Made by a program: the position numbers and the translations under genes. This document shows, piece after piece, positions 1 through 64,000 of a stretch of DNA of 64,000 bases (the stretch's first letter is position 1; the number at the start of each line of letters is the position of its first letter). The notes under the pieces were generated by a model, which worked only from the letters and a program-made list of their open reading frames with translations, made no database searches and was not told the DNA's origin. The DNA comes from Mesonia profundi (GTDB lineage: Bacteria; Bacteroidota; Bacteroidia; Flavobacteriales; Flavobacteriaceae). The DNA lies in contig NZ_JAVHUL010000007.1 in NCBI RefSeq assembly GCF_031085155.1, positions 23,216 to 87,215 of the forward strand. Reading direction: 5' to 3'.

Positions 1-84
1 GTTAGCAGTTAGCAGTTAGCAGTTAGCAGTTAGCAGTTAGCAGTTAGCAGTTAGCAGTTAGCAGTTAGCAGTTAGCAGTTAGCA
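1..84. repeat. Perfect heptamer tandem array, 12 x GTTAGCA
   Basis: Twelve exact head-to-tail copies of GTTAGCA fill the first 84 bases. The array touches the window edge, so its true copy number may be higher. It lies 129 bp upstream of the M48 protease start codon. A period of 7 is not a multiple of 3, so copy-number change inside a reading frame would shift it; here the array appears to be intergenic, where it could only alter spacing or promoter activity. Confidence 0.95.
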
Positions 85-175
85 AAAATAAAATTTTTAG
101 TGTAAATTATTGATACTTCAAAAGAATAATTTAGATTACACCTTATTAATTATTTATTAAAAATTAGTGTTGCTA

Positions 176-210
176 ATTACACATTACTCATTGATCATTA
201 CTAATTACTT
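176..210. repeat. Degenerate heptamer array, 5 x ATTACTN-like
   Basis: Five consecutive heptamers read ATTACAC, ATTACTC, ATTGATC, ATTACTA and ATTACTT. They end two bases before the ATG of the M48 protease gene. The period matches the perfect GTTAGCA array upstream, and the two units share the pattern NTTANNN. This looks like an older, diverged heptamer array occupying the ribosome-binding region of the gene. Confidence 0.7.
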
Positions 211-212
211 TT

Positions 213-1451
213 ATGACTCCACAGCTGCTTTTTTATATTCTTATTGCAATTATTGTCTTCAACTTTATCTTTGATCAAGTTTTAGATGCGCTGAATGCGA
301 AACATTTTAACGATAAATTGCCCGAAGAGCTTGCAGATGTCTACAAAGACGCCGAGTATCAACGCTCGCAAGCCTACAAGAAAACCAACTACCAATTTGG
401 GATCATTACCTCTACTTTCTCTTTATTGCTCACACTGGCTTTCTTCTTTTTAGATGGTTTTGCCTATGTGGATGAGATGGCTAGAAACACCAGCGATAAT
501 CCTATTATCATTGCATTGGTTTTCTTCGGAATTATTTTATTTGCCAGTGATATTCTAACCACGCCGTTTTCGTATTACAGCACCTTTGTGATTGAAGAAA
601 AATTTGGTTTCAATAAAACCACTAAAGCCACCTTTTTTCTAGACAAATTAAAAGGCTGGCTGATGGGAGCCGTTCTTGGCGGAGGAATTCTTGCTTTGAT
701 TATTTGGTTTTATCAGCTTACCGGAAGTGATTTCTGGATCTACGCTTGGGCGATGGTTACTGTATTTTCTATAGTGATGAATATGTTTTATAGTAGATTA
801 ATTGTCCCGTTATTTAACAAACAAACTCCGCTAGAAGAAGGTTCTCTTCGACATAAAATTGAAGCTTACGCCAAAAATGTAGGTTTCCAAATCGATAAGA
901 TTTTTATTATTGACGGTTCCAAACGCAGCACCAAAGCCAATGCTTACTTTTCTGGGTTTGGGAAAGAGAAAAGAATTACGCTTTACGACACTTTGGTCAA
1001 CGATTTAGAAGAAGAAGAAATTGTAGCTGTTTTAGCGCATGAAGTAGGGCATTACAAAAGAAAACACATTATCTATAACCTAAGCTTAAGTGTGATCACC
1101 ACAGGAATCACCTTATGGGTTTTGTCACTTTTGGTTAATAATCCGCTGCTTTCCCAAGCTTTGGGGGTAGAAGAAACCAGTTTTCATATAGGTTTAATCG
1201 CTTTTGGAATTTTATACACGCCCATTTCAGAAATTACAGGTTTATTGATGAGTTTACTAAGTCGGAAATTTGAATATCAAGCCGATAATTTTGCCAAAGA
1301 AACCTACGCAGCTCTACCTTTAATTAGTAGTCTAAAAAAGCTTTCTAGCAACAGCCTCAGTAACTTAACTCCGCATCCGGCTTATGTATTTTTCCATTAT
1401 TCACATCCTAGTTTAGCACAACGCATTTTTAATTTAAAAAATAAGAGATAA
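213..1451 (+). CDS. M48 family metallopeptidase (Ste24/CAAX prenyl protease type)
   Basis: A membrane-embedded zinc protease of 412 residues. The zinc motif HEVGH is at residues 276-280, followed by hydrophobic helices and a C-terminal EYQADNFA segment that supplies the third ligand Glu, as in Ste24 proteins. Several membrane segments lie before the motif (about residues 5-20, 65-85, 98-120 and 150-205). The length fits the Ste24 family (about 410) rather than HtpX (about 290). In bacteria these enzymes are linked to membrane-protein quality control; a CAAX substrate is not expected. It sits 16 bp before the Rsh gene on the same strand. The start codon directly follows the degenerate heptamer array, and no Shine-Dalgarno sequence is visible. 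Confidence 0.93.
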   Translation: MTPQLLFYILIAIIVFNFIFDQVLDALNAKHFNDKLPEELADVYKDAEYQRSQAYKKTNYQFGIITSTFSLLLTLAFFFLDGFAYVDEMARNTSDNPIIIALVFFGIILFASDILTTPFSYYSTFVIEEKFGFNKTTKATFFLDKLKGWLMGAVLGGGILALIIWFYQLTGSDFWIYAWAMVTVFSIVMNMFYSRLIVPLFNKQTPLEEGSLRHKIEAYAKNVGFQIDKIFIIDGSKRSTKANAYFSGFGKEKRITLYDTLVNDLEEEEIVAVLAHEVGHYKRKHIIYNLSLSVITTGITLWVLSLLVNNPLLSQALGVEETSFHIGLIAFGILYTPISEITGLLMSLLSRKFEYQADNFAKETYAALPLISSLKKLSSNSLSNLTPHPAYVFFHYSHPSLAQRIFNLKNKR

Positions 1452-1467
1452 TTAGTACCTTAGACTT

Positions 1468-3678
1468 ATGATGACAGAAGAACAAATAAGCAAAGAGAAC
1501 AAGAAAATTGCTCGAGAATATAAAGAACTCTTACGCATTAGTTACCGCGCTTTAACTGATGAGGACAAAGTTCTCATTAGAAAAGCCTTTGAGGTTGCGG
1601 TAGATGCTCACAAAGAACAACGAAGAAAATCTGGAGAAGCCTATATTTTTCACCCTATAGAAGTGGCAAAAATAGTAGCTTCAGAGATTGGTCTAGATGC
1701 GACTTCTATTGCAGCTGCCCTTCTGCATGATGTGGTAGAAGACACGGTTTTTACGCTTCAAGACATGGAAGACATGTTTGGAAAGGTGGTCGCTAAAATT
1801 GTAGAAGGACTCACCAAAATAAGTGATTTAGAGCACGATAAAGATGTTTCGCTTCAGGCGGAAAACTTTAGAAAAATGTTGCTTACGCTGAATGATGACA
1901 TCCGAGTAATCATTATTAAAATCGCCGATCGACTCCATAATATGCAAACCATGGATTCTATGCGGGAGGATAAGCAGGTTAAAATTGCTTCAGAAACACT
2001 TTATATTTATGCGCCCCTAGCCCATCGTATTGGTTTATATAACATAAAAACCGAACTGGAAGATTTGAGTTTAAAATATACCGAACCAGAAATGTATAAG
2101 GATATTTTAACTAAAATAAAAGACAGTAAGGAAGAGCAAGACCTCTATATAAAAGATTTTTCTAAAGTAATTTCTGATACCTTAGATAAAGAAAATATAG
2201 ATTATGATATTAAGGGAAGACCAAAATCTATTTATTCCATTCGGAAGAAAATTTTAACGCAAAATGTAAGCTTCGATGAAATCTACGATAAGTTTGCCAT
2301 TAGAATTATCTACAAGGGTAAACCCGAAGAAGAGAAATTTTTAGCCTGGAAAATATACTCCATTGTCACCGATCATTTTCGCCCCAATCCCATTCGCTTA
2401 AGAGATTGGATTTCTTCTCCCAAAACTACAGGGTACGAAGCCTTGCACATTACGGTTATGGGCCCCAAAGGTCGCTGGGTAGAAGTACAAATACGCAGTG
2501 AGCGCATGAACGAGATTGCAGAAAAAGGCTACGCAGCACATTACAAATACAAACACGGTGCAAAACAAGAAGATGAAAACTTAGAGCAGTGGCTTAATAA
2601 ATTGCAAGAAGCCTTAGAAAATAGTGAAGGCAACGCGGTAGATTTTGTAAAGGAATTTAAACTCAACCTCTACTCTAAAGAAATTTTTGTTTTTACACCA
2701 AAGGGAGATTTAAAATCTTTACCCAAAGGTTCTTCCCCATTAGATTTTGCCTTTAGTATACATACCGAAGTAGGCTTAAAAACTAGAGGCGCCAAAGTAA
2801 ACGGCAAGCTGGTTCCGTTAAGTCATACCTTAAAAAGTGGAGATCAAGTAGAGATCATTACTTCTGAAAACACCAAACCCAACAACAATTGGCTGGACTA
2901 TGCCACTACAGCAAGGGCCAAATCTAAAATTAAAAATGCCTTAAAAGATGAGCATAAAGATTTAGCAGAAGATGGCAAAGCCATTTTGCAAAGAAAATTA
3001 CGCTCGCTTAAAGTGCCTTACAGCCCCCAAACCATTAACGAATTGGTTAAGTTTTTTAAACTCAAAACCAGTTTAGACCTATTTTACCGCGTAGGTATAG
3101 GGACTATAGATAATATAGCGCTTAAAGAATATAACGCTTCTAGAAGCAATGCCTTGGTTTCTTTCTTTAAAAGTAAGATGAGAAAACCAAGCGTTCCTGA
3201 AGAAGTGAATAAAGAGGAAATCACCACTAATTATGATTTGCTCGTCTTTGGAAAGGAGGAAGATAAGTTAGAGTATAAATTAGCGAATTGTTGTAATCCT
3301 ATTCCTGGAGATTCTGTATTTGGTTTTGTCACCGTTAATGACGGAATTAACGTTCACAAGAAAGAATGTCCTAACGCCATTCAGCTGCAGAGTAATTATG
3401 CATATCGCATTATGACGGCCAAATGGGTGGACTCTACTCAACAAGAATTTAGAGCGATCATTAAACTTACGGGATTAGATGATTTAGGCTTGGTAAGTCA
3501 GATTACCAAAGAAATTTCCAATAACCTCAATGTAGATATGCGTAACATATCTTTTGATAGCCACGACAGTGTTTTTCAGGGAAAAATTACCGTTATTGTA
3601 AAAAATAAGACGATTCTAAAAAAATTAATGACGCGACTTAAAAAAATAAACGGAATTGATAAAGTAACCCGTGAATAA
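1468..3678 (+). CDS. rsh: Bifunctional (p)ppGpp synthetase/hydrolase (RelA/SpoT homologue)
   Basis: Stringent-response enzyme of 736 residues in the cytoplasm that makes and degrades (p)ppGpp. An intact HD hydrolase site is visible (H62, then LLHDVVEDT with H87-D88). It is followed by the synthetase domain (GRPKSIYSIRKKI near 250 and TGYEALHITV near 322), a TGS domain (near 402-465) and a C-terminal ACT domain (near 660-736). Because both catalytic halves look complete, it should be bifunctional. The first two codons are both ATG; either could start. It lies between the M48 protease and the Fur-family gene on the same strand with short gaps, so the three may be co-transcribed. Confidence 0.97.
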   Translation: MMTEEQISKENKKIAREYKELLRISYRALTDEDKVLIRKAFEVAVDAHKEQRRKSGEAYIFHPIEVAKIVASEIGLDATSIAAALLHDVVEDTVFTLQDMEDMFGKVVAKIVEGLTKISDLEHDKDVSLQAENFRKMLLTLNDDIRVIIIKIADRLHNMQTMDSMREDKQVKIASETLYIYAPLAHRIGLYNIKTELEDLSLKYTEPEMYKDILTKIKDSKEEQDLYIKDFSKVISDTLDKENIDYDIKGRPKSIYSIRKKILTQNVSFDEIYDKFAIRIIYKGKPEEEKFLAWKIYSIVTDHFRPNPIRLRDWISSPKTTGYEALHITVMGPKGRWVEVQIRSERMNEIAEKGYAAHYKYKHGAKQEDENLEQWLNKLQEALENSEGNAVDFVKEFKLNLYSKEIFVFTPKGDLKSLPKGSSPLDFAFSIHTEVGLKTRGAKVNGKLVPLSHTLKSGDQVEIITSENTKPNNNWLDYATTARAKSKIKNALKDEHKDLAEDGKAILQRKLRSLKVPYSPQTINELVKFFKLKTSLDLFYRVGIGTIDNIALKEYNASRSNALVSFFKSKMRKPSVPEEVNKEEITTNYDLLVFGKEEDKLEYKLANCCNPIPGDSVFGFVTVNDGINVHKKECPNAIQLQSNYAYRIMTAKWVDSTQQEFRAIIKLTGLDDLGLVSQITKEISNNLNVDMRNISFDSHDSVFQGKITVIVKNKTILKKLMTRLKKINGIDKVTRE

Positions 3679-3682
3679 AGCT

Positions 3683-3690
3683 TAAATTTG
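3683..3690 (+). promoter_or_regulatory. Candidate -7 element TAAATTTG before the Fur-family gene
   Basis: TAAATTTG matches the Bacteroidota -7 consensus TAnnTTTG and ends 10 nt before the ATG at 3701. A transcript would then start only a few bases before the start codon, giving a nearly leaderless mRNA. The best upstream TTG is at 3656-3658, with a 24-nt spacer that is longer than usual, so support is partial. Confidence 0.4.
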
Positions 3691-3700
3691 CAACCAGCGT

Positions 3701-4156
3701 ATGGAAAGCACAAAGAAAGAAAATAACGACCAAGCAGTAGTTAAAAACGTATTTACCAAGTTTTTAGAGGATAAGAAACACCGTAAAACGCCCGAGCGTT
3801 TTGCTATTCTTCAAGAGATTTATGATAATGAGGAGCATTTTGATATTGAGACCTTATACATCACGATGAAAAATAAAAACTACCGTGTAAGTAGAGCTAC
3901 TTTATACAATACCATAGAGCTTCTTTTAGATTGCGGCTTAGTAAGAAAACATCAGTTTGGCAAAAACCAAGCACAATATGAAAAATCTTATTTTGATAAG
4001 CAGCACGATCATGTCATCTTAACCGATACAGGAGAAGTAATAGAATTTTGTGATCCAAGAATAGAATCCATTAAGAAAACTATAGAAGAAGTGTTTGATA
4101 TAGAAATTAGCAAGCATTCCTTATACTTTTACGGAAATAAAAAAACATCCAAATAA
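3701..4156 (+). CDS. Fur-family transcriptional repressor
   Basis: A 151-residue winged-helix metalloregulator. The DNA-binding part is at residues 28-80 ([15 protein letters not shown] and [19 protein letters not shown]). The regulatory metal site includes HDH in [17 protein letters not shown]. The usual CxxC of the structural zinc site, found shortly after HDH in Fur and Zur, is replaced by LTDT, leaving a single later Cys. It could be Fur, Zur or PerR in function; the sequence does not decide. The gap to purA is 7 bp, so the two are probably co-transcribed, an order common in this group. Confidence 0.88.
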
Positions 4157-4163
4157 AAATTTT

Positions 4164-5438
4164 ATGGCAGTAGATTTGCTATTAGGACTACAGTGGGGAG
4201 ACGAAGGAAAAGGAAAAATCGTTGACGTACTCACTAAGAATTATGATATTATTGCACGATTTCAAGGAGGCCCAAATGCGGGTCACACCCTAGAATTTGA
4301 CGGCATAAAACACGTCTTGCATACCATCCCTTCGGGAATTTTTCACGATAAAACCATCAACTTGGTAGGGAATGGTGTGGTGATTGACCCTGTGATCTTT
4401 AATAAAGAACTGGACAATCTAAAACAGTTTAATATCGATATCGTTTCTAAGCTTTTTATCTCTAGGAAAGCACATATTATTCTTCCCACCCATAGGCTTT
4501 TAGATGCCGCTTCAGAAACGTCTAAAGGGAAAGCTAAAATTGGTTCTACCTTAAAAGGAATTGGCCCTACGTATATGGACAAAACCGGAAGAAACGGTTT
4601 GCGTATAGGAGATTTAGAAATGGACAATTGGAAAGAGAAATACCGTGCCCTAGCTAATAAGCACGAGTCTATGATTGCTTATTATAATGTAGATATTCAA
4701 TATAATTTAAAAGAATTAGAGAAAGAGTTTTTTGGAGCTGTGAAAGCCTTAAAAGAACTTAGATTTATAGATTCTGAAGAATATTTAGATCAAGCGCAGA
4801 AAAATAATAAAACTATTTTAGCAGAAGGAGCGCAAGGTTCGTTATTAGATATTGACTTTGGAACCTACCCTTTTGTAACTTCAAGTAATACTACCGCTGC
4901 TGGAGCCTGTACAGGTTTAGGCGTAGCACCAAATAAAATTAAAGAAGTTTACGGGATTTTTAAGGCGTACACCACGCGTGTGGGTAGCGGTCCTTTCCCT
5001 ACTGAATTGTTTGATGAAGACGGTGCCAGAATGGCAAAAGCAGGAAATGAGTTTGGAGCCACTACAGGAAGAGCAAGACGTTGTGGCTGGTTAGATTTAG
5101 TAGCTTTAAAATATGCCGTTCAAGTGAACGGGGTAACGCAACTCATGATGATGAAAGGCGATGTACTCAGCGGCTTTAAAACCTTAAAAGTATGTACTCA
5201 ATACAACTATAAAGGAGAAAAAATTGATCACCTACCTTTTAATATAGAAGAAGAAAATATTTCTCCTATCTATGAAGAAGTGAAAGGTTGGAAAGAAGAC
5301 CTTACACAAATGTCTTCGGAAGATCAATTCCCAAAAAACTTTAGTGATTACATCAAGTATATCGAAGACTTTATAGGCGTGCCTATTAGCGTAGTTTCTG
5401 TGGGGCCAGATAGAAAACAAACTATCATCAGGAATTAG
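4164..5438 (+). CDS. purA: Adenylosuccinate synthetase
   Basis: Catalyses the GTP-dependent joining of IMP and aspartate, the first committed step from IMP to AMP. The N-terminal signature LQWGDEGKGKIVD (residues 9-21) holds the catalytic Asp13 and the GTP loop. The family segments GPTYMDKTGRNGLR and TGRARRCGWLD are present further on. The length of 424 is normal. It follows the Fur-family gene by 7 bp and ends at a strong terminator. It competes for IMP with guaB at 40.6-42.1 kb, which commits IMP to GMP. Confidence 0.97.
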   Translation: MAVDLLLGLQWGDEGKGKIVDVLTKNYDIIARFQGGPNAGHTLEFDGIKHVLHTIPSGIFHDKTINLVGNGVVIDPVIFNKELDNLKQFNIDIVSKLFISRKAHIILPTHRLLDAASETSKGKAKIGSTLKGIGPTYMDKTGRNGLRIGDLEMDNWKEKYRALANKHESMIAYYNVDIQYNLKELEKEFFGAVKALKELRFIDSEEYLDQAQKNNKTILAEGAQGSLLDIDFGTYPFVTSSNTTAAGACTGLGVAPNKIKEVYGIFKAYTTRVGSGPFPTELFDEDGARMAKAGNEFGATTGRARRCGWLDLVALKYAVQVNGVTQLMMMKGDVLSGFKTLKVCTQYNYKGEKIDHLPFNIEEENISPIYEEVKGWKEDLTQMSSEDQFPKNFSDYIKYIEDFIGVPISVVSVGPDRKQTIIRN

Positions 5439-5458
5439 TAATAACTGAAAATAATTTT

Positions 5459-5486
5459 AAAACGCTCCATTTTTGGAGCGTTTTTT
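5459..5486 (+). terminator. Rho-independent terminator after purA
   Basis: A perfect stem AACGCTCC / GGAGCGTT with a six-base loop is flanked by A residues and followed by a T run. It lies 20 bp after the purA stop codon and closes the Fur-purA transcription unit. Confidence 0.9.
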
Positions 5487-5555
5487 GATTGAAGACAAAT
5501 GCTAGCTTAACATAGCATTCCAATTTAATGATTACTTTTGATAAAAATTAAAGCA

Positions 5556-7286
5556 TTGAAAAATCACCTTCTCTTTCTTTTTGGCTTTCTAGCTTTAGGA
5601 TTCTCACTTCAAGCGCAAGAGGATTCCAAAAAAATAGATTATACCAGTGAAAGATCTATTAAAAACGAAGAAAAATATCCAGGAGCTTTCTTATTGAGTA
5701 AAGTTACCAAACAAGTATACTTTAATCACGAAGGGATTGAGGTTTGGTGTGATCAAGCTATTTTTTATAAAGAAGACGATTTCTTTAAGGCCTTCGGAAA
5801 TGTAAAAATGGTTCAAGGCGATACCATTAATATGACGAGTGAATACGCCGAATACAATGGGAGAACAAAATTTGCTTTTGCCAGCACCAACGTATTTCTC
5901 ACCACTCCAAAAAATACGCTTACTACCGATACCCTCTTTTTTGACCGTACCAAACAACAGGCTTTTTACAGAAGTGGTGGAACGGTAAGAGATACGGCCA
6001 GCACCATTAAAAGTAGGGTGGGAAGATTTTTTATGGAAGAGGATAAAATTTCATTTATTCAGAATGTGGTAGTCACTAATCCAGAATACGTGATTAATTC
6101 CGAGCAAATCGATTTTTATTCAGAAACAGGGCATGCCTATCTTTTTGGACCTTCCACCATTAAAGGGGAATCCAGTGAAGTTTACTGTGAACGCGGTTTT
6201 TACGACACTAGAAATGATAAAGGTTACTTTGTCAAGAACTCCACGATTTATTACGAAAATAGAAAGTTACAAGGCGATAGTATTTACTTTAATCGGGAGA
6301 ATAGTTTTGCGTCTGCCACCAATAATATTAAAGTTACTGATACCGCCAACAAATCTCTTATTACAGGGCATTACGCCGAAGTGTTTCGAGCGAAAGATTC
6401 TGTTTTTATTACCAAAAGAGCTTTGGCCTCTATGAAGCAAGAGCAGGATTCTATCCACATTCACAGCGACACCTTAATGATTACCGGCAAACCAGAACGC
6501 CGATTAATTAGAGGTTATTACGATACGCGCTTGTACAAATCTGATATGAGCGGAAAATGTGATTCGGTGACCGTAAATGAATATACGGGCTTAACCGAAA
6601 TGATAGGAAAACCCGTGGTATGGACCAGCGACAATCAAATGACGGGAGATACGATTCATTTATTGAACAACGTAAAAACCAATCAGCTCGATTCGTTAAA
6701 AGTCTATGAGAATGCATTTATGATTCAAAAAGACTCCATTAGCGGCTTCAATCAGGTGAAGGGAAAAGAAATGATCGGTTTGTTTGAAGACAATGAAATC
6801 ACCGAGACCAATTTCATCAAGAATACGGAAACGATTTTCTACAGTAGGGATGATGATACTTCCCTTATCGGAATTGATAAAGCCATCTCCTCCTCCATCA
6901 AGATTCTCTTTGAACAAAAAGCCATCACCGATATTTATTATTACACCGATGTAGAAAGCACTTTATATAGAGAGGAAGACTTTCCCGAAAACGCTCGGGA
7001 GCTCAAAGGCTTCAATTGGCGTGGGGACGAGCAGTTACAAAAGAAAGAAGATTTGTTTATCAATGATCCTCCGCTAGATTTACCTAAAATACAAGGAATT
7101 CCGTTACCGGAAGAAGAGGAAGAATTTTTTGAAGAGAAAGGGGAAGGAGAAGAAGTTATCTTGAATAAAAACTCTAGACTTACCCCCCAACTACTTCAAA
7201 ACAGGGACAAAGACAGTGTTAAATTAAAAGAACCCAAAGTCCCTGAATTAAAGAAAGAGAAACCCGAGTTAAAGTCGAAGCCATGA
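5556..7286 (+). CDS. OstA-like protein (LptA/LptD N-terminal domain family), exported
   Basis: An exported beta-rich protein with repeated short strands such as QGDTINMTSEYAEYNGRTK and QGDSIYFNRENSFA. These are typical of the OstA/LptA jellyroll, which binds and transfers lipopolysaccharide in the periplasm. A signal peptide (KNHLLFLF to LQAQ) precedes the mature part, and the C-terminus is rich in Glu, Lys and Pro. There is no ATG start. Both in-frame candidates are TTG, at 5538 and 5556. The 5538 codon lies inside a good -7 element (TACTTTTG, 5533-5540), so 5556 is preferred; it yields 576 residues with a lysine after the initiator. The stop codon overlaps the next gene by 4 bp (ATGA). Confidence 0.85.
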   Translation: MKNHLLFLFGFLALGFSLQAQEDSKKIDYTSERSIKNEEKYPGAFLLSKVTKQVYFNHEGIEVWCDQAIFYKEDDFFKAFGNVKMVQGDTINMTSEYAEYNGRTKFAFASTNVFLTTPKNTLTTDTLFFDRTKQQAFYRSGGTVRDTASTIKSRVGRFFMEEDKISFIQNVVVTNPEYVINSEQIDFYSETGHAYLFGPSTIKGESSEVYCERGFYDTRNDKGYFVKNSTIYYENRKLQGDSIYFNRENSFASATNNIKVTDTANKSLITGHYAEVFRAKDSVFITKRALASMKQEQDSIHIHSDTLMITGKPERRLIRGYYDTRLYKSDMSGKCDSVTVNEYTGLTEMIGKPVVWTSDNQMTGDTIHLLNNVKTNQLDSLKVYENAFMIQKDSISGFNQVKGKEMIGLFEDNEITETNFIKNTETIFYSRDDDTSLIGIDKAISSSIKILFEQKAITDIYYYTDVESTLYREEDFPENARELKGFNWRGDEQLQKKEDLFINDPPLDLPKIQGIPLPEEEEEFFEEKGEGEEVILNKNSRLTPQLLQNRDKDSVKLKEPKVPELKKEKPELKSKP

Positions 7287-8476
7287 GAAAGGACTTTTTA
7301 ACCTATCAAGCACAAACCACTCCGCATCCTTTAGGAATCGAAGTGCAGTGTGCCAAAGGCTGTTATATTTATGATACTTCGGGCAAAAGCTATTTAGATT
7401 TTGTTGCCGGAGTTTCTGCTTGTAGTCTAGGCCATTTGCATCCTAAAGTAGTCGCTGCGATCAAAGAACAATTGGAGTTGTATATGCACGTCATGGTGTA
7501 TGGCGAATACGCTCAACTTCCCGCGATTGAGTTTTCTAAATTATTAGCTCAACATATCGAAATTGAAAATGCCACCACGTATATGGTGAATAGCGGCACC
7601 GAGGCAATTGAAGGAGCGCTTAAATTGGCGCGAAGGTATACAGGACGGCAAGAAATTATTTCGGCGCATCAAGCTTATCATGGCAATACGATGGGCTCTT
7701 TAAGTCTATCAGATTTTGAAGAACGAAAAAAACCTTTCTATCCTTTAATTCCGCAAATTAGCCACATTCGATTCAATGCGGTGGCAGATATTGAAATGAT
7801 TACCAGTAAAACCGCTGCGGTAGTCTTAGAAACCATTCAGGGGGGCGCAGGAATTATAGTGCCTAAAGACGGTTATTTACAAAAAGTAAAAAAACGTTGT
7901 GAAGAAGTAGGCGCTTTATTGATTTTAGATGAAATACAACCAGGGTTTGGGAGAACGGGACATTTATTTGCTTTTCAGAAATATAGCGTAGTTCCAGATA
8001 TTTTGGTCATAGGAAAAGGAATGGCAGGAGGTTTACCCGCAGGAGCATTCGTAGCAAGAAATGAGGTCATAAATACGTTAAGTGATGCCCCAAAAATGGG
8101 ACATATTACCACTTTTGGTGGAAACGCAATCATTTCCGCGGCAGCGCTAGCCACATTAAAAGAAATTACTTCCTCTAATCTTATGCAAGAAACCTTAGAA
8201 AAGGAAGCCTTATTCAAAGAATTATTGCAACATTCGCTCCTTGAAGAAATTCGTGGCATAGGATTAATGTTAGCTTTAATTGTTACTTCGGAAGAAGTTG
8301 CTAACCAATTGATTTTAAAGGCGCAAGAAGAAGGACTTATCTTATTTTGGCTTTTATTTGAAAAAAGAGCGGTACGCATCACGCCTCCCCTCACCATTTC
8401 TAAGCAAGAAATTAGAGAAGGTTGTAAAAAGATTATACATCTCTTAGATGAGATCGAAACCCAAGCTGTTAATTAA
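7283..8476 (+). CDS. Class III PLP-dependent aminotransferase (acetylornithine-type)
   Basis: A 397-residue fold-type I transaminase. Family motifs are visible: NSGTEAIEGALKLAR (cofactor phosphate binding), LDEIQPGFGRTG (the Asp that binds the pyridine nitrogen) and IGKGMAGGLPAGAF with the Schiff-base Lys. The closest named relatives by pattern are acetylornithine/succinyldiaminopimelate and 4-aminobutyrate aminotransferases. No arginine or lysine gene is nearby, so the substrate is open. It overlaps the OstA-like gene by 4 bp and is translationally coupled to it, a conserved-looking pairing whose logic is unclear. Confidence 0.9.
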   Translation: MRKDFLTYQAQTTPHPLGIEVQCAKGCYIYDTSGKSYLDFVAGVSACSLGHLHPKVVAAIKEQLELYMHVMVYGEYAQLPAIEFSKLLAQHIEIENATTYMVNSGTEAIEGALKLARRYTGRQEIISAHQAYHGNTMGSLSLSDFEERKKPFYPLIPQISHIRFNAVADIEMITSKTAAVVLETIQGGAGIIVPKDGYLQKVKKRCEEVGALLILDEIQPGFGRTGHLFAFQKYSVVPDILVIGKGMAGGLPAGAFVARNEVINTLSDAPKMGHITTFGGNAIISAAALATLKEITSSNLMQETLEKEALFKELLQHSLLEEIRGIGLMLALIVTSEEVANQLILKAQEEGLILFWLLFEKRAVRITPPLTISKQEIREGCKKIIHLLDEIETQAVN

Positions 8477-8562
8477 TTTGTTAACAACAAACAAAGGCTA
8501 GTGTTAGTTTTATTAAAATTACTGACTAACTTTAGTAATGTAGAAATATTAAACATTCGTGT

Positions 8563-9954
8563 ATGTACTTGAGTCAAAACGAAGGACACCATTTCTCTCT
8601 TTCTAAATTTGAATCGATGCTTAAAACAAATGATATTTTGTTTTTTGACTCGGAAGAATTTGAAGCTATTATATTTCATTACCTAGAAGTCGGCAAAATT
8701 GCTTTGGCAAAAAAAGCGGTGCGTTTAGGTTTGGAACAGCATCCCAATTCAATACATTTACTGCTCTTTAAAGTGGAGATTTTCATTTTTGAAAATAAAT
8801 TGGAAGATGCAGATTACATTTTGAATAATTTACACAAAATAGAACCTTCTAACGAAGAAATTTATATACAAAAAGCAAACATTCTCTCTAAAAAAGACAA
8901 ACACCTAGAAGCGATTAAAATGCTAGAGATCGCATTAGAGAATACTACAGATGCGCCAGATGTTTACTCTTTACTGGCTATGGAATATATGTTTTTGGAA
9001 GATTTTGAAAATGCCAAAATCAACTATATGAAATGTTTGGAAATAGACCAAGAGGATTATAGTGCGCTATACAATATTATCTATTGTTTTGATGTGTTAG
9101 AAGAAAAAGAAGAATCTATAAAATATTTGCTTTCTTTTATTGAAATAAATCCTTATTGCGAGGTTGCTTGGCATCAAATAGGAAAACAATACTGTAATTT
9201 AAAGAAATACGATGAAGCTTTAGATGCTTTTGATTATGCCATTATTGCAGATGAATTTTTTATTGGCGCTTACCTAGAAAAAGGAAAAGTACTGGAAAGA
9301 TTAAAAAGGCACAAAGAGGCGATTCAAAATTACCAGATCACCTTAGAGTTAGACGATCCTACTGCTTTCGCTTATTTGCGTATTGGAAAATGCTACGAAA
9401 AATTAGGGGTGGAAGATCTCGCCATTCATTATTATAAAAAAGCAACTCATGAGGATCCATTATTGGACAAAGCTTGGATTGCCATCACCGATTTTCACTG
9501 TCGCAAATTCAATTTCCAAAAAGCCTTATATTATATCAATAAAGCGCTACAGATTGATGAAGAGAACATATTGTATTGGAAGCGATTTTCTAAAATAAAT
9601 AAAAAGCTTAACTTTTTGGAGGAAGCCGAAAAAGGACTTCAGAAAAGTTTAGAGCTGGGGAATTATGAGTTAGAAACTTGGATTACCCGCTGCGATTTAC
9701 TCATTAGTTTGGGAGAATATGAAACTGCCATACAGGCAATGTATCAAGCTACTGAATTTTATCCAGATATGGCTGAAATTGAATACCGCTTAGCTGGTTT
9801 ACACTTTAGCATTAACCAAGGCATAAAAGGATATGCCCATTTAGAAAAAGGCTTAACATTAGATCAAGAATATGTACTCTTAATGGATTATGTTTTTCCT
9901 AATATTTTTAATCGACCTAGTATTCAGAAGCTTATCAATAAATATAAAGCTTAA
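8563..9954 (+). CDS. Tetratricopeptide repeat protein
   Basis: A 463-residue cytoplasmic-looking protein without a signal peptide, made almost entirely of TPR units. Consensus-like units include YDEALDAFDYAIIADEFF, HKEAIQNYQITLELD and LEEAEKGLQKSLELG. About ten to twelve 34-residue repeats can be counted by eye. TPR proteins scaffold protein-protein contacts; no catalytic domain is present and no partner can be named from the context. It stands between the aminotransferase and the DUF368 pair with gaps of 86 and 74 bp. Confidence 0.88.
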   Translation: MYLSQNEGHHFSLSKFESMLKTNDILFFDSEEFEAIIFHYLEVGKIALAKKAVRLGLEQHPNSIHLLLFKVEIFIFENKLEDADYILNNLHKIEPSNEEIYIQKANILSKKDKHLEAIKMLEIALENTTDAPDVYSLLAMEYMFLEDFENAKINYMKCLEIDQEDYSALYNIIYCFDVLEEKEESIKYLLSFIEINPYCEVAWHQIGKQYCNLKKYDEALDAFDYAIIADEFFIGAYLEKGKVLERLKRHKEAIQNYQITLELDDPTAFAYLRIGKCYEKLGVEDLAIHYYKKATHEDPLLDKAWIAITDFHCRKFNFQKALYYINKALQIDEENILYWKRFSKINKKLNFLEEAEKGLQKSLELGNYELETWITRCDLLISLGEYETAIQAMYQATEFYPDMAEIEYRLAGLHFSINQGIKGYAHLEKGLTLDQEYVLLMDYVFPNIFNRPSIQKLINKYKA

Positions 9955-10028
9955 TCAATTCTCGCATTAAAATTAGCGCCTTCTTTTCAATTTTAGTATT
10001 TTTACTTTTACAGAATTGAACCAACTTG

Positions 10029-11039
10029 ATGAGAAGAACATTTAAAGACTATTTCTCCATAGGATTAAAAGGAATGGCTATGGGAGCTGCAGATGCAGTA
10101 CCGGGAGTTTCTGGAGGAACCATCGCCTTTATCTCGGGTATTTACGAAGAATTAATCAACACGATTAGCAATATAGATATTGCACTAATTAAAACCATTC
10201 CCAAGGAAGGTTTTTCTACATTTTGGGAAAAGCTAAATGGCAATTTTATCCTTGCTTTGCTTTCGGGAATCATTATTAGTTTTGTTTCCTTTATGCAATT
10301 GGCAAAGTATCTCATTGAAAATGAATCCGTTTTAATTTGGTCGTTCTTTTTTGGCCTTATTGTCGCTAGTATTTACTTTATTGGCAAACAGATTAAAACT
10401 TGGAGCATTCCAGTTATAATTTCCCTCGTTTTGGGAGCCGCAGTCGCTTTTTATATTTCTTCCCTCCCACCACTTTCCAGTAATTCTAACTCGTATTTTT
10501 TATTATTTGCGGGAGCTATTGCTATTTGTGCGATGATTTTACCAGGAATTTCAGGATCCTTTATTTTATTAATTTTAGGAGCTTATAAAACCCTGAGCGA
10601 TGCTATTCACGACTTAGATTTTAAAAAAATAGCCTTATTTGCGGTAGGAGCTGTCATTGGGCTTTTAAGTTTTAGCCGAGTTTTAAAATGGCTTTTTAAT
10701 AACTATCATAATTGCACTCTGGCCGTACTTACCGGATTTATCTTTGGATCCCTAAATAAAGTTTGGCCTTGGAAGATTACCGAAAACGTATGGAGTAAAG
10801 AATTAGGAAAAGAAATTAATTTATCTCAAGTTTCAGATTATGGTACGCTAGCTGTTTTTCAAAAAGAAACGCAAGACTTTGAAACCCTCAAAACGATTTC
10901 TGAAATAAGTGTACTTCCCACAAAATATGAAGCCCTTAACCAAGGTATAGATCCGCAAATTATTTGGGCGATTATATTAATGATAATTGGGTTTTTAACC
11001 ATCTTTTTATTAGAAAGATTTGGTCAAAAAGAAGTATAA
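10029..11039 (+). CDS. DUF368 membrane protein (undecaprenyl-phosphate translocase, PopT type), first of tandem pair
   Basis: A 336-residue polytopic membrane protein with the DUF368 signature GAADAVPGVSGGTIAFISG near the N-terminus and a second related motif LPGISGSFILLILG in the middle, reflecting an internal repeat. DUF368 proteins have been shown to return undecaprenyl phosphate across the membrane for cell-wall and surface-polymer synthesis; the assignment here is by family. The ATG at 10029 is used rather than the TTG directly before it. The stop codon shares one base with the start of a paralogous gene. Confidence 0.9.
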   Translation: MRRTFKDYFSIGLKGMAMGAADAVPGVSGGTIAFISGIYEELINTISNIDIALIKTIPKEGFSTFWEKLNGNFILALLSGIIISFVSFMQLAKYLIENESVLIWSFFFGLIVASIYFIGKQIKTWSIPVIISLVLGAAVAFYISSLPPLSSNSNSYFLLFAGAIAICAMILPGISGSFILLILGAYKTLSDAIHDLDFKKIALFAVGAVIGLLSFSRVLKWLFNNYHNCTLAVLTGFIFGSLNKVWPWKITENVWSKELGKEINLSQVSDYGTLAVFQKETQDFETLKTISEISVLPTKYEALNQGIDPQIIWAIILMIIGFLTIFLLERFGQKEV

Positions 11040-12061
11040 TGCAACAAACCCGAACGTTTACAGATAAGTTATTTTTGGTTCTAAAAGGACTTGCTATGGG
11101 AGCTGCTAATAAAGTTCCTGGGGTTTCTGGAGGCGTGGTCGCTTTTGTAGCTGGCTTCTATGAAGAGTTTATTCATTCGCTGCAAAGAATCAACTATCGT
11201 TCGTTTTTATTGCTTCTCAAAGGAAAATTTAGGTCTTTTTATCACTACGTAAACGTTAAGTTTTTGGGTCTTCTCATCTTGGGAATGGTGATTAGTTATT
11301 TTAGCGTTTCCAAAATTCTCGATTACCTCATCGTTCATTACGAACTCTATGTTTGGTCCACGTTTTTTGGAATGATCATCGGTTCTATTTACTTTATCGC
11401 TAAAGACTTTAATCTTAAATCTACTAAAAACCTTCTTTTTATCCTTCTTGGAATGATTGCAGGAGTCGGGATTAGTTTATTAGAACCCGCCACAGAAAAT
11501 GACAACCTTTGGTTTGTATTTATTTGCGGAATTATAGGTGTTTCGGGAATGACACTTCCCGGATTGTCGGGATCCTTTATTCTTATTCTTATAGGTAATT
11601 ATGTATTGTTGCTCGTCGATTCGGTCAACGCGCTTTTTGACACCATTACAGACCTTATGAAACTAGACTTTTCATTTGCTAACGATCCCGAGAGGGTTAG
11701 ATTGCTGCAGGTACTTACCAGCTTTACCGCAGGATCTGTGGTTGGATTGGTGACCTTGTCTCATATTTTGGGTTTTGTACTTAATCATTACAAAAACATC
11801 ACCTACGCCATTATTATTGGTTTTATTACAGGCTCATTGGGCGTAGTTTGGCCTTGGAAAGAAAAGATTTTTAAAACTGGATATGCCGGAGAGTTCTTAA
11901 AAGATGCCAATGGCAACCTTGTTTTAGACAATTACGACCGTTATTGGCCTAGTCTTTCAGATTCAAGTACTTACCTTGCATTTATTTTTATTATTATAGG
12001 TATCTTATTTGTTATAGGTTTAGAACGTTACGGAAAAACTTCAAAAGAAAAACAAGCATGA
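11039..12061 (+). CDS. DUF368 membrane protein (PopT type), second of tandem pair
   Basis: A 340-residue paralogue of the preceding gene, with GAANKVPGVSGGVVAFVAG near the N-terminus, LPGLSGSFILILIG in the middle, and the shared late segment VWPWK. Start ATG at 11039 overlaps the upstream stop codon by one base (TAATG). The frame remains open for 25 codons upstream, but that stretch reads through the end of the first gene without conserved features. The last four bases overlap aroE (ATGA), so all three genes are translationally coupled. Confidence 0.9.
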   Translation: MQQTRTFTDKLFLVLKGLAMGAANKVPGVSGGVVAFVAGFYEEFIHSLQRINYRSFLLLLKGKFRSFYHYVNVKFLGLLILGMVISYFSVSKILDYLIVHYELYVWSTFFGMIIGSIYFIAKDFNLKSTKNLLFILLGMIAGVGISLLEPATENDNLWFVFICGIIGVSGMTLPGLSGSFILILIGNYVLLLVDSVNALFDTITDLMKLDFSFANDPERVRLLQVLTSFTAGSVVGLVTLSHILGFVLNHYKNITYAIIIGFITGSLGVVWPWKEKIFKTGYAGEFLKDANGNLVLDNYDRYWPSLSDSSTYLAFIFIIIGILFVIGLERYGKTSKEKQA

Positions 12062-12786
12062 AAAAATTTGGACTCATAGGCAAAGACATCTCGTACTCCT
12101 TCTCTAGAAAATTCTTTCAAGATAAATTTAATCAGCTTCAGATTGATGCGGTTTACGATAATTTTGATATAGAAAACATCCAAGAGTTTAAAACTGTTCT
12201 TCGCAAAAACAAACAGCTTAAGGGGTTAAACGTTACCATTCCTTATAAAGAAAGCATCATTCCTTTTTTAGACGAACTTTCCGCGGAAGCGCAACAAATA
12301 AAAGCCGTGAACACCATCAAATTTGTAGATAATAGGCTTATTGGTTACAATACCGATGCTTTTGGGTTTATGAAATCTCTATTTCCTATCTTAGAAAAGC
12401 AACACAGCCACGCGCTTATTTTAGGAAAAGGAGGTGCATCAAAAGCGGTGGCCGATGCTTTAAAATCTATGGGGATTGATTATCGTTTTGTTTCTAGAAA
12501 TCCGCAGCATAATGATTTCGCTTACGCGGAATTGGATGAGAAAATAATTCATGAACATCCTTTAATTATCAATTGTACACCCTTAGGAACCCATCCTAAA
12601 GTGAAAGAATCCCCAAACATTCCTTATAATTTTCTAAAACCTTCTCACCTCCTCTACGATTTGGTGTATAATCCTGCTATCACAGAGTTTTTAGCCAAAG
12701 GAAAAATACGCGGTTGTAGTATATATAACGGTAAGAAAATGCTAGAATATCAGGCAGAAAGAGCTTGGCAAATCTGGAATGAATAA
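12058..12786 (+). CDS. aroE: Shikimate dehydrogenase
   Basis: NADPH-dependent reduction of 3-dehydroshikimate to shikimate in aromatic amino-acid synthesis. The substrate-binding part has SYSFSRKFF and GLNVTIPYKESI with the catalytic Lys. Further on are AVNTIK, GYNTDAFGF with the catalytic Asp, and the nucleotide loop LGKGGASKAV. NCTPLGTHP and YNGKKMLEYQAERAW match the C-terminal part. At 242 residues it is slightly short for AroE (about 270) but complete. It is coupled to the DUF368 pair by a 4-bp overlap. The next step of the pathway, aroK, is encoded at 25.2-25.7 kb. Confidence 0.95.
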   Translation: MKKFGLIGKDISYSFSRKFFQDKFNQLQIDAVYDNFDIENIQEFKTVLRKNKQLKGLNVTIPYKESIIPFLDELSAEAQQIKAVNTIKFVDNRLIGYNTDAFGFMKSLFPILEKQHSHALILGKGGASKAVADALKSMGIDYRFVSRNPQHNDFAYAELDEKIIHEHPLIINCTPLGTHPKVKESPNIPYNFLKPSHLLYDLVYNPAITEFLAKGKIRGCSIYNGKKMLEYQAERAWQIWNE

Positions 12787-12813
12787 ACAAGTCCTCCTTC
12801 GGTTTATTTTTTC

Positions 12814-12844
12814 TTGCAGAAACAACTCGTAGTTACTATCTTTC
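12814..12844 (+). promoter_or_regulatory. Candidate promoter of the DUF349 gene (TTG-N20-TATCTTTC)
   Basis: TTG at 12814-12816 and TATCTTTC at 12837-12844, separated by 20 nt, match the Bacteroidota promoter layout with one mismatch in the last -7 base. A transcript would begin near 12850, about 30 nt before the ATG at 12881. Confidence 0.5.
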
Positions 12845-12880
12845 AAGCCTGTAACTAAATGAACTTAAACATTGAAAAAA

Positions 12881-15034
12881 ATGTCTGATAAGGAAACTCA
12901 CGATCAAGAAAACGAAGAACAACAAAAAAATCCAACGCCATCAGCGGAAGCTAAAGAGAACAGCGATAAAGATGCTAATATAGAAGATGCAATGGTAGAG
13001 GAAGCAGATTTCGAAAGAAACGTGGAAACTCCTGTAAGCGCGGAAGATGATGAAGCGGAGACAGAAACAGAAATGTTAAAAAAATCAGGTTCCGATAAAA
13101 AATCTGAAACCACAGATTCTAAAACCAAAGAAGAAGGTAATGATGCCGATTTGGAAAATGCCATCGTAGATGAATCTGGTTCTGAAAAGCAAGCCGAAAC
13201 TCCTATTTCTGATCCTGAAGAGAAGGAAGAAGAAGCTAAGGACGGCGATATGCATAAGGAAATGGATGAAGCCATTGCGGAAGAAAGTGAAGATGAGGAT
13301 TCCGGGAAAAAACATGACATTGAAATGAAAGACTATCATGCGATGAGCATGAAAGACTTAGTTAGTGAGTTGCAGTCCTTGGTCAAGAATCAAAAAATTC
13401 AGGCCATAAAAGATCATATAGAGGAAATCAAAACCGAATTTAATGCGAAGTTTGAAGAAGAAATGGAGCAGAAAAAGGAGGATTTCTTGGAAGATGGTGG
13501 AAACATCATCGATTTTCAATACTCTACTCCCGTAAAAAAAGAATTCAACTCTGCTTATTTCGATTATAAAGAAAAACGTAACCTTCATTACCAGCAGCTA
13601 AAGCAAAATTTAAATGAAAATTTAAACCGCAGGCTGGCTATTATTGAAGAGTTAAAAGGGATGATTGGGGCTGGAGCCGACATGAATGCTAACTTTAAAG
13701 AATTTAAAGAGCTGCAAGAACGTTGGAAAAAAGCGGGTGCCATCCCAAGAGATCAATACAATACGGTTTGGAACAATTACCACCATCACGTAGAACACTT
13801 TTATGATTTCTTGCACCTAGATAGAGAGTTTAGAGACATGGACTTTAAGCACAATCTAGAGCAGAAACTTAAAATGATCACTAGAGCTGAAGAATTGGCT
13901 CAAGAAACCAATATCAATAGAGCATTTAGAGAACTACAAATGCTTCACAAAATGTGGAAGGAAGATGTAGGGCCTGTAGAAAAGCAGTACCGCGAAGATA
14001 TTTGGGGAAAATTTAGTGAGGCTACCAAAAAAATTCACGAAAATAGACAAGCTCATTTTGCGGAATTAGATAAAGAGAAAGAGAAAAATCTAGAGGTTAA
14101 AAATGACTTGATTAGTCAAATACAAGAATTTGCAAGTCTAGACATCACCTCTCATAACCAAGCTCAACAACGCATTAAAAAGATAGAAGCTTTAAGAGAG
14201 CAGTTTTTTAAAGCGGGAAAAGTTCCTAGAAATGTAAATGAGGAAACTTGGTCTAAGTTTAAAGAAACGGTTAGAGAATTTAACCGCAAAAAGAATGCTT
14301 ACTATAAAGATCTTAAAAAAGAGCAGTACCAAAATCTAGAGAAAAAATTAGAATTGGTAGAAATTGCCGAAGATAATAAGGACAATAACGACATGGAGGC
14401 GACTACGCCTATCATGAAAAAGGTACAAAGCGAATGGAGAAAAGTAGGTCACGTTCCTAGAAAAGATAGTGACAAGATCTGGAAACGCTTTAAAAAAGCC
14501 TGTAACCACTACTTTGATCGTCTACATTCTAAGCAAGACGAAGAGAATAAAGAAGGCATAGAAGCATTTGAAAAGAAAAAGCAAATGCTGGAAAAAATCA
14601 AAGAGCTTGAATTACCTAAAGATCACAAAGAAGCCTTAGCGCTGATTAAAACCAAAATTTCTGAATGGAAAGAATTGGGAAGAGTACCTTATAAAATGAA
14701 GTATATTGAAGGAAAATTCAATAAGATATTGGATCATTTATTCAATGATTTAGACTTGAGTAAGAAAGACTCTGAAATGCTGAAGTACGAAAATCGTTTA
14801 CAAGCATTAGATGATGCAGACGATACCGAAAAAATAAGAAAAGAGCAGTTCTTTATTCGCAAGAGAATTGATGAGACCAAAGCAGAAATAAGACAATTGG
14901 AAAACAACATGCAGTTTTTCTCTAATGCAGATGAGTCTAACCCCCTATTTAAAGAGGTCTTAAAGAACATTGAAGGTCATAAGCTAGATTTGGAAACTTG
15001 GAAAGCTAAATTAAAGAAGTTAAGAGCTTTATAA
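12881..15034 (+). CDS. DUF349 repeat protein with acidic N-terminal region
   Basis: A 717-residue, highly charged, mostly helical cytoplasmic protein. Five DUF349 units can be recognised by the W...G.VP pattern: RWKKAGAIPRD, MWKEDVGPVEK, QFFKAGKVPRN, EWRKVGHVPRK and EWKELGRVPYK. The first about 140 residues are almost pure Glu, Asp, Lys and Ser. They hold a duplicated segment (residues 31-53 and 88-110, the second beginning DADLENAIVDE). A coiled coil is likely at the C-terminus. The ATG at 12881 is chosen over a TTG nine bases earlier. Molecular function is not established for this family. Confidence 0.9.
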   Translation: MSDKETHDQENEEQQKNPTPSAEAKENSDKDANIEDAMVEEADFERNVETPVSAEDDEAETETEMLKKSGSDKKSETTDSKTKEEGNDADLENAIVDESGSEKQAETPISDPEEKEEEAKDGDMHKEMDEAIAEESEDEDSGKKHDIEMKDYHAMSMKDLVSELQSLVKNQKIQAIKDHIEEIKTEFNAKFEEEMEQKKEDFLEDGGNIIDFQYSTPVKKEFNSAYFDYKEKRNLHYQQLKQNLNENLNRRLAIIEELKGMIGAGADMNANFKEFKELQERWKKAGAIPRDQYNTVWNNYHHHVEHFYDFLHLDREFRDMDFKHNLEQKLKMITRAEELAQETNINRAFRELQMLHKMWKEDVGPVEKQYREDIWGKFSEATKKIHENRQAHFAELDKEKEKNLEVKNDLISQIQEFASLDITSHNQAQQRIKKIEALREQFFKAGKVPRNVNEETWSKFKETVREFNRKKNAYYKDLKKEQYQNLEKKLELVEIAEDNKDNNDMEATTPIMKKVQSEWRKVGHVPRKDSDKIWKRFKKACNHYFDRLHSKQDEENKEGIEAFEKKKQMLEKIKELELPKDHKEALALIKTKISEWKELGRVPYKMKYIEGKFNKILDHLFNDLDLSKKDSEMLKYENRLQALDDADDTEKIRKEQFFIRKRIDETKAEIRQLENNMQFFSNADESNPLFKEVLKNIEGHKLDLETWKAKLKKLRAL

Positions 15035-15069
15035 TCTTTAGCTCTCCTTATTACCTCCAAATATAAATT

Positions 15070-15945
15070 ATGGCTTCAGGAATATTTGCAATTTTAGATG
15101 ACATCGCTGCCTTAATGGATGATGTGGCGATGATGAGTAAAGTCGCTGCAAAAAAAACAGCAGGTATATTAGGAGATGATTTGGCGGTAAACGCCGAAAA
15201 AGCTTCCGGCTTTGTTTCTTCTAGAGAAATTCCTGTGCTTTGGGCAATCACCAAGGGTTCGCTCCTAAACAAAGCCATCATTCTCCCCATTGCCTTTTTA
15301 TTAAGTGCTTTTTTACCTTGGGCCGTTACCGCGGTTTTATTACTAGGTGGACTTTATCTAGGCTATGAAGGTGCCGAAAAGATTTATCATTTCTTTAGTC
15401 CTCATCACGATGAGTCCAAAAAAGAAGAGTTAAAAGAAGTAAGTAGCAAGGAAGACATTTTGGCTTTAGAAAAAGAGCGGGTAAAATCGGCTATTCTAAC
15501 CGACTTTATTCTTTCGGTTGAAATTGTCATCATTGCTTTGGGAACGGTCGTTAATGAGACGATTACTACCCAAATTATTGTAGTTACCATTATTGCTATC
15601 ATTGCCACTGTAGGTGTCTACGGAATTGTAGCACTTATTGTAAGAATGGATGAAGCTGGTCATCATTTGATAGAAAAAAGCACATCAGAAAAGAGTTTTA
15701 CCAACAAGTTAGGACAACTATTAGTCGCAGCTTTACCCAAAGTCATTAAAAGCTTAAGTGTTATTGGTACCATTGCCTTACTTTTAGTAGCAGGAGGAAT
15801 TTTTGTTCACAATATAGAATTTATACACAACTTCTTACCAGAATCTATACCCTCCATTGTTTGGGAATTTTTAATCGGTTTAGTCGTTGGATTTGTGTGT
15901 TTGCTTTTGGTAGAATTATTCTTAAAAATTAAGAGAGCTTTTTAG
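15070..15945 (+). CDS. DUF808 family inner-membrane protein (YedI-like)
   Basis: A 291-residue protein with the DUF808 N-terminus ASGIFAILDDIAALMDDVA and then KVAAKKTAGILGDDLAVNA. Several hydrophobic segments follow, at about residues 75-100, 140-160, 170-195, 230-250 and 265-288. The family is widespread and of unknown function; the E. coli relative is YedI. It follows the DUF349 gene by 35 bp on the same strand and may share its transcript. The next gene is convergent. Confidence 0.9.
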   Translation: MASGIFAILDDIAALMDDVAMMSKVAAKKTAGILGDDLAVNAEKASGFVSSREIPVLWAITKGSLLNKAIILPIAFLLSAFLPWAVTAVLLLGGLYLGYEGAEKIYHFFSPHHDESKKEELKEVSSKEDILALEKERVKSAILTDFILSVEIVIIALGTVVNETITTQIIVVTIIAIIATVGVYGIVALIVRMDEAGHHLIEKSTSEKSFTNKLGQLLVAALPKVIKSLSVIGTIALLLVAGGIFVHNIEFIHNFLPESIPSIVWEFLIGLVVGFVCLLLVELFLKIKRAF

Positions 15946-16023
15946 AACCTATTAAGTTTCGTTATCTTTTTCTTACTCCTCATTTCATTGCAGAGATGGA
16001 AGCTTAACGATACTCTCTATGAA

Positions 16024-16263
16024 TCATTTTTCTAATTCGGTTCCAAACTTATCCATTTCAATGCCACAGTTCGTACACGTATATCCACCGTATAAAGCTT
16101 GCTTCATATTATTTGGTTTTCGTATGATCTCTTGCTTCTCATTGCACTTAGGACAATGCACCCGACTTAAATTAATTCCCATCTTTGAGTCTTTACTTCC
16201 TTTTTGCAATAAAGTAAAAACAACTAATAGTGCAATCCCTATTATAACTCCTATAACCATCAT
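16024..16263 (-). CDS. Small membrane-anchored zinc-ribbon protein
   Basis: A 79-residue protein with one N-terminal membrane helix (VIGVIIGIALLVVFTLL) and a two-knuckle zinc ribbon, HCPKCNEKQ and YTCTNCGIEM, giving four cysteines. The gene is convergent with the DUF808 gene. Two consecutive ATG codons at 16263 and 16260 can start it. The ordered CxxC pair supports a real gene; no specific function can be assigned. Confidence 0.75.
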   Translation of the reverse strand: MMVIGVIIGIALLVVFTLLQKGSKDSKMGINLSRVHCPKCNEKQEIIRKPNNMKQALYGGYTCTNCGIEMDKFGTELEK

Positions 16264-16606
16264 ACGTATAAAATTTTCTTGAAATTGATTTGAAATAGCT
16301 AGACTTCGTTATAAATATAAGCGTTTATTTCACTTAATTTCAAAGAATAACTACTTTATTGCGGAAGACTTTTAGGAGTTCAATATATTTAATTTTCAGC
16401 ATTTATCACTCTTCCTCCTGGTTGATGTTGAGGAATCTCCTTGTTGTTTTATACAAATTTTAGGAAAATACCAGTTAGATTTGATTAATTTTAAAGCTAT
16501 CTGTATTAACCCGTCTGTATGGGTAATCAGATTGCCTAGAAGTAGATCAATAATAAAGTTTCATCTCTGCTGAAGTCTCAGCATTAATTTTTAAAACACA
16601 TTAAGA
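16264..16606. other. Intergenic region upstream of the M24 peptidase with structured leader
   Basis: 343 bp without a convincing gene. It contains a -7-like TAGATTTG at 16476-16483, which would leave a leader of about 115 nt. Within that leader are two hairpins: ATTA(A)CCC / GGGTAAT around 16501-16523, and TGCTGA-AGTC-TCAGCA at 16568-16583, the latter followed by TTAATTTTT. The second resembles an attenuator placed 24 nt before the start codon. No known riboswitch was recognised. Confidence 0.45.
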
Positions 16607-17815
16607 ATGAATAGCAATAGAAAATACGGTATTGGCGGTAGTACGCCAGAAGAAGAACTTTCTAAGTTAAGCGCTCCAACCAAAAAGCCAACTCCTATTA
16701 AGGATAAAGAATTTCAAGATAGAATTGATAAAGCATGTGCAGCTTTAAAAGCAAAAGGATTAGATGCACTTTACATCAATGCAGGAACAAATCTCTATTA
16801 CTTTACCAATACGCAATGGCATCCTTCAGAACGCTTAGTAGGAGCGCTTCTTTTTGCTGATGGAAGTCTTCAATATGTAGTTCCTGAATTTGAAATAGGT
16901 ACTTTTAATGATTTCATCGGAATTAAAGGTGGCATCATTCCTTGGTTAGAACACGAATCCCCCATCCAGAAAATTGCTGAAGCTGTTGCAGAAGATACCC
17001 GTTTAGCGATGGATGATTCCACTCCGTTTACGATGGTTTCTCATTTTCAAGAACATAAAAAGTTTAAAATTAGCAGTGCGGAAGAACTCATTAGAGATAT
17101 TAGAATGTTGAAAAGCAAAGCTGAAATCGCACACCTTCAATACCCAATGGACTTAACCCTGCAAGTACACCAAGCGACAGCGAGAATTCTAAAACCAGGA
17201 ATTACCACCGCCGAAGTGGAAGACTTTATTCACAAAGCGCATCAAAAATTAGGTATTGCCAGTGGAAACTACTTTTGTATTGTTTTATTCGGAAAAGATT
17301 CTAGTTTCCCTCACGGCGTAAAATCACCAAAACCACTGGAGGAAAATGATATTGTTTTAGTAGATACCGGTACGCAGTATAACGGTTATATTTCTGACAT
17401 TACCAGAACCTATAGTTATGGAGACGCTACCGATAAGGAAAAAGAAATTTGGAAAAATGAAAAAGCAGCTCAATTCGCTGCTTTTGATGCCGCACAACTC
17501 GGCAAGCCTTGCGGGCATATAGACGACCAAGTACGCGTGCAATTAGAAAAAGACGGACTCGGCCCCAACTACGACCTACCGGGTTTACCGCATAGAACAG
17601 GTCACGGTATTGGATTAGACATCCACGAACATCCATTTATTTTAAGAGGAAATGACATTAAGATACAAGCAGGAATGACGTTTAGTATTGAACCTATGAT
17701 TGTGGTTCCAGATGAATTCGGAATTCGATTAGAAGATCACGTTTATATGACAGAAGAAGGTCCGCAATGGTTTACAGAGCCATCACATAGTATCGATAAC
17801 CCGTTTGGAGTTTAA
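16607..17815 (+). CDS. M24 family Xaa-Pro aminopeptidase (PepP/prolidase type)
   Basis: A cytoplasmic dinuclear-metal peptidase of 402 residues that removes N-terminal residues preceding proline, or cleaves Xaa-Pro dipeptides. An N-terminal creatinase-like domain (LDALYINAGTNLYYFTN) precedes the pita-bread catalytic domain. Metal ligands are visible: Asp253 and Asp264 in VDTGTQYNGYISDITRTYS, His in HRTGHGIGLDIHEHP, Glu in FSIEPMIV and Glu in RLEDHVYM. All five are intact. No signal peptide is present. It stands alone, with a long possibly structured leader upstream and a tandem dispersed repeat downstream. Confidence 0.93.
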   Translation: MNSNRKYGIGGSTPEEELSKLSAPTKKPTPIKDKEFQDRIDKACAALKAKGLDALYINAGTNLYYFTNTQWHPSERLVGALLFADGSLQYVVPEFEIGTFNDFIGIKGGIIPWLEHESPIQKIAEAVAEDTRLAMDDSTPFTMVSHFQEHKKFKISSAEELIRDIRMLKSKAEIAHLQYPMDLTLQVHQATARILKPGITTAEVEDFIHKAHQKLGIASGNYFCIVLFGKDSSFPHGVKSPKPLEENDIVLVDTGTQYNGYISDITRTYSYGDATDKEKEIWKNEKAAQFAAFDAAQLGKPCGHIDDQVRVQLEKDGLGPNYDLPGLPHRTGHGIGLDIHEHPFILRGNDIKIQAGMTFSIEPMIVVPDEFGIRLEDHVYMTEEGPQWFTEPSHSIDNPFGV

Positions 17816-17821
17816 CGTTGT

Positions 17822-17993
17822 TGTCACTTCGATTGGGCTGCTTTAGAAAACAAGCAATCTTAGATGGCGTAGCTTTTCTTAGTAGGTTGTATCGAGAAGA
17901 CTCGGCTAAAACGATTTTCGTGTCTTGATCATGAGTTCTCGATACACTGCTTTCTCTCCATTGCATTACGAAAGAGCAGCACTCGAACTGACA
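17822..17993. repeat. Dispersed palindromic repeat, copy 1 of a tandem pair
   Basis: The unit begins TGTCACTTCGATTGGGCTGC and ends ACTGACA. It contains an inverted repeat, GTATCGAGAA at 17889-17898 and TTCTCGATAC at 17936-17945, so a stem-loop of about 57 nt can form. It is directly followed by a second copy. No reading frame of note crosses it. It resembles the REP-type non-coding palindromes common between flavobacterial genes. Confidence 0.85.
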
Positions 17994-18180
17994 TGTCACT
18001 TCGATTGGGCTGCTTTAGAAAATAAGCAACCTTAGATGGCGTAGCTTTTCTTAGCCCGTTGTATCGAGAAGACTTGGTTAAAAACGATTTTCGTGTCCCG
18101 GTCATGAGTTCTCGATACTCTGTTTTCTCTTCACTGCGTTACGAAAAGCAGCACCTACCGCAGGCAGGCTTCTACTGACA
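17994..18180. repeat. Dispersed palindromic repeat, copy 2 of a tandem pair
   Basis: Second copy of the same unit, with the inverted repeat arms at 18061-18070 and 18109-18118. It carries about a dozen substitutions relative to copy 1 and an insertion near its end (ACCGCAGGCAGGC) that resembles the core of the palindrome at 60.56-60.59 kb. The remaining bases to 18286 are AT-rich and hold nothing recognisable. Confidence 0.85.
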
Positions 18181-18286
18181 TCCATTTAAAAATAGAGCTC
18201 ACGATAAATTTTTATTTACTAACTTAGTAATACAAAAACACAATACACTAAATGTAAACACTTTATACTGACTTAAGAAAGAAAAG

Positions 18287-18891
18287 ATGCTAGGAGAAAT
18301 TATAGGAGCGATTGTACAGATATTAGTTTTTACACTGATTCCATTTCTAGTATATCTGGTTAAGAAGAAAACTTTAAAAGGATTTTTAGATTCTATAGGC
18401 TTAAAAAAATCTAATATAAAAGCCAATTTACTTGCTGTCTTGGCATCACTTATTTTAGTGATTCCCCCCTAAAGAGTGATTCCTTTAGAGAAATTATGTT
18501 TAATCCGCATAGTATAACCGGGAAATTAGGAGAGATGGGGGTTGGGACTAATTCAATAATTATTCTTTTAATCGTGGCTATATTCAAAACATCTTTTGCT
18601 GAAGAGATTCTATTTCGTGGATTTATAGGCAAAGGATTAATTAATTCAATGAGGTTTATAAAAGGCAATACGCTCCAAGCAATCATTTTTGGAGTATTAC
18701 ATTTGGCGCTCTTTGCTACTATTACGCTTAACCTCTCTATTTTAAGTATCATTTTTATTTCTACAGCGCTTATAGCTTATGTTTTTGGGTATCTAAATGA
18801 AAAAAAAGCGAATGGGAGTATTATTCCTAGCTGGATTGCCCATGCCTTAGCAAATACGGCCACTTACATATGTGTTGGATTCTTGATGTAA
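18287..18891 (+). pseudogene. CPBP-family intramembrane metalloprotease, frameshifted at a C6 run
   Basis: Two adjacent frames together encode one CPBP (CAAX protease and bacteriocin-processing) membrane protein. The first ends ILVIPP at the stop codon 18470-18472, just after six C residues (18464-18469). Adding one C continues as LKSDSFREIMFNPHSITGK and joins the second frame. This gives about 201 residues with the family motifs AEEILFRGF, GVLHLAL and SWIAHALANT intact. Because every catalytic motif survives, the lesion is recent, programmed, phase-variable or a sequencing error. As written, translation from 18287 would stop after 61 residues. Confidence 0.85.
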
Positions 18892-19090
18892 CGAGATAAA
18901 GTAGAAATAAATCGGTTGTCTTATCAAAAATAGAAGTTAGCGTTTACATCAATGATACCTAACCAATGAACGAAGGTGTTTTAATGGATGCAGTGCTCAA
19001 CTCTGGATGATAAGTGATAAAAGTTTATTATTGGAGAGAGAGTGGATAGTACAATTGAATTTCATAAAAAAAACTTTAAAAAAATCCATA

Positions 19091-19124
19091 AAAAAAGCCC
19101 TCTCCAAAGGAGAAGGCTTTTTAT
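19091..19124 (-). terminator. Rho-independent terminator after rpsA
   Basis: On the minus strand, AAAAGCCTTCTCC and GGAGAGGGCTTTTT form a stem with a three-base loop and a T-rich end, 23 bp after the rpsA stop codon. The structure is symmetrical enough to work in both directions. The stretch 18892-19090 before it contains no supported gene. Confidence 0.85.
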
Positions 19125-19146
19125 TTATGGATAAATAGTCAGAAAA

Positions 19147-20970
19147 TTACTTCCCTTCCATTTTATCTTTTAAAGCTTGTAAGTCTGCATTAGCATCTCC
19201 AAGAGTAGGTTTGTTCTCCTCTTGTGATTTCTTAGCGGCTTGTTTTACAATCTTAGCTTCGTCTTCTTTATGAATAGACATATGAGAAGCAACTACACGC
19301 TTAAATTCTTTATTGAATTCAATGATGATAAACTCAGCTTCGTCTCCTTTACCTAATTTAGATCCATCTTCTTTCTCTAAATGACGTGTCGGTACAAATG
19401 CGGTGATATCTTCGTTAAATTCAATCGTAGCTCCTTTGTCTACCATCTCATCGATAGTAGCGGTATGCTTCGTTCCTACTGCGAACTCAGTTACATACTT
19501 ATCCCAAGGATTATCTTCTGTTTGCTTATGACCTAAACTTAATTTACGTCCTTCCACATCCAACTCAAGAACTACAACGTCTAATTTATCTCCTACGTTA
19601 CAGAATTCTGATGGGTGCTTAATTTTCTTAGTCCAAGAAAGGTCTGAGATATAAATTAAACCATCAATTCCTTCTTCTAATTCTACGAACACACCAAAGT
19701 TAGTAAAGTTTCTTACGATACCATTATGACGAGAACCAACTGGATATTTAGTAGTAATATCTGTCCAAGGATCTGGCGTTAATTGCTTAATACCAAGAGA
19801 CATTTTACGCTCTTCTCTATCTAAAGTTAAGATTTGCGCTTCTACCTCATCTCCTACATTTACGAAATCCTGAGCCGAACGCAAGTGCGTAGACCAAGAC
19901 ATTTCAGAAACGTGGATTAATCCTTCAACACCTTCGGCTACTTCGATAAATGCACCGTAATCTGCGATTACAACTACTTTACCTTTTACTTTATCCCCAA
20001 CTTTTAAGTTTTCGTCTAAAGCTTCCCAAGGATGTTTGCTTAATTGTTTAAGACCTAATTGAATTCTCGTTTTAGCCTCATCAAAGTCTAAAATTACAAC
20101 ATTCAATTTCTGATCTAATTCAACAATCTCATTTGGATGGTTGATTCTAGACCAAGAAAGATCTGTAATGTGAACTAATCCATCAACTCCTCCAAGATCA
20201 ACAAACACACCGTAAGAAGTAATATTCTTCACGGTACCTTCTAATACTTGACCTTTTTCTAATTGACCAATAATTTCTTTTTTCTGTTCCTCGATATCTG
20301 CTTCAATAAGCGCTTTATGAGAAACAACAACGTTTTTAAACTCGTGATTAATTTTCACCACTTTAAATTCCATTGTTTTATTTACGTAAGCATCGTAATC
20401 TCTAATTGGCTTCACGTCAATTTGAGAACCTGGTAAGAAGGCTTCGATTCCAAATACATCTACAATCATACCACCTTTAGTACGACATTTAACGAATCCA
20501 TTAACGATAGTCGCTTCTTCATGGGCCGCATTAACGCGATCCCAAGCCTTAATTACACGAGCTTTACGGTGAGAAAGTATCAATTGTCCTGTTGAGTCCT
20601 CACGAACATCAATAAGCACTTCTACTTTATCTCCTTCCTTTAAACTTGGGTTGTAACGAAATTCGTTTAGAGAGATTACCCCTTCACTCTTTGCGTTGAT
20701 ATCAATAATCGCATCACGATCTGTAATGTTGATTACCGTACCTTCTACTACCTCATCATCTAAGGTATCTACAAAGTTTTCGGCTACTAATTTCTCAAAC
20801 TCTTCTAACTTTGTATCATCAATTGGGTCAATTCCCTCTTCATAATTGTGCCAGTTAAAATCTTTTAAGAATTTTTCAGGATTTTCTTGTTGCTCGCTTG
20901 GAGCTGGTTGAGAATCGGTTGCCATTCCAGCTACTTCTTCTACTTCAGGAGTGTTTTTTTCTTCAGCCAT
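19147..20970 (-). CDS. rpsA: 30S ribosomal protein S1
   Basis: RNA-binding ribosomal protein of 607 residues with six S1 (OB-fold) domains. The clear later repeats include GVFVDLGGVDGLVHITDLSW, GAFIEVAEGVEGLIHVSEMSW and GVFVELEEGIDGLIYISDLSW, each followed by a GDK or GDE segment. An acidic N-terminal extension of about 65 residues precedes domain 1, as is usual in Bacteroidota. S1 helps 30S subunits engage mRNA, a special issue in a phylum with few Shine-Dalgarno sites. It has its own strong promoter and a leader of about 118 nt. cmk lies directly upstream, an order also seen in Proteobacteria. Confidence 0.97.
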   Translation of the reverse strand: MAEEKNTPEVEEVAGMATDSQPAPSEQQENPEKFLKDFNWHNYEEGIDPIDDTKLEEFEKLVAENFVDTLDDEVVEGTVINITDRDAIIDINAKSEGVISLNEFRYNPSLKEGDKVEVLIDVREDSTGQLILSHRKARVIKAWDRVNAAHEEATIVNGFVKCRTKGGMIVDVFGIEAFLPGSQIDVKPIRDYDAYVNKTMEFKVVKINHEFKNVVVSHKALIEADIEEQKKEIIGQLEKGQVLEGTVKNITSYGVFVDLGGVDGLVHITDLSWSRINHPNEIVELDQKLNVVILDFDEAKTRIQLGLKQLSKHPWEALDENLKVGDKVKGKVVVIADYGAFIEVAEGVEGLIHVSEMSWSTHLRSAQDFVNVGDEVEAQILTLDREERKMSLGIKQLTPDPWTDITTKYPVGSRHNGIVRNFTNFGVFVELEEGIDGLIYISDLSWTKKIKHPSEFCNVGDKLDVVVLELDVEGRKLSLGHKQTEDNPWDKYVTEFAVGTKHTATIDEMVDKGATIEFNEDITAFVPTRHLEKEDGSKLGKGDEAEFIIIEFNKEFKRVVASHMSIHKEDEAKIVKQAAKKSQEENKPTLGDANADLQALKDKMEGK

Positions 20971-21094
20971 TGCTGATTATCAATTTGTATTCTGTAATTT
21001 CTTCGGAAGGTTTAAACAACTGAAACACAGAAGTGTTTATAAAAAATTTAGTTTATTTCCTTTCTCATTTTCCGAAACGCTGTGAAAAGGAGTG

Positions 21095-21124
21095 CAAAAA
21101 TACAACTTATTTTTTGATATTCAA
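21095..21124 (-). promoter_or_regulatory. rpsA promoter (TTG-N19-TATTTTTG)
   Basis: On the minus strand, TTG (21124-21122), a 19-nt spacer and TATTTTTG (21102-21095) match the Bacteroidota consensus exactly. The expected start near 21088 leaves a leader of about 118 nt before the ATG at 20970. The leader contains the perfect hairpin AAACAC-TTCT-GTGTTT, a possible site for autoregulation by S1. Confidence 0.75.
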
Positions 21125-21160
21125 ACGCTTAGCTCAAAATTTATAAACGAGAATAGTGCG

Positions 21161-21850
21161 CTAGTTTTCTATGTATTCTAAAGCCAACCGTTTTAGTTTT
21201 TCAAACTGCTCCTCTTTAGATAAAATACTGTTATCAAACAAGATGGCGTCTTCTGCTTTTACTAAGGGAGAGTCTTCTCTGGTAGTATCTATATGATCTC
21301 TTTCCTGGATATTTTTCAACACCTCTTCATACGTTACTTCATCGCCTTTAGCCATAAGTTCTTCATACCTACGTTGTGCTCTTTTTTCCGCGGAAGCGTT
21401 CATAAAAATTTTAAGTTCGGCTTTGGGAAAAACTACGGTACCAATATCCCGACCGTCCATTACGATGCCTTTCTCTGCGCCCATTTTTTGTTGCTGCTCT
21501 ACCAGTTTTTTTCGTACCGAAGAAATCGCAGCAATCGGACTCACAAACTGAGAAACCTCTAGACTGCGAATCTCGTTTTCTACATTACTTCCGTTAAGGT
21601 AAACCTCTGCAATATCATTTTTGGAGTTCAGCTTAAAATTGATTTGAATCTCGCTTAATTTTTTTTCTAAATCTTGCTCTTTCAAATAGTCATCCCCCAC
21701 CAAATTATGCTTCATTGCAAATAAAGCCACAGCTCGGTACATCGCTCCCGTGTCAATATAAACGTATCCCAAGGCTTTGGCTAGTTGTTTGGCAACGGTA
21801 CTTTTCCCCGTAGAAGAGAATCCGTCAATGGCAATAATAATTTTTTTCAA
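21161..21850 (-). CDS. cmk: Cytidylate kinase
   Basis: Phosphorylates CMP and dCMP using ATP. The P-loop IDGFSSTGKSTVAKQLA is at the N-terminus, followed by YIDTGAMYRAVALFA, VMDGRDIGTVVFP and RAQRRYEELMAKG, all typical of bacterial Cmk. There is no ATG or GTG near the expected start. The TTG at 21850 gives 229 residues and aligns with the usual MKKI start; an upstream TTG at 21886 would add 12 unconserved residues. The TTG at 21850 also overlaps a -7-like TAGTTTTG, discussed in the findings. It lies between porQ and rpsA, all on the minus strand. Confidence 0.92.
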   Translation of the reverse strand: MKKIIIAIDGFSSTGKSTVAKQLAKALGYVYIDTGAMYRAVALFAMKHNLVGDDYLKEQDLEKKLSEIQINFKLNSKNDIAEVYLNGSNVENEIRSLEVSQFVSPIAAISSVRKKLVEQQQKMGAEKGIVMDGRDIGTVVFPKAELKIFMNASAEKRAQRRYEELMAKGDEVTYEEVLKNIQERDHIDTTREDSPLVKAEDAILFDNSILSKEEQFEKLKRLALEYIEN

Positions 21851-21879
21851 AACTAAGCTAATTTGTATGGATGAATCAA
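21848..21879 (-). promoter_or_regulatory. Candidate promoter overlapping the cmk start (TTG-N21-TAGTTTTG)
   Basis: On the minus strand, TTG (21879-21877) and TAGTTTTG (21855-21848) are separated by 21 nt. The -7 element contains the presumed TTG start codon of cmk. Either this promoter is not used or translation starts a few codons later. Confidence 0.4.
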
Positions 21880-22132
21880 AATTCAATAAATACGAAAATA
21901 GAATTTATTTGGCAGTTCTAGCCTATGAAAAAGTTTCTTTTTTACTCGTTCTATGATTCTTATTTTTTTATCCTTAACGGAATTGCAATCAACAAAACTA
22001 CCTAAACGCTTACTGCTTTTAATACTTTTATCATATAAGAAAGATTTTTTACTTCTAGCCCTTAAGCTTAAATGAACTCATATTCAAAAAAGTATTTTAA
22101 AAAGCTGACAACTACTAATTAGAGAAGTTTTA

Positions 22133-23152
22133 TTATTGCAAATCAATCTGAAGTCCGAAGAAACTAGAACTGGACGCACTGCTATAACGGGCATAACTAT
22201 AACTTAAGCGAAGTTTATTAAACTTCACAGATAAACCACCACTAATTCCAGCAAAGGAACGCTGGTCTACAATACGCAATTCTTCCCCGCGTCTAAAGCT
22301 GTATCCCAGTCTTAGATTGAAACCCCCATCTGGGAAAATTTCGGCACCTATAATGGTATGCCTAAGCACATTATTAAAGAAGCCAGGATCATCTTTTTCT
22401 ACATTCCCTTCTAAATCGGTTTCATTTCTAGCCGAATTGCTAAAAGCAATGTTCCACTCTTGTAAATTCTCTAAAGTCACATGCCAGCGAATAGGAATAT
22501 TCTCTGCTCTTTGAGAAATTCCCAAATCTATTTCTAACGGAATCTTTTCGTAAGATTCAGCATAAGGGGTAAATTGGGTTCCTATATTTCTAACCACTCC
22601 GGCTACAACTAAACCCCAATCTTCATAAAAATAGGTAATTCCCAAATCTACCGCACCTCCAAAGGAAGAATATTGCTCTAATTTAGAAGAAATTAATTTC
22701 ACACTGGCGCCTACATGAAAATCAGTCCACGGGATATTATACGCATAACCAAAAGAAAGCGCTGCTTCCCCTCCACTAAAATCTCCTGTAGCTTCTCCAA
22801 ATTCATTATAACCATCAAACTGACCATAATTAATATAAGTGATTCCTGTATGAAAAACCTGCGTTCTTCTATCAAATAAATAAGCGTAGGATGCAGTCCC
22901 GTAGTTAACATCACCCAGGTAATTCACATAGTTGACAGACAGCTGATTATCCATCCTAAAGTTGATCAAAGAAGGGTTGTAAATTGCGGCAGTAGGATCG
23001 TAATCGTAGGTCGTAATGTTTTTACCTCCCAAGGCTGCTTGCCGCGGAGAAGCTACCAAATTAAGAAATTGGTACGTAGACTGTCCTCCTATTTGCGCCG
23101 ACAAATGGAATGAGCAGATAAATAATAAGAGTACCAAGCCTATTCTTTGCAT
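22133..23152 (-). CDS. porQ: Type IX secretion system protein PorQ
   Basis: An exported 339-residue outer-membrane beta-barrel-like protein. A signal peptide (MQRIGLVLLLFICSFHLSAQ) precedes PorQ-type sequence: QSTYQFLNLVASPRQAALGG, YDYDPTAAIYNPSL and the late RLGYSFRRGEELRI. The PorQ-cmk neighbourhood is typical for Bacteroidota. PorQ is needed for T9SS function in Porphyromonas and is proposed to act with PorU, PorV and PorZ in the cell-surface attachment step. A -7-like TACTTTTG at 23165-23158 ends 5 nt before the ATG, suggesting a leaderless transcript. Its presence fits the T9SS cargo gene at 48.1-49.3 kb. Confidence 0.9.
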   Translation of the reverse strand: MQRIGLVLLLFICSFHLSAQIGGQSTYQFLNLVASPRQAALGGKNITTYDYDPTAAIYNPSLINFRMDNQLSVNYVNYLGDVNYGTASYAYLFDRRTQVFHTGITYINYGQFDGYNEFGEATGDFSGGEAALSFGYAYNIPWTDFHVGASVKLISSKLEQYSSFGGAVDLGITYFYEDWGLVVAGVVRNIGTQFTPYAESYEKIPLEIDLGISQRAENIPIRWHVTLENLQEWNIAFSNSARNETDLEGNVEKDDPGFFNNVLRHTIIGAEIFPDGGFNLRLGYSFRRGEELRIVDQRSFAGISGGLSVKFNKLRLSYSYARYSSASSSSFFGLQIDLQ

Positions 23153-23218
23153 AGCGGCAAAAGTAACTATTTATGATAGGAAACGGAATAGGAACGTTTT
23201 TATTTTCGAGGAAGGAAT

Positions 23219-23250
23219 AAAAAAAGTCCCAATTAAAAAATTGAGACTTT
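23219..23250 (-). terminator. Terminator after the FKBP lipoprotein gene
   Basis: Arms AAAGTCCCAATT and AATTGAGACTTT (one mismatch) with a short A loop, followed on the minus strand by a T run, 14 bp beyond the stop codon. The inverted repeat could also act in the opposite direction. Confidence 0.75.
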
Positions 23251-23263
23251 ATAAGTTTATCAT

Positions 23264-24208
23264 TTAAGGAAAACTAGGATCTAAATAATCTGGTGTCCCA
23301 TTTCCATTGGAATCAGGAAATGTGATTTCGTCTGAAGAAATCCATCCGTCTTCGTTAGTATCATTTACTTCAATTTCATCTTTAGTAAGAACGCCGTCAC
23401 CATCATCATCGGTATCTGCAAAATTTGGCACACGATCTCCATCGGAATCTGTACTAGGTAAATAAAAATCATTATTAAGGTCTTCCATATATGACGGAAT
23501 CCCATCATCATCATGATCTATTTGAATCCCTTTGTACAATTGAAAAGAAAAAATTAAAGCTTCGTACTGTCCAATAGGTGAATTGAAAGGTGGATCTGCA
23601 AAGTAGCCCAATCCAGAAGGAATAAATACTGCTCCAATACCAAAATCATCATTGTAACTTACGGTTCCATCATTATTGGCTACAAAACCAGAAGCGCCTT
23701 TAAATTCATTAACTCCTTCAACAAAACCAGTAATAAAACCTCCTTCTCCAATATCTGGAAGATCGAAACTTGTTGGGTTAATACTTTGGTCAAAAGGCTC
23801 ACCATCTAGTAACTCTCCTCTATAGGTAACAATCACCTTATCTGCAAAAGTAGGCTGGTATTCACTTTCTGCACCTTTTCTTATTTGAAGGTAATACAAT
23901 GTGTACTCTATATCTCTATCTAAAACCGTTTTAGACTTTAGAAACGGGGAGTCTATGATAGGTGTTTCCCCTGAATTTTCTCCCGCAATGACACCAAAAA
24001 CCATATTTTGATAATTGGGATTGTTTAGGTTATCCTCCATTTTATAAAAATGGGTTTCTAAAAAAGTTAAAATCTGCTGCTCATTTTCAGCCGCAACCTC
24101 TGCTCGATCTCTTAGCTCGACTTTAACACCTCCATCGTCATCACTACCACAAGACACTAAGCTCATAACAGCAATCATCAAGGTAAAAATTAATTTATAT
24201 TTCATCAT
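23264..24208 (-). CDS. FKBP-type peptidyl-prolyl isomerase lipoprotein with calcium-binding C-terminal repeats
   Basis: A 314-residue lipoprotein. The lipobox MSLVSC is followed by GSDDDGG, an acidic patch that resembles the flavobacterial signal for surface export. The FKBP domain (about residues 80-225) shows VIVTYRGELLDGEPFDQS and GFVEGVNEFKGASGF. The C-terminus (about 228-314) is a run of Asp-rich loops such as DSDGDRVPNFADTDDDGDGV, like thrombospondin type-3 or EF-type calcium repeats. It may help fold surface proteins; GldI of the gliding machinery is a related FKBP lipoprotein, but identity with GldI is not claimed. Two ATG codons begin the frame. Confidence 0.88.
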   Translation of the reverse strand: MMKYKLIFTLMIAVMSLVSCGSDDDGGVKVELRDRAEVAAENEQQILTFLETHFYKMEDNLNNPNYQNMVFGVIAGENSGETPIIDSPFLKSKTVLDRDIEYTLYYLQIRKGAESEYQPTFADKVIVTYRGELLDGEPFDQSINPTSFDLPDIGEGGFITGFVEGVNEFKGASGFVANNDGTVSYNDDFGIGAVFIPSGLGYFADPPFNSPIGQYEALIFSFQLYKGIQIDHDDDGIPSYMEDLNNDFYLPSTDSDGDRVPNFADTDDDGDGVLTKDEIEVNDTNEDGWISSDEITFPDSNGNGTPDYLDPSFP

Positions 24209-24223
24209 TTATGCTTTTTAAGG

Positions 24224-24252
24224 CTGCAAGATACAATTTTCTTATATTTTTG
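24224..24252 (+). promoter_or_regulatory. Candidate promoter of the S4 protein gene (CTG-N18-TATTTTTG)
   Basis: A perfect -7 element TATTTTTG at 24245-24252 has a CTG (24224-24226) in the -33 position at an 18-nt spacing, one base off the TTG consensus. The leader would be about 25 nt. Confidence 0.5.
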
Positions 24253-24282
24253 TTTTGACTTAAAGTTTAAATTTACTCAACT

Positions 24283-24687
24283 ATGCGAATAGATAAGTTT
24301 TTATGGTGTGTTCGCTACTTTAAAACCAGAAGCATTGCTACAAATGCTTGTAAAAAAGGACACGTAAAAATAAATGGCAGTAGCGTTAAACCTTCTAGAG
24401 ATGTTTATGCTACAGATAAAATTGAAGTAAGAAAAAATCAAATTAACTATAAGGTTGAAGTTTTAGATCTACCTCCTTCTCGGGTAGGCGCAAAATTAGT
24501 CAACATTTATATTATTGATATTACTCCAAAAGAAAATTTAGAGAAGCTAGATCTTTTAAAGTATTCTAAAGATTATTATCGCAAAAAAGGAACCGGAAGA
24601 CCTACAAAAAAAGACAGAAGAGATATTGATGAATGGTTTGAAAAACCGAAATCTGAAATAGAACCAGATCAAGAAGAAAAAGACTAA
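24283..24687 (+). CDS. S4-domain RNA-binding protein (Hsp15 type)
   Basis: A 134-residue basic protein whose N-terminal half is an S4 fold: MRIDKFLWCVRYFKTRS, then KKGHVKINGSSVKPSRDV. In E. coli the relative Hsp15 rescues stalled 50S subunits that carry nascent chains; that role is inferred by family. The C-terminus is charged (RPTKKDRRDIDEWFEK). It is separated from the phosphoribosyltransferase gene by 3 bp, so the two are one operon. It is divergent from the FKBP lipoprotein gene. Confidence 0.9.
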   Translation: MRIDKFLWCVRYFKTRSIATNACKKGHVKINGSSVKPSRDVYATDKIEVRKNQINYKVEVLDLPPSRVGAKLVNIYIIDITPKENLEKLDLLKYSKDYYRKKGTGRPTKKDRRDIDEWFEKPKSEIEPDQEEKD

Positions 24688-24690
24688 GCT

Positions 24691-25191
24691 ATGAAAAAGG
24701 AGACCACATTAATCTTGAACCACACTCAAATAGAGCATAAAATTAGAAGAATTGCTTTTCAAATCTATGAGAACAATATAGAGGAGAAAGAAATAGTCCT
24801 TGCCGGAATAGCACGCAGTGGTTATATTTTTGCCGAAAAGTTAAAAGAGTGCCTAGAAAACATCTCCCCTATTCGAATAATTCTTTGCGAAGTAACTGTC
24901 AACAAAAAGAAGCCTTTAGATATTGTAAAAACATCTTTAGAAGAAGAACAATACAATAACAAATCTATCATTATGGTAGATGATGTACTCAACTCTGGTG
25001 CTACATTAATCTACGGCATTAAACATTTTTTAAATGTACCCTTAAAGAAATTGCAGACGGCCGTTTTGGTAGACAGAAGTCATAAAAGATACCCTATTAA
25101 AGCAGATTTTAAAGGCATTTCTCTTTCTACGTCTTTAAGTGAACGAGTGAAAGTATCTTTAAAGGGAGAGTATAAAGCAGAGCTTTTATAA
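24691..25191 (+). CDS. Phosphoribosyltransferase family protein (PyrR-like fold)
   Basis: A 166-residue type I phosphoribosyltransferase. The PRPP-binding loop VDDVLNSGATLIYGI is intact, and the preceding GIARSGYIFAEKL holds the pyrophosphate loop. The overall pattern resembles PyrR or hypoxanthine phosphoribosyltransferases, but no pyrimidine genes are adjacent, so the substrate base is uncertain. It follows the S4 gene by 3 bp. Its end overlaps the convergent aroK gene by 6 bp, with no terminator between them. Confidence 0.87.
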   Translation: MKKETTLILNHTQIEHKIRRIAFQIYENNIEEKEIVLAGIARSGYIFAEKLKECLENISPIRIILCEVTVNKKKPLDIVKTSLEEEQYNNKSIIMVDDVLNSGATLIYGIKHFLNVPLKKLQTAVLVDRSHKRYPIKADFKGISLSTSLSERVKVSLKGEYKAELL

Positions 25192-25704
25192 TTTTTGCTG
25201 AATTAAATCTACCGTTTCTTTTAGGCTCAACGAAGTCACATCTAAGATCAAGTCACTTTGCATATAGTAAAACTGACGCTCAAATAAATGCTTTCTAATA
25301 AAGTCATTTAGATCTGCTCTACTTTTTTGAGATCGGATAAGAGGTCTGTTTTCTTTTTCTTCAAACAAGCGATCGCTAAGTACATTTACATCTACTTTTA
25401 AATAAATAAGTTTCACCTGCTTATTTTCTTTTAGTAATTCTAGATTATTAGCATAACATGGTGCGCCCCCTCCCAATGCTAAAATGAAACTTTCTGAGTT
25501 CGATAAAAGCGATTTTAGCACTTCGTTTTCCTTTTTTCTGAAATAAATTTCACTTTTTATAGAAAAAATTTCAGCGATGGACATTTGCTCATTTTCTTCA
25601 ATCACTTCATCCAAATCTAAATTTTTTAAACTTAATTTATTGGCTAACAGACGTCCAACTTTAGATTTTCCGGAGCCCATATATCCACACAAAACAATTT
25701 TCAT
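25186..25704 (-). CDS. aroK: Shikimate kinase
   Basis: Transfers phosphate from ATP to shikimate in the aromatic pathway, one step after AroE at 12.1-12.8 kb. The P-loop GYMGSGKSKVGRLLA is at residues 7-21, followed by LDLDEVIEE with the shikimate-binding Asp, YFRKKENEVL, and LALGGGAPC. The lid segment ENRPLIR is present. The length of 172 is normal. The gene is convergent with the phosphoribosyltransferase gene, overlapping by 6 bp. Confidence 0.95.
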   Translation of the reverse strand: MKIVLCGYMGSGKSKVGRLLANKLSLKNLDLDEVIEENEQMSIAEIFSIKSEIYFRKKENEVLKSLLSNSESFILALGGGAPCYANNLELLKENKQVKLIYLKVDVNVLSDRLFEEKENRPLIRSQKSRADLNDFIRKHLFERQFYYMQSDLILDVTSLSLKETVDLIQQKL

Positions 25705-25767
25705 AGCCGTAATTTAAAGAGTGTTTATTTTTTTTTTAAAGATATTGAAAATTGTTAGACATTTTAC

Positions 25768-25797
25768 TTGATAAATTAAAAAGACATCTTATATTTG
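25768..25797 (+). promoter_or_regulatory. tRNA-Lys promoter (TTG-N19-TATATTTG)
   Basis: TTG at 25768-25770, a 19-nt spacer and TATATTTG at 25790-25797 match the Bacteroidota consensus exactly. Transcription would start near 25804, about 27 nt before the first tRNA-Lys. No comparable promoter lies before the second tRNA-Lys or tRNA-Leu, so the three are probably one transcript. Confidence 0.8.
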
Positions 25798-25830
25798 CAC
25801 CCGCGTTCAAGAAATGAATGTAATTGATAA

Positions 25831-25903
25831 GATCTGGTAGCTCAGTTGGTAGAGCATCTCCCTTTTAAGGAGAGGGTCCTGGGTTCGAGCCCCAGCCAGA
25901 TCA
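25831..25903 (+). tRNA. tRNA-Lys (anticodon UUU), copy 1
   Basis: A complete cloverleaf of 73 nt: acceptor GATCTGG/CCAGATC, D arm GCTC/GAGC, anticodon stem TCTCC/GGAGA with loop CTTTTAA (anticodon TTT) and T arm CTGGG/CCCAG. The discriminator is A, and CCA is not encoded. It forms the start of a tandemly duplicated 265-bp unit. Confidence 0.97.
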
Positions 25904-26095
25904 CAAAAATAAGTTCAGATTTGTTTGGGCGAGAAGTTTATCCTGAGCGGAGCCAATAGGCGAAGTCGAAGGGAGCCCCAGCCAGATCACTTTTTGATTT
26001 AAATAATGTGATTCTTTTAGACGAGATGTTTGCAAGTCTTAGACAAAGCAAGCCCCCCGTCCGAACGGATTCATCCGGGCGGGCAGCCAGATCAC
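25831..26095 (+). repeat. Tandem duplication unit 1: tRNA-Lys, palindromes and tRNA 3'-end copies
   Basis: After the tRNA come a palindromic segment (25931-25972, including CCTGAGCGGAGCC and GGCGAAGTCGAAGG), an 18-nt exact copy of the tRNA 3' end (GAGCCCCAGCCAGATCAC, 25973-25990), a further segment with a GC-rich palindrome (about 26054-26083), and a 12-nt copy of the tRNA end (CAGCCAGATCAC, 26084-26095). The whole unit recurs almost unchanged at 26128-26394. Confidence 0.9.
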
Positions 26096-26127
26096 ATAGA
26101 ATTTAGTTCTTATACATACTTAAAAAT

Positions 26128-26200
26128 GATCTGGTAGCTCAGTTGGTAGAGCATCTCCCTTTTAAGGAGAGGGTCCTGGGTTCGAGCCCCAGCCAGATCA
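26128..26200 (+). tRNA. tRNA-Lys (anticodon UUU), copy 2
   Basis: Identical in sequence to the first tRNA-Lys copy, with the same cloverleaf and discriminator A. It has no TAnnTTTG element in the 32 nt before it and is likely processed from the same primary transcript as copy 1. Confidence 0.97.
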
Positions 26201-26394
26201 CAAAAATAAGTTCAGATTTGTTTGGGCGAGAAGTTTATCCTGAGCGGAGCCAATAGGCGAAGTCGAAGGGAGCCCCAGCCAGATCACTTTTTGATTTAAA
26301 TAATGTGATTCTTTTAGACGAGATGTTTGCATAGTCTTAGACAAAGCAAGCTCCCCCGTCCAAACGGATTCATCCGGGCGGGCAGCCAGATCAC
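26128..26394 (+). repeat. Tandem duplication unit 2: tRNA-Lys, palindromes and tRNA 3'-end copies
   Basis: The second unit is 267 bp and differs from unit 1 by only a few bases, for example GCAAGTC to GCATAGTC and CCGTCCGAAC to CCGTCCAAAC. It also ends in CAGCCAGATCAC. The near identity, including the non-coding tails, indicates a recent duplication of the whole block. Confidence 0.9.
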
Positions 26395-26420
26395 TTTTTA
26401 TTTATCTTCTTAAATCCTAA

Positions 26421-26504
26421 GCCCAGGTGCTGGAATTGGTAGACAGGCATGGTTGAGGGCCATGTGTCCTTTAGGGCGTGTGGGTTCAAGTCCCATTCTG
26501 GGTA
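26421..26504 (+). tRNA. tRNA-Leu (anticodon GAG)
   Basis: A class II tRNA with a long variable arm. The acceptor GCCCAGG pairs with TCTGGGT, the anticodon stem is CATGG/CCATG with loop TTGAGGG (anticodon GAG), and the T arm TGGGTTCAAGTCCCA is complete. CCA is not encoded. It is followed by a terminator. Confidence 0.95.
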
Positions 26505-26511
26505 CGACTTT

Positions 26512-26552
26512 AAACTCTAATCTCTTTATTAATAAGTAGTTAGGGTTTTTTT
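26512..26552 (+). terminator. Terminator closing the tRNA cluster
   Basis: Arms AAACTCTAA and TTAGGGTTT (one G-T wobble) enclose a 19-nt loop and are followed by a run of seven T, directly after tRNA-Leu. Confidence 0.75.
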
Positions 26553-26627
26553 GTTTCTTAAAATGTATCATTCTTGTAGCTTCGATACAATTTTCTTCTG
26601 AAAATCACTCAGCCAACCCTCCCACTT

Positions 26628-26675
26628 TTCAAATCAACATACCTTCAAATTCTCACATCTTCAAATCACCACACC
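26628..26675. repeat. Degenerate 16-bp tandem repeat, three units
   Basis: Three consecutive 16-mers each start TTCAAAT and end in CATACC, ACATC or ACACC (26628-26643, 26644-26659, 26660-26675), and a fourth decayed unit may follow. The array sits between the tRNA terminator and the crt promoter. Confidence 0.7.
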
Positions 26676-26754
26676 TGCACATCAATTCTTGACTTCATTA
26701 AATTTTTGTTTAATCTTTTATTTAAAAAAGTGAACAAAATTAATTTTTATAGCT

Positions 26755-26762
26755 TAGCTTTG
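26755..26762 (+). promoter_or_regulatory. Candidate -7 element of the merR-crt operon (TAGCTTTG)
   Basis: TAGCTTTG matches TAnnTTTG exactly and lies 18 nt before the ATG of the MerR gene. The -33 position has GTG rather than TTG. No second promoter is evident inside the tightly packed operon, so this one probably drives all five genes. Confidence 0.55.
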
Positions 26763-26780
26763 TTATATCAAACCTAGTGC

Positions 26781-27677
26781 ATGTCTTACATAAAAAAAGA
26801 ATTTAGTATTAAAGACCTAGAGATTCTTAGTGGCGTAAAAGCGCACACCATAAGAATATGGGAAAAAAGATACCATATCTTAGAACCTAATCGAACAGAA
26901 ACCAACATTAGAGTTTACGATACTATTGCGCTTCAGAAATTGCTAAACATTGCTTTCTTAAATGAAAACGGCTATAAAATATCTAGAATCTCTAAACTTT
27001 CCGATGAGGAAATTGCAGATTTGGTTCAGTCTACTTCCTCTTCTAACAATTATGAAAATAGAGCTTTAAAGTCATTGCTTGTTGCGATGTTTAATTTCGA
27101 TCAAGTATTGTTCTTAAAAACCTACGGTGAACTCCTAGAAACAAGAACCTTTAGTGAAATTTTTAAGGATATTTTTATTCCGTTTTTAAATCAAATCGGC
27201 CTTTTGTGGCAAACCAGCACCATTACGCCATCTCATGAACACTTTATTTCTAACTTGATTCGGCAAAAGGTCTACAGTAATATTGAAAAACTTCAATATG
27301 AAGAAGCTTTTCATAAAGATCGGTTATTCATCTTGTTTCTTCCCGAAAATGAGATTCACGATTTAGGGATTTTATTTGCCAATTACGAACTGCTCAGTTT
27401 AGGCTATAGAGTAATCTTTTTGGGACACACCATTCCGTTAGAAAATTTAAATACCTTTACGAATATGGCTAAAGAAGTCTATTACATCTCCCATTTCACC
27501 ACAAAACCAGAAAACCCTTCAGAGTATATCAAAAACTTTACAAAAGAGGTTCTTCAAGATTCAAATAAAATAAAACTCTGGGTTTTAGGAAGAAAAAGTA
27601 CAGATATAAATCCAAGTCTTTTAAATGAAAACATAGCTGTATTTAGTAATATTTCCTCACTTAGCCTACAACTCTAA
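26781..27677 (+). CDS. MerR-family regulator with B12-binding domain (CarH/LitR-like)
   Basis: A 298-residue regulator: a MerR winged helix (residues 4-72, SIKDLEILSGVKAHTIRIWEKRY), a helical cap and a cobalamin-binding Rossmann domain. The cap holds the Wx9EH motif of CarH photoreceptors (W143, E153, H154). The Rossmann part has ENEIHDLG with the presumed lower cobalt ligand His193. In Thermus CarH, the residue after the Trp is a His (H132) that bonds cobalt after light exposure; here it is Gln144. The gene is first in the carotenoid operon, 2 bp before crtI, and is likely its repressor. B12 and light dependence are inferred. Confidence 0.88.
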   Translation: MSYIKKEFSIKDLEILSGVKAHTIRIWEKRYHILEPNRTETNIRVYDTIALQKLLNIAFLNENGYKISRISKLSDEEIADLVQSTSSSNNYENRALKSLLVAMFNFDQVLFLKTYGELLETRTFSEIFKDIFIPFLNQIGLLWQTSTITPSHEHFISNLIRQKVYSNIEKLQYEEAFHKDRLFILFLPENEIHDLGILFANYELLSLGYRVIFLGHTIPLENLNTFTNMAKEVYYISHFTTKPENPSEYIKNFTKEVLQDSNKIKLWVLGRKSTDINPSLLNENIAVFSNISSLSLQL

Positions 27678-27679
27678 TT

Positions 27680-29146
27680 ATGAAAAAGAAAGTAAGTATT
27701 ATAGGTTCTGGTTTCTCATCCTTAAGTGCTTCTTGCTATTTGGCTCAGGCAGGTTATGAGGTAGAAATCTTTGAAAAAAATAGTACGATTGGAGGCCGAG
27801 CTCGGCAGTTAAAAAAAGACGGCTTTACCTTTGATATTGGTCCTACTTGGTATTGGATGCCCGACGTATTTGAACGTTTTTTCGCCGATTTTAATACTAC
27901 TCCAAAAGAATTTTATGAGCTCATAAAATTAAGCCCTGCCTATAAAGTGTATTTCAGTAAAGAAGAAAGCATCACTATTGGCGACACTTTAGAGAAGATT
28001 TATGCCGCCTTTGAAGAAATTGAAGAAGGCAGTTCTAAAAAGTTAAAAAAATTCATAGATAAGGCAAAAGATAATTACGATATCGCTATCAAAGATTTGG
28101 TGTATCGTCCTGGCGTTTCTCCTTTAGAGCTTATTACGCCTAAAACCGCGACCAAACTCAATCAGTTTTTTAGCACTATAGCCAAAGAAGTTAGAAAGGA
28201 ATTTAAGAATGAAAAACTCATTCAGGTATTAGAATTTCCGGTGTTGTTTTTGGGTGCAAAACCAAGTGATACTCCTGCTTTTTATAGTTTTATGAATTTC
28301 GCTGATTTTGGTTTGGGAACTTGGCATCCTAAAGGCGGAATGTATCAGGTCATTCTAGGTTTAGAGAAACTAGCTACAAGTTTAGGAGTGAAAATTCGTC
28401 TCAACGCTTCCGCGGAAAAAATACTAGTCAATGACAAGGAGGAAGCTACCGGAATCATTTCCGAGGGAAAAGAATACCCCGCAGATGTAGTTTTGAGTGG
28501 AGCTGACTATCATCATACCGAAACCTTATTAGATCAAAAATACCGACAATATTCAGAACAGTATTGGGACAATAAAACCTTTGCACCTTCTTCGCTCCTT
28601 TTCTATGTCGCTTTCGACAAGAAAATTAAAAATGTAGAACATCATACCTTATTTTTTGATGTAGATTTTAAAGCACACGCAAAGGCGATTTACGATACCG
28701 CAGAATGGCCAGAAGAGCCTTTATTTTATGCCAGCTTTCCATCAAAGACAGATCACAACATTGCACCAGAAGGGAAAGAAGCTGCCATATTTTTAATTCC
28801 GCTTGCTCCCGGTTTAAAAGATGAACAATCCTTAAGAGAACGTTATTTTGAGAAGATAATTACTCGTTTTGAAAAGATAACCGACCAAAATATTTCAAAT
28901 TACGTTATATTTAAAGAGTCCTTCTGTGTAAATGATTTTGTAAAAGAATACAATTCTTACAAAGGAAATGCTTACGGATTAGCGAATACACTTTTACAAA
29001 CCGCTTTTTTAAGACCCAAGTTAAAAAGTAAGAAAGTAAAAAGTCTTTATTTTACAGGACAATTAACCGTACCAGGACCAGGAGTTCCACCTGCTTTAAT
29101 TTCTGGCAAACTCGTCGCAGAGCTCATAAAAAAACACAATCATTAA
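27680..29146 (+). CDS. crtI: Phytoene desaturase
   Basis: An FAD-dependent membrane-associated desaturase of 488 residues that converts phytoene to lycopene. The N-terminal dinucleotide fold VSIIGSGFSSLSASCYLAQAG is followed by IGGRARQLKKDGFTFDIGP. The C-terminal family signature TGQLTVPGPGVPPALISG is intact. The length is normal. It is 2 bp after the MerR gene and 4 bp before crtB. A CrtI-type enzyme makes all four desaturations, so no further desaturase is needed for lycopene. Confidence 0.95.
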   Translation: MKKKVSIIGSGFSSLSASCYLAQAGYEVEIFEKNSTIGGRARQLKKDGFTFDIGPTWYWMPDVFERFFADFNTTPKEFYELIKLSPAYKVYFSKEESITIGDTLEKIYAAFEEIEEGSSKKLKKFIDKAKDNYDIAIKDLVYRPGVSPLELITPKTATKLNQFFSTIAKEVRKEFKNEKLIQVLEFPVLFLGAKPSDTPAFYSFMNFADFGLGTWHPKGGMYQVILGLEKLATSLGVKIRLNASAEKILVNDKEEATGIISEGKEYPADVVLSGADYHHTETLLDQKYRQYSEQYWDNKTFAPSSLLFYVAFDKKIKNVEHHTLFFDVDFKAHAKAIYDTAEWPEEPLFYASFPSKTDHNIAPEGKEAAIFLIPLAPGLKDEQSLRERYFEKIITRFEKITDQNISNYVIFKESFCVNDFVKEYNSYKGNAYGLANTLLQTAFLRPKLKSKKVKSLYFTGQLTVPGPGVPPALISGKLVAELIKKHNH

Positions 29147-29150
29147 GCCT

Positions 29151-29990
29151 ATGAAAGCAACTTTTGACCTTGTTTCTAAACTTTGTAGTAAAGAAGTTAC
29201 TCAGTCTTACAGTACTTCTTTCTCTATAGCTACGAGACTATTGGCTCCTTCTATAAGACAAGATATTTATAATATCTATGGCTTTGTACGTTTCGCCGAT
29301 GAAATTGTAGATACTTTTCATGACTACGATAAGGAGTTTTTATTTAATAGATTTGAAGAAGATTTATATTTAGCGTTAGAACAAAAAATAAGCTTAAATC
29401 CTATTCTCAATTGTTTTCAAGAAACAGTTCATAAATATGATATTCCTAAAGAATTATACGTGGCTTTTTTAAAAAGCATGCGCACAGATTTACATAAAAC
29501 CACCTACCTATCCCAAAAAGAATTTCAAGATTATATTTATGGAAGTGCAGATGTGGTGGGGTTAATGTGTTTAAAAGTGTTTATGAAAGGAAACCAAGAA
29601 AAATATGACGAACTAAAAGAAAGCGCGATGCGGTTAGGTTCGGCTTTTCAAAAAGTAAACTTTTTAAGAGATCTTAAAGCAGATTATGAAAACTTAAACC
29701 GCTCTTACTTTCCCAATGCCAATCTAGAACAATTAGATGAGCTTACTAAAAATGAGATTATTCAAGAAATTGAAGAAGATTTCTCCCAAGCGCTACACGG
29801 AATTACTAAATTACCCGCGGAGGCAAAGTTAGGAGTTTACACGGCTTATATCTATTTTTACAAACTGTTGAACAAGTTGAAGAGAACCCCTTCATTAAAA
29901 ATAAAGGAACAGCGTATTCGCGTTTCAAATTATCAAAAAGCGGGACTCTTGGCAAAATCATATATCTCTTGTAGATTTAATCTTTTTTAA
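29151..29990 (+). CDS. crtB: Phytoene synthase
   Basis: Joins two geranylgeranyl diphosphates head to head to give phytoene. Both Mg-diphosphate motifs are visible: FADEIVDTFHD (first Asp-rich motif) and NFLRDLKADYEN (second). The length of 279 is usual for the squalene/phytoene synthase fold. Its stop codon overlaps the crtZ start by one base (TAATG). No geranylgeranyl diphosphate synthase gene lies in the window. Confidence 0.95.
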   Translation: MKATFDLVSKLCSKEVTQSYSTSFSIATRLLAPSIRQDIYNIYGFVRFADEIVDTFHDYDKEFLFNRFEEDLYLALEQKISLNPILNCFQETVHKYDIPKELYVAFLKSMRTDLHKTTYLSQKEFQDYIYGSADVVGLMCLKVFMKGNQEKYDELKESAMRLGSAFQKVNFLRDLKADYENLNRSYFPNANLEQLDELTKNEIIQEIEEDFSQALHGITKLPAEAKLGVYTAYIYFYKLLNKLKRTPSLKIKEQRIRVSNYQKAGLLAKSYISCRFNLF

Positions 29991-30445
29991 TGATGCAAAC
30001 ACTATATTGGATACTCCTATTTTTTGGCACCTTTTTCTTTATGGAATTTATGGCTTGGTTTACGCATAAATATATCATGCATGGCTTTTTATGGTCGCTA
30101 CATAAAGACCACCATCATAAAGAACACGGGAGTTGGTGGGAACGAAATGACTTATTTTTCGTTTTCTATGCGTTAGTAAGCATCACTTGTTTCTTACTTT
30201 GGCAATATGAAGACATTTGGTTCACTCTCCCTATTGGCTTGGGAATTTTAGCCTATGGTATTGCCTATTTTACCGTACACGATATTTTTATACACCAACG
30301 CTTCAAAATTTTTAGAAACGCTAACAACTGGTACGCCAAAGGACTTAGAAGAGCTCACAAAATTCATCATAAACATTTAGGAAAAGAAGAAGGCGAAAAC
30401 TTTGGGATGCTTATGGTCCCACTCAAGTATTTTAAACGTAAATAA
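29990..30445 (+). CDS. crtZ: Beta-carotene 3-hydroxylase
   Basis: A 151-residue membrane di-iron hydroxylase of the fatty-acid hydroxylase superfamily that adds hydroxyl groups to the rings of beta-carotene, giving zeaxanthin. The histidine clusters are intact: HKYIMHG, HKDHHHKEH, HDIFIHQRF and HKIHHKH. Two ATG codons (29990, 29993) begin it. It is coupled to crtB by a one-base overlap and is 1 bp before crtY. Confidence 0.94.
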   Translation: MMQTLYWILLFFGTFFFMEFMAWFTHKYIMHGFLWSLHKDHHHKEHGSWWERNDLFFVFYALVSITCFLLWQYEDIWFTLPIGLGILAYGIAYFTVHDIFIHQRFKIFRNANNWYAKGLRRAHKIHHKHLGKEEGENFGMLMVPLKYFKRK

Positions 30446-30446
30446 C

Positions 30447-31586
30447 ATGCAGAGTCACCACTATGACTATATCATTGTAGGAAGTGGTTTAGCGGGCTTA
30501 CAACTCGGTCTTGCGCTTTCTAAAGACGTTTTCTTTAAAAACAAGAAAATTGCCCTGATTGATAAGTCTTCCAAATCTAGCAACGATAAAACCTGGTGTT
30601 TTTGGGAAAAAGGCAAAGGCCAATGGGAGAATATTATCCACAAATCTTGGAAAGAGGGATTTTTTATTTCCGATAAGGAAAACATCAACCTAAATCTTAG
30701 TCCATATACTTATAAAATGATAAGGTCTATAGACTTTTATGAAAACGCCAAAACTCAATTAGCGAATCATCCTTCTATTTCTTTTATAGAAGATTCTATC
30801 ACTGCCGTGGAAGAAGACGCAGGTAAAGTCATGGTGGTAGGAAAAAAGAAAACCTACACATCATCTCATGTTTTTGACAGTAGAATTTCACCTGAATATT
30901 TTGAAAACAAGAATGAATCAGTCTCCATTCATCAGCATTTTAAAGGCTGGATGATAGAAACCGAAGATGAGTTTTTTAATCCAGAAACTTTTACCATGAT
31001 GGATTATCGTCTTCAGTATAAAAATAGCACAAGTTTTACATATGTTTTACCCATTACTAAAAAGAAAGCCTTTGTAGAGTTTACTTTTTTTACGCCATTT
31101 ACGGTAGAGGAAAATGTTTACGATTTGTATTTAGAACGTTATGTAAAGGAAATTTTAAAACTTCAGCAATATAAAATTACCGCTACGGAAATAGGCATTA
31201 TTCCTATGACTAATTTTTCTTTTCAGCAGTATAATTATAAGCGAATCACCAAAATAGGAACCGCTGGAGGTTGGGTAAAACCTAGCAGTGGCTATGCGTT
31301 TAAACATACCGAAAAGAAAGCAAGCTTGCTTATAGAAAACCTCAAGAATAATCTCCCCATTACCACCAATTTCCATTCTAAAAAATATCATTTTCTAGAT
31401 ACCATATTCCTCAAAGTGCTTCATAATGAAAATTCTAAAGGAAAATGGATTTTCGAACAATTATATCTAAAAAATTCTACTCCGTCTATATTTAAGTTCT
31501 TAGACGAAGAAACTTCCGTCTTAGAAGATTTTAAAATTGTGAAATCTCTTTATAGCAAAGCTTTTATTAAGGCTTTATTTCAGTAA
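30447..31586 (+). CDS. crtY: Lycopene beta-cyclase
   Basis: A flavoprotein of 379 residues that closes both ends of lycopene to beta-ionone rings. The N-terminal dinucleotide loop IIVGSGLAGLQLGLAL, the segment DKTWCFWEKGKG and the later GTAGGWVKPSSGYAF are CrtY hallmarks. The ATG at 30447 follows the crtZ stop by 1 bp; a longer frame exists upstream but only reads through crtZ. With crtI, crtB and crtZ the operon predicts zeaxanthin as end product. No ketolase (crtW) or rhamnosyl-type modifying gene is present here. Confidence 0.93.
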   Translation: MQSHHYDYIIVGSGLAGLQLGLALSKDVFFKNKKIALIDKSSKSSNDKTWCFWEKGKGQWENIIHKSWKEGFFISDKENINLNLSPYTYKMIRSIDFYENAKTQLANHPSISFIEDSITAVEEDAGKVMVVGKKKTYTSSHVFDSRISPEYFENKNESVSIHQHFKGWMIETEDEFFNPETFTMMDYRLQYKNSTSFTYVLPITKKKAFVEFTFFTPFTVEENVYDLYLERYVKEILKLQQYKITATEIGIIPMTNFSFQQYNYKRITKIGTAGGWVKPSSGYAFKHTEKKASLLIENLKNNLPITTNFHSKKYHFLDTIFLKVLHNENSKGKWIFEQLYLKNSTPSIFKFLDEETSVLEDFKIVKSLYSKAFIKALFQ

Positions 31587-31591
31587 AAAAT

Positions 31592-31689
31592 CAAGAACCT
31601 CGGAGCAAGCTCACGAGATATGAATAGAAAAATACTTTTTTAAATTTCAAGGCAAGTCTCGGGGAATTAAACCCTCTGGAGGGATTAAA
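31592..31689 (+). repeat. Dispersed palindromic element, related to DNA inside the gene at 40.2 kb
   Basis: The element starts CAAGAACCTCGGAGCAAGC and holds two hairpins: CTCG-GAGC-AA-GCTC-A-CGAG, and TTAAACCCTC-TG-GAGGGATTAA. It has no open frame of interest. Roughly 70% of its bases, judged by eye, match 40203-40301 in the same orientation, where the sequence is protein-coding. Confidence 0.7.
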
Positions 31690-31735
31690 AACTCTACCAA
31701 CTTCACCACAATCACATAACATTACATATTTTTCA

Positions 31736-31766
31736 TAAAAAAAACTCCCGCAAAAGCAGGAGTTTT
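31736..31766 (-). terminator. Terminator after the aconitase gene
   Basis: Arms AAAACTCCCGC and GCAGGAGTTTT (one mismatched pair) with an A4 loop. On the minus strand a T run follows. It lies 25 bp beyond the aconitase stop codon and can also stop read-through from crtY. Confidence 0.85.
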
Positions 31767-31791
31767 ATATTTAAAAGAATGAATTTCTTAA

Positions 31792-34056
31792 TTAGGCATT
31801 TGTCTTTTTAATCAAGTTTAAGGCAGAACCTTCTTTATACCATTCAATTTGGTTTTCATTATAGGTATGATTTGCTTTAATAGTATCCTTAGAACCATCG
31901 GCGTGTACCACCTCGATCGTAATAGGTTTGCCTGGAGCAAAACTTTCTAAATCTATAAAATTGAAGGTATCGTCTTCTTTTATCAAATCGTAATCACTTT
32001 CGTTATCAAAAGTAACTCCTAACATTCCTTGTTTCTTCAAGTTAGTTTCGTGAATACGAGCAAAAGATTTTACCAATACTACAAAAACTCCTAAATGACG
32101 TGGCTCCATTGCTGCGTGCTCTCTAGAAGAACCTTCTCCATAGTTATGATCTCCCACAACTACTGTAGGAATTCCTTTAGCTTTATATTCTCTTTGTGTA
32201 TCTGGCACTCCTGCATAGTCTCCCGTAATCTGGCTTTTTACAAAGTTAGCCTTCATATTATAAGCGTTAATCGCTCCAATAAGACAGTTATTTGAGATAT
32301 TATCTAGGTGGCCTCTATAACGCAACCATGGTCCCGCCATAGAAATATGGTCTGTAGTACATTTACCGTCAGCTTTAATTAACAATTTAGCTCCCATTAA
32401 ATTCTTACCATCCCAAGGTTCAAACGGAGTAAGCAACTGTAGACGTTCACTGTCTTCAGCTACATTTATTACTACTCCACTACCATCTTTTCTAGGCTCT
32501 ACATAACCAGCATCTTCTACTGCAAAACCTCTTGTAGGAAGTTCAATTCCTTGAGGCTCCTCTAACATCACTTCTTCTCCATCTTCATTCATTAATTTAT
32601 CACGCGTAGGATCAAAATCTAAACGCCCAGAAATTGCAATCGCAGCTACCATTTCTGGCGAACCTACAAAAGCGTGCGTATTTGGATTCCCATCGGCACG
32701 CTTAGAGAAGTTTCTGTTAAACGAGTGCACAATAGTATTCTTTTCTTCTCCTTTACGGTCACTTCTATCCCACTGTCCTATACAAGGTCCACAAGCATTC
32801 GTAAATATGGTTGCATCTAAATCTTCAAAGATTTGCAATAAACCATCACGTTGTGCAGTAAAACGAATTTGCTCAGATCCTGGATTAATCCCTAAATCAG
32901 ATTTTGGCTTAATCTTTTTATCTACAGCTTGTTTCGCGATAGAAGCTGCTCTTGTTAAATCTTCATAAGAAGAGTTGGTACAAGAACCGATTAATCCCCA
33001 ATCTACATTAATTGGCCAATCGTTTTCTTTTGCTTTCACATTCATTTCAGAAATAGGCGTTGCTAAATCTGGTGTAAAGGGTCCGTTTAAGTGTGGCTTT
33101 AATTCAGATAAGTTAATTTCGATTACTTCATCAAAATACTGCTCTGGATTTGCATATACTTCATCATCTCCCGTTAAGTATTCACGAACTCCGTTAGCAG
33201 CATCTGCCACATCATCACGATTAGTAGCTCTTAAGAAACGTTCCATAGAATCATCGTACCCAAAAGTAGAAGTGGTTGCACCCACTTCTGCTCCCATATT
33301 ACAAATGGTTCCTTTTCCTGTACAAGAAAGATTTTTTGCGCCTTCTCCAAAATATTCTACAATCGCTCCGGTTCCTCCTTTTACGGTAAGAATCCCAGCT
33401 ACTTTTAAAATAACATCTTTAGAAGCGGTCCAACCGTTTAACTCTCCGGTTAGCTTCACTCCAATTAGTTTAGGGAATTTAAGCTCCCAAGGCATTCCTG
33501 CCATCACATCTACGGCATCGGCTCCTCCTACTCCAACAGCTACCATTCCTAATCCCCCGGCATTTACCGTGTGAGAATCGGTACCAATCATCATTCCTCC
33601 TGGGAACGCATAGTTTTCTAATACCACTTGGTGAATAATTCCTGCACCAGGCTTCCAGAACCCTATTCCGTATTTGTTAGAAACCGAACCTAAGAAGTCA
33701 AAAACTTCGTTACTGGTTTCATTGGCTCTTTTTAAATCTTTTACAGCCCCTTGCTTCGCTTGAATTAAGTGATCGCAATGTACTGTAGTAGGTACTTCTA
33801 CGTTTTTCTTTCCTGCCTGCATAAATTGCAATAATGCCATTTGTGCGGTTGCATCCTGACAAGCAATTCTATCTGGTGAAAAGTTTACATAATCTTCCCC
33901 TCTTTTAAATGCTTTATTTGAAGCAGCATCCCAAAGGTGAGAGTAAAGAATTTTTTCTGAAAGTGTTAATGGTTTACCCACTACTTCACGTGCTTTATCT
34001 ACACGATCTGTAATTTGAGAGTAAACCTTCTTAATCATATCAATATCGTATGCCAT
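31792..34056 (-). CDS. acn: Aconitate hydratase
   Basis: A TCA-cycle enzyme of 754 residues that isomerises citrate to isocitrate through a 4Fe-4S cluster. Cluster cysteines are in [11 protein letters not shown] and [11 protein letters not shown]. Other signatures are [15 protein letters not shown], and in the swivel domain [20 protein letters not shown] with the substrate-binding Arg. The length and the N-terminus ([15 protein letters not shown]) match the mitochondrial-type aconitases found in Bacteroidota rather than E. coli AcnA (about 890) or AcnB (about 865). It is monocistronic, with a terminator on each side. Confidence 0.96.
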
Positions 34057-34290
34057 TGGTTTGTTTTTTTAAGTGATTGCGAAAGTAACAAATTTTAATG
34101 AATTTTAAAAATAATTAGTAAAGCAGCATTTTAAGCAAAGATAATTCAGTGAAATAGCAAAATACTTAATTATAACGAATCAAAATAAGGTGATTTTAAA
34201 GAATAACTAGCATATCAATAATTTAAGCGAATTCAATTGATAATTTGGTAAAAAAAGCGTGAAAATACTATGATTTAATGAAAGAAGTGT

Positions 34291-34320
34291 AAAAAAAAAA
34301 CCTTAGAGAAGAGTCTAAGA
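34291..34320 (-). terminator. Terminator after moxR
   Basis: On the minus strand, CTTAGA and TCTAAG form a stem with a six-base loop, followed by G and a run of ten T. It closes the PPIase-MoxR operon. The remaining AT-rich stretch 34057-34290 upstream of the aconitase gene holds no other recognisable feature. Confidence 0.85.
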
Positions 34321-34354
34321 TTGTGTTTAATTTTGAAATATAGATTATAATACT

Positions 34355-35311
34355 CTACAATAATTCCTTTATAATTTGCTCTTCAGAATAACCCTCTGCT
34401 TCCGCTTTATAATTTTTAATAATTCGGTGTCTTAAGATTCCGTTAGCCACCGCTTTTACATCTTCAATATCTGGAGAAAATTTTCCTTTGGTCGCTGCAT
34501 TGGCTTTGGCCGCTAAAATAAGATTCTGAGAAGCTCTTGGTCCCGCTCCCCAATCGATATAGTCTTTTACCAACTGCGGAGAAAACTCTCCGTTTGGTCT
34601 AGTTTTACCTACTAACTTCACGGCATATTCCACGACATTATCGGCTACTGGAATTCTACGAATAAGTTGCTGGAAATCGATAATCTCTTCCGCAGTAAAA
34701 AGAGGATTTATGCTTACTTTATGCGTAGAAGTGGTGCTCTTCACCACGTTGATTTCTTCCTCATAAGTTGGATATTCTAAAAAGATAGAAAACATAAATC
34801 GGTCTAATTGTGCTTCCGGTAAAGGATAAGTTCCTTCTTGTTCAATAGGGTTTTGTGTTGCTAATACAAAATAAGGTTGTGACAATTCGTAACATTTTCC
34901 GGCAACGGTCACACTTTTTTCTTGCATCGCTTCTAGAAGTGCTGCTTGTGTTTTAGGCGGAGTTCTATTGATCTCATCTGCTAAAACAATATTAGCAAAA
35001 ATAGGACCTTTTATAAATTTAAAATTTCTAGATTCATCTAAAATCTCTGATCCTAAAATATCACTTGGCATCAAATCTGGTGTAAACTGAATGCGTTTAA
35101 AATCTAATCCTAAAGCTTGAGAAAGCGTATTCACCATAAGGGTTTTTGCTAAGCCCGGCACTCCTATTAAGAGGGCATGTCCTCCTGCAAAAACAGACAA
35201 TAAAATTTCATTAACGACCTTTTCTTGCCCTATAATGACTTTTCCTATTTCTAATTGAAGTTGTTTATACTTTTCTACAAAATTTTCGATGGCACGCACA
35301 TCTCCAGACAT
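34355..35311 (-). CDS. MoxR-family AAA+ ATPase
   Basis: A 318-residue ATPase with Walker A GVPGLAKTLMVNTL, Walker B VLADEINRTPPKTQAALLEAMQE and the sensor segment ATQNPIEQEGTYPLPEAQLDRF. MoxR proteins act as chaperones that activate or assemble partner complexes, often with VWA-domain proteins. No VWA gene follows here; instead the gene ends an operon of three exported PPIase-related proteins. The ATG at 35311 is preferred; the frame extends 7 codons upstream to a TTG but would then overlap the preceding gene. Confidence 0.93.
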   Translation of the reverse strand: MSGDVRAIENFVEKYKQLQLEIGKVIIGQEKVVNEILLSVFAGGHALLIGVPGLAKTLMVNTLSQALGLDFKRIQFTPDLMPSDILGSEILDESRNFKFIKGPIFANIVLADEINRTPPKTQAALLEAMQEKSVTVAGKCYELSQPYFVLATQNPIEQEGTYPLPEAQLDRFMFSIFLEYPTYEEEINVVKSTTSTHKVSINPLFTAEEIIDFQQLIRRIPVADNVVEYAVKLVGKTRPNGEFSPQLVKDYIDWGAGPRASQNLILAAKANAATKGKFSPDIEDVKAVANGILRHRIIKNYKAEAEGYSEEQIIKELL

Positions 35312-35316
35312 ATTTC

Positions 35317-36774
35317 TTATTGTTTTAACCAATTACCACTAAAAGCACAATCTTTATACTCATCGCCTATTTTTACATAGGTATTTCCAATTTTTTCTTT
35401 TTGCCATTTTTCAATAGCTTTAATTTGTTTCTCTCTTAAGGCCAATTCCTTAATCTTAGTATAATCTTGAGCATAATTCGCAATGTGCGCCTTGTACTTG
35501 TTATCTACGATAATGATTTTAAAAAATTTAGACCCTGTTCTGGTTTGATCAATCAAGATCATCGATACTTCGCCTTCATTTAAGTTATTTACTTTATCAT
35601 AAATAAGCGGATCAATATCTGTCAGTTCAAAACGTGTATCCCCCGTTTTTGGGTTGATCAATTTCCCGCCATCTCCACGAGTTTCTTCCTCATCTGAATA
35701 TCTTCTAGCTGCTTCATCAAAAGAAATTTTATTATTTACAATACTCCTTCTAATCGTATCTAATTTCTCTCTAGCAATTTTGATGGTTTCCTCGGTTACT
35801 TTAGGCATAATGATAATATGTCTAATATCTAACTTCTCTCCTCTAACTTTATCTAACTGAATAATATGATACCCAAATGAAGACTTAAAAGGTTTACTTA
35901 CTTCTCCTTCCTGTAAACTAAAAGCGACTTGTTTAAAGTCTTTATCTAAAGGATCTTTTCTAGTAATGGTCATTTGCCCTCCTTTGGTACTGGTGGCATC
36001 TTGCGAGTATAATACCGCTTTGGTTGCAAAGCTGGCTCCATTCTCTACAATATCATTACGCATCTCTGTTAATTGATCGACCACTTTTTGCTCTTCCTCT
36101 TCGGGAACATCTGGTTCAATAACCAATTGTGAGATTTTTACTTCATCTCCAAATTGCGGACGCTCGTCTTCTGGAATACGATCAAAAAATTGTCTTACTT
36201 CTTCTGGCGTTACTTCAATTTCGCTTACAATCTTACTTTGCATACGATCACTTAAGGCTCTCTCCTTATTAATAACAAATAATTCTGCTCTTAAATCTCG
36301 CTCATTTTCTTTGCGGTAAAACTCCAATAGTTTCTCCATACTCCCTATTTGCTGTACCATTCTGTCCATTTGCTGACCAATCATATTATTGATTTCATCT
36401 TCAGAAACATTGATGGTACTATCTTGTACCGCGTGGTGTGCATAAAGTTTATTTTCCATCAACCTTCCCGCCAATTGACAATCTGAAATTTCATCAGAAT
36501 CCATTCCTTGATTCTTAACATCTTCCCGCATTTTAACAATGTCGGTTTCTAGAATAAGGTAGTCTCCAATTACGGCTGCCACCCCATCAGCTTTAAAACG
36601 TTTAAAGGCCTGTACCGTGTCTGTTTTTGATACTTCACTAATAACTCCCTTGTCGCCAGTTATCACCAAACTACTATCTACTTCTGTTTTTTGAGCATGT
36701 ACCGCTGTTATTGAAAATAAAGCCACACAGCAAATCTTAATTATATAGTTCAAATCTTTTATGTTTAATTGCAT
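35317..36774 (-). CDS. SurA-like periplasmic peptidyl-prolyl isomerase with two parvulin domains
   Basis: An exported 485-residue chaperone/isomerase. A signal peptide (KICCVALFSITAVHAQ) leads into a SurA-type N-terminal chaperone region (VAAVIGDYLILETDIVKM). Two parvulin domains follow, at about residues 205-310 (EVKISQLVIEPDVPEEE, KGGQMTITRKD, FKSSFGYHIIQLDKV) and about 315-420 (KLDIRHIIIMPKVTEETI, RGDGGKLIN). SurA folds outer-membrane beta-barrel proteins. The ATG at 36774 overlaps the upstream lipoprotein gene by 38 bp; a TTG eight codons later is an alternative. It is followed 5 bp later by moxR. Confidence 0.92.
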   Translation of the reverse strand: MQLNIKDLNYIIKICCVALFSITAVHAQKTEVDSSLVITGDKGVISEVSKTDTVQAFKRFKADGVAAVIGDYLILETDIVKMREDVKNQGMDSDEISDCQLAGRLMENKLYAHHAVQDSTINVSEDEINNMIGQQMDRMVQQIGSMEKLLEFYRKENERDLRAELFVINKERALSDRMQSKIVSEIEVTPEEVRQFFDRIPEDERPQFGDEVKISQLVIEPDVPEEEEQKVVDQLTEMRNDIVENGASFATKAVLYSQDATSTKGGQMTITRKDPLDKDFKQVAFSLQEGEVSKPFKSSFGYHIIQLDKVRGEKLDIRHIIIMPKVTEETIKIAREKLDTIRRSIVNNKISFDEAARRYSDEEETRGDGGKLINPKTGDTRFELTDIDPLIYDKVNNLNEGEVSMILIDQTRTGSKFFKIIIVDNKYKAHIANYAQDYTKIKELALREKQIKAIEKWQKEKIGNTYVKIGDEYKDCAFSGNWLKQ

Positions 36775-37594
36775 CCTTAATAATTTCTTTTTCTAATTCT
36801 TTTGACAACTCTAACTTTCTTCGGTTAAGAAGAATTTGCTTAATAGTAGGTTTTACATACGCTAAAGGGGCTTGATCATTTCGTTTTAAAACATCCTTAA
36901 TGTATACCAAATATACTCCTAAAGAATCCTCAAGTTGCAAGAAGTTTTCCTTTTTTAAAAACTCATCGCTCATAGAAGCATCTAAAGGGCTGATTTTTTT
37001 ATAAATTTCTTTAGGCTTTACCCAAACCGAATCATTTAAACTATAATTTTTAAATTTTAAAGACTCTTCATCTAAGTAAATCTTATCATCTTGATCAAAC
37101 CTCGTAAATTTCTTTTCAAGCTCTTTTATATCAGCGTAATCTTTTTCTAACTCTATGTACCTCAACTTAACTAAATCTTGGTTCAGCTTAAAATTAATCT
37201 TATTGGCTTCAAAATAAGTATTGATGACAGTATCCTGAAATGTGGTATCAATCATTCCCGAAATAACAATATCCTTATAAGCTTCTGTATACAGCTCATT
37301 TCTATAAAGATTAACAAGCTTCTTAAAGTCTTCTTGTTTTTTTTCTGATAAATTTATTTTTGCCTGATGCATAAACAATTCCTCCTGCGCCCAACGATTA
37401 ATGTAATTAGACACAAATATCGCGCTATCCTCTGGAGAGGCTCCATCTGGAATTAAATTTACTATATCTTCCTCATAAAGGTAAGTATCATACGCTCTTG
37501 CAAGAACTTTTCGCTCTTCATTTGACTGCAAAAAATCACAACCCATTAAAAGAGTACAACAGCATATAAGTATGTAATTCGGGATTCTATTCAA
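36737..37594 (-). CDS. PPIase-associated periplasmic lipoprotein
   Basis: A 285-residue lipoprotein with lipobox LLMGC (cysteine at residue 19) and a helical, lysine- and glutamate-rich mature part. It resembles the SurA/PpiD N-terminal chaperone arm (ILARAYDTYLYEEDIVNLIP, ALFVSNYI-like segment INRWAQEELFMHQA). A clear catalytic parvulin core (HI...GG...GYHI) is not visible, so it may be a chaperone without isomerase activity. It overlaps the upstream PPIase gene by 8 bp and the downstream one by 38 bp, indicating tight coupling. Confidence 0.8.
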   Translation of the reverse strand: MNRIPNYILICCCTLLMGCDFLQSNEERKVLARAYDTYLYEEDIVNLIPDGASPEDSAIFVSNYINRWAQEELFMHQAKINLSEKKQEDFKKLVNLYRNELYTEAYKDIVISGMIDTTFQDTVINTYFEANKINFKLNQDLVKLRYIELEKDYADIKELEKKFTRFDQDDKIYLDEESLKFKNYSLNDSVWVKPKEIYKKISPLDASMSDEFLKKENFLQLEDSLGVYLVYIKDVLKRNDQAPLAYVKPTIKQILLNRRKLELSKELEKEIIKDAIKHKRFELYN

Positions 37595-39527
37595 ACTCTT
37601 TCTCTAAACTCTTTAATACCTCTTGGTTAATTACTACGTTATTTTTAGCTCGAATATTCTCTATCCATTCCTTTTCTAGCTGCTGCTGATATTGGCTCAC
37701 CACTTCTCCTCTTGCTTCCTCGAATGTCTTGATTCCTTCTGGTTCTATATTTTCAATATCGAATACAAGAAATACGCCATTATTTTCATACAGCTTAGAA
37801 ACTCCTTTTCTGTCTTTTATTTTTGAAGGCAAGGCATCGTGATCTTCTTGAAATTCTCCAGACTTAAATAAAACACTATGTCCCATTTCTTTCGCGTCTT
37901 TTTCTATCGTGTCATTCTCCACCCCTTTCTTCATCCACTTTCTAACCTGCTTAGCCATCTTTTTCGTATCTGTAGAAGCCATCGTTAAGGTGTAGGTCTT
38001 TTCTTTTGTAAATTCTTTTTGATGTTGTTGATAATAAGTTTGAAGCGCTACCGAATCTTTCTTTGCTGCTTGCCAGATATTATCTTCCATCAACTCAAAC
38101 AACAACAACCCATTACGATATTCTTGAATAATGTATGCATATTCAGCATCCGTCTCGGCCAAATGCTCTTTATGGTAGGAGATTAAAAAATTCTCTTTAA
38201 AGAGGATTAGCCATTGCTTTAATAAACTTTCTTTAGATTCTACTTTCCCTATTTGACGTTGGGAGTTACTAATCAGTTTAGCAAAATCTTGATAGGATTT
38301 CCCTTCTCCTTTTATTTCGATAATATTTTTCTGCGGAATATCTTTTAAATTATTGATATCCCATTTGGAAGATAAAAGTGCATCAGATACATTTTTACTA
38401 AAATAGGCTAAAGCAGCTTCATCTTCTTTTATCGTATAAGTGTTTTGAATATCTTTTAAAACATCCTCACGTATTAATTGTGCTCTCACGTCCCCTTTCA
38501 TTCTTCTAGAAAGATCTTGCTTTTCATCCTCAAAACTCTTGATGGTATTCTTGTTTAGCAACTTCACTATGTGCCAACCATATTCGGTTTCAAAAGGAGT
38601 AGAGGTTTCATCAATTTCGGTTAATCCAAAGGCTACATTTTCAAACGCACCAGAGTTAAGCTTGCCTCTAGAGAATGTATTAATTACTCCGCCATTCACG
38701 GCTGTATTTTTATCATCACTATATTGTCTAGCCATTTCAGAAAAACCATTCCCATTATCTAACTTTTCTTTAATTTCAAATATTTGGGTCTTGGCATCAG
38801 AGTTTCCTTCCTTATTCTCAATCATAATATGAGCCACTTTTACCGTACCTTCTGCTTTTCTTTTGTCATTTACTTTAACGATATGGTATCCAAACTGAGA
38901 TCTTGCAGGCATAGAAACCTCCCCTACTTTAGTCTCGTAAGCGGCAGTTTCAAAGGGATACACCATAGAAAAAACCGTAAACCAACCTAAATCTCCATTA
39001 TTTTTTTCTACTGATGGATCTTCGGAATAGGTTTTAGCTACTTCAGCAAAAGATTTCCCATTAAGAATCTCTTTTCTTGCTTTCATCGCTTTTTGATAAG
39101 CTTTTAAAGTGTCTTTAGCGGAAGCGTTACGCGTCACATTTATTAAAATATGGCTCGCATTCACCTCTTGCTTTTTTCTAGAATAAGCTTCTTGAAGTAA
39201 GTTTTCTGTAATTTCAGAATCCTTCATATACTTATCGGCTAGCTGTTTTTTGTAGATATTATACTCTCCCATAAATGAAGGAAGCGTATCTAAGCCTTGC
39301 GTTTCTGCCTCTAATACTTTCAACTTATAGTCCACAAAAAGATCCATATACTCGCTCACATCTTTTTGATCGTCTTGCAGCAAGTTAAGATTCTTAGAAA
39401 ACACGCGCTTAAACTCATCGGCATAAACGGGCTGATCATTAATGGTCAATAATACTTTTTGTTCCTTTTTTTGCGCAAAGGCAATACATCCTGTCGCCAA
39501 GAAAACAAGTAAAAGTAGATTTTTCAT
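37587..39527 (-). CDS. Exported peptidyl-prolyl isomerase with two parvulin domains (SurA/PpiD-like)
   Basis: A 646-residue exported protein and first gene of the operon. The signal peptide (MKNLLLLVFLATGCIAFAQ) probably ends at AFAQ; a cysteine after LATG is a weak alternative lipobox. Two parvulin domains follow, at about residues 125-235 (VNASHILINVTRNASA, NNGDLGWFTVFSMVYPFE, RSQFGYHIVKVND) and about 238-350 (TVKVAHIMIENKEGN, VNGGVINTFSRGKL, ETEYGWHIVKL). A long helical C-terminal part follows. The ATG at 39527 is chosen over one 17 codons upstream, because a perfect promoter lies between them. Confidence 0.92.
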   Translation of the reverse strand: MKNLLLLVFLATGCIAFAQKKEQKVLLTINDQPVYADEFKRVFSKNLNLLQDDQKDVSEYMDLFVDYKLKVLEAETQGLDTLPSFMGEYNIYKKQLADKYMKDSEITENLLQEAYSRKKQEVNASHILINVTRNASAKDTLKAYQKAMKARKEILNGKSFAEVAKTYSEDPSVEKNNGDLGWFTVFSMVYPFETAAYETKVGEVSMPARSQFGYHIVKVNDKRKAEGTVKVAHIMIENKEGNSDAKTQIFEIKEKLDNGNGFSEMARQYSDDKNTAVNGGVINTFSRGKLNSGAFENVAFGLTEIDETSTPFETEYGWHIVKLLNKNTIKSFEDEKQDLSRRMKGDVRAQLIREDVLKDIQNTYTIKEDEAALAYFSKNVSDALLSSKWDINNLKDIPQKNIIEIKGEGKSYQDFAKLISNSQRQIGKVESKESLLKQWLILFKENFLISYHKEHLAETDAEYAYIIQEYRNGLLLFELMEDNIWQAAKKDSVALQTYYQQHQKEFTKEKTYTLTMASTDTKKMAKQVRKWMKKGVENDTIEKDAKEMGHSVLFKSGEFQEDHDALPSKIKDRKGVSKLYENNGVFLVFDIENIEPEGIKTFEEARGEVVSQYQQQLEKEWIENIRAKNNVVINQEVLKSLEKEFE

Positions 39528-39548
39528 TTTATTAATTTTAAAAGTGGT

Positions 39549-39578
39549 CAAAAATAAGAAATATAAAAGGTTATACAA
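39549..39578 (-). promoter_or_regulatory. Promoter of the PPIase-MoxR operon (TTG-N19-TATTTTTG)
   Basis: On the minus strand, TTG (39578-39576), a 19-nt spacer and TATTTTTG (39556-39549) match the consensus exactly. A start near 39542 leaves a leader of about 15 nt before the ATG at 39527, which rules out the longer reading frame. Confidence 0.8.
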
Positions 39579-39589
39579 GCATTTAAATT

Positions 39590-39680
39590 AAGAACCTGAA
39601 GCAATTCCGCGAAGCAAGAAATGAATTCTTATTTTTTGGTTTCAATACAAACTTCAAGGCATTAAAGCTTCTAGCAAAGA
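39590..39680 (+). repeat. Possible weak third member of the CAAGAACCT element family
   Basis: The segment begins TTAAGAACCTGAAGC and later has ATACAAACTTCAAGGCATT, echoing AAGAACCT and TTTCAAGGCAAG of the element at 31592. Similarity is patchy. It lies just upstream of the SRPBCC gene, before its -7 element. Confidence 0.3.
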
Positions 39681-39704
39681 CTAACGCATCCATAATTTAT
39701 TAAT

Positions 39705-39712
39705 TATATTTG
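39705..39712 (+). promoter_or_regulatory. Candidate -7 element of the SRPBCC gene (TATATTTG)
   Basis: An exact TAnnTTTG match that ends 24 nt before the ATG at 39737. No TTG is found at the expected -33 position, so support is partial. Confidence 0.5.
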
Positions 39713-39736
39713 AGCTCCACTTTCTAAAGTCATTTC

Positions 39737-40198
39737 ATGAAATACACCTCCCAAATTACCATTGCTATCTCTCAAGAAGAAGTCTTTAAAAAATTAGAAA
39801 ACATAGAAAACTTACCCCACTGGCAAAAGGGTCTATTAGAAATTACTCCTATAAGTGGTGAACCCGGAGAAGAAGGTTCTAAAATGAAACTTCAATACCA
39901 AATAGGCAAACAAAAAATGGAAATCATACAAACCATGATGAAAATTGATTTTCCTAACGAGATACAAATCACTCACGATACTCAAGACACGCACAACATT
40001 CAAAAAAATGTGCTCAAAAAAACCGAGAATAATCAAACGCTTTGGATTTACGAAAATGAATTTAAATTTTCGAGCTTAGGACTTCAATTCTTGGGTTGGA
40101 TTATGCCTAGCGTATTCAAAAAGCAAACGATGACAAATATGGAAAATTTTAAAGCTTTCGCCGAAAAAGGAATCAGTATAAAAAATAACGATGGATAA
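39737..40198 (+). CDS. SRPBCC-family protein
   Basis: A 153-residue START-like helix-grip protein. The N-terminal pattern ITIAISQEEVFKKLENIENLPHWQKGL is typical of polyketide-cyclase/SRPBCC proteins, which form a cavity for hydrophobic ligands. The C-terminal helix (MPSVFKKQTMTNMENFKAFAE) closes the pocket. Substrate and role are unknown. The last 8 bp overlap the next gene (ATGGATAA), so the pair is translationally coupled. Confidence 0.85.
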   Translation: MKYTSQITIAISQEEVFKKLENIENLPHWQKGLLEITPISGEPGEEGSKMKLQYQIGKQKMEIIQTMMKIDFPNEIQITHDTQDTHNIQKNVLKKTENNQTLWIYENEFKFSSLGLQFLGWIMPSVFKKQTMTNMENFKAFAEKGISIKNNDG

Positions 40199-40523
40199 GA
40201 AACAAGAACCTATAGACAAGCGCACGAGTTGCGAATTGGAGAATACTTTTAAAAAATTGCCAGACAAGCCTCAGGAAATTGAACCCTCTGAAGGGATTAA
40301 ACTTATTTGGGACTTTAGAGGCCCGCATGCTCAAAAAACAGCCGAACATCACGAAATCCATTTAAAGGATTACATCAAAATAGAAAACACCCAATTAGAG
40401 ATTACCGGAGTTGAAACCTTATCTGAAATGCATTCTATTGCTTTTATGGTGGTGAATAAAGCAGAAATGAAACCTATACGGGATGCTTTAAAACCTCATC
40501 GCGGTCAGTTGTACCAAGAGTAA
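40191..40523 (+). CDS. Conserved-looking hypothetical protein containing a dispersed-element segment
   Basis: A 110-residue soluble protein of no family I can name. It starts MDKKQEPIDKRTSCELENTF and ends with a structured part (HLKDYIKIENTQLEITGVE, HSIAFMVVNKAEMKPIRD) that looks like a small alpha-beta domain. The first 37 codons lie largely within DNA (40203-40301) related to the non-coding element at 31592-31689. The overlap with the SRPBCC gene and the terminator that follows support translation. Confidence 0.75.
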   Translation: MDKKQEPIDKRTSCELENTFKKLPDKPQEIEPSEGIKLIWDFRGPHAQKTAEHHEIHLKDYIKIENTQLEITGVETLSEMHSIAFMVVNKAEMKPIRDALKPHRGQLYQE

Positions 40524-40529
40524 AGAAAC

Positions 40530-40566
40530 AAAAAATGCCTCATGAAAAATCATAAGGCATTTTTTA
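40530..40566. terminator. Bidirectional terminator between the 110-aa gene and guaB
   Basis: The arms AAAAAATGCCT and AGGCATTTTTT enclose a loop of about 14 nt. With A and T runs on both sides, it can serve both convergent transcription units. Confidence 0.85.
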
Positions 40567-40580
40567 ATACTGCTTTTATA

Positions 40581-42053
40581 TTATCTAGAATAATTAGGTG
40601 ATTCTTTGGTAATGGTTACATCGTGAGGGTGACTCTCCAAAATCCCTGAAGAGGTGATTTTTACAAATTTCGCATCGTTCTTTAAGGCTTCAATATCTTT
40701 AGCGCCACAATACCCCATTCCTGCCCGTAAGCCTCCAATAAATTGGTTCATACTTTCAAGCAACTCTCCTTTATAAGGAACTCTCCCTACAATCCCTTCA
40801 GGAACCAATTTTTTAATATCATCTTCTATATCTTGAAAATAGCGATCTTTAGAGCCTTGTTGCATAGCTTCAACAGATCCCATTCCGCGATAAGACTTAA
40901 ATTTTCTTCCTTCGTAAATAATGGTTTCTCCGGGAGATTCTTTGGTTCCTGCTAAAAGAGAACCTAACATTACACAATCTGCTCCTGCCGCTAAGGCTTT
41001 TGGGATATCACCAGTATAACGTATTCCTCCATCAGCAATAACTGGCACACCTGTACCTTTTAGCGCTGCTGCAACTTCGATAACCGCAGAAAACTGAGGA
41101 AAACCAACACCTGCGACCACACGAGTGGTACAAATAGATCCTGGGCCAATTCCAACTTTAACGGCATCTGCACCTGCATCTGCTAAATATTTGGCAGCTT
41201 CCGCAGTAGCAATATTACCCACCACCACTTCTAAATCTGGATATTTATTTTTTACTTCTTTCAACACGTGAACTACCCCTTTGGTATGTCCGTGAGCCGT
41301 GTCTATCACTACAGCATCTACACCCGCTTTCACTAAAGCTTCTGCTCTTTCTACCGCATCTGCCGTTACTCCCAAGGCAGCAGCAACACGTAATCTTCCG
41401 TACTTATCCTTGTTTGCATTTGGCTTCTGAGTGAGTTTGGTAATGTCTCTAAAGGTAATTAAACCTACCAGCTTATAGTCTTTATTAACAACCGGTAGTT
41501 TTTCAATTTTATTTTCTTGTAAAATGGCTTCAGCATCTCCTAAAGAAGTTCCTTCAGCCACGGTAACCAAATTCTTGGTCGTCATCACCTCTTCTATAGG
41601 TCGGCTGTTATTTTTTTCGAAACGTAAATCACGGTTGGTTACAATTCCTATCAAAGCATCGTCTTTATCTACAATCGGGATTCCTCCAATGCTATGCTCG
41701 CGCATCAAATCTTTCGCATCTTTTACCGTGGCGTTGATGGACAAGGTAACCGGATCAATAATCATCCCGCTTTCTGCTCTTTTTACTTTGCGAACTTTAA
41801 GTGCTTGCTGCTCTATGCTCATATTTTTGTGCAACACACCAATACCTCCTTCCCTAGCCATAGCAATTGCCATACGGGATTCGGTTACGGTATCCATCGC
41901 TGCAGAAACGATAGGTACATTAATAGTTATGTTCTTGGTGAATTTGGTTTGAATGTTTACTTCGCGTGGAAGAACATCAGAGAAAGCAGGAACTAAAAGG
42001 ACGTCATCGTAAGTTAATCCTTCGCCTACTATTTTATTTTCGTGTGCAGTCAT
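40581..42053 (-). CDS. guaB: IMP dehydrogenase
   Basis: NAD-dependent oxidation of IMP to XMP, the committed step to GMP. The catalytic loop is [15 protein letters not shown] with the active-site Cys. The flap RYFQDIEDD and the two CBS domains (about residues 95-215: [14 protein letters not shown] and [14 protein letters not shown]) are present. The ATG at 42053 gives 490 residues. The longer frame begins inside a -7-like TAAATTTG (minus strand 42085-42078) and adds 17 unconserved residues, so it is rejected. Confidence 0.96.
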
Positions 42054-42077
42054 CGCAATTAAAGATTTAATTGCATG

Positions 42078-42085
42078 CAAATTTA
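42078..42085 (-). promoter_or_regulatory. Candidate -7 element of guaB (TAAATTTG)
   Basis: On the minus strand TAAATTTG matches the consensus and lies 24 nt before the ATG at 42053. The nearest TTG (42104-42102) is at a 16-nt spacing, shorter than the usual 19. Confidence 0.5.
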
Positions 42086-42170
42086 TACTTTTATGACGAG
42101 ACAATAATAAAAATAGAATTTTTTTTGAAAAAATATTAAATCTCGCCTTAATTCACTAATTCTAAGAAGC

Positions 42171-42321
42171 TTAATAAAGCTAATAGGACAACGATTGATA
42201 GAGAAAAATATTCATAAAGTAAAGACTTCTATAGACATGGCTTCCTTAAATACAGGAATACATTTGGTGGAAATATTTACAGTTCATGAAACGAAAAATT
42301 ATTAGAGTTGTAAAAAAGTAA
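42171..42321 (+). pseudogene. Remnant of a T9SS type A C-terminal sorting domain
   Basis: Between guaB and the membrane protein gene the plus strand reads GQRLIEKNIHKVKTSIDM, then ASLNTGIHLVEIFTVHET (42186-42293). This is the layout of a T9SS type A sorting domain: a GQ-turn, a short strand, (I/V)D(I/M)..L..GI..VEI, then a basic tail. Reading continues in the +1 frame after an A5 run (42294-42298) as IIRVVKK and a stop codon at 42319-42321, exactly the expected basic end. The frame upstream of 42171 soon loses resemblance and no start or catalytic region remains. It is a decayed 3' end of a secreted-protein gene. Confidence 0.75.
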
Positions 42322-42408
42322 GACTGTTTTAATATCAATTAAAATATGTAATGTCATAAATTATTATTTATTTTGGTATAAGATCTATCGTAATAACCTT
42401 CAATTGAA

Positions 42409-42909
42409 TTATTGGGAGGGTGTTTTTTGTATTAACTGAAATAAAACCAGGAGTACCGAAAACACAAAAGAAGTGGTCATTAATATACCAGAAATCATCA
42501 CGACATAGCGCATCCAATATAGCCCGCTCCACATGAAATAAATTCCACCAAAGGTGACTAAAACCGAAACTAAAGGCTCTAACAATAAGAACTTTTTGAT
42601 TCCTATTTTTATTTTAGCCATCGCCACTAATCCACCTAGTAGAAAAAAAATCACCGACATTGATAGAATGTGTGTATGAACAATGGTGAGCATTTCTCGC
42701 TCTGGTTTTTTAAATTTCATTACCTCTGCCTCCAAATCTTCCTCGTTGCCCAAATAATTTTCTTGAATGCCTTGAGGATGATTTTCTGTAGTATCATTTA
42801 CAAAAGTCAAACCCGTAAAATAACCGACGCTTAACACTACTAGAAAAGCGCCGATTAATAATTTTACTTCTTTGGGTAGACGATAAATAAATCCGTTAAG
42901 ATTCATCAT
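42409..42909 (-). CDS. Small four-helix membrane protein with intramembrane HxH
   Basis: A 166-residue protein with four predicted membrane helices, at about residues 17-37, 74-97, 105-130 and 134-160. The soluble segment between helices 1 and 2 is about 37 residues and acidic. Helix 2 begins LTIVHTHILSMSV, placing His78 and His80 near a membrane face where they could bind haem or metal. No family name is recognised. It overlaps the FMN-binding gene by 4 bp and is the last gene of a three-gene operon, so a role as membrane partner of that flavoprotein is inferred. Confidence 0.75.
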   Translation of the reverse strand: MMNLNGFIYRLPKEVKLLIGAFLVVLSVGYFTGLTFVNDTTENHPQGIQENYLGNEEDLEAEVMKFKKPEREMLTIVHTHILSMSVIFFLLGGLVAMAKIKIGIKKFLLLEPLVSVLVTFGGIYFMWSGLYWMRYVVMISGILMTTSFVFSVLLVLFQLIQKTPSQ

Positions 42910-43442
42910 AATTGATTTTCCTGTTTTAAAATATGCACTGTTTTTAATACATTATTTACAGCTCTTGCCATAGATGAGGCAGAAATAGTCGCTCCACTAA
43001 TGGCAGCTATATTTTCTCCATACTCAATTTTAGAGTCTGGTGTCATACCTATAAACTGCTTAAGCCAACGCTGAGACCCTATTTGAAGTCCGTAATCTTC
43101 TCTGTAGATAAGAACTTTAGATTTTTTAATCTTCAAATCTTTATCAAACAACACCACATATTCAAATTTCTTCTTTTTACTTGGAGCAGTTCCTAAATAG
43201 GTATAACCTATAAGTTCTCCTTGTACAGAAATTCTTGAAAGGTTTTTAGCTGCGGTCTTCGCTGGAATTTTTTCTTCTATATTTCCTGAAGCCGTAATAG
43301 ATTCCAACTCATAATCCTTTACTTCGTAAGTGCTTTTTATCGCCTTATCAAATTTTTCTTGAAGCCTATCTTGGGTTGTCGTAACCGTAAAAGCAAAACA
43401 ACTTAATAGACCACAAAATACTAATAACCTTTTAATCATCAT
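42906..43442 (-). CDS. Exported FMN-binding domain protein (flavinylation type)
   Basis: A 178-residue exported protein. A signal peptide (IKRLLVFCGLLSCFAFTVT) precedes an FMN_bind domain like those of NqrC and RnfG. The motif AAISGATISASSM near residues 147-159 corresponds to the S-G-A-T site where ApbE attaches FMN covalently to Thr. It has no membrane helix after the signal. Such proteins carry electrons outside the cytoplasm. It overlaps both neighbours by 4 bp (ATGA), so the three genes are tightly coupled. An ApbE gene is not in this window. Confidence 0.85.
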   Translation of the reverse strand: MMIKRLLVFCGLLSCFAFTVTTTQDRLQEKFDKAIKSTYEVKDYELESITASGNIEEKIPAKTAAKNLSRISVQGELIGYTYLGTAPSKKKKFEYVVLFDKDLKIKKSKVLIYREDYGLQIGSQRWLKQFIGMTPDSKIEYGENIAAISGATISASSMARAVNNVLKTVHILKQENQL

Positions 43443-44338
43443 TTATTTTTTACGTATTCTTCTACAGTACTATCAATTTTTGCTTGTTTTGTTTCAATAT
43501 CCATTGGGAATAATTGCATAAATAAAGCTTGTCCTTTTACCTTTTCTTCTAAAGCTAAATTTTTATCGCGACCGTAAACATCACTCCACTTTGTTCTTAC
43601 TTTACTCCAAAGTCCTTTGTTACTTGCCCACCAGTCTTTTCCTGCTTTACATTGCTCATCGTCCACTTTTTTATAAATATTATATCCCTTTTCTTGCACT
43701 AAAAGCACATCTTCTTTACCATCTTCACGAATAACTTTTTCATTATCCTGCTCGTGCAACCACCCTTCTTTTGTAATTTCAACTTGATTACCACGCATCA
43801 TTACATTATAATCACTTCGTTTAGAATATTCTCTACGCGGCAAAGGAGAACTTGTAGTATTATTCCAATAATGTCTTCCATCTGCATGAATCCAAGTTGC
43901 AGAACCTGAGTAACGCGGACTATCATCTACCTGATATACATTTTGTGTCCATTGTCCTTTTACATCTTTCTTATTCATATTTACAAAAGTCCATTGGTTA
44001 TCGTGGTTAAAGTCATAACGCTTGGTATTTTCATACAACCAATCTTGTCTCCAGTGCTTAATGACCATGGTATCATTAAGAACTAAAAGGTGCTGAATAG
44101 AAATTTCGTCTTTTTCATCTTTTATCAACTCTGCCCATTCTAACGCTGTAGCGGTATAATCATAGTGCTTTTCATAATCAATTTCTGGAGAAAATGTCTC
44201 GGTATACTTAAAGGTAACCTCAAAACAGCCGCACATATCTTTTATAGCTTGTTTATCTTCTTTTAGATTTTTTTGGGCAAAACCAACGCTAGTGGCTGCC
44301 ATCAAAACACTTGTCAATAATAAATTCTTGAAATTCAT
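43439..44338 (-). CDS. DUF6607 family exported protein
   Basis: A 299-residue exported protein with signal peptide MNFKNLLLTSVLMAATSVGF ending near FAQ. The mature part is beta-rich with many Trp and Tyr (HWRQDWLYENTKRYDFNHD, WTFVNMNKKDVKGQW, WIHADGRHYWNN) and two adjacent cysteines in KDMCGCFEV. It matches the DUF6607 family pattern as I recall it; the function is unknown. The ATG at 44338 is chosen because it starts the signal peptide. A -7-like TATTTTTG (minus strand 44379-44372) precedes it. It is first in the operon, divergent from the TonB receptor. Confidence 0.8.
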   Translation of the reverse strand: MNFKNLLLTSVLMAATSVGFAQKNLKEDKQAIKDMCGCFEVTFKYTETFSPEIDYEKHYDYTATALEWAELIKDEKDEISIQHLLVLNDTMVIKHWRQDWLYENTKRYDFNHDNQWTFVNMNKKDVKGQWTQNVYQVDDSPRYSGSATWIHADGRHYWNNTTSSPLPRREYSKRSDYNVMMRGNQVEITKEGWLHEQDNEKVIREDGKEDVLLVQEKGYNIYKKVDDEQCKAGKDWWASNKGLWSKVRTKWSDVYGRDKNLALEEKVKGQALFMQLFPMDIETKQAKIDSTVEEYVKNK

Positions 44339-44453
44339 TTTTATTAGTTTTTTATAGATTGATTTCTGCGACAAAAATATAAAATTTATTTAGATTGATT
44401 TAAAATAATATATATATTTGCAGAAATATTTTAATTAAGACTTAGTCTAAATA
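44339..44453. promoter_or_regulatory. Shared divergent control region of the haem-uptake and flavoprotein operons
   Basis: 115 bp of AT-rich DNA with a -7 element in each direction: TATATTTG (plus, 44413-44420) and TATTTTTG (minus, 44379-44372). The plus-strand leader contains the palindrome ATTAAGACTTAGTCTAAAT (44434-44452). A half-site-like TTTAGATTGATTT lies at about 44390-44402. Joint control of both operons is suggested by this layout. Confidence 0.65.
44434..44452. promoter_or_regulatory. Palindromic operator candidate before the TonB receptor
   Basis: A 19-bp near-perfect palindrome centred on T44443: the core AGACT-T-AGTCT is perfect, and three of the next four flanking pairs also match. 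It lies between the -7 element and the ATG (44454), a position where a bound repressor would block transcription. The form is like that of DtxR/MntR-type metal boxes; the regulator is unknown. Confidence 0.55.
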
Positions 44454-46616
44454 ATGGAAAATAGATTTCTACTCATCATTTTACTTTTAAACTTATTTAA
44501 CATTCAAGCTCAAGAGACTGAGGTTAAAAGAGGTTCAAATGAAAAGAAAAAAGATAGCGTAAAAGTGAATGATCTAGAGGAAGTTATTCTTACAGGACAA
44601 TACAATTCCCAATCTGTAAAAAAATCGGTTTTTGAAGTACAGGTAATTACAGAAAAAGACATTCAGTTGATGGCAGGAAATAACCTTGCCGATGTTCTTA
44701 CCCAAACATTAAATATGAATATTATTCCGCAAGCTGGTGAAGGCAGATCGGGAATTCAACAGTTTGGATTTACCTCAGAATATGTAAAAATTTTAGTAGA
44801 TAATGTACCCATCGTAGGGGATGAAGGTTTTGGGAATGCTATAGATATTTCTCAAATTAACTTAGATGATATCCAACAAATAGAAATTATTGAGGGCGCT
44901 ATGGGAGTACAATACGGTTCTAATGCAGTAACCGGTGTGGTGAATATTATTACAAAAAAATCCGCGAAAGCGAAATGGCAAATCACGCCATATATTCAAG
45001 AAGAAACCATTGGTAGCGAATATGGATTGTTTGATGAAGGTAGACATATACAGTCTTTGAAAGTGGGACATAATTTTACAGATAAGCTCTACGCCAATGT
45101 ATTATTTACCAGAAATGATTTTCAAGGGTTTCTTAATCAAAATCAAGGAAAAAATTATTTTAATCCAGAGGATGAAAATGATGGTTTAAGAGGTTATGAA
45201 TGGCTTCCTAAAGAACAAAATAGTATTAAAACTTTAATTAATTATCGTTTTAAAAACTTTACCGTTTTTTACAAGTTCGAATACTTTACGGAAGAAACTA
45301 ATAAGTACAATACCAATGTATTGCTCAACCCAAATAGCGCTACACAAACTGTTAATCCTACAGCAAACGATGAAATCTTTAATTCAGACAGGTTTTATCA
45401 TCATTTAAATGCGACAGGGAAAATTAAAAATCAGGTGAACCTTAATATTTCGGCATCTTACCAAGAACAAACCAAGAATATTGAAACCTTTACTTACACC
45501 ATAAAATCTGAAGAGAAGTCTAATATTGAAAATTATGATTACAATACCCGCAAAGGCTTTTTCTCAAGAGGAACTTTCAACAACTTTTTTAATAAGGAAA
45601 ATTTTAAATTAGAATTAGGTTATGAAACTACGCTGGATGAAGGTTCTGCAAGCGGACTTTCATCTCAGAACGTCGAAAATAGAACTCAAAACAATACCCT
45701 TAATTCATATAGTTTCTTTGCTTCTTCAGAAATAAAACCTACCACCCGCTTATCCTTAAGACCTGGAGCTAGAATTATTACCTCTTCGCAGTTTTCACCT
45801 CAGTATGCAGTTTCCCTTAGCGGAAAGTATAGCTTTAAAGATGGTTATCAACTAAGAACTATTATTGGTACAGCACCAAAAACACCTACGTTTGAGCAAC
45901 TCTATTTTTATATGGTTGATAGCAATCATAATGTACAAGGAAATGAGAACCTAAATCCGGAATATGGAAAATCTATATTCTTACACTTTAAAAAAGCATT
46001 TTGGTTAAACGATTACGAATTAAAATATACTCCAAAACTATCGGCTTGGTATCTAGATGTTAAAGATAAAATAGATTTAATTATTACAAATACTTCTCCC
46101 CTAGCCTACCAATATAACAATATAGATCTATACAAAACTTGGGGATTATCCTTAAGAAATACACTTAAATACAAAAATCTTTCTGCTACCCTAGGACTTG
46201 CTTTCTCTGGAGAATCAAAAGTATTAAACAGTAGCGATGTGTATAATGATGATTTCTTATATGCATTTCAATTCAACACTAATCTATCTTACCCAGTTCC
46301 TAAATGGAATACTGTTTTCTCTACTTTTTTTAAAGTAAATGGTCCGCAATATCAATTTGTTTCTAGCATTAATGACGATGGAGAAACTGAAATTACTAGA
46401 GGAAAACTAGACGGGTACGGTTGGTTAAATACATCTATCAAAAAGACATTCCACAAAGACTTAGATATTACCATAGGCGCAAGAAATGTATTAGATATTA
46501 CAGAAGTAAACTCTAGTACAGGCCAAGGTGGTACTCACTCTGCAGCATCTTCATCCCAGTTATTAGGATATGGCAGGTCTTTCTTCGTAAAACTTTTATA
46601 CCATATAAATTTTTAA
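44454..46616 (+). CDS. TonB-dependent outer-membrane receptor (HmuR-like, haem/iron)
   Basis: A 720-residue outer-membrane receptor. After the signal peptide (FLLIILLLNLFNIQAQ) comes a TonB-box/plug region (VNDLEEVILTGQY, KDIQLMAGNNLADVLTQTL, EIIEGAMGVQYGSNAVTGVVNIITKK). A 22-strand-type barrel ending in an aromatic residue (YHINF) follows. The next gene, 2 bp downstream, encodes an HmuY-like haem-binding lipoprotein, so haem is the best guess for the substrate. An operator-like palindrome precedes the start. There is no carboxypeptidase-like N-terminal extension of the SusC type. Confidence 0.9.
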   Translation: MENRFLLIILLLNLFNIQAQETEVKRGSNEKKKDSVKVNDLEEVILTGQYNSQSVKKSVFEVQVITEKDIQLMAGNNLADVLTQTLNMNIIPQAGEGRSGIQQFGFTSEYVKILVDNVPIVGDEGFGNAIDISQINLDDIQQIEIIEGAMGVQYGSNAVTGVVNIITKKSAKAKWQITPYIQEETIGSEYGLFDEGRHIQSLKVGHNFTDKLYANVLFTRNDFQGFLNQNQGKNYFNPEDENDGLRGYEWLPKEQNSIKTLINYRFKNFTVFYKFEYFTEETNKYNTNVLLNPNSATQTVNPTANDEIFNSDRFYHHLNATGKIKNQVNLNISASYQEQTKNIETFTYTIKSEEKSNIENYDYNTRKGFFSRGTFNNFFNKENFKLELGYETTLDEGSASGLSSQNVENRTQNNTLNSYSFFASSEIKPTTRLSLRPGARIITSSQFSPQYAVSLSGKYSFKDGYQLRTIIGTAPKTPTFEQLYFYMVDSNHNVQGNENLNPEYGKSIFLHFKKAFWLNDYELKYTPKLSAWYLDVKDKIDLIITNTSPLAYQYNNIDLYKTWGLSLRNTLKYKNLSATLGLAFSGESKVLNSSDVYNDDFLYAFQFNTNLSYPVPKWNTVFSTFFKVNGPQYQFVSSINDDGETEITRGKLDGYGWLNTSIKKTFHKDLDITIGARNVLDITEVNSSTGQGGTHSAASSSQLLGYGRSFFVKLLYHINF

Positions 46617-46618
46617 TT

Positions 46619-48034
46619 ATGAAATCTAACTATTTAGTACTTTTTTCTCTCGTTATTATCTTCTTTACGGCTTGTAATAAAGATGATGATTCGACAGCCA
46701 ATGATTCTGAATTTGTCGTGGCTTTTAAAAATCCTTCTACAGCTTTCACGGAAACTGATAATGAAAAAGAAATAGACCTTGTTTTTTCTAATGAAGCTCC
46801 GCAGGACGGAATACTCATTATTACTTATACCGAAACCAACTTAACTTACGGTGAGGATTATAGCACTACTCCATCCGCGCAAAGCGGAATTATTGAAATT
46901 CCTATTGTAATGGGAACCATTCAAACTTCATTTAGTCTGAAAAGATTAAACTCAAATCCTGCTCAAAATGACACTGATAAATCTATTGAGTTCTCCATAA
47001 CAGAAGTAAATATTCCTAATGGTTTTACTCAAGGAAACACTAGCAATTTGGTAAGTTTCTCTGATACTGCTTCTCTTGGCGGAAGCATTTCTCCCAATTT
47101 AGGAGGACCTAATGAAGGAAATCAAGTGTATTTAGATTTAAGTACTCAACAAGAAACCGTAGTAAGTAGAGATAAATGGGATTTAGCTTTTTATAACGGA
47201 GATCAATTCCGCGTTAAGCTAAATAGCTCTTTATTTATGATGGCTGCTCCATTAGAAACTACGAATATTGATGCTATTACCGAAGCTGATGTTGCTAGTT
47301 TACAGTCACAAATGGCTTTCCTAGTGCAAGGATCTAATGAATTTGTAGATGCTCCTAGCGGAAATTTAAACGAAACGGTGATCGAAGAAATTTCTATCAA
47401 CCTTGAAGAGAATAAAGTTTACCTCATCAAAATGGGGAACGAGATAGGAACTGACACTCCAGAAACAGGAAGTGTTGCCGTTGCTGGAGCCGATAGAGGC
47501 TGGAAAAAAATAAGAGTTGTACAAGAAAGTGGTGCTTATAAATTGCTATATGCCAATTTAGATGCAACTACTCACCAAGAAATCACTATTGGAAAGGATA
47601 ACCATCACGATTTCACCTATTTCAGTATGGTCAATGAAAATGTGGTAGATGTAGCTCCTGCAAAAGGGAAATGGGATCTTAATTTTACCGTTTTTACGGA
47701 AGTGTTAGATCTTCCAGAAGGTGGAGAATCTGCTTATGGTTTTTCTGATTATGTAGCTACTAACGTACTTTCTAACACCAAAGCTTACCAAGTAATGACT
47801 GAAGATATTGCCTATCAAGATTTCACTACAGCAAATATCGATAATTCATTATATGAAGTTGACCAAAGAGTAATTGGAGCCAATTGGAGAGATGTTTTTA
47901 ACGGGCTATTTAACGAGCGTTTTTACATCATTCAAGATACTGACGGAAATACTTATAAATTAAAATTCACTTCGATGGTGAATGAAAACGGCGTACGCGG
48001 TTACCCAAAATTTGAATATCAAATCCTTAATTAA
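46619..48034 (+). CDS. HmuY-family haem-binding surface lipoprotein
   Basis: A 471-residue lipoprotein with lipobox FFTAC followed by NKDDD, which fits the flavobacterial surface-export signal (K followed by acidic residues). The mature part starts with a beta-sandwich-like domain (about residues 30-150). An HmuY-type domain follows, with VYLDLSTQQETVVSRDKWDL, FYNGDQFRVKLN and the late KWDLNFTVFTEVLD and YKLKFTSM. HmuY of Porphyromonas strips haem from host or environmental proteins and passes it to the TonB receptor HmuR. It follows the receptor gene by 2 bp. Confidence 0.87.
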   Translation: MKSNYLVLFSLVIIFFTACNKDDDSTANDSEFVVAFKNPSTAFTETDNEKEIDLVFSNEAPQDGILIITYTETNLTYGEDYSTTPSAQSGIIEIPIVMGTIQTSFSLKRLNSNPAQNDTDKSIEFSITEVNIPNGFTQGNTSNLVSFSDTASLGGSISPNLGGPNEGNQVYLDLSTQQETVVSRDKWDLAFYNGDQFRVKLNSSLFMMAAPLETTNIDAITEADVASLQSQMAFLVQGSNEFVDAPSGNLNETVIEEISINLEENKVYLIKMGNEIGTDTPETGSVAVAGADRGWKKIRVVQESGAYKLLYANLDATTHQEITIGKDNHHDFTYFSMVNENVVDVAPAKGKWDLNFTVFTEVLDLPEGGESAYGFSDYVATNVLSNTKAYQVMTEDIAYQDFTTANIDNSLYEVDQRVIGANWRDVFNGLFNERFYIIQDTDGNTYKLKFTSMVNENGVRGYPKFEYQILN

Positions 48035-48064
48035 ATATACAATCATAACTAAAAATTACACCTC

Positions 48065-49303
48065 ATGAATTTAAAACTATCTTTCTTAGCGTTTTTTAGC
48101 TTTTGCTTAGTCGCAACGGCGCAAACTACCGTAAATCTTAGCTTAGATCCTTCTTATGCAAACGAAGTTTATTATAAGTTTTCTACCAATCAAAGTTACG
48201 ACCATACCGCAACCGATTGGGAAATTGCTTTTTTAAGAAATAACAATATGAATTTTGCCATTAGAATTAATGACGGAATTGGTTTAGAAGTTTTTGAAGC
48301 AGCCAATACTCCTGCAGATTATGTCACGGTAGATGTTAACAATGTTGCCAACTTCACACAGCTATATAACAGTGACATAAGTTGGTTTGAAGGAGCTTTT
48401 AATACAGGTTCTGCTTCTTATGGTTTTGGAGAATACAACCCAGCAAACCACCACGTAGAAGGGACTGTTACCTTTTTATTAAAATATGCTGACGGGAGCT
48501 TCAAAAAATTATTTATCGAAGATTACTTTGGCGGATATACGTTTAAGTATGCTACTTGGGACGAGACAACTTCTACTTGGAGTGCAGATACTACCGAAAC
48601 CGTTTCTAATACCAGCAATCCTAACAACATGTTTAACTACTACAATTTCACTACCGCTACTGAAGTAGTTGCTGAACCTGCAAGTACAGACTGGGATCTA
48701 AAATTTACAAAATTCACTACAGATTATGCTTATAGCGGAGGAACTATGAAGTATGTAGTAACAGGAGCTTTACAACATCCAGATGTTGTCGTGGCAGAAA
48801 ATATAGAGCCTAACGGAAATGGAGATACTAGTAATCTTAATTATTCAGATGAGATCAATACAATTGGTTACGACTGGAAAAGCTTTAGCGGAACTTCTTA
48901 CGATCTAGATCCAGAATTATTCTACTATGCAAAATACCTTGACGGAACTGTTTACAGGTTACATTTTACCAACTTTGAAGGAAGTTCAACAGGAAATATT
49001 CAGTTTAATTATGAAGATGTAACTAGCCAGTTAAACACGGTTGCTTTTGATGTAAAAAATACCTTTAGCATCTATCCTAACCCATCTAGGGATAAACAAA
49101 TTAATATTTTAACTGAAAGTAATCATGCTAACCAAGTAATTGAAATCTATAACCTTTTAGGTAAAAAGATTTATGCTACTCAGCTTCAAAATACAGGTTT
49201 CACAAATCAGTCTTTAAACCTTTCTTCATTAGCTAAGGGTACTTACTTTATAAAATACCAAACTGGAAACCACAGCACAACTCAAAAATTAATTTTAAAT
49301 TAA
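48065..49303 (+). CDS. HmuY-like protein with T9SS type A sorting domain
   Basis: A 412-residue exported protein. The signal peptide (LKLSFLAFFSFCLVATAQ) is followed by a domain with HmuY-like elements: DWEIAFLRNNNMNFAIRIN, STDWDLKFTKFTTDYAY and VYRLHFTNFEG. The last about 75 residues are a T9SS sorting domain: FSIYPNPSRDKQINI, IEIYNLLGKKIYA, LNLSSLAKGTYFIKY and TTQKLILN. It should cross the outer membrane through the T9SS and be attached to the surface or released. The gap to the lipoprotein gene is 30 bp, and a terminator follows. Confidence 0.87.
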   Translation: MNLKLSFLAFFSFCLVATAQTTVNLSLDPSYANEVYYKFSTNQSYDHTATDWEIAFLRNNNMNFAIRINDGIGLEVFEAANTPADYVTVDVNNVANFTQLYNSDISWFEGAFNTGSASYGFGEYNPANHHVEGTVTFLLKYADGSFKKLFIEDYFGGYTFKYATWDETTSTWSADTTETVSNTSNPNNMFNYYNFTTATEVVAEPASTDWDLKFTKFTTDYAYSGGTMKYVVTGALQHPDVVVAENIEPNGNGDTSNLNYSDEINTIGYDWKSFSGTSYDLDPELFYYAKYLDGTVYRLHFTNFEGSSTGNIQFNYEDVTSQLNTVAFDVKNTFSIYPNPSRDKQINILTESNHANQVIEIYNLLGKKIYATQLQNTGFTNQSLNLSSLAKGTYFIKYQTGNHSTTQKLILN

Positions 49304-49327
49304 TTAGCCAATTCTTATCAATTAATT

Positions 49328-49360
49328 TTAAAGCTACTCTTTCAGAAGGGTAGCTTTTTT
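49328..49360 (+). terminator. Terminator of the haem-uptake operon
   Basis: Arms AAAGCTAC and GTAGCTTT enclose a 12-nt loop and are followed by further T residues, 26 bp after the stop codon of the T9SS cargo gene. Confidence 0.85.
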
Positions 49361-49392
49361 AGTTAAAATTAAAAAAATTATTAGGGTTAGCT

Positions 49393-50256
49393 TTAATGGT
49401 ATTTTGTGAAGATTTTTGTGGCTTCATTATAAGAAGATTCAAAGCTTGACATCTTTACATTAGCATCGGCTTTTGCCGCATTAAAATAACTCAGCATTTT
49501 CTCTGTCGGCATATTTCCTGTTAATTCATCTTTGGCCATAGGACAACCACCAAAACCTTGTATCGCACCGTCAAATCTTCTACAACCCGCTTTATAGGCA
49601 GCATCAATCTTCTCGTGCCACGACGTTGGAGTGGTATGCAAATGAGCCCCAAACTCTATATTGGGGTAAGCCGGAATTAGATTAGAGAACAGATACTCGA
49701 TGGTTTCTGCATCTGAAGTTCCCACCGTATCTGATAAGGATAAAATATTGACTCCCATCGCCGATAAACGCTCGGTCCATTCTCCTACAATTTCCACACT
49801 CCAAGGATCTCCATAAGGATTCCCAAACCCCATAGATAAGTAAGCAACCACTTCCTTCCCATGAGTATGCGCTAAGTTTAAAATCTCCTGTAGCGTATCT
49901 ACCGATTCTTCGATGGTTTTATGCGTATTTCGCATTTGGAAATTTTCTGAAATCGAAAAAGGATAGCCTAAATAATCAATTTCTGGATGTTGAACCGCAT
50001 CCTGAGCTCCACGAACATTAGCCACGATAGCTAAGAGTTTACTCGAGGTCTTAGACAAGTCTAATCCTGCCAAAACCTCTTTGGTATCTACCATCTGCGG
50101 AATCGCTTTGGGAGAAACAAAACTCCCAAAATCGATGGTATCAAAACCACAACGCAATAAAGATTGTATGTACTGTATTTTCTCTGTTGTAGGAATAAAA
50201 TCTTTAATTCCTTGCATCGCATCCCGCGGACACTCAATAAGCTTGATCTTGTTCAT
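49393..50256 (-). CDS. Hydroxymethylglutaryl-CoA lyase
   Basis: Cleaves HMG-CoA to acetyl-CoA and acetoacetate in leucine breakdown. The 287-residue TIM barrel has the N-terminal IECPRDAMQGIKDFIPT with the catalytic Arg and Asp, GAHLHTTPTSWHEKIDAA with the metal-binding HxH, and the lyase signature GAIQGFGGCPMAKDELTGN with the catalytic loop Cys. It stands alone. The 333 bp upstream (50257-50589) contain no gene on that strand; part of that stretch encodes the out-of-frame tail of the next protein. Confidence 0.93.
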   Translation of the reverse strand: MNKIKLIECPRDAMQGIKDFIPTTEKIQYIQSLLRCGFDTIDFGSFVSPKAIPQMVDTKEVLAGLDLSKTSSKLLAIVANVRGAQDAVQHPEIDYLGYPFSISENFQMRNTHKTIEESVDTLQEILNLAHTHGKEVVAYLSMGFGNPYGDPWSVEIVGEWTERLSAMGVNILSLSDTVGTSDAETIEYLFSNLIPAYPNIEFGAHLHTTPTSWHEKIDAAYKAGCRRFDGAIQGFGGCPMAKDELTGNMPTEKMLSYFNAAKADANVKMSSFESSYNEATKIFTKYH

Positions 50257-50589
50257 AGCCCAAAGATACTCATTAGGTTTAAATTATCTAAATAAAGTCT
50301 AATTCTATAAAAAAATAGTTGTTTACAACTAAGACGTAAGACTACTGAAAGCTTTCGAAGCTGATAGACATAAGATTTAAGACTTGATTTGTTTTCAATT
50401 GAAAGTCAACTTATTAAACCTGACTGATTTTTAATTTTGCCGGTAGTTTAATAAAACCATTACAGTTGTAATGAGCTGTCATTTACAATTCTGAAGTAGA
50501 AGGAATTTTTTCTTTTGGAATAAAGATTCTTCTCTGCCCTCCCTCAAACATAAAAATAATTTGAGTTGAGATAACAAACGCCCAAAAAA

Positions 50590-51327
50590 TTAAAAAAGTA
50601 ATTTTCCTAAATATTTAAACCAAATTAAATACCCAAGTATTCCACCTAAGAACCCAGATAAAATAAAAGTAAATCTAAGTTTTAACGGGATTACTTTAAA
50701 AATAACATATATCACTATAGCAAAACCGATTACTGCGGTTATGATGGAAATCAACCAATCATTAAGGTCTAAAAATCTTGATATATAGATTTCATCTCCA
50801 AGAATTTCATTCCCAGTGATTTTTTTTATGATACCCGTAGAAATATTAAATACTTGTCTTAGACTAAACAATGCCAGCATTACTCCTAACCAATCTAAGC
50901 ATTTTAATTTTTTCTTTAGATAAGATCTTCTGTAAAAAATTATAATTAAACCTAGAAAACTTGTCAGGAAAGTCTGCGCTGGACCTCCAATGAATATGTA
51001 TAAAGAATGTTTTTCATTCCAATTGAACTTTGTTTCTATATTAGCAATAACTTTATCAAACTCCTCTTGTATACTTAGATCCAAGTCTTCATAGTTTTGA
51101 CCAAAATGTTCTTCATTCAATTGGTTAAACTTTTTTACATCGATATCTTCCTCATATCCATTTGGATAATAAATCATACTTCCGTAAGAAAGCTCTGTTT
51201 CATAGCCAAAATATTTAGCAACGGCAATATGACCAAATTCATGACTTAGAGTTCCTATTACTGTAAAGAGAATAAATACAATAATAAATCTAGCAAAGAG
51301 ATTAATGTAAAAGTTAAAAGTAATCAT
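50590..51327 (-). CDS. M50-like membrane metalloprotease, probably frameshifted near the 3' end
   Basis: A polytopic membrane protein with an HEFGH zinc motif in the first helix (FTVIGTLSHEFGHIAVAKYFG), like site-2-type M50 proteases. It has a long acidic soluble loop after it, GGPAQTFLTSFLGL (the GGP-type segment) and four to five further helices. The ATG at 51327 gives 245 residues. The stop codon at 50592-50590 follows a T6 run (minus strand). One extra T continues in frame as LIFWAFVISTQIIFMFEGG and on through IPKEKIPSTSEL to a stop at 50483, about 281 residues. That tail looks like genuine membrane protein, so a one-base deletion or sequencing error is likely. Substrate unknown. Confidence 0.75.
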   Translation of the reverse strand: MITFNFYINLFARFIIVFILFTVIGTLSHEFGHIAVAKYFGYETELSYGSMIYYPNGYEEDIDVKKFNQLNEEHFGQNYEDLDLSIQEEFDKVIANIETKFNWNEKHSLYIFIGGPAQTFLTSFLGLIIIFYRRSYLKKKLKCLDWLGVMLALFSLRQVFNISTGIIKKITGNEILGDEIYISRFLDLNDWLISIITAVIGFAIVIYVIFKVIPLKLRFTFILSGFLGGILGYLIWFKYLGKLLF

Positions 51328-51331
51328 TCTT

Positions 51332-51949
51332 CTAAAATAGAATAAAAATCGCAATTCCTACAAAGACAATTATTTGCAGCCATTTTAAAAATTTTCCTGC
51401 ATTCTTATGTCCTTCTATATATCTTTTTAAAAATCCGGAGAGTAAGGCGATACTACTAAAAACCACCAATGAAACCAAAATAAATACGCCTCCTAAAATA
51501 ATGAATTGATAAGTTTTGGAGAAACGATCACTAAACAAGAACCCGGGAAACAAGGCCAAAAAGAACAAGGATACTTTAGGATTCAACACATTCATTACAA
51601 AGCCTTGCTGAAACAGTTGAAACGGCGTTTTAGGAGAAGATTTAGCCGATGATAAATCAATCATTCCCGGAGATTGATAGACTTTATAAGCCAAATACAA
51701 TAAATAACCAGCGCCAAAAAATTTTAAGGCAGTGAATAGAAATTCATGGCGTACGATCAATAAAGAAACCCCAAAGGCAACTAAAGCGGTATGAATCAAA
51801 CAACCCGTCATTAAACCTAAAACCGTTGCGAATCCATATTTTTTTCCGAATCGAAGACTTTGCACCAATACAAAAATATTATCTGGGCCCGGAGAAATGG
51901 CCAACGCAAAAACCGCCACCACAAAAGATATGAGGATTTCTAAATTCAA
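51332..51949 (-). CDS. LysE-family amino-acid exporter (RhtB/LeuE type)
   Basis: A 205-residue inner-membrane protein with about six helices. The N-terminal signature AISPGPDNIFVLVQSLRFGKKYG and GLMTGCLIHTALVAFGVS is typical of LysE/RhtB transporters, which export amino acids or related metabolites. NPKVSLFFLALFPGFL matches the later family motif. The gene lies 2 bp downstream of pyrD on the minus strand and 4 bp before the M50-like gene, so pyrD, lysE and the protease may be one operon. Confidence 0.92.
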   Translation of the reverse strand: MNLEILISFVVAVFALAISPGPDNIFVLVQSLRFGKKYGFATVLGLMTGCLIHTALVAFGVSLLIVRHEFLFTALKFFGAGYLLYLAYKVYQSPGMIDLSSAKSSPKTPFQLFQQGFVMNVLNPKVSLFFLALFPGFLFSDRFSKTYQFIILGGVFILVSLVVFSSIALLSGFLKRYIEGHKNAGKFLKWLQIIVFVGIAIFILF

Positions 51950-51951
51950 GC

Positions 51952-52971
51952 TTAAGACTTCAAAATCGCTTCATTGATTTCTTTAATCAATTTTGGACCT
52001 TCATACACAAAACCGGTATACAACTGAACCAAACTAGCGCCTGCTTCCAATTTTTCTAAGGCATCTTTAGCCGAATGAATTCCGCCTACGCCAATTATCG
52101 GAAAAGAGCGATTGCTTTTATCGGCTAAAAATTTAATTACTTCCGTAGAGCGAGAAGTTAAAGGTTTTCCGCTTAAACCTCCCATTTCTTCTTTGTTATC
52201 AGAGGTTAAATCCTCTCTAGAAATCGTGGTATTGGTAGCAATTACACCAGCAATTTTGGTTTCGTCCACAATTTCAATAATGTCCAATAACTGACTCTCA
52301 GTTAAATCGGGAGCAATTTTCAATAAAATAGGTTTGCTTTTTTCTTTTTCCGCGTTAAGCGTTTGTAAACTATGCAGTAAGTGCTTCAAGGGTTCTTTGT
52401 CTTGCAAAGCCCTTAAATTGGGCGTATTGGGAGAACTTACATTCACCACAAAATAATCTACATAAGGAAAAAGTGCTTCAAAACAAATCTTATAATCGTC
52501 TACAGCATTTTCATTAGGCGTTACTTTGTTTTTACCAATATTACCGCCAATCAATACCTGTCCGTTATTTTCTTTTAAACGCTTTACTGCCGCTTCTACC
52601 CCTTCATTGTTAAAACCCATGCGGTTAATGATCCCAGCATCTTCCTGGAGCCTAAACAACCTCTTTTTAGGATTTCCATCTTGAGGCTTGGGCGTTAGTG
52701 TGCCTATTTCAATAAAGCCAAAGCCCAATTGATCCATTTCTTTATAAAGCATCGCATTCTTATCAAAGCCTGCAGCCAATCCTACAGGATTTTTAAAGTT
52801 AAGACCAAAGACTTCTCGTTCTAATCTTTTATCATTCACAGCATACTTTTTCGCTAAAACGGAAGAAACGAACGGAAGCTTTAATCCATTCTTCAACACA
52901 GAAAACGTAAAGTGATGAACTTTCTCTGGATCAAACTTAAATAAAATAGGACGAATAATAGAGGTGTACAT
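51952..52971 (-). CDS. pyrD: Dihydroorotate dehydrogenase (quinone)
   Basis: Membrane-associated class 2 enzyme of 339 residues that oxidises dihydroorotate to orotate with FMN and quinone. The N-terminal membrane-binding helices ([21 protein letters not shown]) precede the barrel. [47 protein letters not shown] with the catalytic Ser, and [19 protein letters not shown] are all present. A -7-like TATTTTTG (minus 52995-52988) lies 16 nt before the ATG. It is divergent from pepT. Confidence 0.96.
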
Positions 52972-53035
52972 ATAGGGCTAGTTTTGACAAAAATACTTTA
53001 ATTTAAAAAACTTAAAAGCATATTCTTAAAAGTCT

Positions 53036-53065
53036 TTGTACTCCCCTCATGATTATTTATTTTTA
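53036..53065 (+). promoter_or_regulatory. Candidate pepT promoter (TTG-N19-TATTTTTA)
   Basis: TTG at 53036-53038 and TATTTTTA at 53058-53065 have the standard 19-nt spacing, with one mismatch in the last -7 base. The leader would be about 9 nt. Confidence 0.5.
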
Positions 53066-53079
53066 CAAAAAAGAAAACC

Positions 53080-54321
53080 ATGATAGAGAAACAACATATT
53101 ATAAATCGGTTTGTAAGTTACGTGACTGTAGACACCGAAAGTGACCCAGAAAGCAACACCACTCCAAGCACCAACAAGCAGTGGGATTTGGCAAAAGAAT
53201 TAACCAAAGAGCTTAAAGCCATTGGGATGACCAATGTTCAAATAGATGATAATGCCTATGTTATGGCTACGCTTCCCAGTAATGTAGATCACGAAGTACC
53301 CGTTATTGGCTTTGTATCTCACTTTGATACTTCTCCAGATTTTACGGGTGCCAATGTAAAACCTCAAATTATAGAAGACTATGATGGGAAGGACATTGTG
53401 TTAAATAAAGAGGAGGACATCGTTCTTTCTCCAGATTATTTTGAAGATTTACTTCAGTATAAAGGTCAGACTTTAATCACCACCGACGGAAACACGCTTC
53501 TTGGAGCCGATGATAAAGCTGGAATCACCGAAATTATGTCGGCGATGGAATACCTACTGCAACATCCCGAAATTAAACACGGTACTATAAAAGTATGTTT
53601 TACTCCCGATGAAGAAATTGGTCGTGGTGCACATAAATTTGATATCAAAGAATTTGGTGCAGCATGGGCTTACACTATGGATGGTAGCCAGATTGGAGAA
53701 TTAGAGTATGAAAACTTTAATGCTGCTGGTGCCAAAATAAAGGTTAAAGGTAAAATTGTTCATCCAGGATACGCCAAAGGCAAAATGGTAAACAGCATGT
53801 ATATCGCTCAAGATTTCATTAACTCGTTACCACGTCTGGAAACTCCAGAACATACGGAAGGGAGACAAGGCTTTTTTCATTTAACTCAAATTAATGGGAA
53901 AGTAGAAGAAACCAATTTAAATTACATCATCAGGGATCACGACAAAACGCATTTTGAAGCCCGTAAGCAAATGATGTTAGATTTAGTGGAAGAGATAAAT
54001 TCGCAGCACGACAAAGAAGTCATAGAGATTGAAATTAAAGATCAATATTTCAATATGCGCGAAAAGGTAGAACCTGTAATGCACATTGTAGATATCGCCG
54101 AAGAAGCGATGAAAGAAATAGGCATTAAACCTTTAATCAAGCCTATTAGAGGAGGCACAGATGGCTCGCAGCTTTCCTTTATGGGTCTTCCCTGCCCCAA
54201 TATTTTTGCAGGCGGACATAATTTTCACGGGCGTTACGAATATGTTCCCGTAGAAAGTATGATTAAAGCGACAGAGGTGATTGTAAAAATTGCAGAACTT
54301 ACCGCTAAAAAATACGTTTAA
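53080..54321 (+). CDS. pepT: Peptidase T (tripeptide aminopeptidase)
   Basis: A cytoplasmic di-zinc M20 aminopeptidase of 413 residues that releases N-terminal residues from tripeptides. Metal and catalytic residues are visible in order: FVSHFDTSPD (His and catalytic Asp), LLGADDKAGI (bridging Asp), FTPDEEIGRGAHKFD (catalytic Glu pair), YTMDGSQIGELE and FAGGHNFHGRYE (last His). The segment RGGTDGSQLSFMGLPCPNIF is typical of PepT. It is a single gene, followed by a region of dispersed repeats. Confidence 0.95.
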   Translation: MIEKQHIINRFVSYVTVDTESDPESNTTPSTNKQWDLAKELTKELKAIGMTNVQIDDNAYVMATLPSNVDHEVPVIGFVSHFDTSPDFTGANVKPQIIEDYDGKDIVLNKEEDIVLSPDYFEDLLQYKGQTLITTDGNTLLGADDKAGITEIMSAMEYLLQHPEIKHGTIKVCFTPDEEIGRGAHKFDIKEFGAAWAYTMDGSQIGELEYENFNAAGAKIKVKGKIVHPGYAKGKMVNSMYIAQDFINSLPRLETPEHTEGRQGFFHLTQINGKVEETNLNYIIRDHDKTHFEARKQMMLDLVEEINSQHDKEVIEIEIKDQYFNMREKVEPVMHIVDIAEEAMKEIGIKPLIKPIRGGTDGSQLSFMGLPCPNIFAGGHNFHGRYEYVPVESMIKATEVIVKIAELTAKKYV

Positions 54322-54323
54322 TT

Positions 54324-54470
54324 AGGGCGGCACCCAGGCTTTCCGCTTGTAGTTGTCCCTTTAAAAAATAAAAAACCTGTCGCCAAAAGAGCTTCTAAAG
54401 TCGCTTTTTGGCTTCGGGCTTTTTTATTTTTTAGCCGTCCAAGCTACCGCTGCAATCCTTGCCGCAACAA
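54324..54470. repeat. Structured dispersed element, copy 1 (GGCTTTCCGCT ... CCGCTGCAATCC)
   Basis: A long imperfect palindrome begins 3 bp after the pepT stop codon. Its ends carry GGGCGGCACCCAGGCTTTCC and TACCGCTGCAATCCTTGCC. The middle is a large hairpin, AAAAAATAAAAAACC paired with GGGCTTTTTTATTTTTT, with an inner stem GCCAAAA/TTTTGGC. A reverse-oriented relative with the same two boxes lies at 60558-60669. No reading frame fits. Confidence 0.75.
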
Positions 54471-54546
54471 CCGAGTATAAACTTATGTAGTAATTCCATT
54501 TTGACTACCTAATATCGCCTATAAATTGCTTCCTTCCCCCATAATT

Positions 54547-54618
54547 CGACTTCGCTCAGCACGAGTATTTTAATATAAAATAAAGCCGTAGTTAGACTTC
54601 AACTTTGCTCAAGACGAG
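54547..54618. repeat. Pair of REP-like units (TTCGACTTCGCTCAGCACGAG)
   Basis: TTCGACTTCGCTCAGCACGA at 54547 is followed about 50 bp later by a diverged copy, TTCAACTTTGCTCAAGACGA. The core GACTTCGCTCAG also appears, inverted, in the tRNA-Lys units (GAGCGGAGCC ... GGCGAAGTC). The rest of the 459-bp gap between pepT and yajC contains only AT-rich sequence and the yajC terminator. Confidence 0.65.
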
Positions 54619-54721
54619 TGGCTATGCTTTAATTTTCTATTTCATCTGGAATGAAAATAATTTAAATTAGAAATACGACATTAAATAATTAAATTAGTAT
54701 ATGTCTTAAGATTTATACCAC

Positions 54722-54752
54722 AAAAAAAGGATCCCAACAATGGAATCCTTTT
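54722..54752 (-). terminator. Terminator after yajC
   Basis: Arms AAAAGGATCC and GGAATCCTTTT (one bulged A) with a seven-base loop; on the minus strand a T run follows. It lies 29 bp after the yajC stop codon. Confidence 0.8.
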
Positions 54753-54780
54753 ATAAGTATATAATAATTTTATACTAAAA

Positions 54781-55080
54781 TTACTTCTCCTTTTTCTCTG
54801 CTGGAGGTTTATTCAACTGCTGACTTAATTCCATTGAAATAGAAGTTTTATCAAAAGTGATTTTTCCTGCACCAGTTTCAATGATTACCGTATTTAGTTT
54901 TTCACTAAAATCGATAATCTTTCCGTGCATTCCGCTTTTGGTAATTACTTTATCTCCTTTCTTAAGTTCTTCAGCAAATTTTTTCTCGTTTTTTTGTCGC
55001 TTTTGCTGCGGTCTAATCATAAAGAAATAAAATATGATGATGATCGCAATAAACGGTAAAAAACTAGTTAAGTTTTCCAT
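54781..55080 (-). CDS. yajC: Preprotein translocase accessory subunit YajC
   Basis: A 99-residue inner-membrane protein with one N-terminal helix (LPFIAIIIIFYFFMIRPQQKRQK), the YajC signature, followed by LKKGDKVITKSGMHGKIIDF. It is part of the SecDF-YajC complex that assists Sec export. It lies 5 bp downstream of the DUF1573 gene on the same strand, so the two are co-transcribed. Confidence 0.94.
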   Translation of the reverse strand: MENLTSFLPFIAIIIIFYFFMIRPQQKRQKNEKKFAEELKKGDKVITKSGMHGKIIDFSEKLNTVIIETGAGKITFDKTSISMELSQQLNKPPAEKKEK

Positions 55081-55085
55081 AGTAC

Positions 55086-55616
55086 TTAGTCGTGATTATG
55101 TCCTTCGTGACCTGGCTGAGTAGATGTCTTTTGCACTTTGCTTACTGGGTTTCCAGTTTTAGCACCTCCTGCTTTAGGAGTTACAAAAGATTTTATTTTA
55201 ATCATTTCTTGACCAGACTCTGTGTTCGCTGTAATTCTAACTGTTTTCATTTGGTTGTTAGGCTTTCCATTAGAGTTAAACTTCACTACCATCTCTCCTT
55301 TTTCACCTGGAGCGATTGGTTCTTTAGACCAAGTAGGAATGGTACATCCACAGCTTCCTTTTGCATTAGAAACAACTAATGGCGCATCTCCTGTGTTTTC
55401 GAACACAAATGTATGTTCTACGACATCTCCTTCATTGATAGTTCCAAAATCGTGCATTTCATTGTCAAACTTCATTACTGGAGCTCCAGATGAATTCGCA
55501 TCACGTTCTGCAACTTCTTTTTGATTTTCCTCATTTACCTTATCTGCCGCGTTATCCTTGCAAGAAGTAAAAACCATTGCCGCAACAGCAGCTAGCATTA
55601 AAAATCCTTTTTTCAT
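55086..55616 (-). CDS. DUF1573 lipoprotein (immunoglobulin-like fold)
   Basis: A 176-residue lipoprotein (lipobox FTSC) with a mature DUF1573 domain. The family pattern FDNEMHDFGTINEGDVVEHTFVFENTGDAPL and GSCGCTIPTWSKEPIAPGE is clear (only partly quoted elsewhere), and FNSNGK completes it. It is thought to adopt an ASPM/SPD-2/Hydin-like beta-sandwich in the periplasm; the function is unknown. The C-terminus is His/Gly-rich (GHEGHNHD), perhaps metal-binding. It sits between nusB and yajC on the minus strand, a common order in this group. Confidence 0.9.
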   Translation of the reverse strand: MKKGFLMLAAVAAMVFTSCKDNAADKVNEENQKEVAERDANSSGAPVMKFDNEMHDFGTINEGDVVEHTFVFENTGDAPLVVSNAKGSCGCTIPTWSKEPIAPGEKGEMVVKFNSNGKPNNQMKTVRITANTESGQEMIKIKSFVTPKAGGAKTGNPVSKVQKTSTQPGHEGHNHD

Positions 55617-55681
55617 TTTAACTTAGTTTAATTGTTTGTAATTGATTTTTTCAAGGGCTAAAAATAACAAAATTTAATGGA

Positions 55682-56623
55682 TTACATTAGACCTCGACCA
55701 ATTTTATTGATTTTTTCCGACTTTTTGTACTCTTTAGAGAGCTTATCCAAAATTCCATTGATGAATATACTACTTTTAGGCGTGCTATATTCTTTGGCAA
55801 TCTCTAAATACTCATTGATGGTTACCTTAACAGGAATGGAGGGAAACTTCATAAATTCACAAATCGCCATCTTAAGCAAAATGCTATCAATACCTGCAAT
55901 TCTGTCTTTATCCCAATTGGGGGTTTTCTCCTGAATATCTTCTACGTAAGCTTCCTGATTCAACAAGGTTTTCCTGAACAATTCAATCGCGAACTCTTCA
56001 TCTTCTCTATTCTTAAAAAGCTTAGGGATTTTTAACTCTAGTTGATCGTCTTTTTCCTTCTTCAAGAATTTTAAAATACTGGTATTTACAATAGGTAAAT
56101 CATCCAGCCAAGTAAGCTTTTTGTCTTCTAGGTAATCGTAAAGTTTATCGTTAGGAGCGATAATTTCTTTAAAAATGTGAATCACAAACTCTTTATCCTC
56201 CTGAAAAGAAGAGACTTCAGAAGCTAAATAATTCTTATAAACCTCACTTTGTCTTACTTCTTCCCAAATGATATTTACATATTCATCATCTTGATGCCAA
56301 TTAGTAAGTCTTTTATCTTCCAATAACACATTAAGACTTTCACTATCTGCTATTTTGAGAAGTAAACTATTCTCAATAAATTTTAGATTAGGATTTTTGT
56401 CCTCACTCGTCGCAAGATGTTTCTTTTGGGATTTCTCTATGTAATCTTGAGCCTTATTTTTTACCTGAACCAGTAAATCTAGATTCAGTAAAAATAAGTC
56501 ATACATTTCTCCCATACTTTTCTGAAGAAATTTTTGCTCTACGATTATATTATCGTTGGCCGATTGTGTAAACGCATACATAGATTGCATTACTTTTACT
56601 CGAATATGTCGTCTTGTTAACAT
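55682..56623 (-). CDS. nusB: Transcription antitermination protein NusB (long Bacteroidota form)
   Basis: A 313-residue helical RNA-binding protein. The N-terminus MLTRRHIRVKVMQSMYAF and the C-terminal half hold the NusB fold: ELFRKTLLNQEAYVEDIQE, NWDKDRIAGIDSILLKMAI and FINGILDKLSKEYK. It is about twice the length of E. coli NusB, with an inserted middle domain, as is usual in Bacteroidota. NusB with NusE supports rRNA antitermination. It lies 65 bp upstream of the DUF1573 gene. Confidence 0.93.
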   Translation of the reverse strand: MLTRRHIRVKVMQSMYAFTQSANDNIIVEQKFLQKSMGEMYDLFLLNLDLLVQVKNKAQDYIEKSQKKHLATSEDKNPNLKFIENSLLLKIADSESLNVLLEDKRLTNWHQDDEYVNIIWEEVRQSEVYKNYLASEVSSFQEDKEFVIHIFKEIIAPNDKLYDYLEDKKLTWLDDLPIVNTSILKFLKKEKDDQLELKIPKLFKNREDEEFAIELFRKTLLNQEAYVEDIQEKTPNWDKDRIAGIDSILLKMAICEFMKFPSIPVKVTINEYLEIAKEYSTPKSSIFINGILDKLSKEYKKSEKINKIGRGLM

Positions 56624-56647
56624 AGTGTAAATTAAAGAACTTAAAAT

Positions 56648-56676
56648 TAAAAAAGGGCGAAATAGTGATTTCGCCC
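56648..56676 (-). terminator. Terminator after the amino-acid dehydrogenase gene
   Basis: A perfect nine-base-pair stem GGGCGAAAT / ATTTCGCCC with an AGTG loop. On the minus strand it is followed by six T, 36 bp after the stop codon. Confidence 0.9.
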
Positions 56677-56711
56677 TGCAAAAATAGAATTATTTTATGT
56701 TTTTATAAGAC

Positions 56712-57815
56712 TTACTTCTTATTTTCTGCTTTTCTTTTTTCAATCCTGTCTTGAGCCACTTTCAAAGCAGACTGGTGGGTCGTGATTTGATTCGCTTTTG
56801 CCGAATTTAAAATCTCTAAAGTAGTGTGGTAAATATTTTCTGTCTTACGCATAATTTCTGGCTTATCGTAACCTTCCAATTCTGCATACACATTAATAAT
56901 ACCTCCCGCATTAATCAAGAAATCTGGCGCATAAACAATGCCTTTTTCTTGTAACATTCTACCGTGGATAGTTTCATCTGCAAGTTGATTGTTAGCAGCT
57001 CCCGCAATGATATCCGCTTTAAGCTTATGAATGGTATCATCATTAATTGTCGCTCCTAAAGCACAAGGCGCATAAATATCTACATCTGCCGTGTATAAAT
57101 CGTCTCCGCTATAAATTACAGCTCCGTATTGATCCCTCACTTGCTCTAAACGCTCTTGGTTGATGTCTGCAATAATCACTTTTCCTCCTTCATCTGTTAC
57201 GTGCTTTAAAACGGTTTCCCCAACGTGACCTATCCCTTGAATCAAAACTTTTTTTCCTTCTAAAGAATCGGTGCCATACTTGAATTTAGCCGCAGCTTTC
57301 ATTCCCATATAAACTCCGTATCCTGTAATTGGAGAAGGATTTCCAGATCCTCCTAGATGTTCAGAAATTCCAGTTACGTGCTTGGTTACTTCTCTTACCG
57401 TATCCATATCGGCAGTATCCATCCCCACATCTTCTGCAGTAATATATCTTCCGCCAAGAGATTCTACAAATTCTCCAAACTTCCGCATTAATTCAGGAGT
57501 TTTTTGAGTCTTCGCATCACCTATAATTACCGCTTTTCCTCCTCCAAGGTTTAAACCGGTAACAGCGCTTTTAAACGTCATTCCTCGAGATAATCTTAAC
57601 ACATCATTTAGAGCTTCCCATTCTGTAGCGTAATTCCACATTCGGGTTCCTCCCAAGGCAGGTCCTAAAGTTGTATCATGTATTCCTATTATTGCTTTTA
57701 ATCCTGTATCTTTGTCGTTGCAAAAAACAACTTGTTCATGTTCATCGAAAGAAAGTTGTCCGAAAACAGGAGCTACTTTTTTTAAATCATTTGCTTTTAA
57801 AATCTCAGCATTCAT
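56712..57815 (-). CDS. Leu/Val/Phe-type amino-acid dehydrogenase
   Basis: A 367-residue NAD-dependent oxidative deaminase of the Glu/Leu/Phe/Val dehydrogenase family. The signature LGGGKAVIIGDAKTQKTPE holds the catalytic Lys, and ALGGTRMWNY precedes it. The Rossmann domain has VLIQGIGHVGETVLKHV, and AGAANNQLADETIHGRM follows. The length is close to leucine dehydrogenase, which would feed branched-chain amino acids into catabolism together with the HMG-CoA lyase at 49.4 kb. A -7-like TACTTTTG (minus 57860-57853) lies upstream. It is divergent from the ABC transporter gene. Confidence 0.92.
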   Translation of the reverse strand: MNAEILKANDLKKVAPVFGQLSFDEHEQVVFCNDKDTGLKAIIGIHDTTLGPALGGTRMWNYATEWEALNDVLRLSRGMTFKSAVTGLNLGGGKAVIIGDAKTQKTPELMRKFGEFVESLGGRYITAEDVGMDTADMDTVREVTKHVTGISEHLGGSGNPSPITGYGVYMGMKAAAKFKYGTDSLEGKKVLIQGIGHVGETVLKHVTDEGGKVIIADINQERLEQVRDQYGAVIYSGDDLYTADVDIYAPCALGATINDDTIHKLKADIIAGAANNQLADETIHGRMLQEKGIVYAPDFLINAGGIINVYAELEGYDKPEIMRKTENIYHTTLEILNSAKANQITTHQSALKVAQDRIEKRKAENKK

Positions 57816-57934
57816 AGGTAAAATTTTTTAGTATTTCTAATTATTAAAATACAAAAGTAATCATTGTTTTGAGATATATCGAGCCATTTGAGGTATAAAA
57901 TGAATAACGACAATAAATATCACAATTTTAGTTT

Positions 57935-59692
57935 ATGAAAGAACTTCAGCATATCAATAAATACTTCGCTAAATATAGAGGCCGACTTTTACTAGGGGTC
58001 ATTATAACCATTGCTGCTCGTATTTTTGCCTTGTATGTTCCACAATTTATAGGAGATTCTACCCGAGTTATTGAACAATATATCAATAATGAAGTGACAG
58101 ATGCTGCTTATGTCAAGTCTACCTTAATCGATAATATTATCATCATTCTAGGAGCTACTCTTATTTCGGCTTTCCTTACGTTTTTAATGCGTCAAACCTT
58201 TATTGTAATTTCTAGACACATCGAGTTTGATTTAAAAAATGAAGTCTATCAACAATATCAAGCGCTTTCTTTAAATTTTTATAAGAAAAATAGAACGGGA
58301 GATTTAATGAACCGTATAAGTGATGATGTTTCTAAAGTAAGAATGTACACCGGTCCCGCGTTAATGTACAGCGTTACTACCATTACCCTATTTGTAGTGG
58401 TGCTCGCTTATATGATTAATACCGCGCCTATGCTCACCTTGTATACGGTAGCTCCTTTACCTTTTTTATCTTTTGCCATTTATAAATTGAGTAGAATCAT
58501 CAATAAAAAAAGTACGATTGTACAGCAATATCTTTCAAAATTAAACACCTACACCCAAGAGAGCTTTAGTGGAATTAGCGTTATTAAATCTTACGGCTTA
58601 GAGCAACAAATCAATAAGGAGTTTGTAGAACTCTCCAATACCAACAAAGAAAAAAACATTGACTTGGTAAAAGTGCAAGCCTTCTTCTTTCCGCTGATGG
58701 TTTTATTGATTGGAGTTAGTAATGTGTTGGTGATTTTTATTGGCGGAAGGCAAGTGATTACCGGCGAAATAGACAATTTTGGAATTATTGTAGAGTTTCT
58801 ATTGTATGTAAATATGCTTACTTGGCCTGTAGCCACGGTAGGTTGGGTTGCTGATATGGTACAACGTGCCGAAGCTTCTCAAAAAAGAATCAATGAGTTT
58901 TTGAGTGAAGAGCCAGAAATCAATAACCATTCTTCTGAAAAAACTAAGATTCATGGAGATATCGAATTTAAGAACATCACGTTTACCTATGAGGATACGA
59001 GCATTACTGCGTTAAAAAATGTGTCTTTCAACATTCACCCTGGAGAAACACTCGCAATTATTGGTAAGACAGGTTCTGGAAAATCTACCATCTTAGAACT
59101 TATTAGCAGATTGTACGATGTGCAACAAGGAGAACTTTTAATCGATGATAAAGAAATTAAAAACCTTCCCTTAGCTAGTTTGAGAAAAGCGATTGGTTAT
59201 GTACCTCAAGATGCCTTCTTATTTAGCGACTCTATAAAAAGCAATATTAAATTTGGTAAAAACGATGCCTCGGAAGAAGAAGTAATTGAAGCTGCCAAAA
59301 ATGCTGCAGTCCACGAGAATATTGTTGGTTTTTCTAAAGGCTATGAAACGATATTAGGTGAAAGAGGAATTACCTTGTCTGGCGGACAAAAACAGCGAGT
59401 TTCTATTGCCAGAGCGATTATTCAGGATCCACAAATTTTATTGTTTGACGATTGTCTATCTGCGGTAGATACCGAAACGGAAGAGGAAATACTAAATAAC
59501 CTACACGCTATTTCTAGTCAAAAAACAACGGTAATTGTAAGCCACCGAATTTCATCGGCTAAAAATGCGGATAAAATTATTGTTTTAGACGATGGCGAAA
59601 TCTTACAGCAAGGCACTCACAATCAATTAATAGGCTTAGATGGATATTATAAAGAACTTTATTTAAAACAACTAAGCGAAAAAGAAAATTGA
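57935..59692 (+). CDS. ABC exporter, fused permease and ATPase, with Asp at the catalytic-Glu position
   Basis: A 585-residue half-transporter. Six membrane helices occupy about residues 1-310 and an ATPase domain the rest. Walker A is GKTGSGKST (near 378), the signature is LSGGQKQRVSIARA, and the H-loop is VIVSHRISS. Walker B reads ILLFDDCLSAVD, so Asp replaces the usual catalytic Glu. This substitution is characteristic of one half of heterodimeric multidrug exporters of the MdlA/BmrC type, yet no second half is adjacent. Substrates could be lipids or drugs. A single gene, divergent from the dehydrogenase. Confidence 0.93.
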   Translation: MKELQHINKYFAKYRGRLLLGVIITIAARIFALYVPQFIGDSTRVIEQYINNEVTDAAYVKSTLIDNIIIILGATLISAFLTFLMRQTFIVISRHIEFDLKNEVYQQYQALSLNFYKKNRTGDLMNRISDDVSKVRMYTGPALMYSVTTITLFVVVLAYMINTAPMLTLYTVAPLPFLSFAIYKLSRIINKKSTIVQQYLSKLNTYTQESFSGISVIKSYGLEQQINKEFVELSNTNKEKNIDLVKVQAFFFPLMVLLIGVSNVLVIFIGGRQVITGEIDNFGIIVEFLLYVNMLTWPVATVGWVADMVQRAEASQKRINEFLSEEPEINNHSSEKTKIHGDIEFKNITFTYEDTSITALKNVSFNIHPGETLAIIGKTGSGKSTILELISRLYDVQQGELLIDDKEIKNLPLASLRKAIGYVPQDAFLFSDSIKSNIKFGKNDASEEEVIEAAKNAAVHENIVGFSKGYETILGERGITLSGGQKQRVSIARAIIQDPQILLFDDCLSAVDTETEEEILNNLHAISSQKTTVIVSHRISSAKNADKIIVLDDGEILQQGTHNQLIGLDGYYKELYLKQLSEKEN

Positions 59693-59764
59693 TTTTTCTT
59701 GCTATCTGTTAATTTTTTTAAGATTTTTGACAGCAACTAAAATTAAACACTAATATTTTTCACT

Positions 59765-60151
59765 ATGAGCGAAAATGAAACGATGCAGAAAGAAGAAATA
59801 TTTTCTAAAGTTTTAAGAGCTGGAAGACGTACCTATTTCTTTGATGTAAGAGCTACAAAGGCTGATGATTATTATTTGACCATTACAGAAAGTAAAAAGT
59901 TTACGAACGACGACGGTTCATTCTTCTACAAAAAACACAAAATCTACTTGTATAAAGAAGATTTTGAAGGATTTGAAGCAACCTTAAGAGAGATGACCCA
60001 CTTCATTATTAATGAAAAAGGCGAAGAAGTAATTAGTGAAAGACATCAAAAAGACTTTAAGAAAGAATACGATACAGATAATGACAAGAAAACTTCCTCT
60101 AGCGAAACCTCCACAGGAGATTTTACCGATGTGAGTTTTGATGATATATAA
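59765..60151 (+). CDS. DUF3276 protein (PUR-alpha-like nucleic-acid binding)
   Basis: A 128-residue protein with the DUF3276/PUR repeat: EIFSKVLRAGRRTYFFDVRA, then YYLTITESKK and FYKKHKIYLYKEDFEGF. The fold resembles eukaryotic Pur-alpha, and bacterial members bind single-stranded DNA or RNA. The C-terminal third is charged and Ser/Thr/Asp-rich (probably disordered). It has its own terminator. Its regulatory role is unknown. Confidence 0.92.
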   Translation: MSENETMQKEEIFSKVLRAGRRTYFFDVRATKADDYYLTITESKKFTNDDGSFFYKKHKIYLYKEDFEGFEATLREMTHFIINEKGEEVISERHQKDFKKEYDTDNDKKTSSSETSTGDFTDVSFDDI

Positions 60152-60168
60152 GAAGCTTTATAATGTAT

Positions 60169-60201
60169 AAAAACCGTTCTTCTATGAAGAGCGGTTTTTT
60201 T
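60169..60201 (+). terminator. Terminator after the DUF3276 gene
   Basis: A 12-bp stem AAACCGTTCTTC / GAAGAGCGGTTT (one G-T wobble) with a three-base loop and a T run. It also separates the convergent CsaA-like gene. Confidence 0.9.
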
Positions 60202-60203
60202 AT

Positions 60204-60539
60204 TTAGCCAATTCTTAATCCATTCTTTACTTTAGCTTCGGGTTGAATAAGCGTCACTTCTCCTCCATCTACCGCACCCAACACCAAGCATTCACTCATA
60301 AAATTAGCGATTTGCTTTTTAGGAAAGTTGATTACCGCAATGGTTTGTTTGCCTAATAAATCTTCTTTGGCATAGCGCTCTGTAATTTGTGCTGATGTTT
60401 TTCTAATTCCAATCTCCGCTCCAAAATCGATTTGAAGTTGATAGGCTGGTTTTCTTGCTTCGGGAAAAGTTTTTACTTCTATAATAGTTCCTACGCGCAT
60501 TTCAATTTTCTCAAAATCGCTCCAAGTTATTTCTTTCAT
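60204..60539 (-). CDS. CsaA-like tRNA-binding domain protein
   Basis: A 111-residue OB-fold protein: MKEITWSDFEKIEMRVGTI, then PEARKPAYQLQIDFG, GIRKTSAQITERY, VINFPKKQIANFMSECLVLG and VKNGLRIG. It matches CsaA, a dimeric protein reported to bind tRNA and to act with the export machinery in Bacillus. The ATG at 60539 is preferred, since it aligns with the family start; ATG codons at 60542 and 60557 are alternatives, the last abutting a repeat element. Confidence 0.9.
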   Translation of the reverse strand: MKEITWSDFEKIEMRVGTIIEVKTFPEARKPAYQLQIDFGAEIGIRKTSAQITERYAKEDLLGKQTIAVINFPKKQIANFMSECLVLGAVDGGEVTLIQPEAKVKNGLRIG

Positions 60540-60557
60540 CATTTTATTTTTTTGCAT

Positions 60558-60669
60558 TAGGGACCTGCCTGCGGCAGGCAGGTTGCAGCGGCATCTTTTT
60601 ATCTCATTTTTTTTTGAGATAAAAAATACAGCGGAAAGCCCGACCTGCTTTTTTTAAGCAGGGAATGCC
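60558..60669. repeat. Structured dispersed element, copy 2 (inverted relative to copy 1)
   Basis: On the minus strand it reads GGGCTTTCCGCTGTA, then a hairpin ATCTC(A9)TGAGAT-like, then ATGCCGCTGCAACCTGCC. The boxes GGCTTTCCGCT and CCGCTGCAA are shared with 54324-54470. It also contains CCTGCCTGCGGCAGGCAGG and a small hairpin CCTGCTT/AAGCAGG. It fills the gap between the divergent CsaA-like and thioredoxin-fold genes. Confidence 0.75.
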
Positions 60670-60713
60670 CAAATCGTTTTAATTTTCACTAAATTTAAAA
60701 CTAAAGAAAAATT

Positions 60714-61265
60714 ATGAAATTAGAATCATCCCAAGTGGAATTAGGTAAAAAAGCTCCTGATTTTTCTTTATTGGATGCCAGCACGAACAATTTAATTAGT
60801 TTAGCCGCCGTGCAAGGAGAGCGAGGAACGGTGGTGATGTTTATTTGCAACCACTGCCCATTTGTGAAACACGTGGTAGAGGAAATGGTTCGTTTGGCTA
60901 ATGATTACCGCATTTTAGGATTTGGTTTTGTCGCTATTTCTAGTAATGATGCCCAACAATATCCTCAAGATGGGTTAGAGCACATGTGGGATTTCGCTAG
61001 AGAAAATCATTTCACCTTTCCTTATCTATATGATGAAAGCCAGCGGGTGGCAAAAGCCTATGATGTTGCTTGCACGCCAGATTTTTATGTATATGACGCT
61101 GCCGCGGAATTGGTTTATCACGGGCAATTGGATGATTCTAGACCTCAAAATGGAATTGCCGTAAACGGAAGAAGTGTACGGGAAATTTTAGATGCGATTT
61201 TTAACAGCAGGCCTATACCTCAACTGCAAAAGCCTAGCGTGGGTTGTGGCATTAAGTGGAAATAA
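60714..61265 (+). CDS. Thioredoxin-fold peroxiredoxin-like protein (AhpC/TSA family)
   Basis: A 183-residue cytoplasmic protein of the redoxin family. The start LGKKAPDFSLLDAS and MFICNHCPFVKHVVEEMVRLAND show the thioredoxin fold with a CNHC pair at the active site. VACTPDFYVYDAAAELVYHGQLDD follows the cis-Pro. No signal peptide is seen. It may reduce peroxides or disulfides; the actual substrate is unknown. It is monocistronic, and a terminator-like hairpin follows. Confidence 0.9.
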   Translation: MKLESSQVELGKKAPDFSLLDASTNNLISLAAVQGERGTVVMFICNHCPFVKHVVEEMVRLANDYRILGFGFVAISSNDAQQYPQDGLEHMWDFARENHFTFPYLYDESQRVAKAYDVACTPDFYVYDAAAELVYHGQLDDSRPQNGIAVNGRSVREILDAIFNSRPIPQLQKPSVGCGIKWK

Positions 61266-61297
61266 AAAAGCCACTCACAACGAGCAGCTTTTTTAAA
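61264..61297 (+). terminator. Terminator-like hairpin after the thioredoxin-fold gene
   Basis: AAAAAAGC ... GCTTTTTT with a short inner CTC/GAG stem; the middle has a mismatch. It lies between convergent genes and could serve both. Confidence 0.55.
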
Positions 61298-61315
61298 ATT
61301 ATAAATGAGAAGAAA

Positions 61316-62245
61316 TTAAGCTTTTACTAGCTCTACTTCAAAAACCAAGCTTGCGTTTGGAGGAATCACTCCGCCAGCACCTTGCGCGCCGTAGCCTAAA
61401 TGAGAAGGAACCACAAAAGTGGCTTTATCACCTTGGTTTAATAACATAATTCCTTCATCCCATCCTGCGATGACATGTCCCATTCCTACAGGAAACTGAA
61501 TGGGTTTATTTCTTTTAAAAGAAGAATCAAACACAGTCCCATCGGCTAACATTCCTTTGTAATGAACCGAAACTTCGCTTCCTTTTTTAGGCTTTGATCC
61601 TTTCCCTTCTTGGGTGATTTTATAATGCAAACCACTATCGGTTTTGCTCATCCCCTCAGTTAGTGATTTCATTTTATCTTCTTCTTTTTTTTTAGCTTCT
61701 GCTTCTCTTTCTGCCTTAGAAGAATTGAACTTTTCAAAAGCGGCTTTAGCATCAAAATTTTGAGCCTCTTCTCCTACTCTTTCTATCGTTAAGGTTTCAA
61801 TCTTATCACCTTGCTCAATTTCATCTACGATATCTTGACCTTTTACTACTTTTCCAAAGATGGTATGTTTCCCATCCAACCACGGGGTTGGTACGTGGGT
61901 AATAAAAAACTGACTTCCGTTGGTTCCTGGTCCGGCATTCGCCATAGATAAAACTCCGGGTTGATCGTGCTTTAAATCTGCATGAATTTCATCCTCAAAC
62001 TGGTAGCCTGGACCACCCGTCCCTTTTCCTTTAGGGTCACCTCCTTGTACCATAAAATCCGCGATTACACGGTGAAATATGAGTCCGTCGTAATACTTAG
62101 TTCCTTCCGCTTTAGCGTCATTTTTTATTTTTCCTTCAGCAAGTCCTATAAAATTCCCAACAGTTCCTGGAGTTTTATCGTGAGTTAACTTCACTAAAAT
62201 TTCTCCTTTATTGGTTGTAAACTTGGCGTAGATTCCGTTTTCCAT
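61316..62245 (-). CDS. Dual-family immunophilin: cyclophilin-FKBP fusion
   Basis: A 309-residue protein without a signal peptide that joins two unrelated prolyl-isomerase folds. Residues 1-160 are a cyclophilin ([51 protein letters not shown]). A Lys/Glu/Ala-rich linker runs from about 160 to 200. Residues 205-309 are an FKBP ([51 protein letters not shown]). Both active sites look intact. Such CFBP fusions have been described from Flavobacterium. Role: cytoplasmic protein folding, by inference. Confidence 0.94.
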
Positions 62246-62341
62246 AGTATGTGTTTTTTAAAAAGGCAAAGGTAAGTCGTTCTTGGGGCTTTTCCTAAAA
62301 TTAGTTTTTGTCGGCTCCCTGCCCGAAAGCTTCAACAAAAA

Positions 62342-62722
62342 TTAATCAGCCTTATGAATAGAAGTTCCTTTAAAAAAGTACATTTCATGACCACCAAGTC
62401 TTGAATTAAAATCCTCAGCTTCAAGGAAAAGATATGATTTACCAGAAAATACAAGCTTGTCATTTACCTCTATTCCATCGGGTTTTTCACACAATACATA
62501 ATTATTTACAGCATCAATGGTTTGGGGGATATGGTAACGAATAGCATATTTTTCTTTTTCTTCTAAATAAATTAACTCCCCACTTCTATCTTCAAATTGT
62601 TCTTGCAATTCTCTTTCTTGTGTGCAAAAGTCACTTTGAGCATGGTTTTTATTTTTATTATACTGACTGCCGCAACTTCCCAACGTAAATAATACGGCTA
62701 AAAATAAATATATATTTTTCAT
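62342..62722 (-). CDS. Small putative lipoprotein, unknown function
   Basis: A 126-residue protein with a lipobox (LFTLGSC, Cys17) and a polar mature part beginning GSQYNKNKNHAQSD. Two further cysteines (FCTQ and YVLCEK) could form a disulfide. No family recognised. It stands alone between the immunophilin and recQ genes, with no visible terminator. Confidence 0.7.
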   Translation of the reverse strand: MKNIYLFLAVLFTLGSCGSQYNKNKNHAQSDFCTQERELQEQFEDRSGELIYLEEKEKYAIRYHIPQTIDAVNNYVLCEKPDGIEVNDKLVFSGKSYLFLEAEDFNSRLGGHEMYFFKGTSIHKAD

Positions 62723-62828
62723 AAGTTCAAATTTGAATTAGGCGTAAAACTAAACAAATTCACTAAAAACAAAAACCTCATCTCTTATTGACAAGAAATC
62801 AGGTTGATCTATTTTACAAGTCTATTTA

Positions 62829-64000
62829 TTAATTCGCTACTTCGCTCATAAACTTGATGCGATATAAGCGTAGATCTTCATCTTCGTATTCCCCGTCAAA
62901 TTCTTCCATGGCTTCTTCAATATTATCGGTATCGGCTTCTAAGAAATAATCGTGCAATTCTTCTTGTTGTTCTTCATCAAACAACTCATCAATCCAATAA
63001 GAGATATTTAGTTTGGTTCCGCTATAGACAATGGCTTCTACTTCTTTGATAAAGCTTTTCATGTCCATCCCCTTGGAGGAAGCAATATCTGGTAAAGGTA
63101 ACTTACGATCTACGTTTTGAATGATGTATAATTTAATGGCACTATTAGCACCGGTAGATTTTACGATTAAATCATCTGGACGTAAAATGTCATTTTCTTC
63201 TACATAGGTAGTGATAAGCTTCACAAATTCCTTTCCGAATTTTTTAGCTTTTCCATCTCCTACCCCGTGAATATTCCCCAACTCTTCTAAAGTAATAGGG
63301 TATTTGGTCGCCATATCTTCTAGCGAAGGATCTTGAAAAACCACATACGGCGGAACTTCTTTTTTATGAGCTACCTTTTTTCTTAAATCTTTGAGCATTT
63401 TCATTAAGCGCTCATCGGTAGCGCCACTTGTTTTTGCAGATACCACGTTTTTTGTACCTCCTCCTTTATCGTAACTATGATCTTCTGTCATCATAAAAGA
63501 GACAGGCTTTTTAAGGTATTCTTTTCCTTTTTCGGTAATTTTCACCACGCCGTAGGTTTCAATATCTTTTTTTAGAAACCCTGCCACCAATACTTGACGA
63601 ATCAAGGCCATCCAAAATGGAGCGTCTTTATACTTTCCTTTTCCAAAAAGAGCAATCTCATCCGTTTTATGAGATTTGATGAGTGCATTAGGTTTTCCGA
63701 TAAGGGTATTGACTACATCTTTAGATTTATAAAGCTGGTTGGTAGTTTTAACCGTTTTTAATAAGAGTTCTACTTCCGCTTGAGCTTCACTCTGTTTTTT
63801 AGGATTTTGAACATTATCATCCATATCCGCACCGTCTTCTTTCCCACCGTTAAATTCTTCCCCGAAGTAATGAAGAATAAATTTTCTTCTAGACATGGAA
63901 GTTTCGGCGTAAGCCACTACTTCTTGCAGCAAAGCGTGACCAATTTCTTGTTCGGCTACAGGTTTTCCGCTCATAAATTTTTCGAGCTTCTCAATATCTT
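62829..64000 (-). CDS. recQ: ATP-dependent DNA helicase RecQ, C-terminal part (cut by window edge)
   Basis: The frame is open to the window edge, and reading from the edge gives IEKLEKFMSGKPVAEQE, the usual RecQ sequence before the zinc region, so the helicase domains lie beyond 64000. What is visible is the RQC winged helix (about 100 residues after FILHYFGEEF), and an HRDC domain (EDMATKYPITLEELGNIHGVG), followed by an acidic C-terminus. The zinc-binding cysteines usual between YFGE and the winged helix are absent: the segment reads NGGKEDGADMDDNVQNP. RecQ unwinds recombination intermediates. Confidence 0.92.
   Translation of the reverse strand, partial: DIEKLEKFMSGKPVAEQEIGHALLQEVVAYAETSMSRRKFILHYFGEEFNGGKEDGADMDDNVQNPKKQSEAQAEVELLLKTVKTTNQLYKSKDVVNTLIGKPNALIKSHKTDEIALFGKGKYKDAPFWMALIRQVLVAGFLKKDIETYGVVKITEKGKEYLKKPVSFMMTEDHSYDKGGGTKNVVSAKTSGATDERLMKMLKDLRKKVAHKKEVPPYVVFQDPSLEDMATKYPITLEELGNIHGVGDGKAKKFGKEFVKLITTYVEENDILRPDDLIVKSTGANSAIKLYIIQNVDRKLPLPDIASSKGMDMKSFIKEVEAIVYSGTKLNISYWIDELFDEEQQEELHDYFLEADTDNIEEAMEEFDGEYEDEDLRLYRIKFMSEVAN

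Follow-up and report, generated by a model that had tools for sequence, protein, structure and literature searches.

A Fur-boxed RhuH-type haemophore locus of Mesonia profundi that runs on into a putative flavin electron-transfer arm

Introduction

How is haem let go again once a haemophore has captured it very tightly? RhuH, the haemophore of Riemerella anatipestifer, has been described in the available part of PMC11967795 as a protein that binds haem with high affinity (Kd of 34 pM) by means of an essential His96, extracts it from haemoglobin, and is secreted in vesicles, having been found in outer-membrane vesicles, with structure and function conserved in three homologues. Such a Kd raises the question of haem release, for which no explanation was found in that part of the source, and a flavin protein whose gene shares the haemophore operon, as encountered in Mesonia profundi, offers a testable answer.

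This paper describes a locus in a 64-kb stretch of M. profundi DNA (the window) by computation of gene identities, haem-ligand and flavinylation residues, Fur-box-like sites, the clade of the FMN proteins, and the pairing of these proteins with a 166-residue membrane protein (M166). The data revealed a haemophore module of known kind, under Fur control, to which a flavin electron arm outside the described classes has been joined. A first-pass annotation had proposed that the membrane protein passes electrons to the FMN protein, which would reduce haem iron or Fe(III) delivered by the receptor and HmuY proteins. Of its interpretation, the haem-uptake locus, the two operons with a common Fur-box region, the flavinylation motif, ApbE in the genome, and the recurrence in other genera are supported, whereas the electron path stays a proposal.

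Results

The six-gene haem-uptake locus with divergent operons was confirmed, all genes being found where the first-pass annotation had placed them. The plus strand encodes a TonB-dependent receptor in the position of rhuR (44454-46616; Pfam TonB plug and barrel), an HmuY-family protein in the position of rhuA with a lipoprotein-like N-terminus by eye (46619-48034; PF14064, 89 bits), and an HmuY-like protein with a type IX secretion tail (48065-49303). Two HmuY-like proteins had been claimed; Pfam recognises the first, whereas the second has no Pfam match other than its secretion tail and is linked to the first by a common phmmer cluster. The minus strand encodes a DUF6607 protein (43439-44338; 356 bits in Pfam), an FMN_bind protein (42906-43442; 34 bits versus a cut-off of 22), and M166 (42409-42909), which overlap by 4 bp with ATGA at both junctions; Pfam detected no NAD-binding domain in these three genes. 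The divergent start codons lie 115 bp apart (control region, 44339-44453).

The DUF6607 protein, which had been cast as a binding partner, is a homologue of RhuH, of which the structure has been solved (8XJC), on basis of fold (E 5.5e-34, 45% identity to 8XJC) and sequence (E 1.3e-85); this ruled out the role of unknown partner. H95, within KHWRQDW, aligns by script to the haem ligand His96 of RhuH, and R142, Y143, R169, R182, and Q197, counted by eye on the RhuH alignment, map to the propionate-binding R143, Y144, R170, R183, and Q198. H95, R142, Y143, R169, and R182 are invariant in 44 sequences. A TonB receptor is encoded near DUF6607 in 79 of 85 rhuH loci and HmuY in 81, and the window carries the divergent receptor operon and Fur box that are the hallmarks of the RhuH locus. 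A literature search on DUF6607 found no paper.

The common control region that had been proposed for both operons is borne out by Fur-box-like sites. With the R. anatipestifer Fur box consensus (PMC5609570) and at most 4 mismatches allowed, the whole window contains just two matches, at 44388-44406 (4 mismatches) and 44434-44452 (3 mismatches), both inside the 115-bp gap; at least two matches occurred in 0.25% of 2000 shuffles of this gap, so that the predicted sharing of control is beyond chance. Similar sites were found in 56 of 58 rhuH/receptor gaps, scanned including 30 coding bases at each end (approximately 2 expected), and within 160 bp upstream of just 30 of the 57 genes that were classed as TonB receptors, a set into which other receptors also fall. 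From these matches, the haem-scavenging locus of the window is apparently switched on by iron shortage.

The FMN protein contains the proposed flavinylation site as the motif SGATIS, with T152 as predicted flavin acceptor, and is probably covalently flavinylated: the window combines the FMN_bind domain with the [ST]GA[ST] motif by which ApbE-flavinylated systems are recognised, and the genome encodes two ApbE proteins, both with the lipoprotein-like N-termini (by eye) expected of exported ApbE. Within the FMN family, 78 of 88 proteins have [ST]GAT and the other 10 AGAT; the latter occurs in 6 of the 14 RhuH-linked members and departs from the published [S/T]GA[S/T] at the first place. These 14 proteins, including that of the window, form one clade (97% SH-aLRT in a quick tree). 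A hydrophobic N-terminus, seen by eye, suggests export. ApbE-family genes, one of which was confirmed by Pfam, neighbour FMN-M166 in 9 loci, each from a genome listed as of the same phylum only. The FMN protein has a weak rnfG match (28 bits versus a cut-off of 102), and no other Rnf/Nqr subunits are encoded in the window operon.

M166 was modelled with high confidence (pLDDT 95.8) as the four-helix protein that had been described, with the HxH (H78 and H80) in helix 2. These are its only two conserved histidines, and because both are on one helix a single chain is unlikely to hold a haem in the classical bis-His manner. Pfam gave no family above cut-off, with sub-threshold matches only for the window copy and E-values of 1.6e-4 or weaker among the matches listed for 61 members; NapH, MsrQ, PepSY, DsbD, Nqr/Rnf-like, and DUF4405 families were absent from the matches of these 61 proteins (E 0.1). 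A fold search returned no solved structure at E ≤ 0.001 (best E 1.4), and a PDB profile search gave 0 matches. Judged by Pfam, fold, and profile, the M166 family fits no described flavinylation-linked carrier class. For the four rhuH-linked M166 proteins, a single clade was neither recovered nor rejected in the M166 tree (AU p 0.53).

M166 may be the electron-transfer partner of the FMN protein. In a census of 299 family genomes, the FMN family and M166 occurred jointly in 108 and singly in 0, hence in 108 of 108 carriers of either; the census left out weak rows (14 FMN, ≤36.2 bits; 6 M166, E 1.2e-11 or weaker) and kept one genome (G389) for which only fragmented rows were left. Two intact M166 genes have no FMN neighbour, and in both genomes the sole FMN gene adjoins rhuH.

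The order DUF6607-FMN-M166 recurs in other genera. It was found in 21 of 80 named loci (in 14 the genes follow one another directly, and in 7 a further gene separates FMN from M166) from Mesonia, Salegentibacter, Ulvibacterium, Croceivirga, Eudoraea, and others, the 80 being kept from 104 that were retrieved by a profile built on RhuH-linked FMN proteins, which favours this arrangement; two other Mesonia genomes lack it. FMN lies immediately downstream of DUF6607 in 14 of 85 loci. Among the 101 family genomes with DUF6607, 13 have a RhuH-linked FMN gene at rhuH and 88 have none adjoining DUF6607, and the flavin arm is therefore optional; the census took in only 14 of these 101 DUF6607 places, namely those read as lying near an FMN or M166 place. 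M166 is present in 13/13 of the former genomes versus 17/88 of the latter (p 1.5e-8; this and all other statistics across genomes and loci are uncorrected for phylogeny). The corresponding comparison of the 85 loci, 14/14 versus 15/71, carries the bias of a non-random sample: three loci (L079, L132, L134) entered through M166, and of L162-L199, 17 were chosen as top DUF6607 scores and L162 for an M166 adjacency. Without the M166-adjacent loci among L162-L199, the result was 9/9 versus 13/28 (p 0.005). After a simple gene caller, no M166 gene was left in L135-L137. At the level of whole genomes, presence of DUF6607 (101) and of M166 (108) is uncorrelated (30 common to both versus 36.5 expected, p 0.13), which speaks against a simple reading of the linkage, and this co-occurrence was dropped as evidence.

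Discussion

The presence, within a haem locus, of flavin proteins for electron delivery suggests that the iron of captured haem undergoes reduction outside the cytoplasm during uptake. In the model that we infer, the TonB receptor and the two HmuY-type proteins would carry haem to and across the outer membrane. Ferric haem would be held, via one histidine, by the RhuH-type haemophore. Presumably cotranscribed with the haemophore, M166 would take electrons from the membrane, probably from quinol at a site close to the HxH at the outer side of helix 2. It would hand them to the flavinylated FMN protein, which would act in the periplasm by reducing either haem iron or Fe(III) released from haem. 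Reduction would let haem off the very tight haemophore site, or make the iron importable. Such periplasmic reduction is probable, its substrate and the direction of electron flow being inferred, and we give about even chances to the full reading of a Fur-controlled haem locus with a flavin arm dedicated to this task. RhuH occurs in outer-membrane vesicles according to the available part of its description, and may therefore be beyond reach of a periplasmic FMN protein.

The FMN-M166 pair is more usually found downstream of a gene for a predicted outer-membrane barrel, generally without haem genes, and a Fur-box-like site precedes 85 of 87 distinct barrel-FMN-M166 operons (the raw count of 89/91 mixes two collections partly sharing genomes) versus 2/77 and 3/85 in flanking-gene controls; such sites also occur in 12 of 18 distant M166 loci. 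Being mostly attached to the barrel gene and also Fur-boxed, FMN-M166 looks like a general iron-regulated arm that has been joined to rhuH. The barrel protein gave 6 weak matches in a PDB profile search (best E 0.13, taken as chance), and an NCBIfam search led to no identification. Accordingly, FMN-M166 could be a general Fur-regulated reductase of free or chelated Fe(III) that feeds ferrous import, placed beside rhuH for co-regulation on a handy iron-responsive promoter and not for the reduction of haem as such; the many FMN-M166 genomes without DUF6607 fit this as well. We nevertheless consider it rather unlikely, since the FMN proteins at rhuH form their own clade and, of the 13 family genomes with FMN at rhuH, 8 encode another FMN protein, linked to M166, at a different place. 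This points to a substrate to which the rhuH-linked protein is dedicated.

Haem import causes oxidative stress, and flavin arms also serve other periplasmic redox partners, so that the arm might instead protect or repair the haem-uptake proteins, for instance by scavenging oxidants that haem generates or by restoring haem-ligating methionines that have become oxidised. This is improbable: iron-box control with or without haem genes matches supply better than repair, and no recurring peroxidase or Msr-like gene was noticed among neighbours, of which a minority were identified. Chance juxtaposition without functional link, once a haem locus had inserted at the IMPDH site, would explain why many relatives have barrel-FMN-M166 beside the IMPDH gene in its place and why two congeners lack the locus, and is very improbable given that the same gene order, with short gaps or overlaps, recurs off this site in other genera (L132, L134, L162) and that the RhuH-linked FMN proteins are one clade.

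Dedicated reduction of haem-derived iron thus remains the preferred reading. We tentatively go one step further, at somewhat less than even confidence: FMN-M166 may represent an unrecognised Fur-regulated class of extracytosolic electron transfer in Bacteroidota, with M166 as a new type of carrier, and its RhuH-linked form may be a haem-iron reductase in which haem is driven off the haemophore by reduction and not just by affinity. Literature searches on flavin and haem uptake led nowhere, those on the FMN-binding domain and iron limitation in Flavobacteria found none, and those on Fur and iron reductase in Bacteroidetes gave nothing relevant among the matches listed.

The flavodoxins HmuF and FldH and the de-chelatase HmuS resemble the proposed arm in placing FMN or redox chemistry around haem during uptake. 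HmuF is cytosolic and belongs to the flavodoxin superfamily, unlike the FMN_bind protein of the window. HmuS belongs to the CobN family, and HmuS-like de-chelation in this genome was ruled out, as it has no match to a CobN-type chelatase. The FMN_bind domain and SGAT flavinylation site are shared with RnfG/NqrC, and the partnership with M166 is not.

PepSY-DUF2271, a flavinylated system that has been linked to the reduction of iron (PMC8238504), likewise combines an extracytosolic flavinylated protein with an electron carrier in the membrane and has a link to iron uptake, although flavoprotein and carrier in the window are of other Pfam families. Its genes come after DUF6607 in other genomes, occupying that slot in 19 of 85 loci and sharing it with FMN in 0 of 85 (p 0.02).

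The closest likeness is to RhuH-RhuR-RhuA of R. anatipestifer, as given in the available part of PMC11967795: the haemophores are homologous and bind haem through the same ligand, a TonB receptor and a haem-binding protein are encoded divergently, and the short bidirectional promoter contains a Fur box (122 bp versus 115 bp in the window). The first-pass annotation had not known the arrangement as a described system; the rhuH locus with divergent rhuR-rhuA and Fur box was already published there, so that the haemophore module is known and what is new is the flavin arm, neither flavin nor FMN being found by term search in the available text. Unlike the RhuH locus, that of the window encodes, after the first HmuY protein, another HmuY-like one that ends in a type IX tail, and its haemophore operon runs on into the FMN protein and M166.

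The haem locus and its RhuH homologue

All six genes described in the first-pass annotation were recovered when the sequence of the locus (window 42409-49303) was re-read. DUF6607, the FMN_bind protein (97% identical to a Mesonia algae FMN protein) and M166, a 166-aa four-helix membrane protein, are encoded on the minus strand with an ATGA overlap at both junctions, while the plus strand carries a TonB receptor and then two HmuY-like proteins, spaced 2 bases and 30 bases apart in that order; 115 bases separate the two divergent operons. An HMG-CoA-lyase-like gene (49393-50256) adjoins the locus, and in relatives it is this gene that usually borders the site of barrel-FMN-M166.

The DUF6607 protein is a homologue of a haemophore. 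Its AlphaFold model (pLDDT 89.7) matched PDB 8XJC, RhuH of Riemerella anatipestifer (E 5.5e-34, 45% identity), and the two also matched by sequence (E 1.3e-85). RhuH binds haem with a Kd of 3.4e-11 M and its His96 is essential (PMC11967795); this residue aligns with H95 of the window protein, located inside KHWRQDW and invariant across a 44-sequence DUF6607 alignment. DUF6607 is present in 44/296 genomes of the order sample and 101/299 of the family sample, and in a non-random sample of 85 DUF6607 loci a TonB receptor was found in 79 and an HmuY-family gene in 81. The receptor operon often has a DoxX-family membrane protein after HmuY (loci L162, L164, L167, L168 and others).

A dedicated FMN protein and its alternatives downstream of DUF6607

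In a quick-search tree of 88 FMN proteins, the 14 rhuH-linked proteins, including one flagged long branch (L134), formed a single group (97% SH-aLRT) separate from the barrel-linked ones; the rhuH-linked FMN protein is a dedicated paralogue. A profile built from 13 of these 14 was used to search named genomes, and 80/104 loci were kept. FMN lies directly 3' of DUF6607 in 46/80 (45 by script, L214 by reading), while 33/80 have barrel-FMN-M166 and 1/80 is cut by a contig end, proportions that lean to the rhuH-linked form because of the origin of the profile. M166 then follows in 21 of the 46, directly in 14 and after one more gene in 7. The direct order DUF6607-FMN-M166 with a divergent TonB receptor is found in Mesonia, Salegentibacter, Ulvibacterium and Eudoraea records, and Croceivirga and Flagellimonas records have the same order and receptor with a small gene separating FMN from M166. 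A 114-121-aa protein, mostly with a central CxxC, follows FMN in 21/80 named-genome loci (e.g., L223:6531-6887 and L220:6509-6874) and at times separates it from M166; one copy has a sub-threshold DUF6686 match, and the protein is absent from the window.

Among the 85 DUF6607 loci, the FMN gene is directly downstream in 14, of which 4 also have M166 no more than 1.5 kb away, whereas in 19 its place is taken by DUF2271 or PepSY; both arms shared this slot in 0/85 (probability of zero overlap by chance 0.02). At one locus, L055, DUF6607 is followed by DUF2271-PepSY, and approximately 6 kb off lies a barrel-FMN-M166 operon. DUF2271-PepSY systems have been linked to iron reduction (PMC8238504). 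Haem loci of this type can thereby carry a second flavin arm that differs from FMN-M166, namely ankyrin-DUF2271-PepSY. This arrangement, with a flavodoxin/FNR fusion, was observed 3' of the RhuH homologue in L181, L183, L185, L186, L188-L190, L193, L195-L197 and L199.

The flavinylation site reads [S/T]GAT in 78 of the 88 FMN proteins and AGAT, one letter away from the published motif, in 10, including 6/14 rhuH-linked proteins. The check for ApbE put forward in the first-pass annotation found two ApbE genes in the genome, lipoprotein-like by eye. M166 was modelled with four membrane helices at high confidence (pLDDT 95.8). Its H78 and H80 are invariant in a 61-sequence alignment that has no further His- or Cys-rich column, and all 55 M166 proteins from the named genomes carry HxH, 46 of them identified by pattern and 9 by reading. 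A position near the periplasmic face is suggested for both histidines by an acidic loop (42-69) and a basic C-terminus. Window M166 has no Pfam family above cut-off, the 61 members gave E 1.6e-4 or weaker among the matches listed, and no match to solved structures was obtained.

Pairing of FMN and M166

M166 was found in 112/299 family genomes and 39/395 phylum genomes, counts that take in a few weak matches. Eighty M166 loci were fetched (L076-L155), of which 77 have a called M166 gene, giving 79 with L055 and the window. An FMN gene occurs in 77/79, and 73/79 have a gene of approximately 390 aa, usually right before FMN and usually flanked by HMG-CoA-lyase-like and IMP dehydrogenase genes. 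The prediction that its product is an outer-membrane barrel is based on an OMP match below threshold in one member (22.0 bits against a cut-off of 28.7) and on by-eye sequence reading; neither Pfam nor NCBIfam gave a family above cut-off. An ApbE-family gene is near FMN-M166 in nine loci, all from same-phylum-only genomes. Barrel-FMN-M166 operons were seen in L076-L134 and many of L219-L276, often in the HMG-CoA-lyase-like/IMP dehydrogenase interval; in two congeners (L160, L161) that are without DUF6607, the FMN family and M166, other genes fill this stretch.

With the FMN family counted above 100 bits and weak M166 matches dropped, both families occurred together in 108/299 family genomes and either one singly in 0. 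These genomes hold 116 FMN genes, 106 beside M166, 13 beside DUF6607 and 3 beside both. M166 stands without an FMN neighbour at three places, a contig-edge piece in genome G526 and in G452 and G504, where the sole FMN gene of each genome sits at rhuH. Among the 101 DUF6607 genomes, M166 is present in 13/13 with FMN at rhuH vs 17/88 others (p 1.5e-8); the corresponding figures are 14/14 vs 15/71 for the genomes of the 85 loci, a set partly picked via M166, and 9/9 vs 13/28 (p 0.005) for L162-L199 minus loci with adjacent M166, all these pairing and co-occurrence statistics ignoring relatedness of the genomes. DUF6607 and M166 were uncorrelated overall (30 observed, 36.5 expected).

Fur-box-like sites

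The reference motif was the R. anatipestifer Fur box ATTTAGAATTATTCTAAAT, with at most 4 mismatches allowed; this type is given in the results and discussion of PMC5609570, the abstract of which names another sequence, and also in PMC10986502. The whole 64-kb window contains only two matches, 44388 and 44434, both within the 115-base gap, and at least 2 sites arose in 0.25% of shuffles of this gap. Sites were found in 56/58 divergent gaps of relatives, taken with 30 coding bases per end (approximately 2 expected), upstream of 49/52 DUF6607 genes, 30/57 genes called TonB receptor, a set that takes in other receptors, and 0/4 ankyrin genes. For the barrel gene, a site lies no more than 160 bases upstream in 89/91 loci (3.2 expected by shuffling), in 85/87 distinct upstreams, and in 12/18 distant members (0.2 expected), with distinct-upstream controls near chance (HMG-CoA-lyase-like gene 2/77, IMP dehydrogenase gene 3/85). 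These sites point to a predicted iron-starvation function of the flavin arm, haem genes present or not, and barrel-FMN-M166 is apparently an iron-regulated flavin system of its own, as yet undescribed.

Proposed function and comparison with known systems

Most likely, HmuY-type proteins and RhuH would capture haem, which would then be handed on under the action of the FMN protein, with M166 feeding the latter electrons drawn from the membrane; we infer quinol as donor and haem as acceptor. The main rival, to be set beside the Fur-box-like sites on operons outside haem loci, is generic Fe(III) reduction by the flavin arm. For the preferred action on haem, precedent for related redox steps in haem handling is provided by HmuF and FldH, FMN- and haem-binding proteins that hand haem over for degradation, and by HmuS-bound haem, which is reduced when NADH is added, by a route unknown there; no CobN-type chelatase (HmuS family) was found in the genome searched.

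In the open-licence literature searched, no description was found of a flavin arm in a haemophore operon, the dedicated FMN clade, the M166 family or its Fur boxes, nor any use of the name DUF6607. Term searches found neither flavin nor FMN in the text of the RhuH paper (PMC11967795), and neither porin, haemophore nor haem uptake in the main texts of two flavinylation surveys. The haemophore half is already known: in R. anatipestifer, rhuH is divergent from the receptor operon rhuR-rhuA, and since this arrangement is published, that half of the window locus is a known kind of locus, with a 115-base gap bearing Fur-box-like sites where R. anatipestifer has a 122-base divergent promoter bearing a Fur box (PMC11967795).
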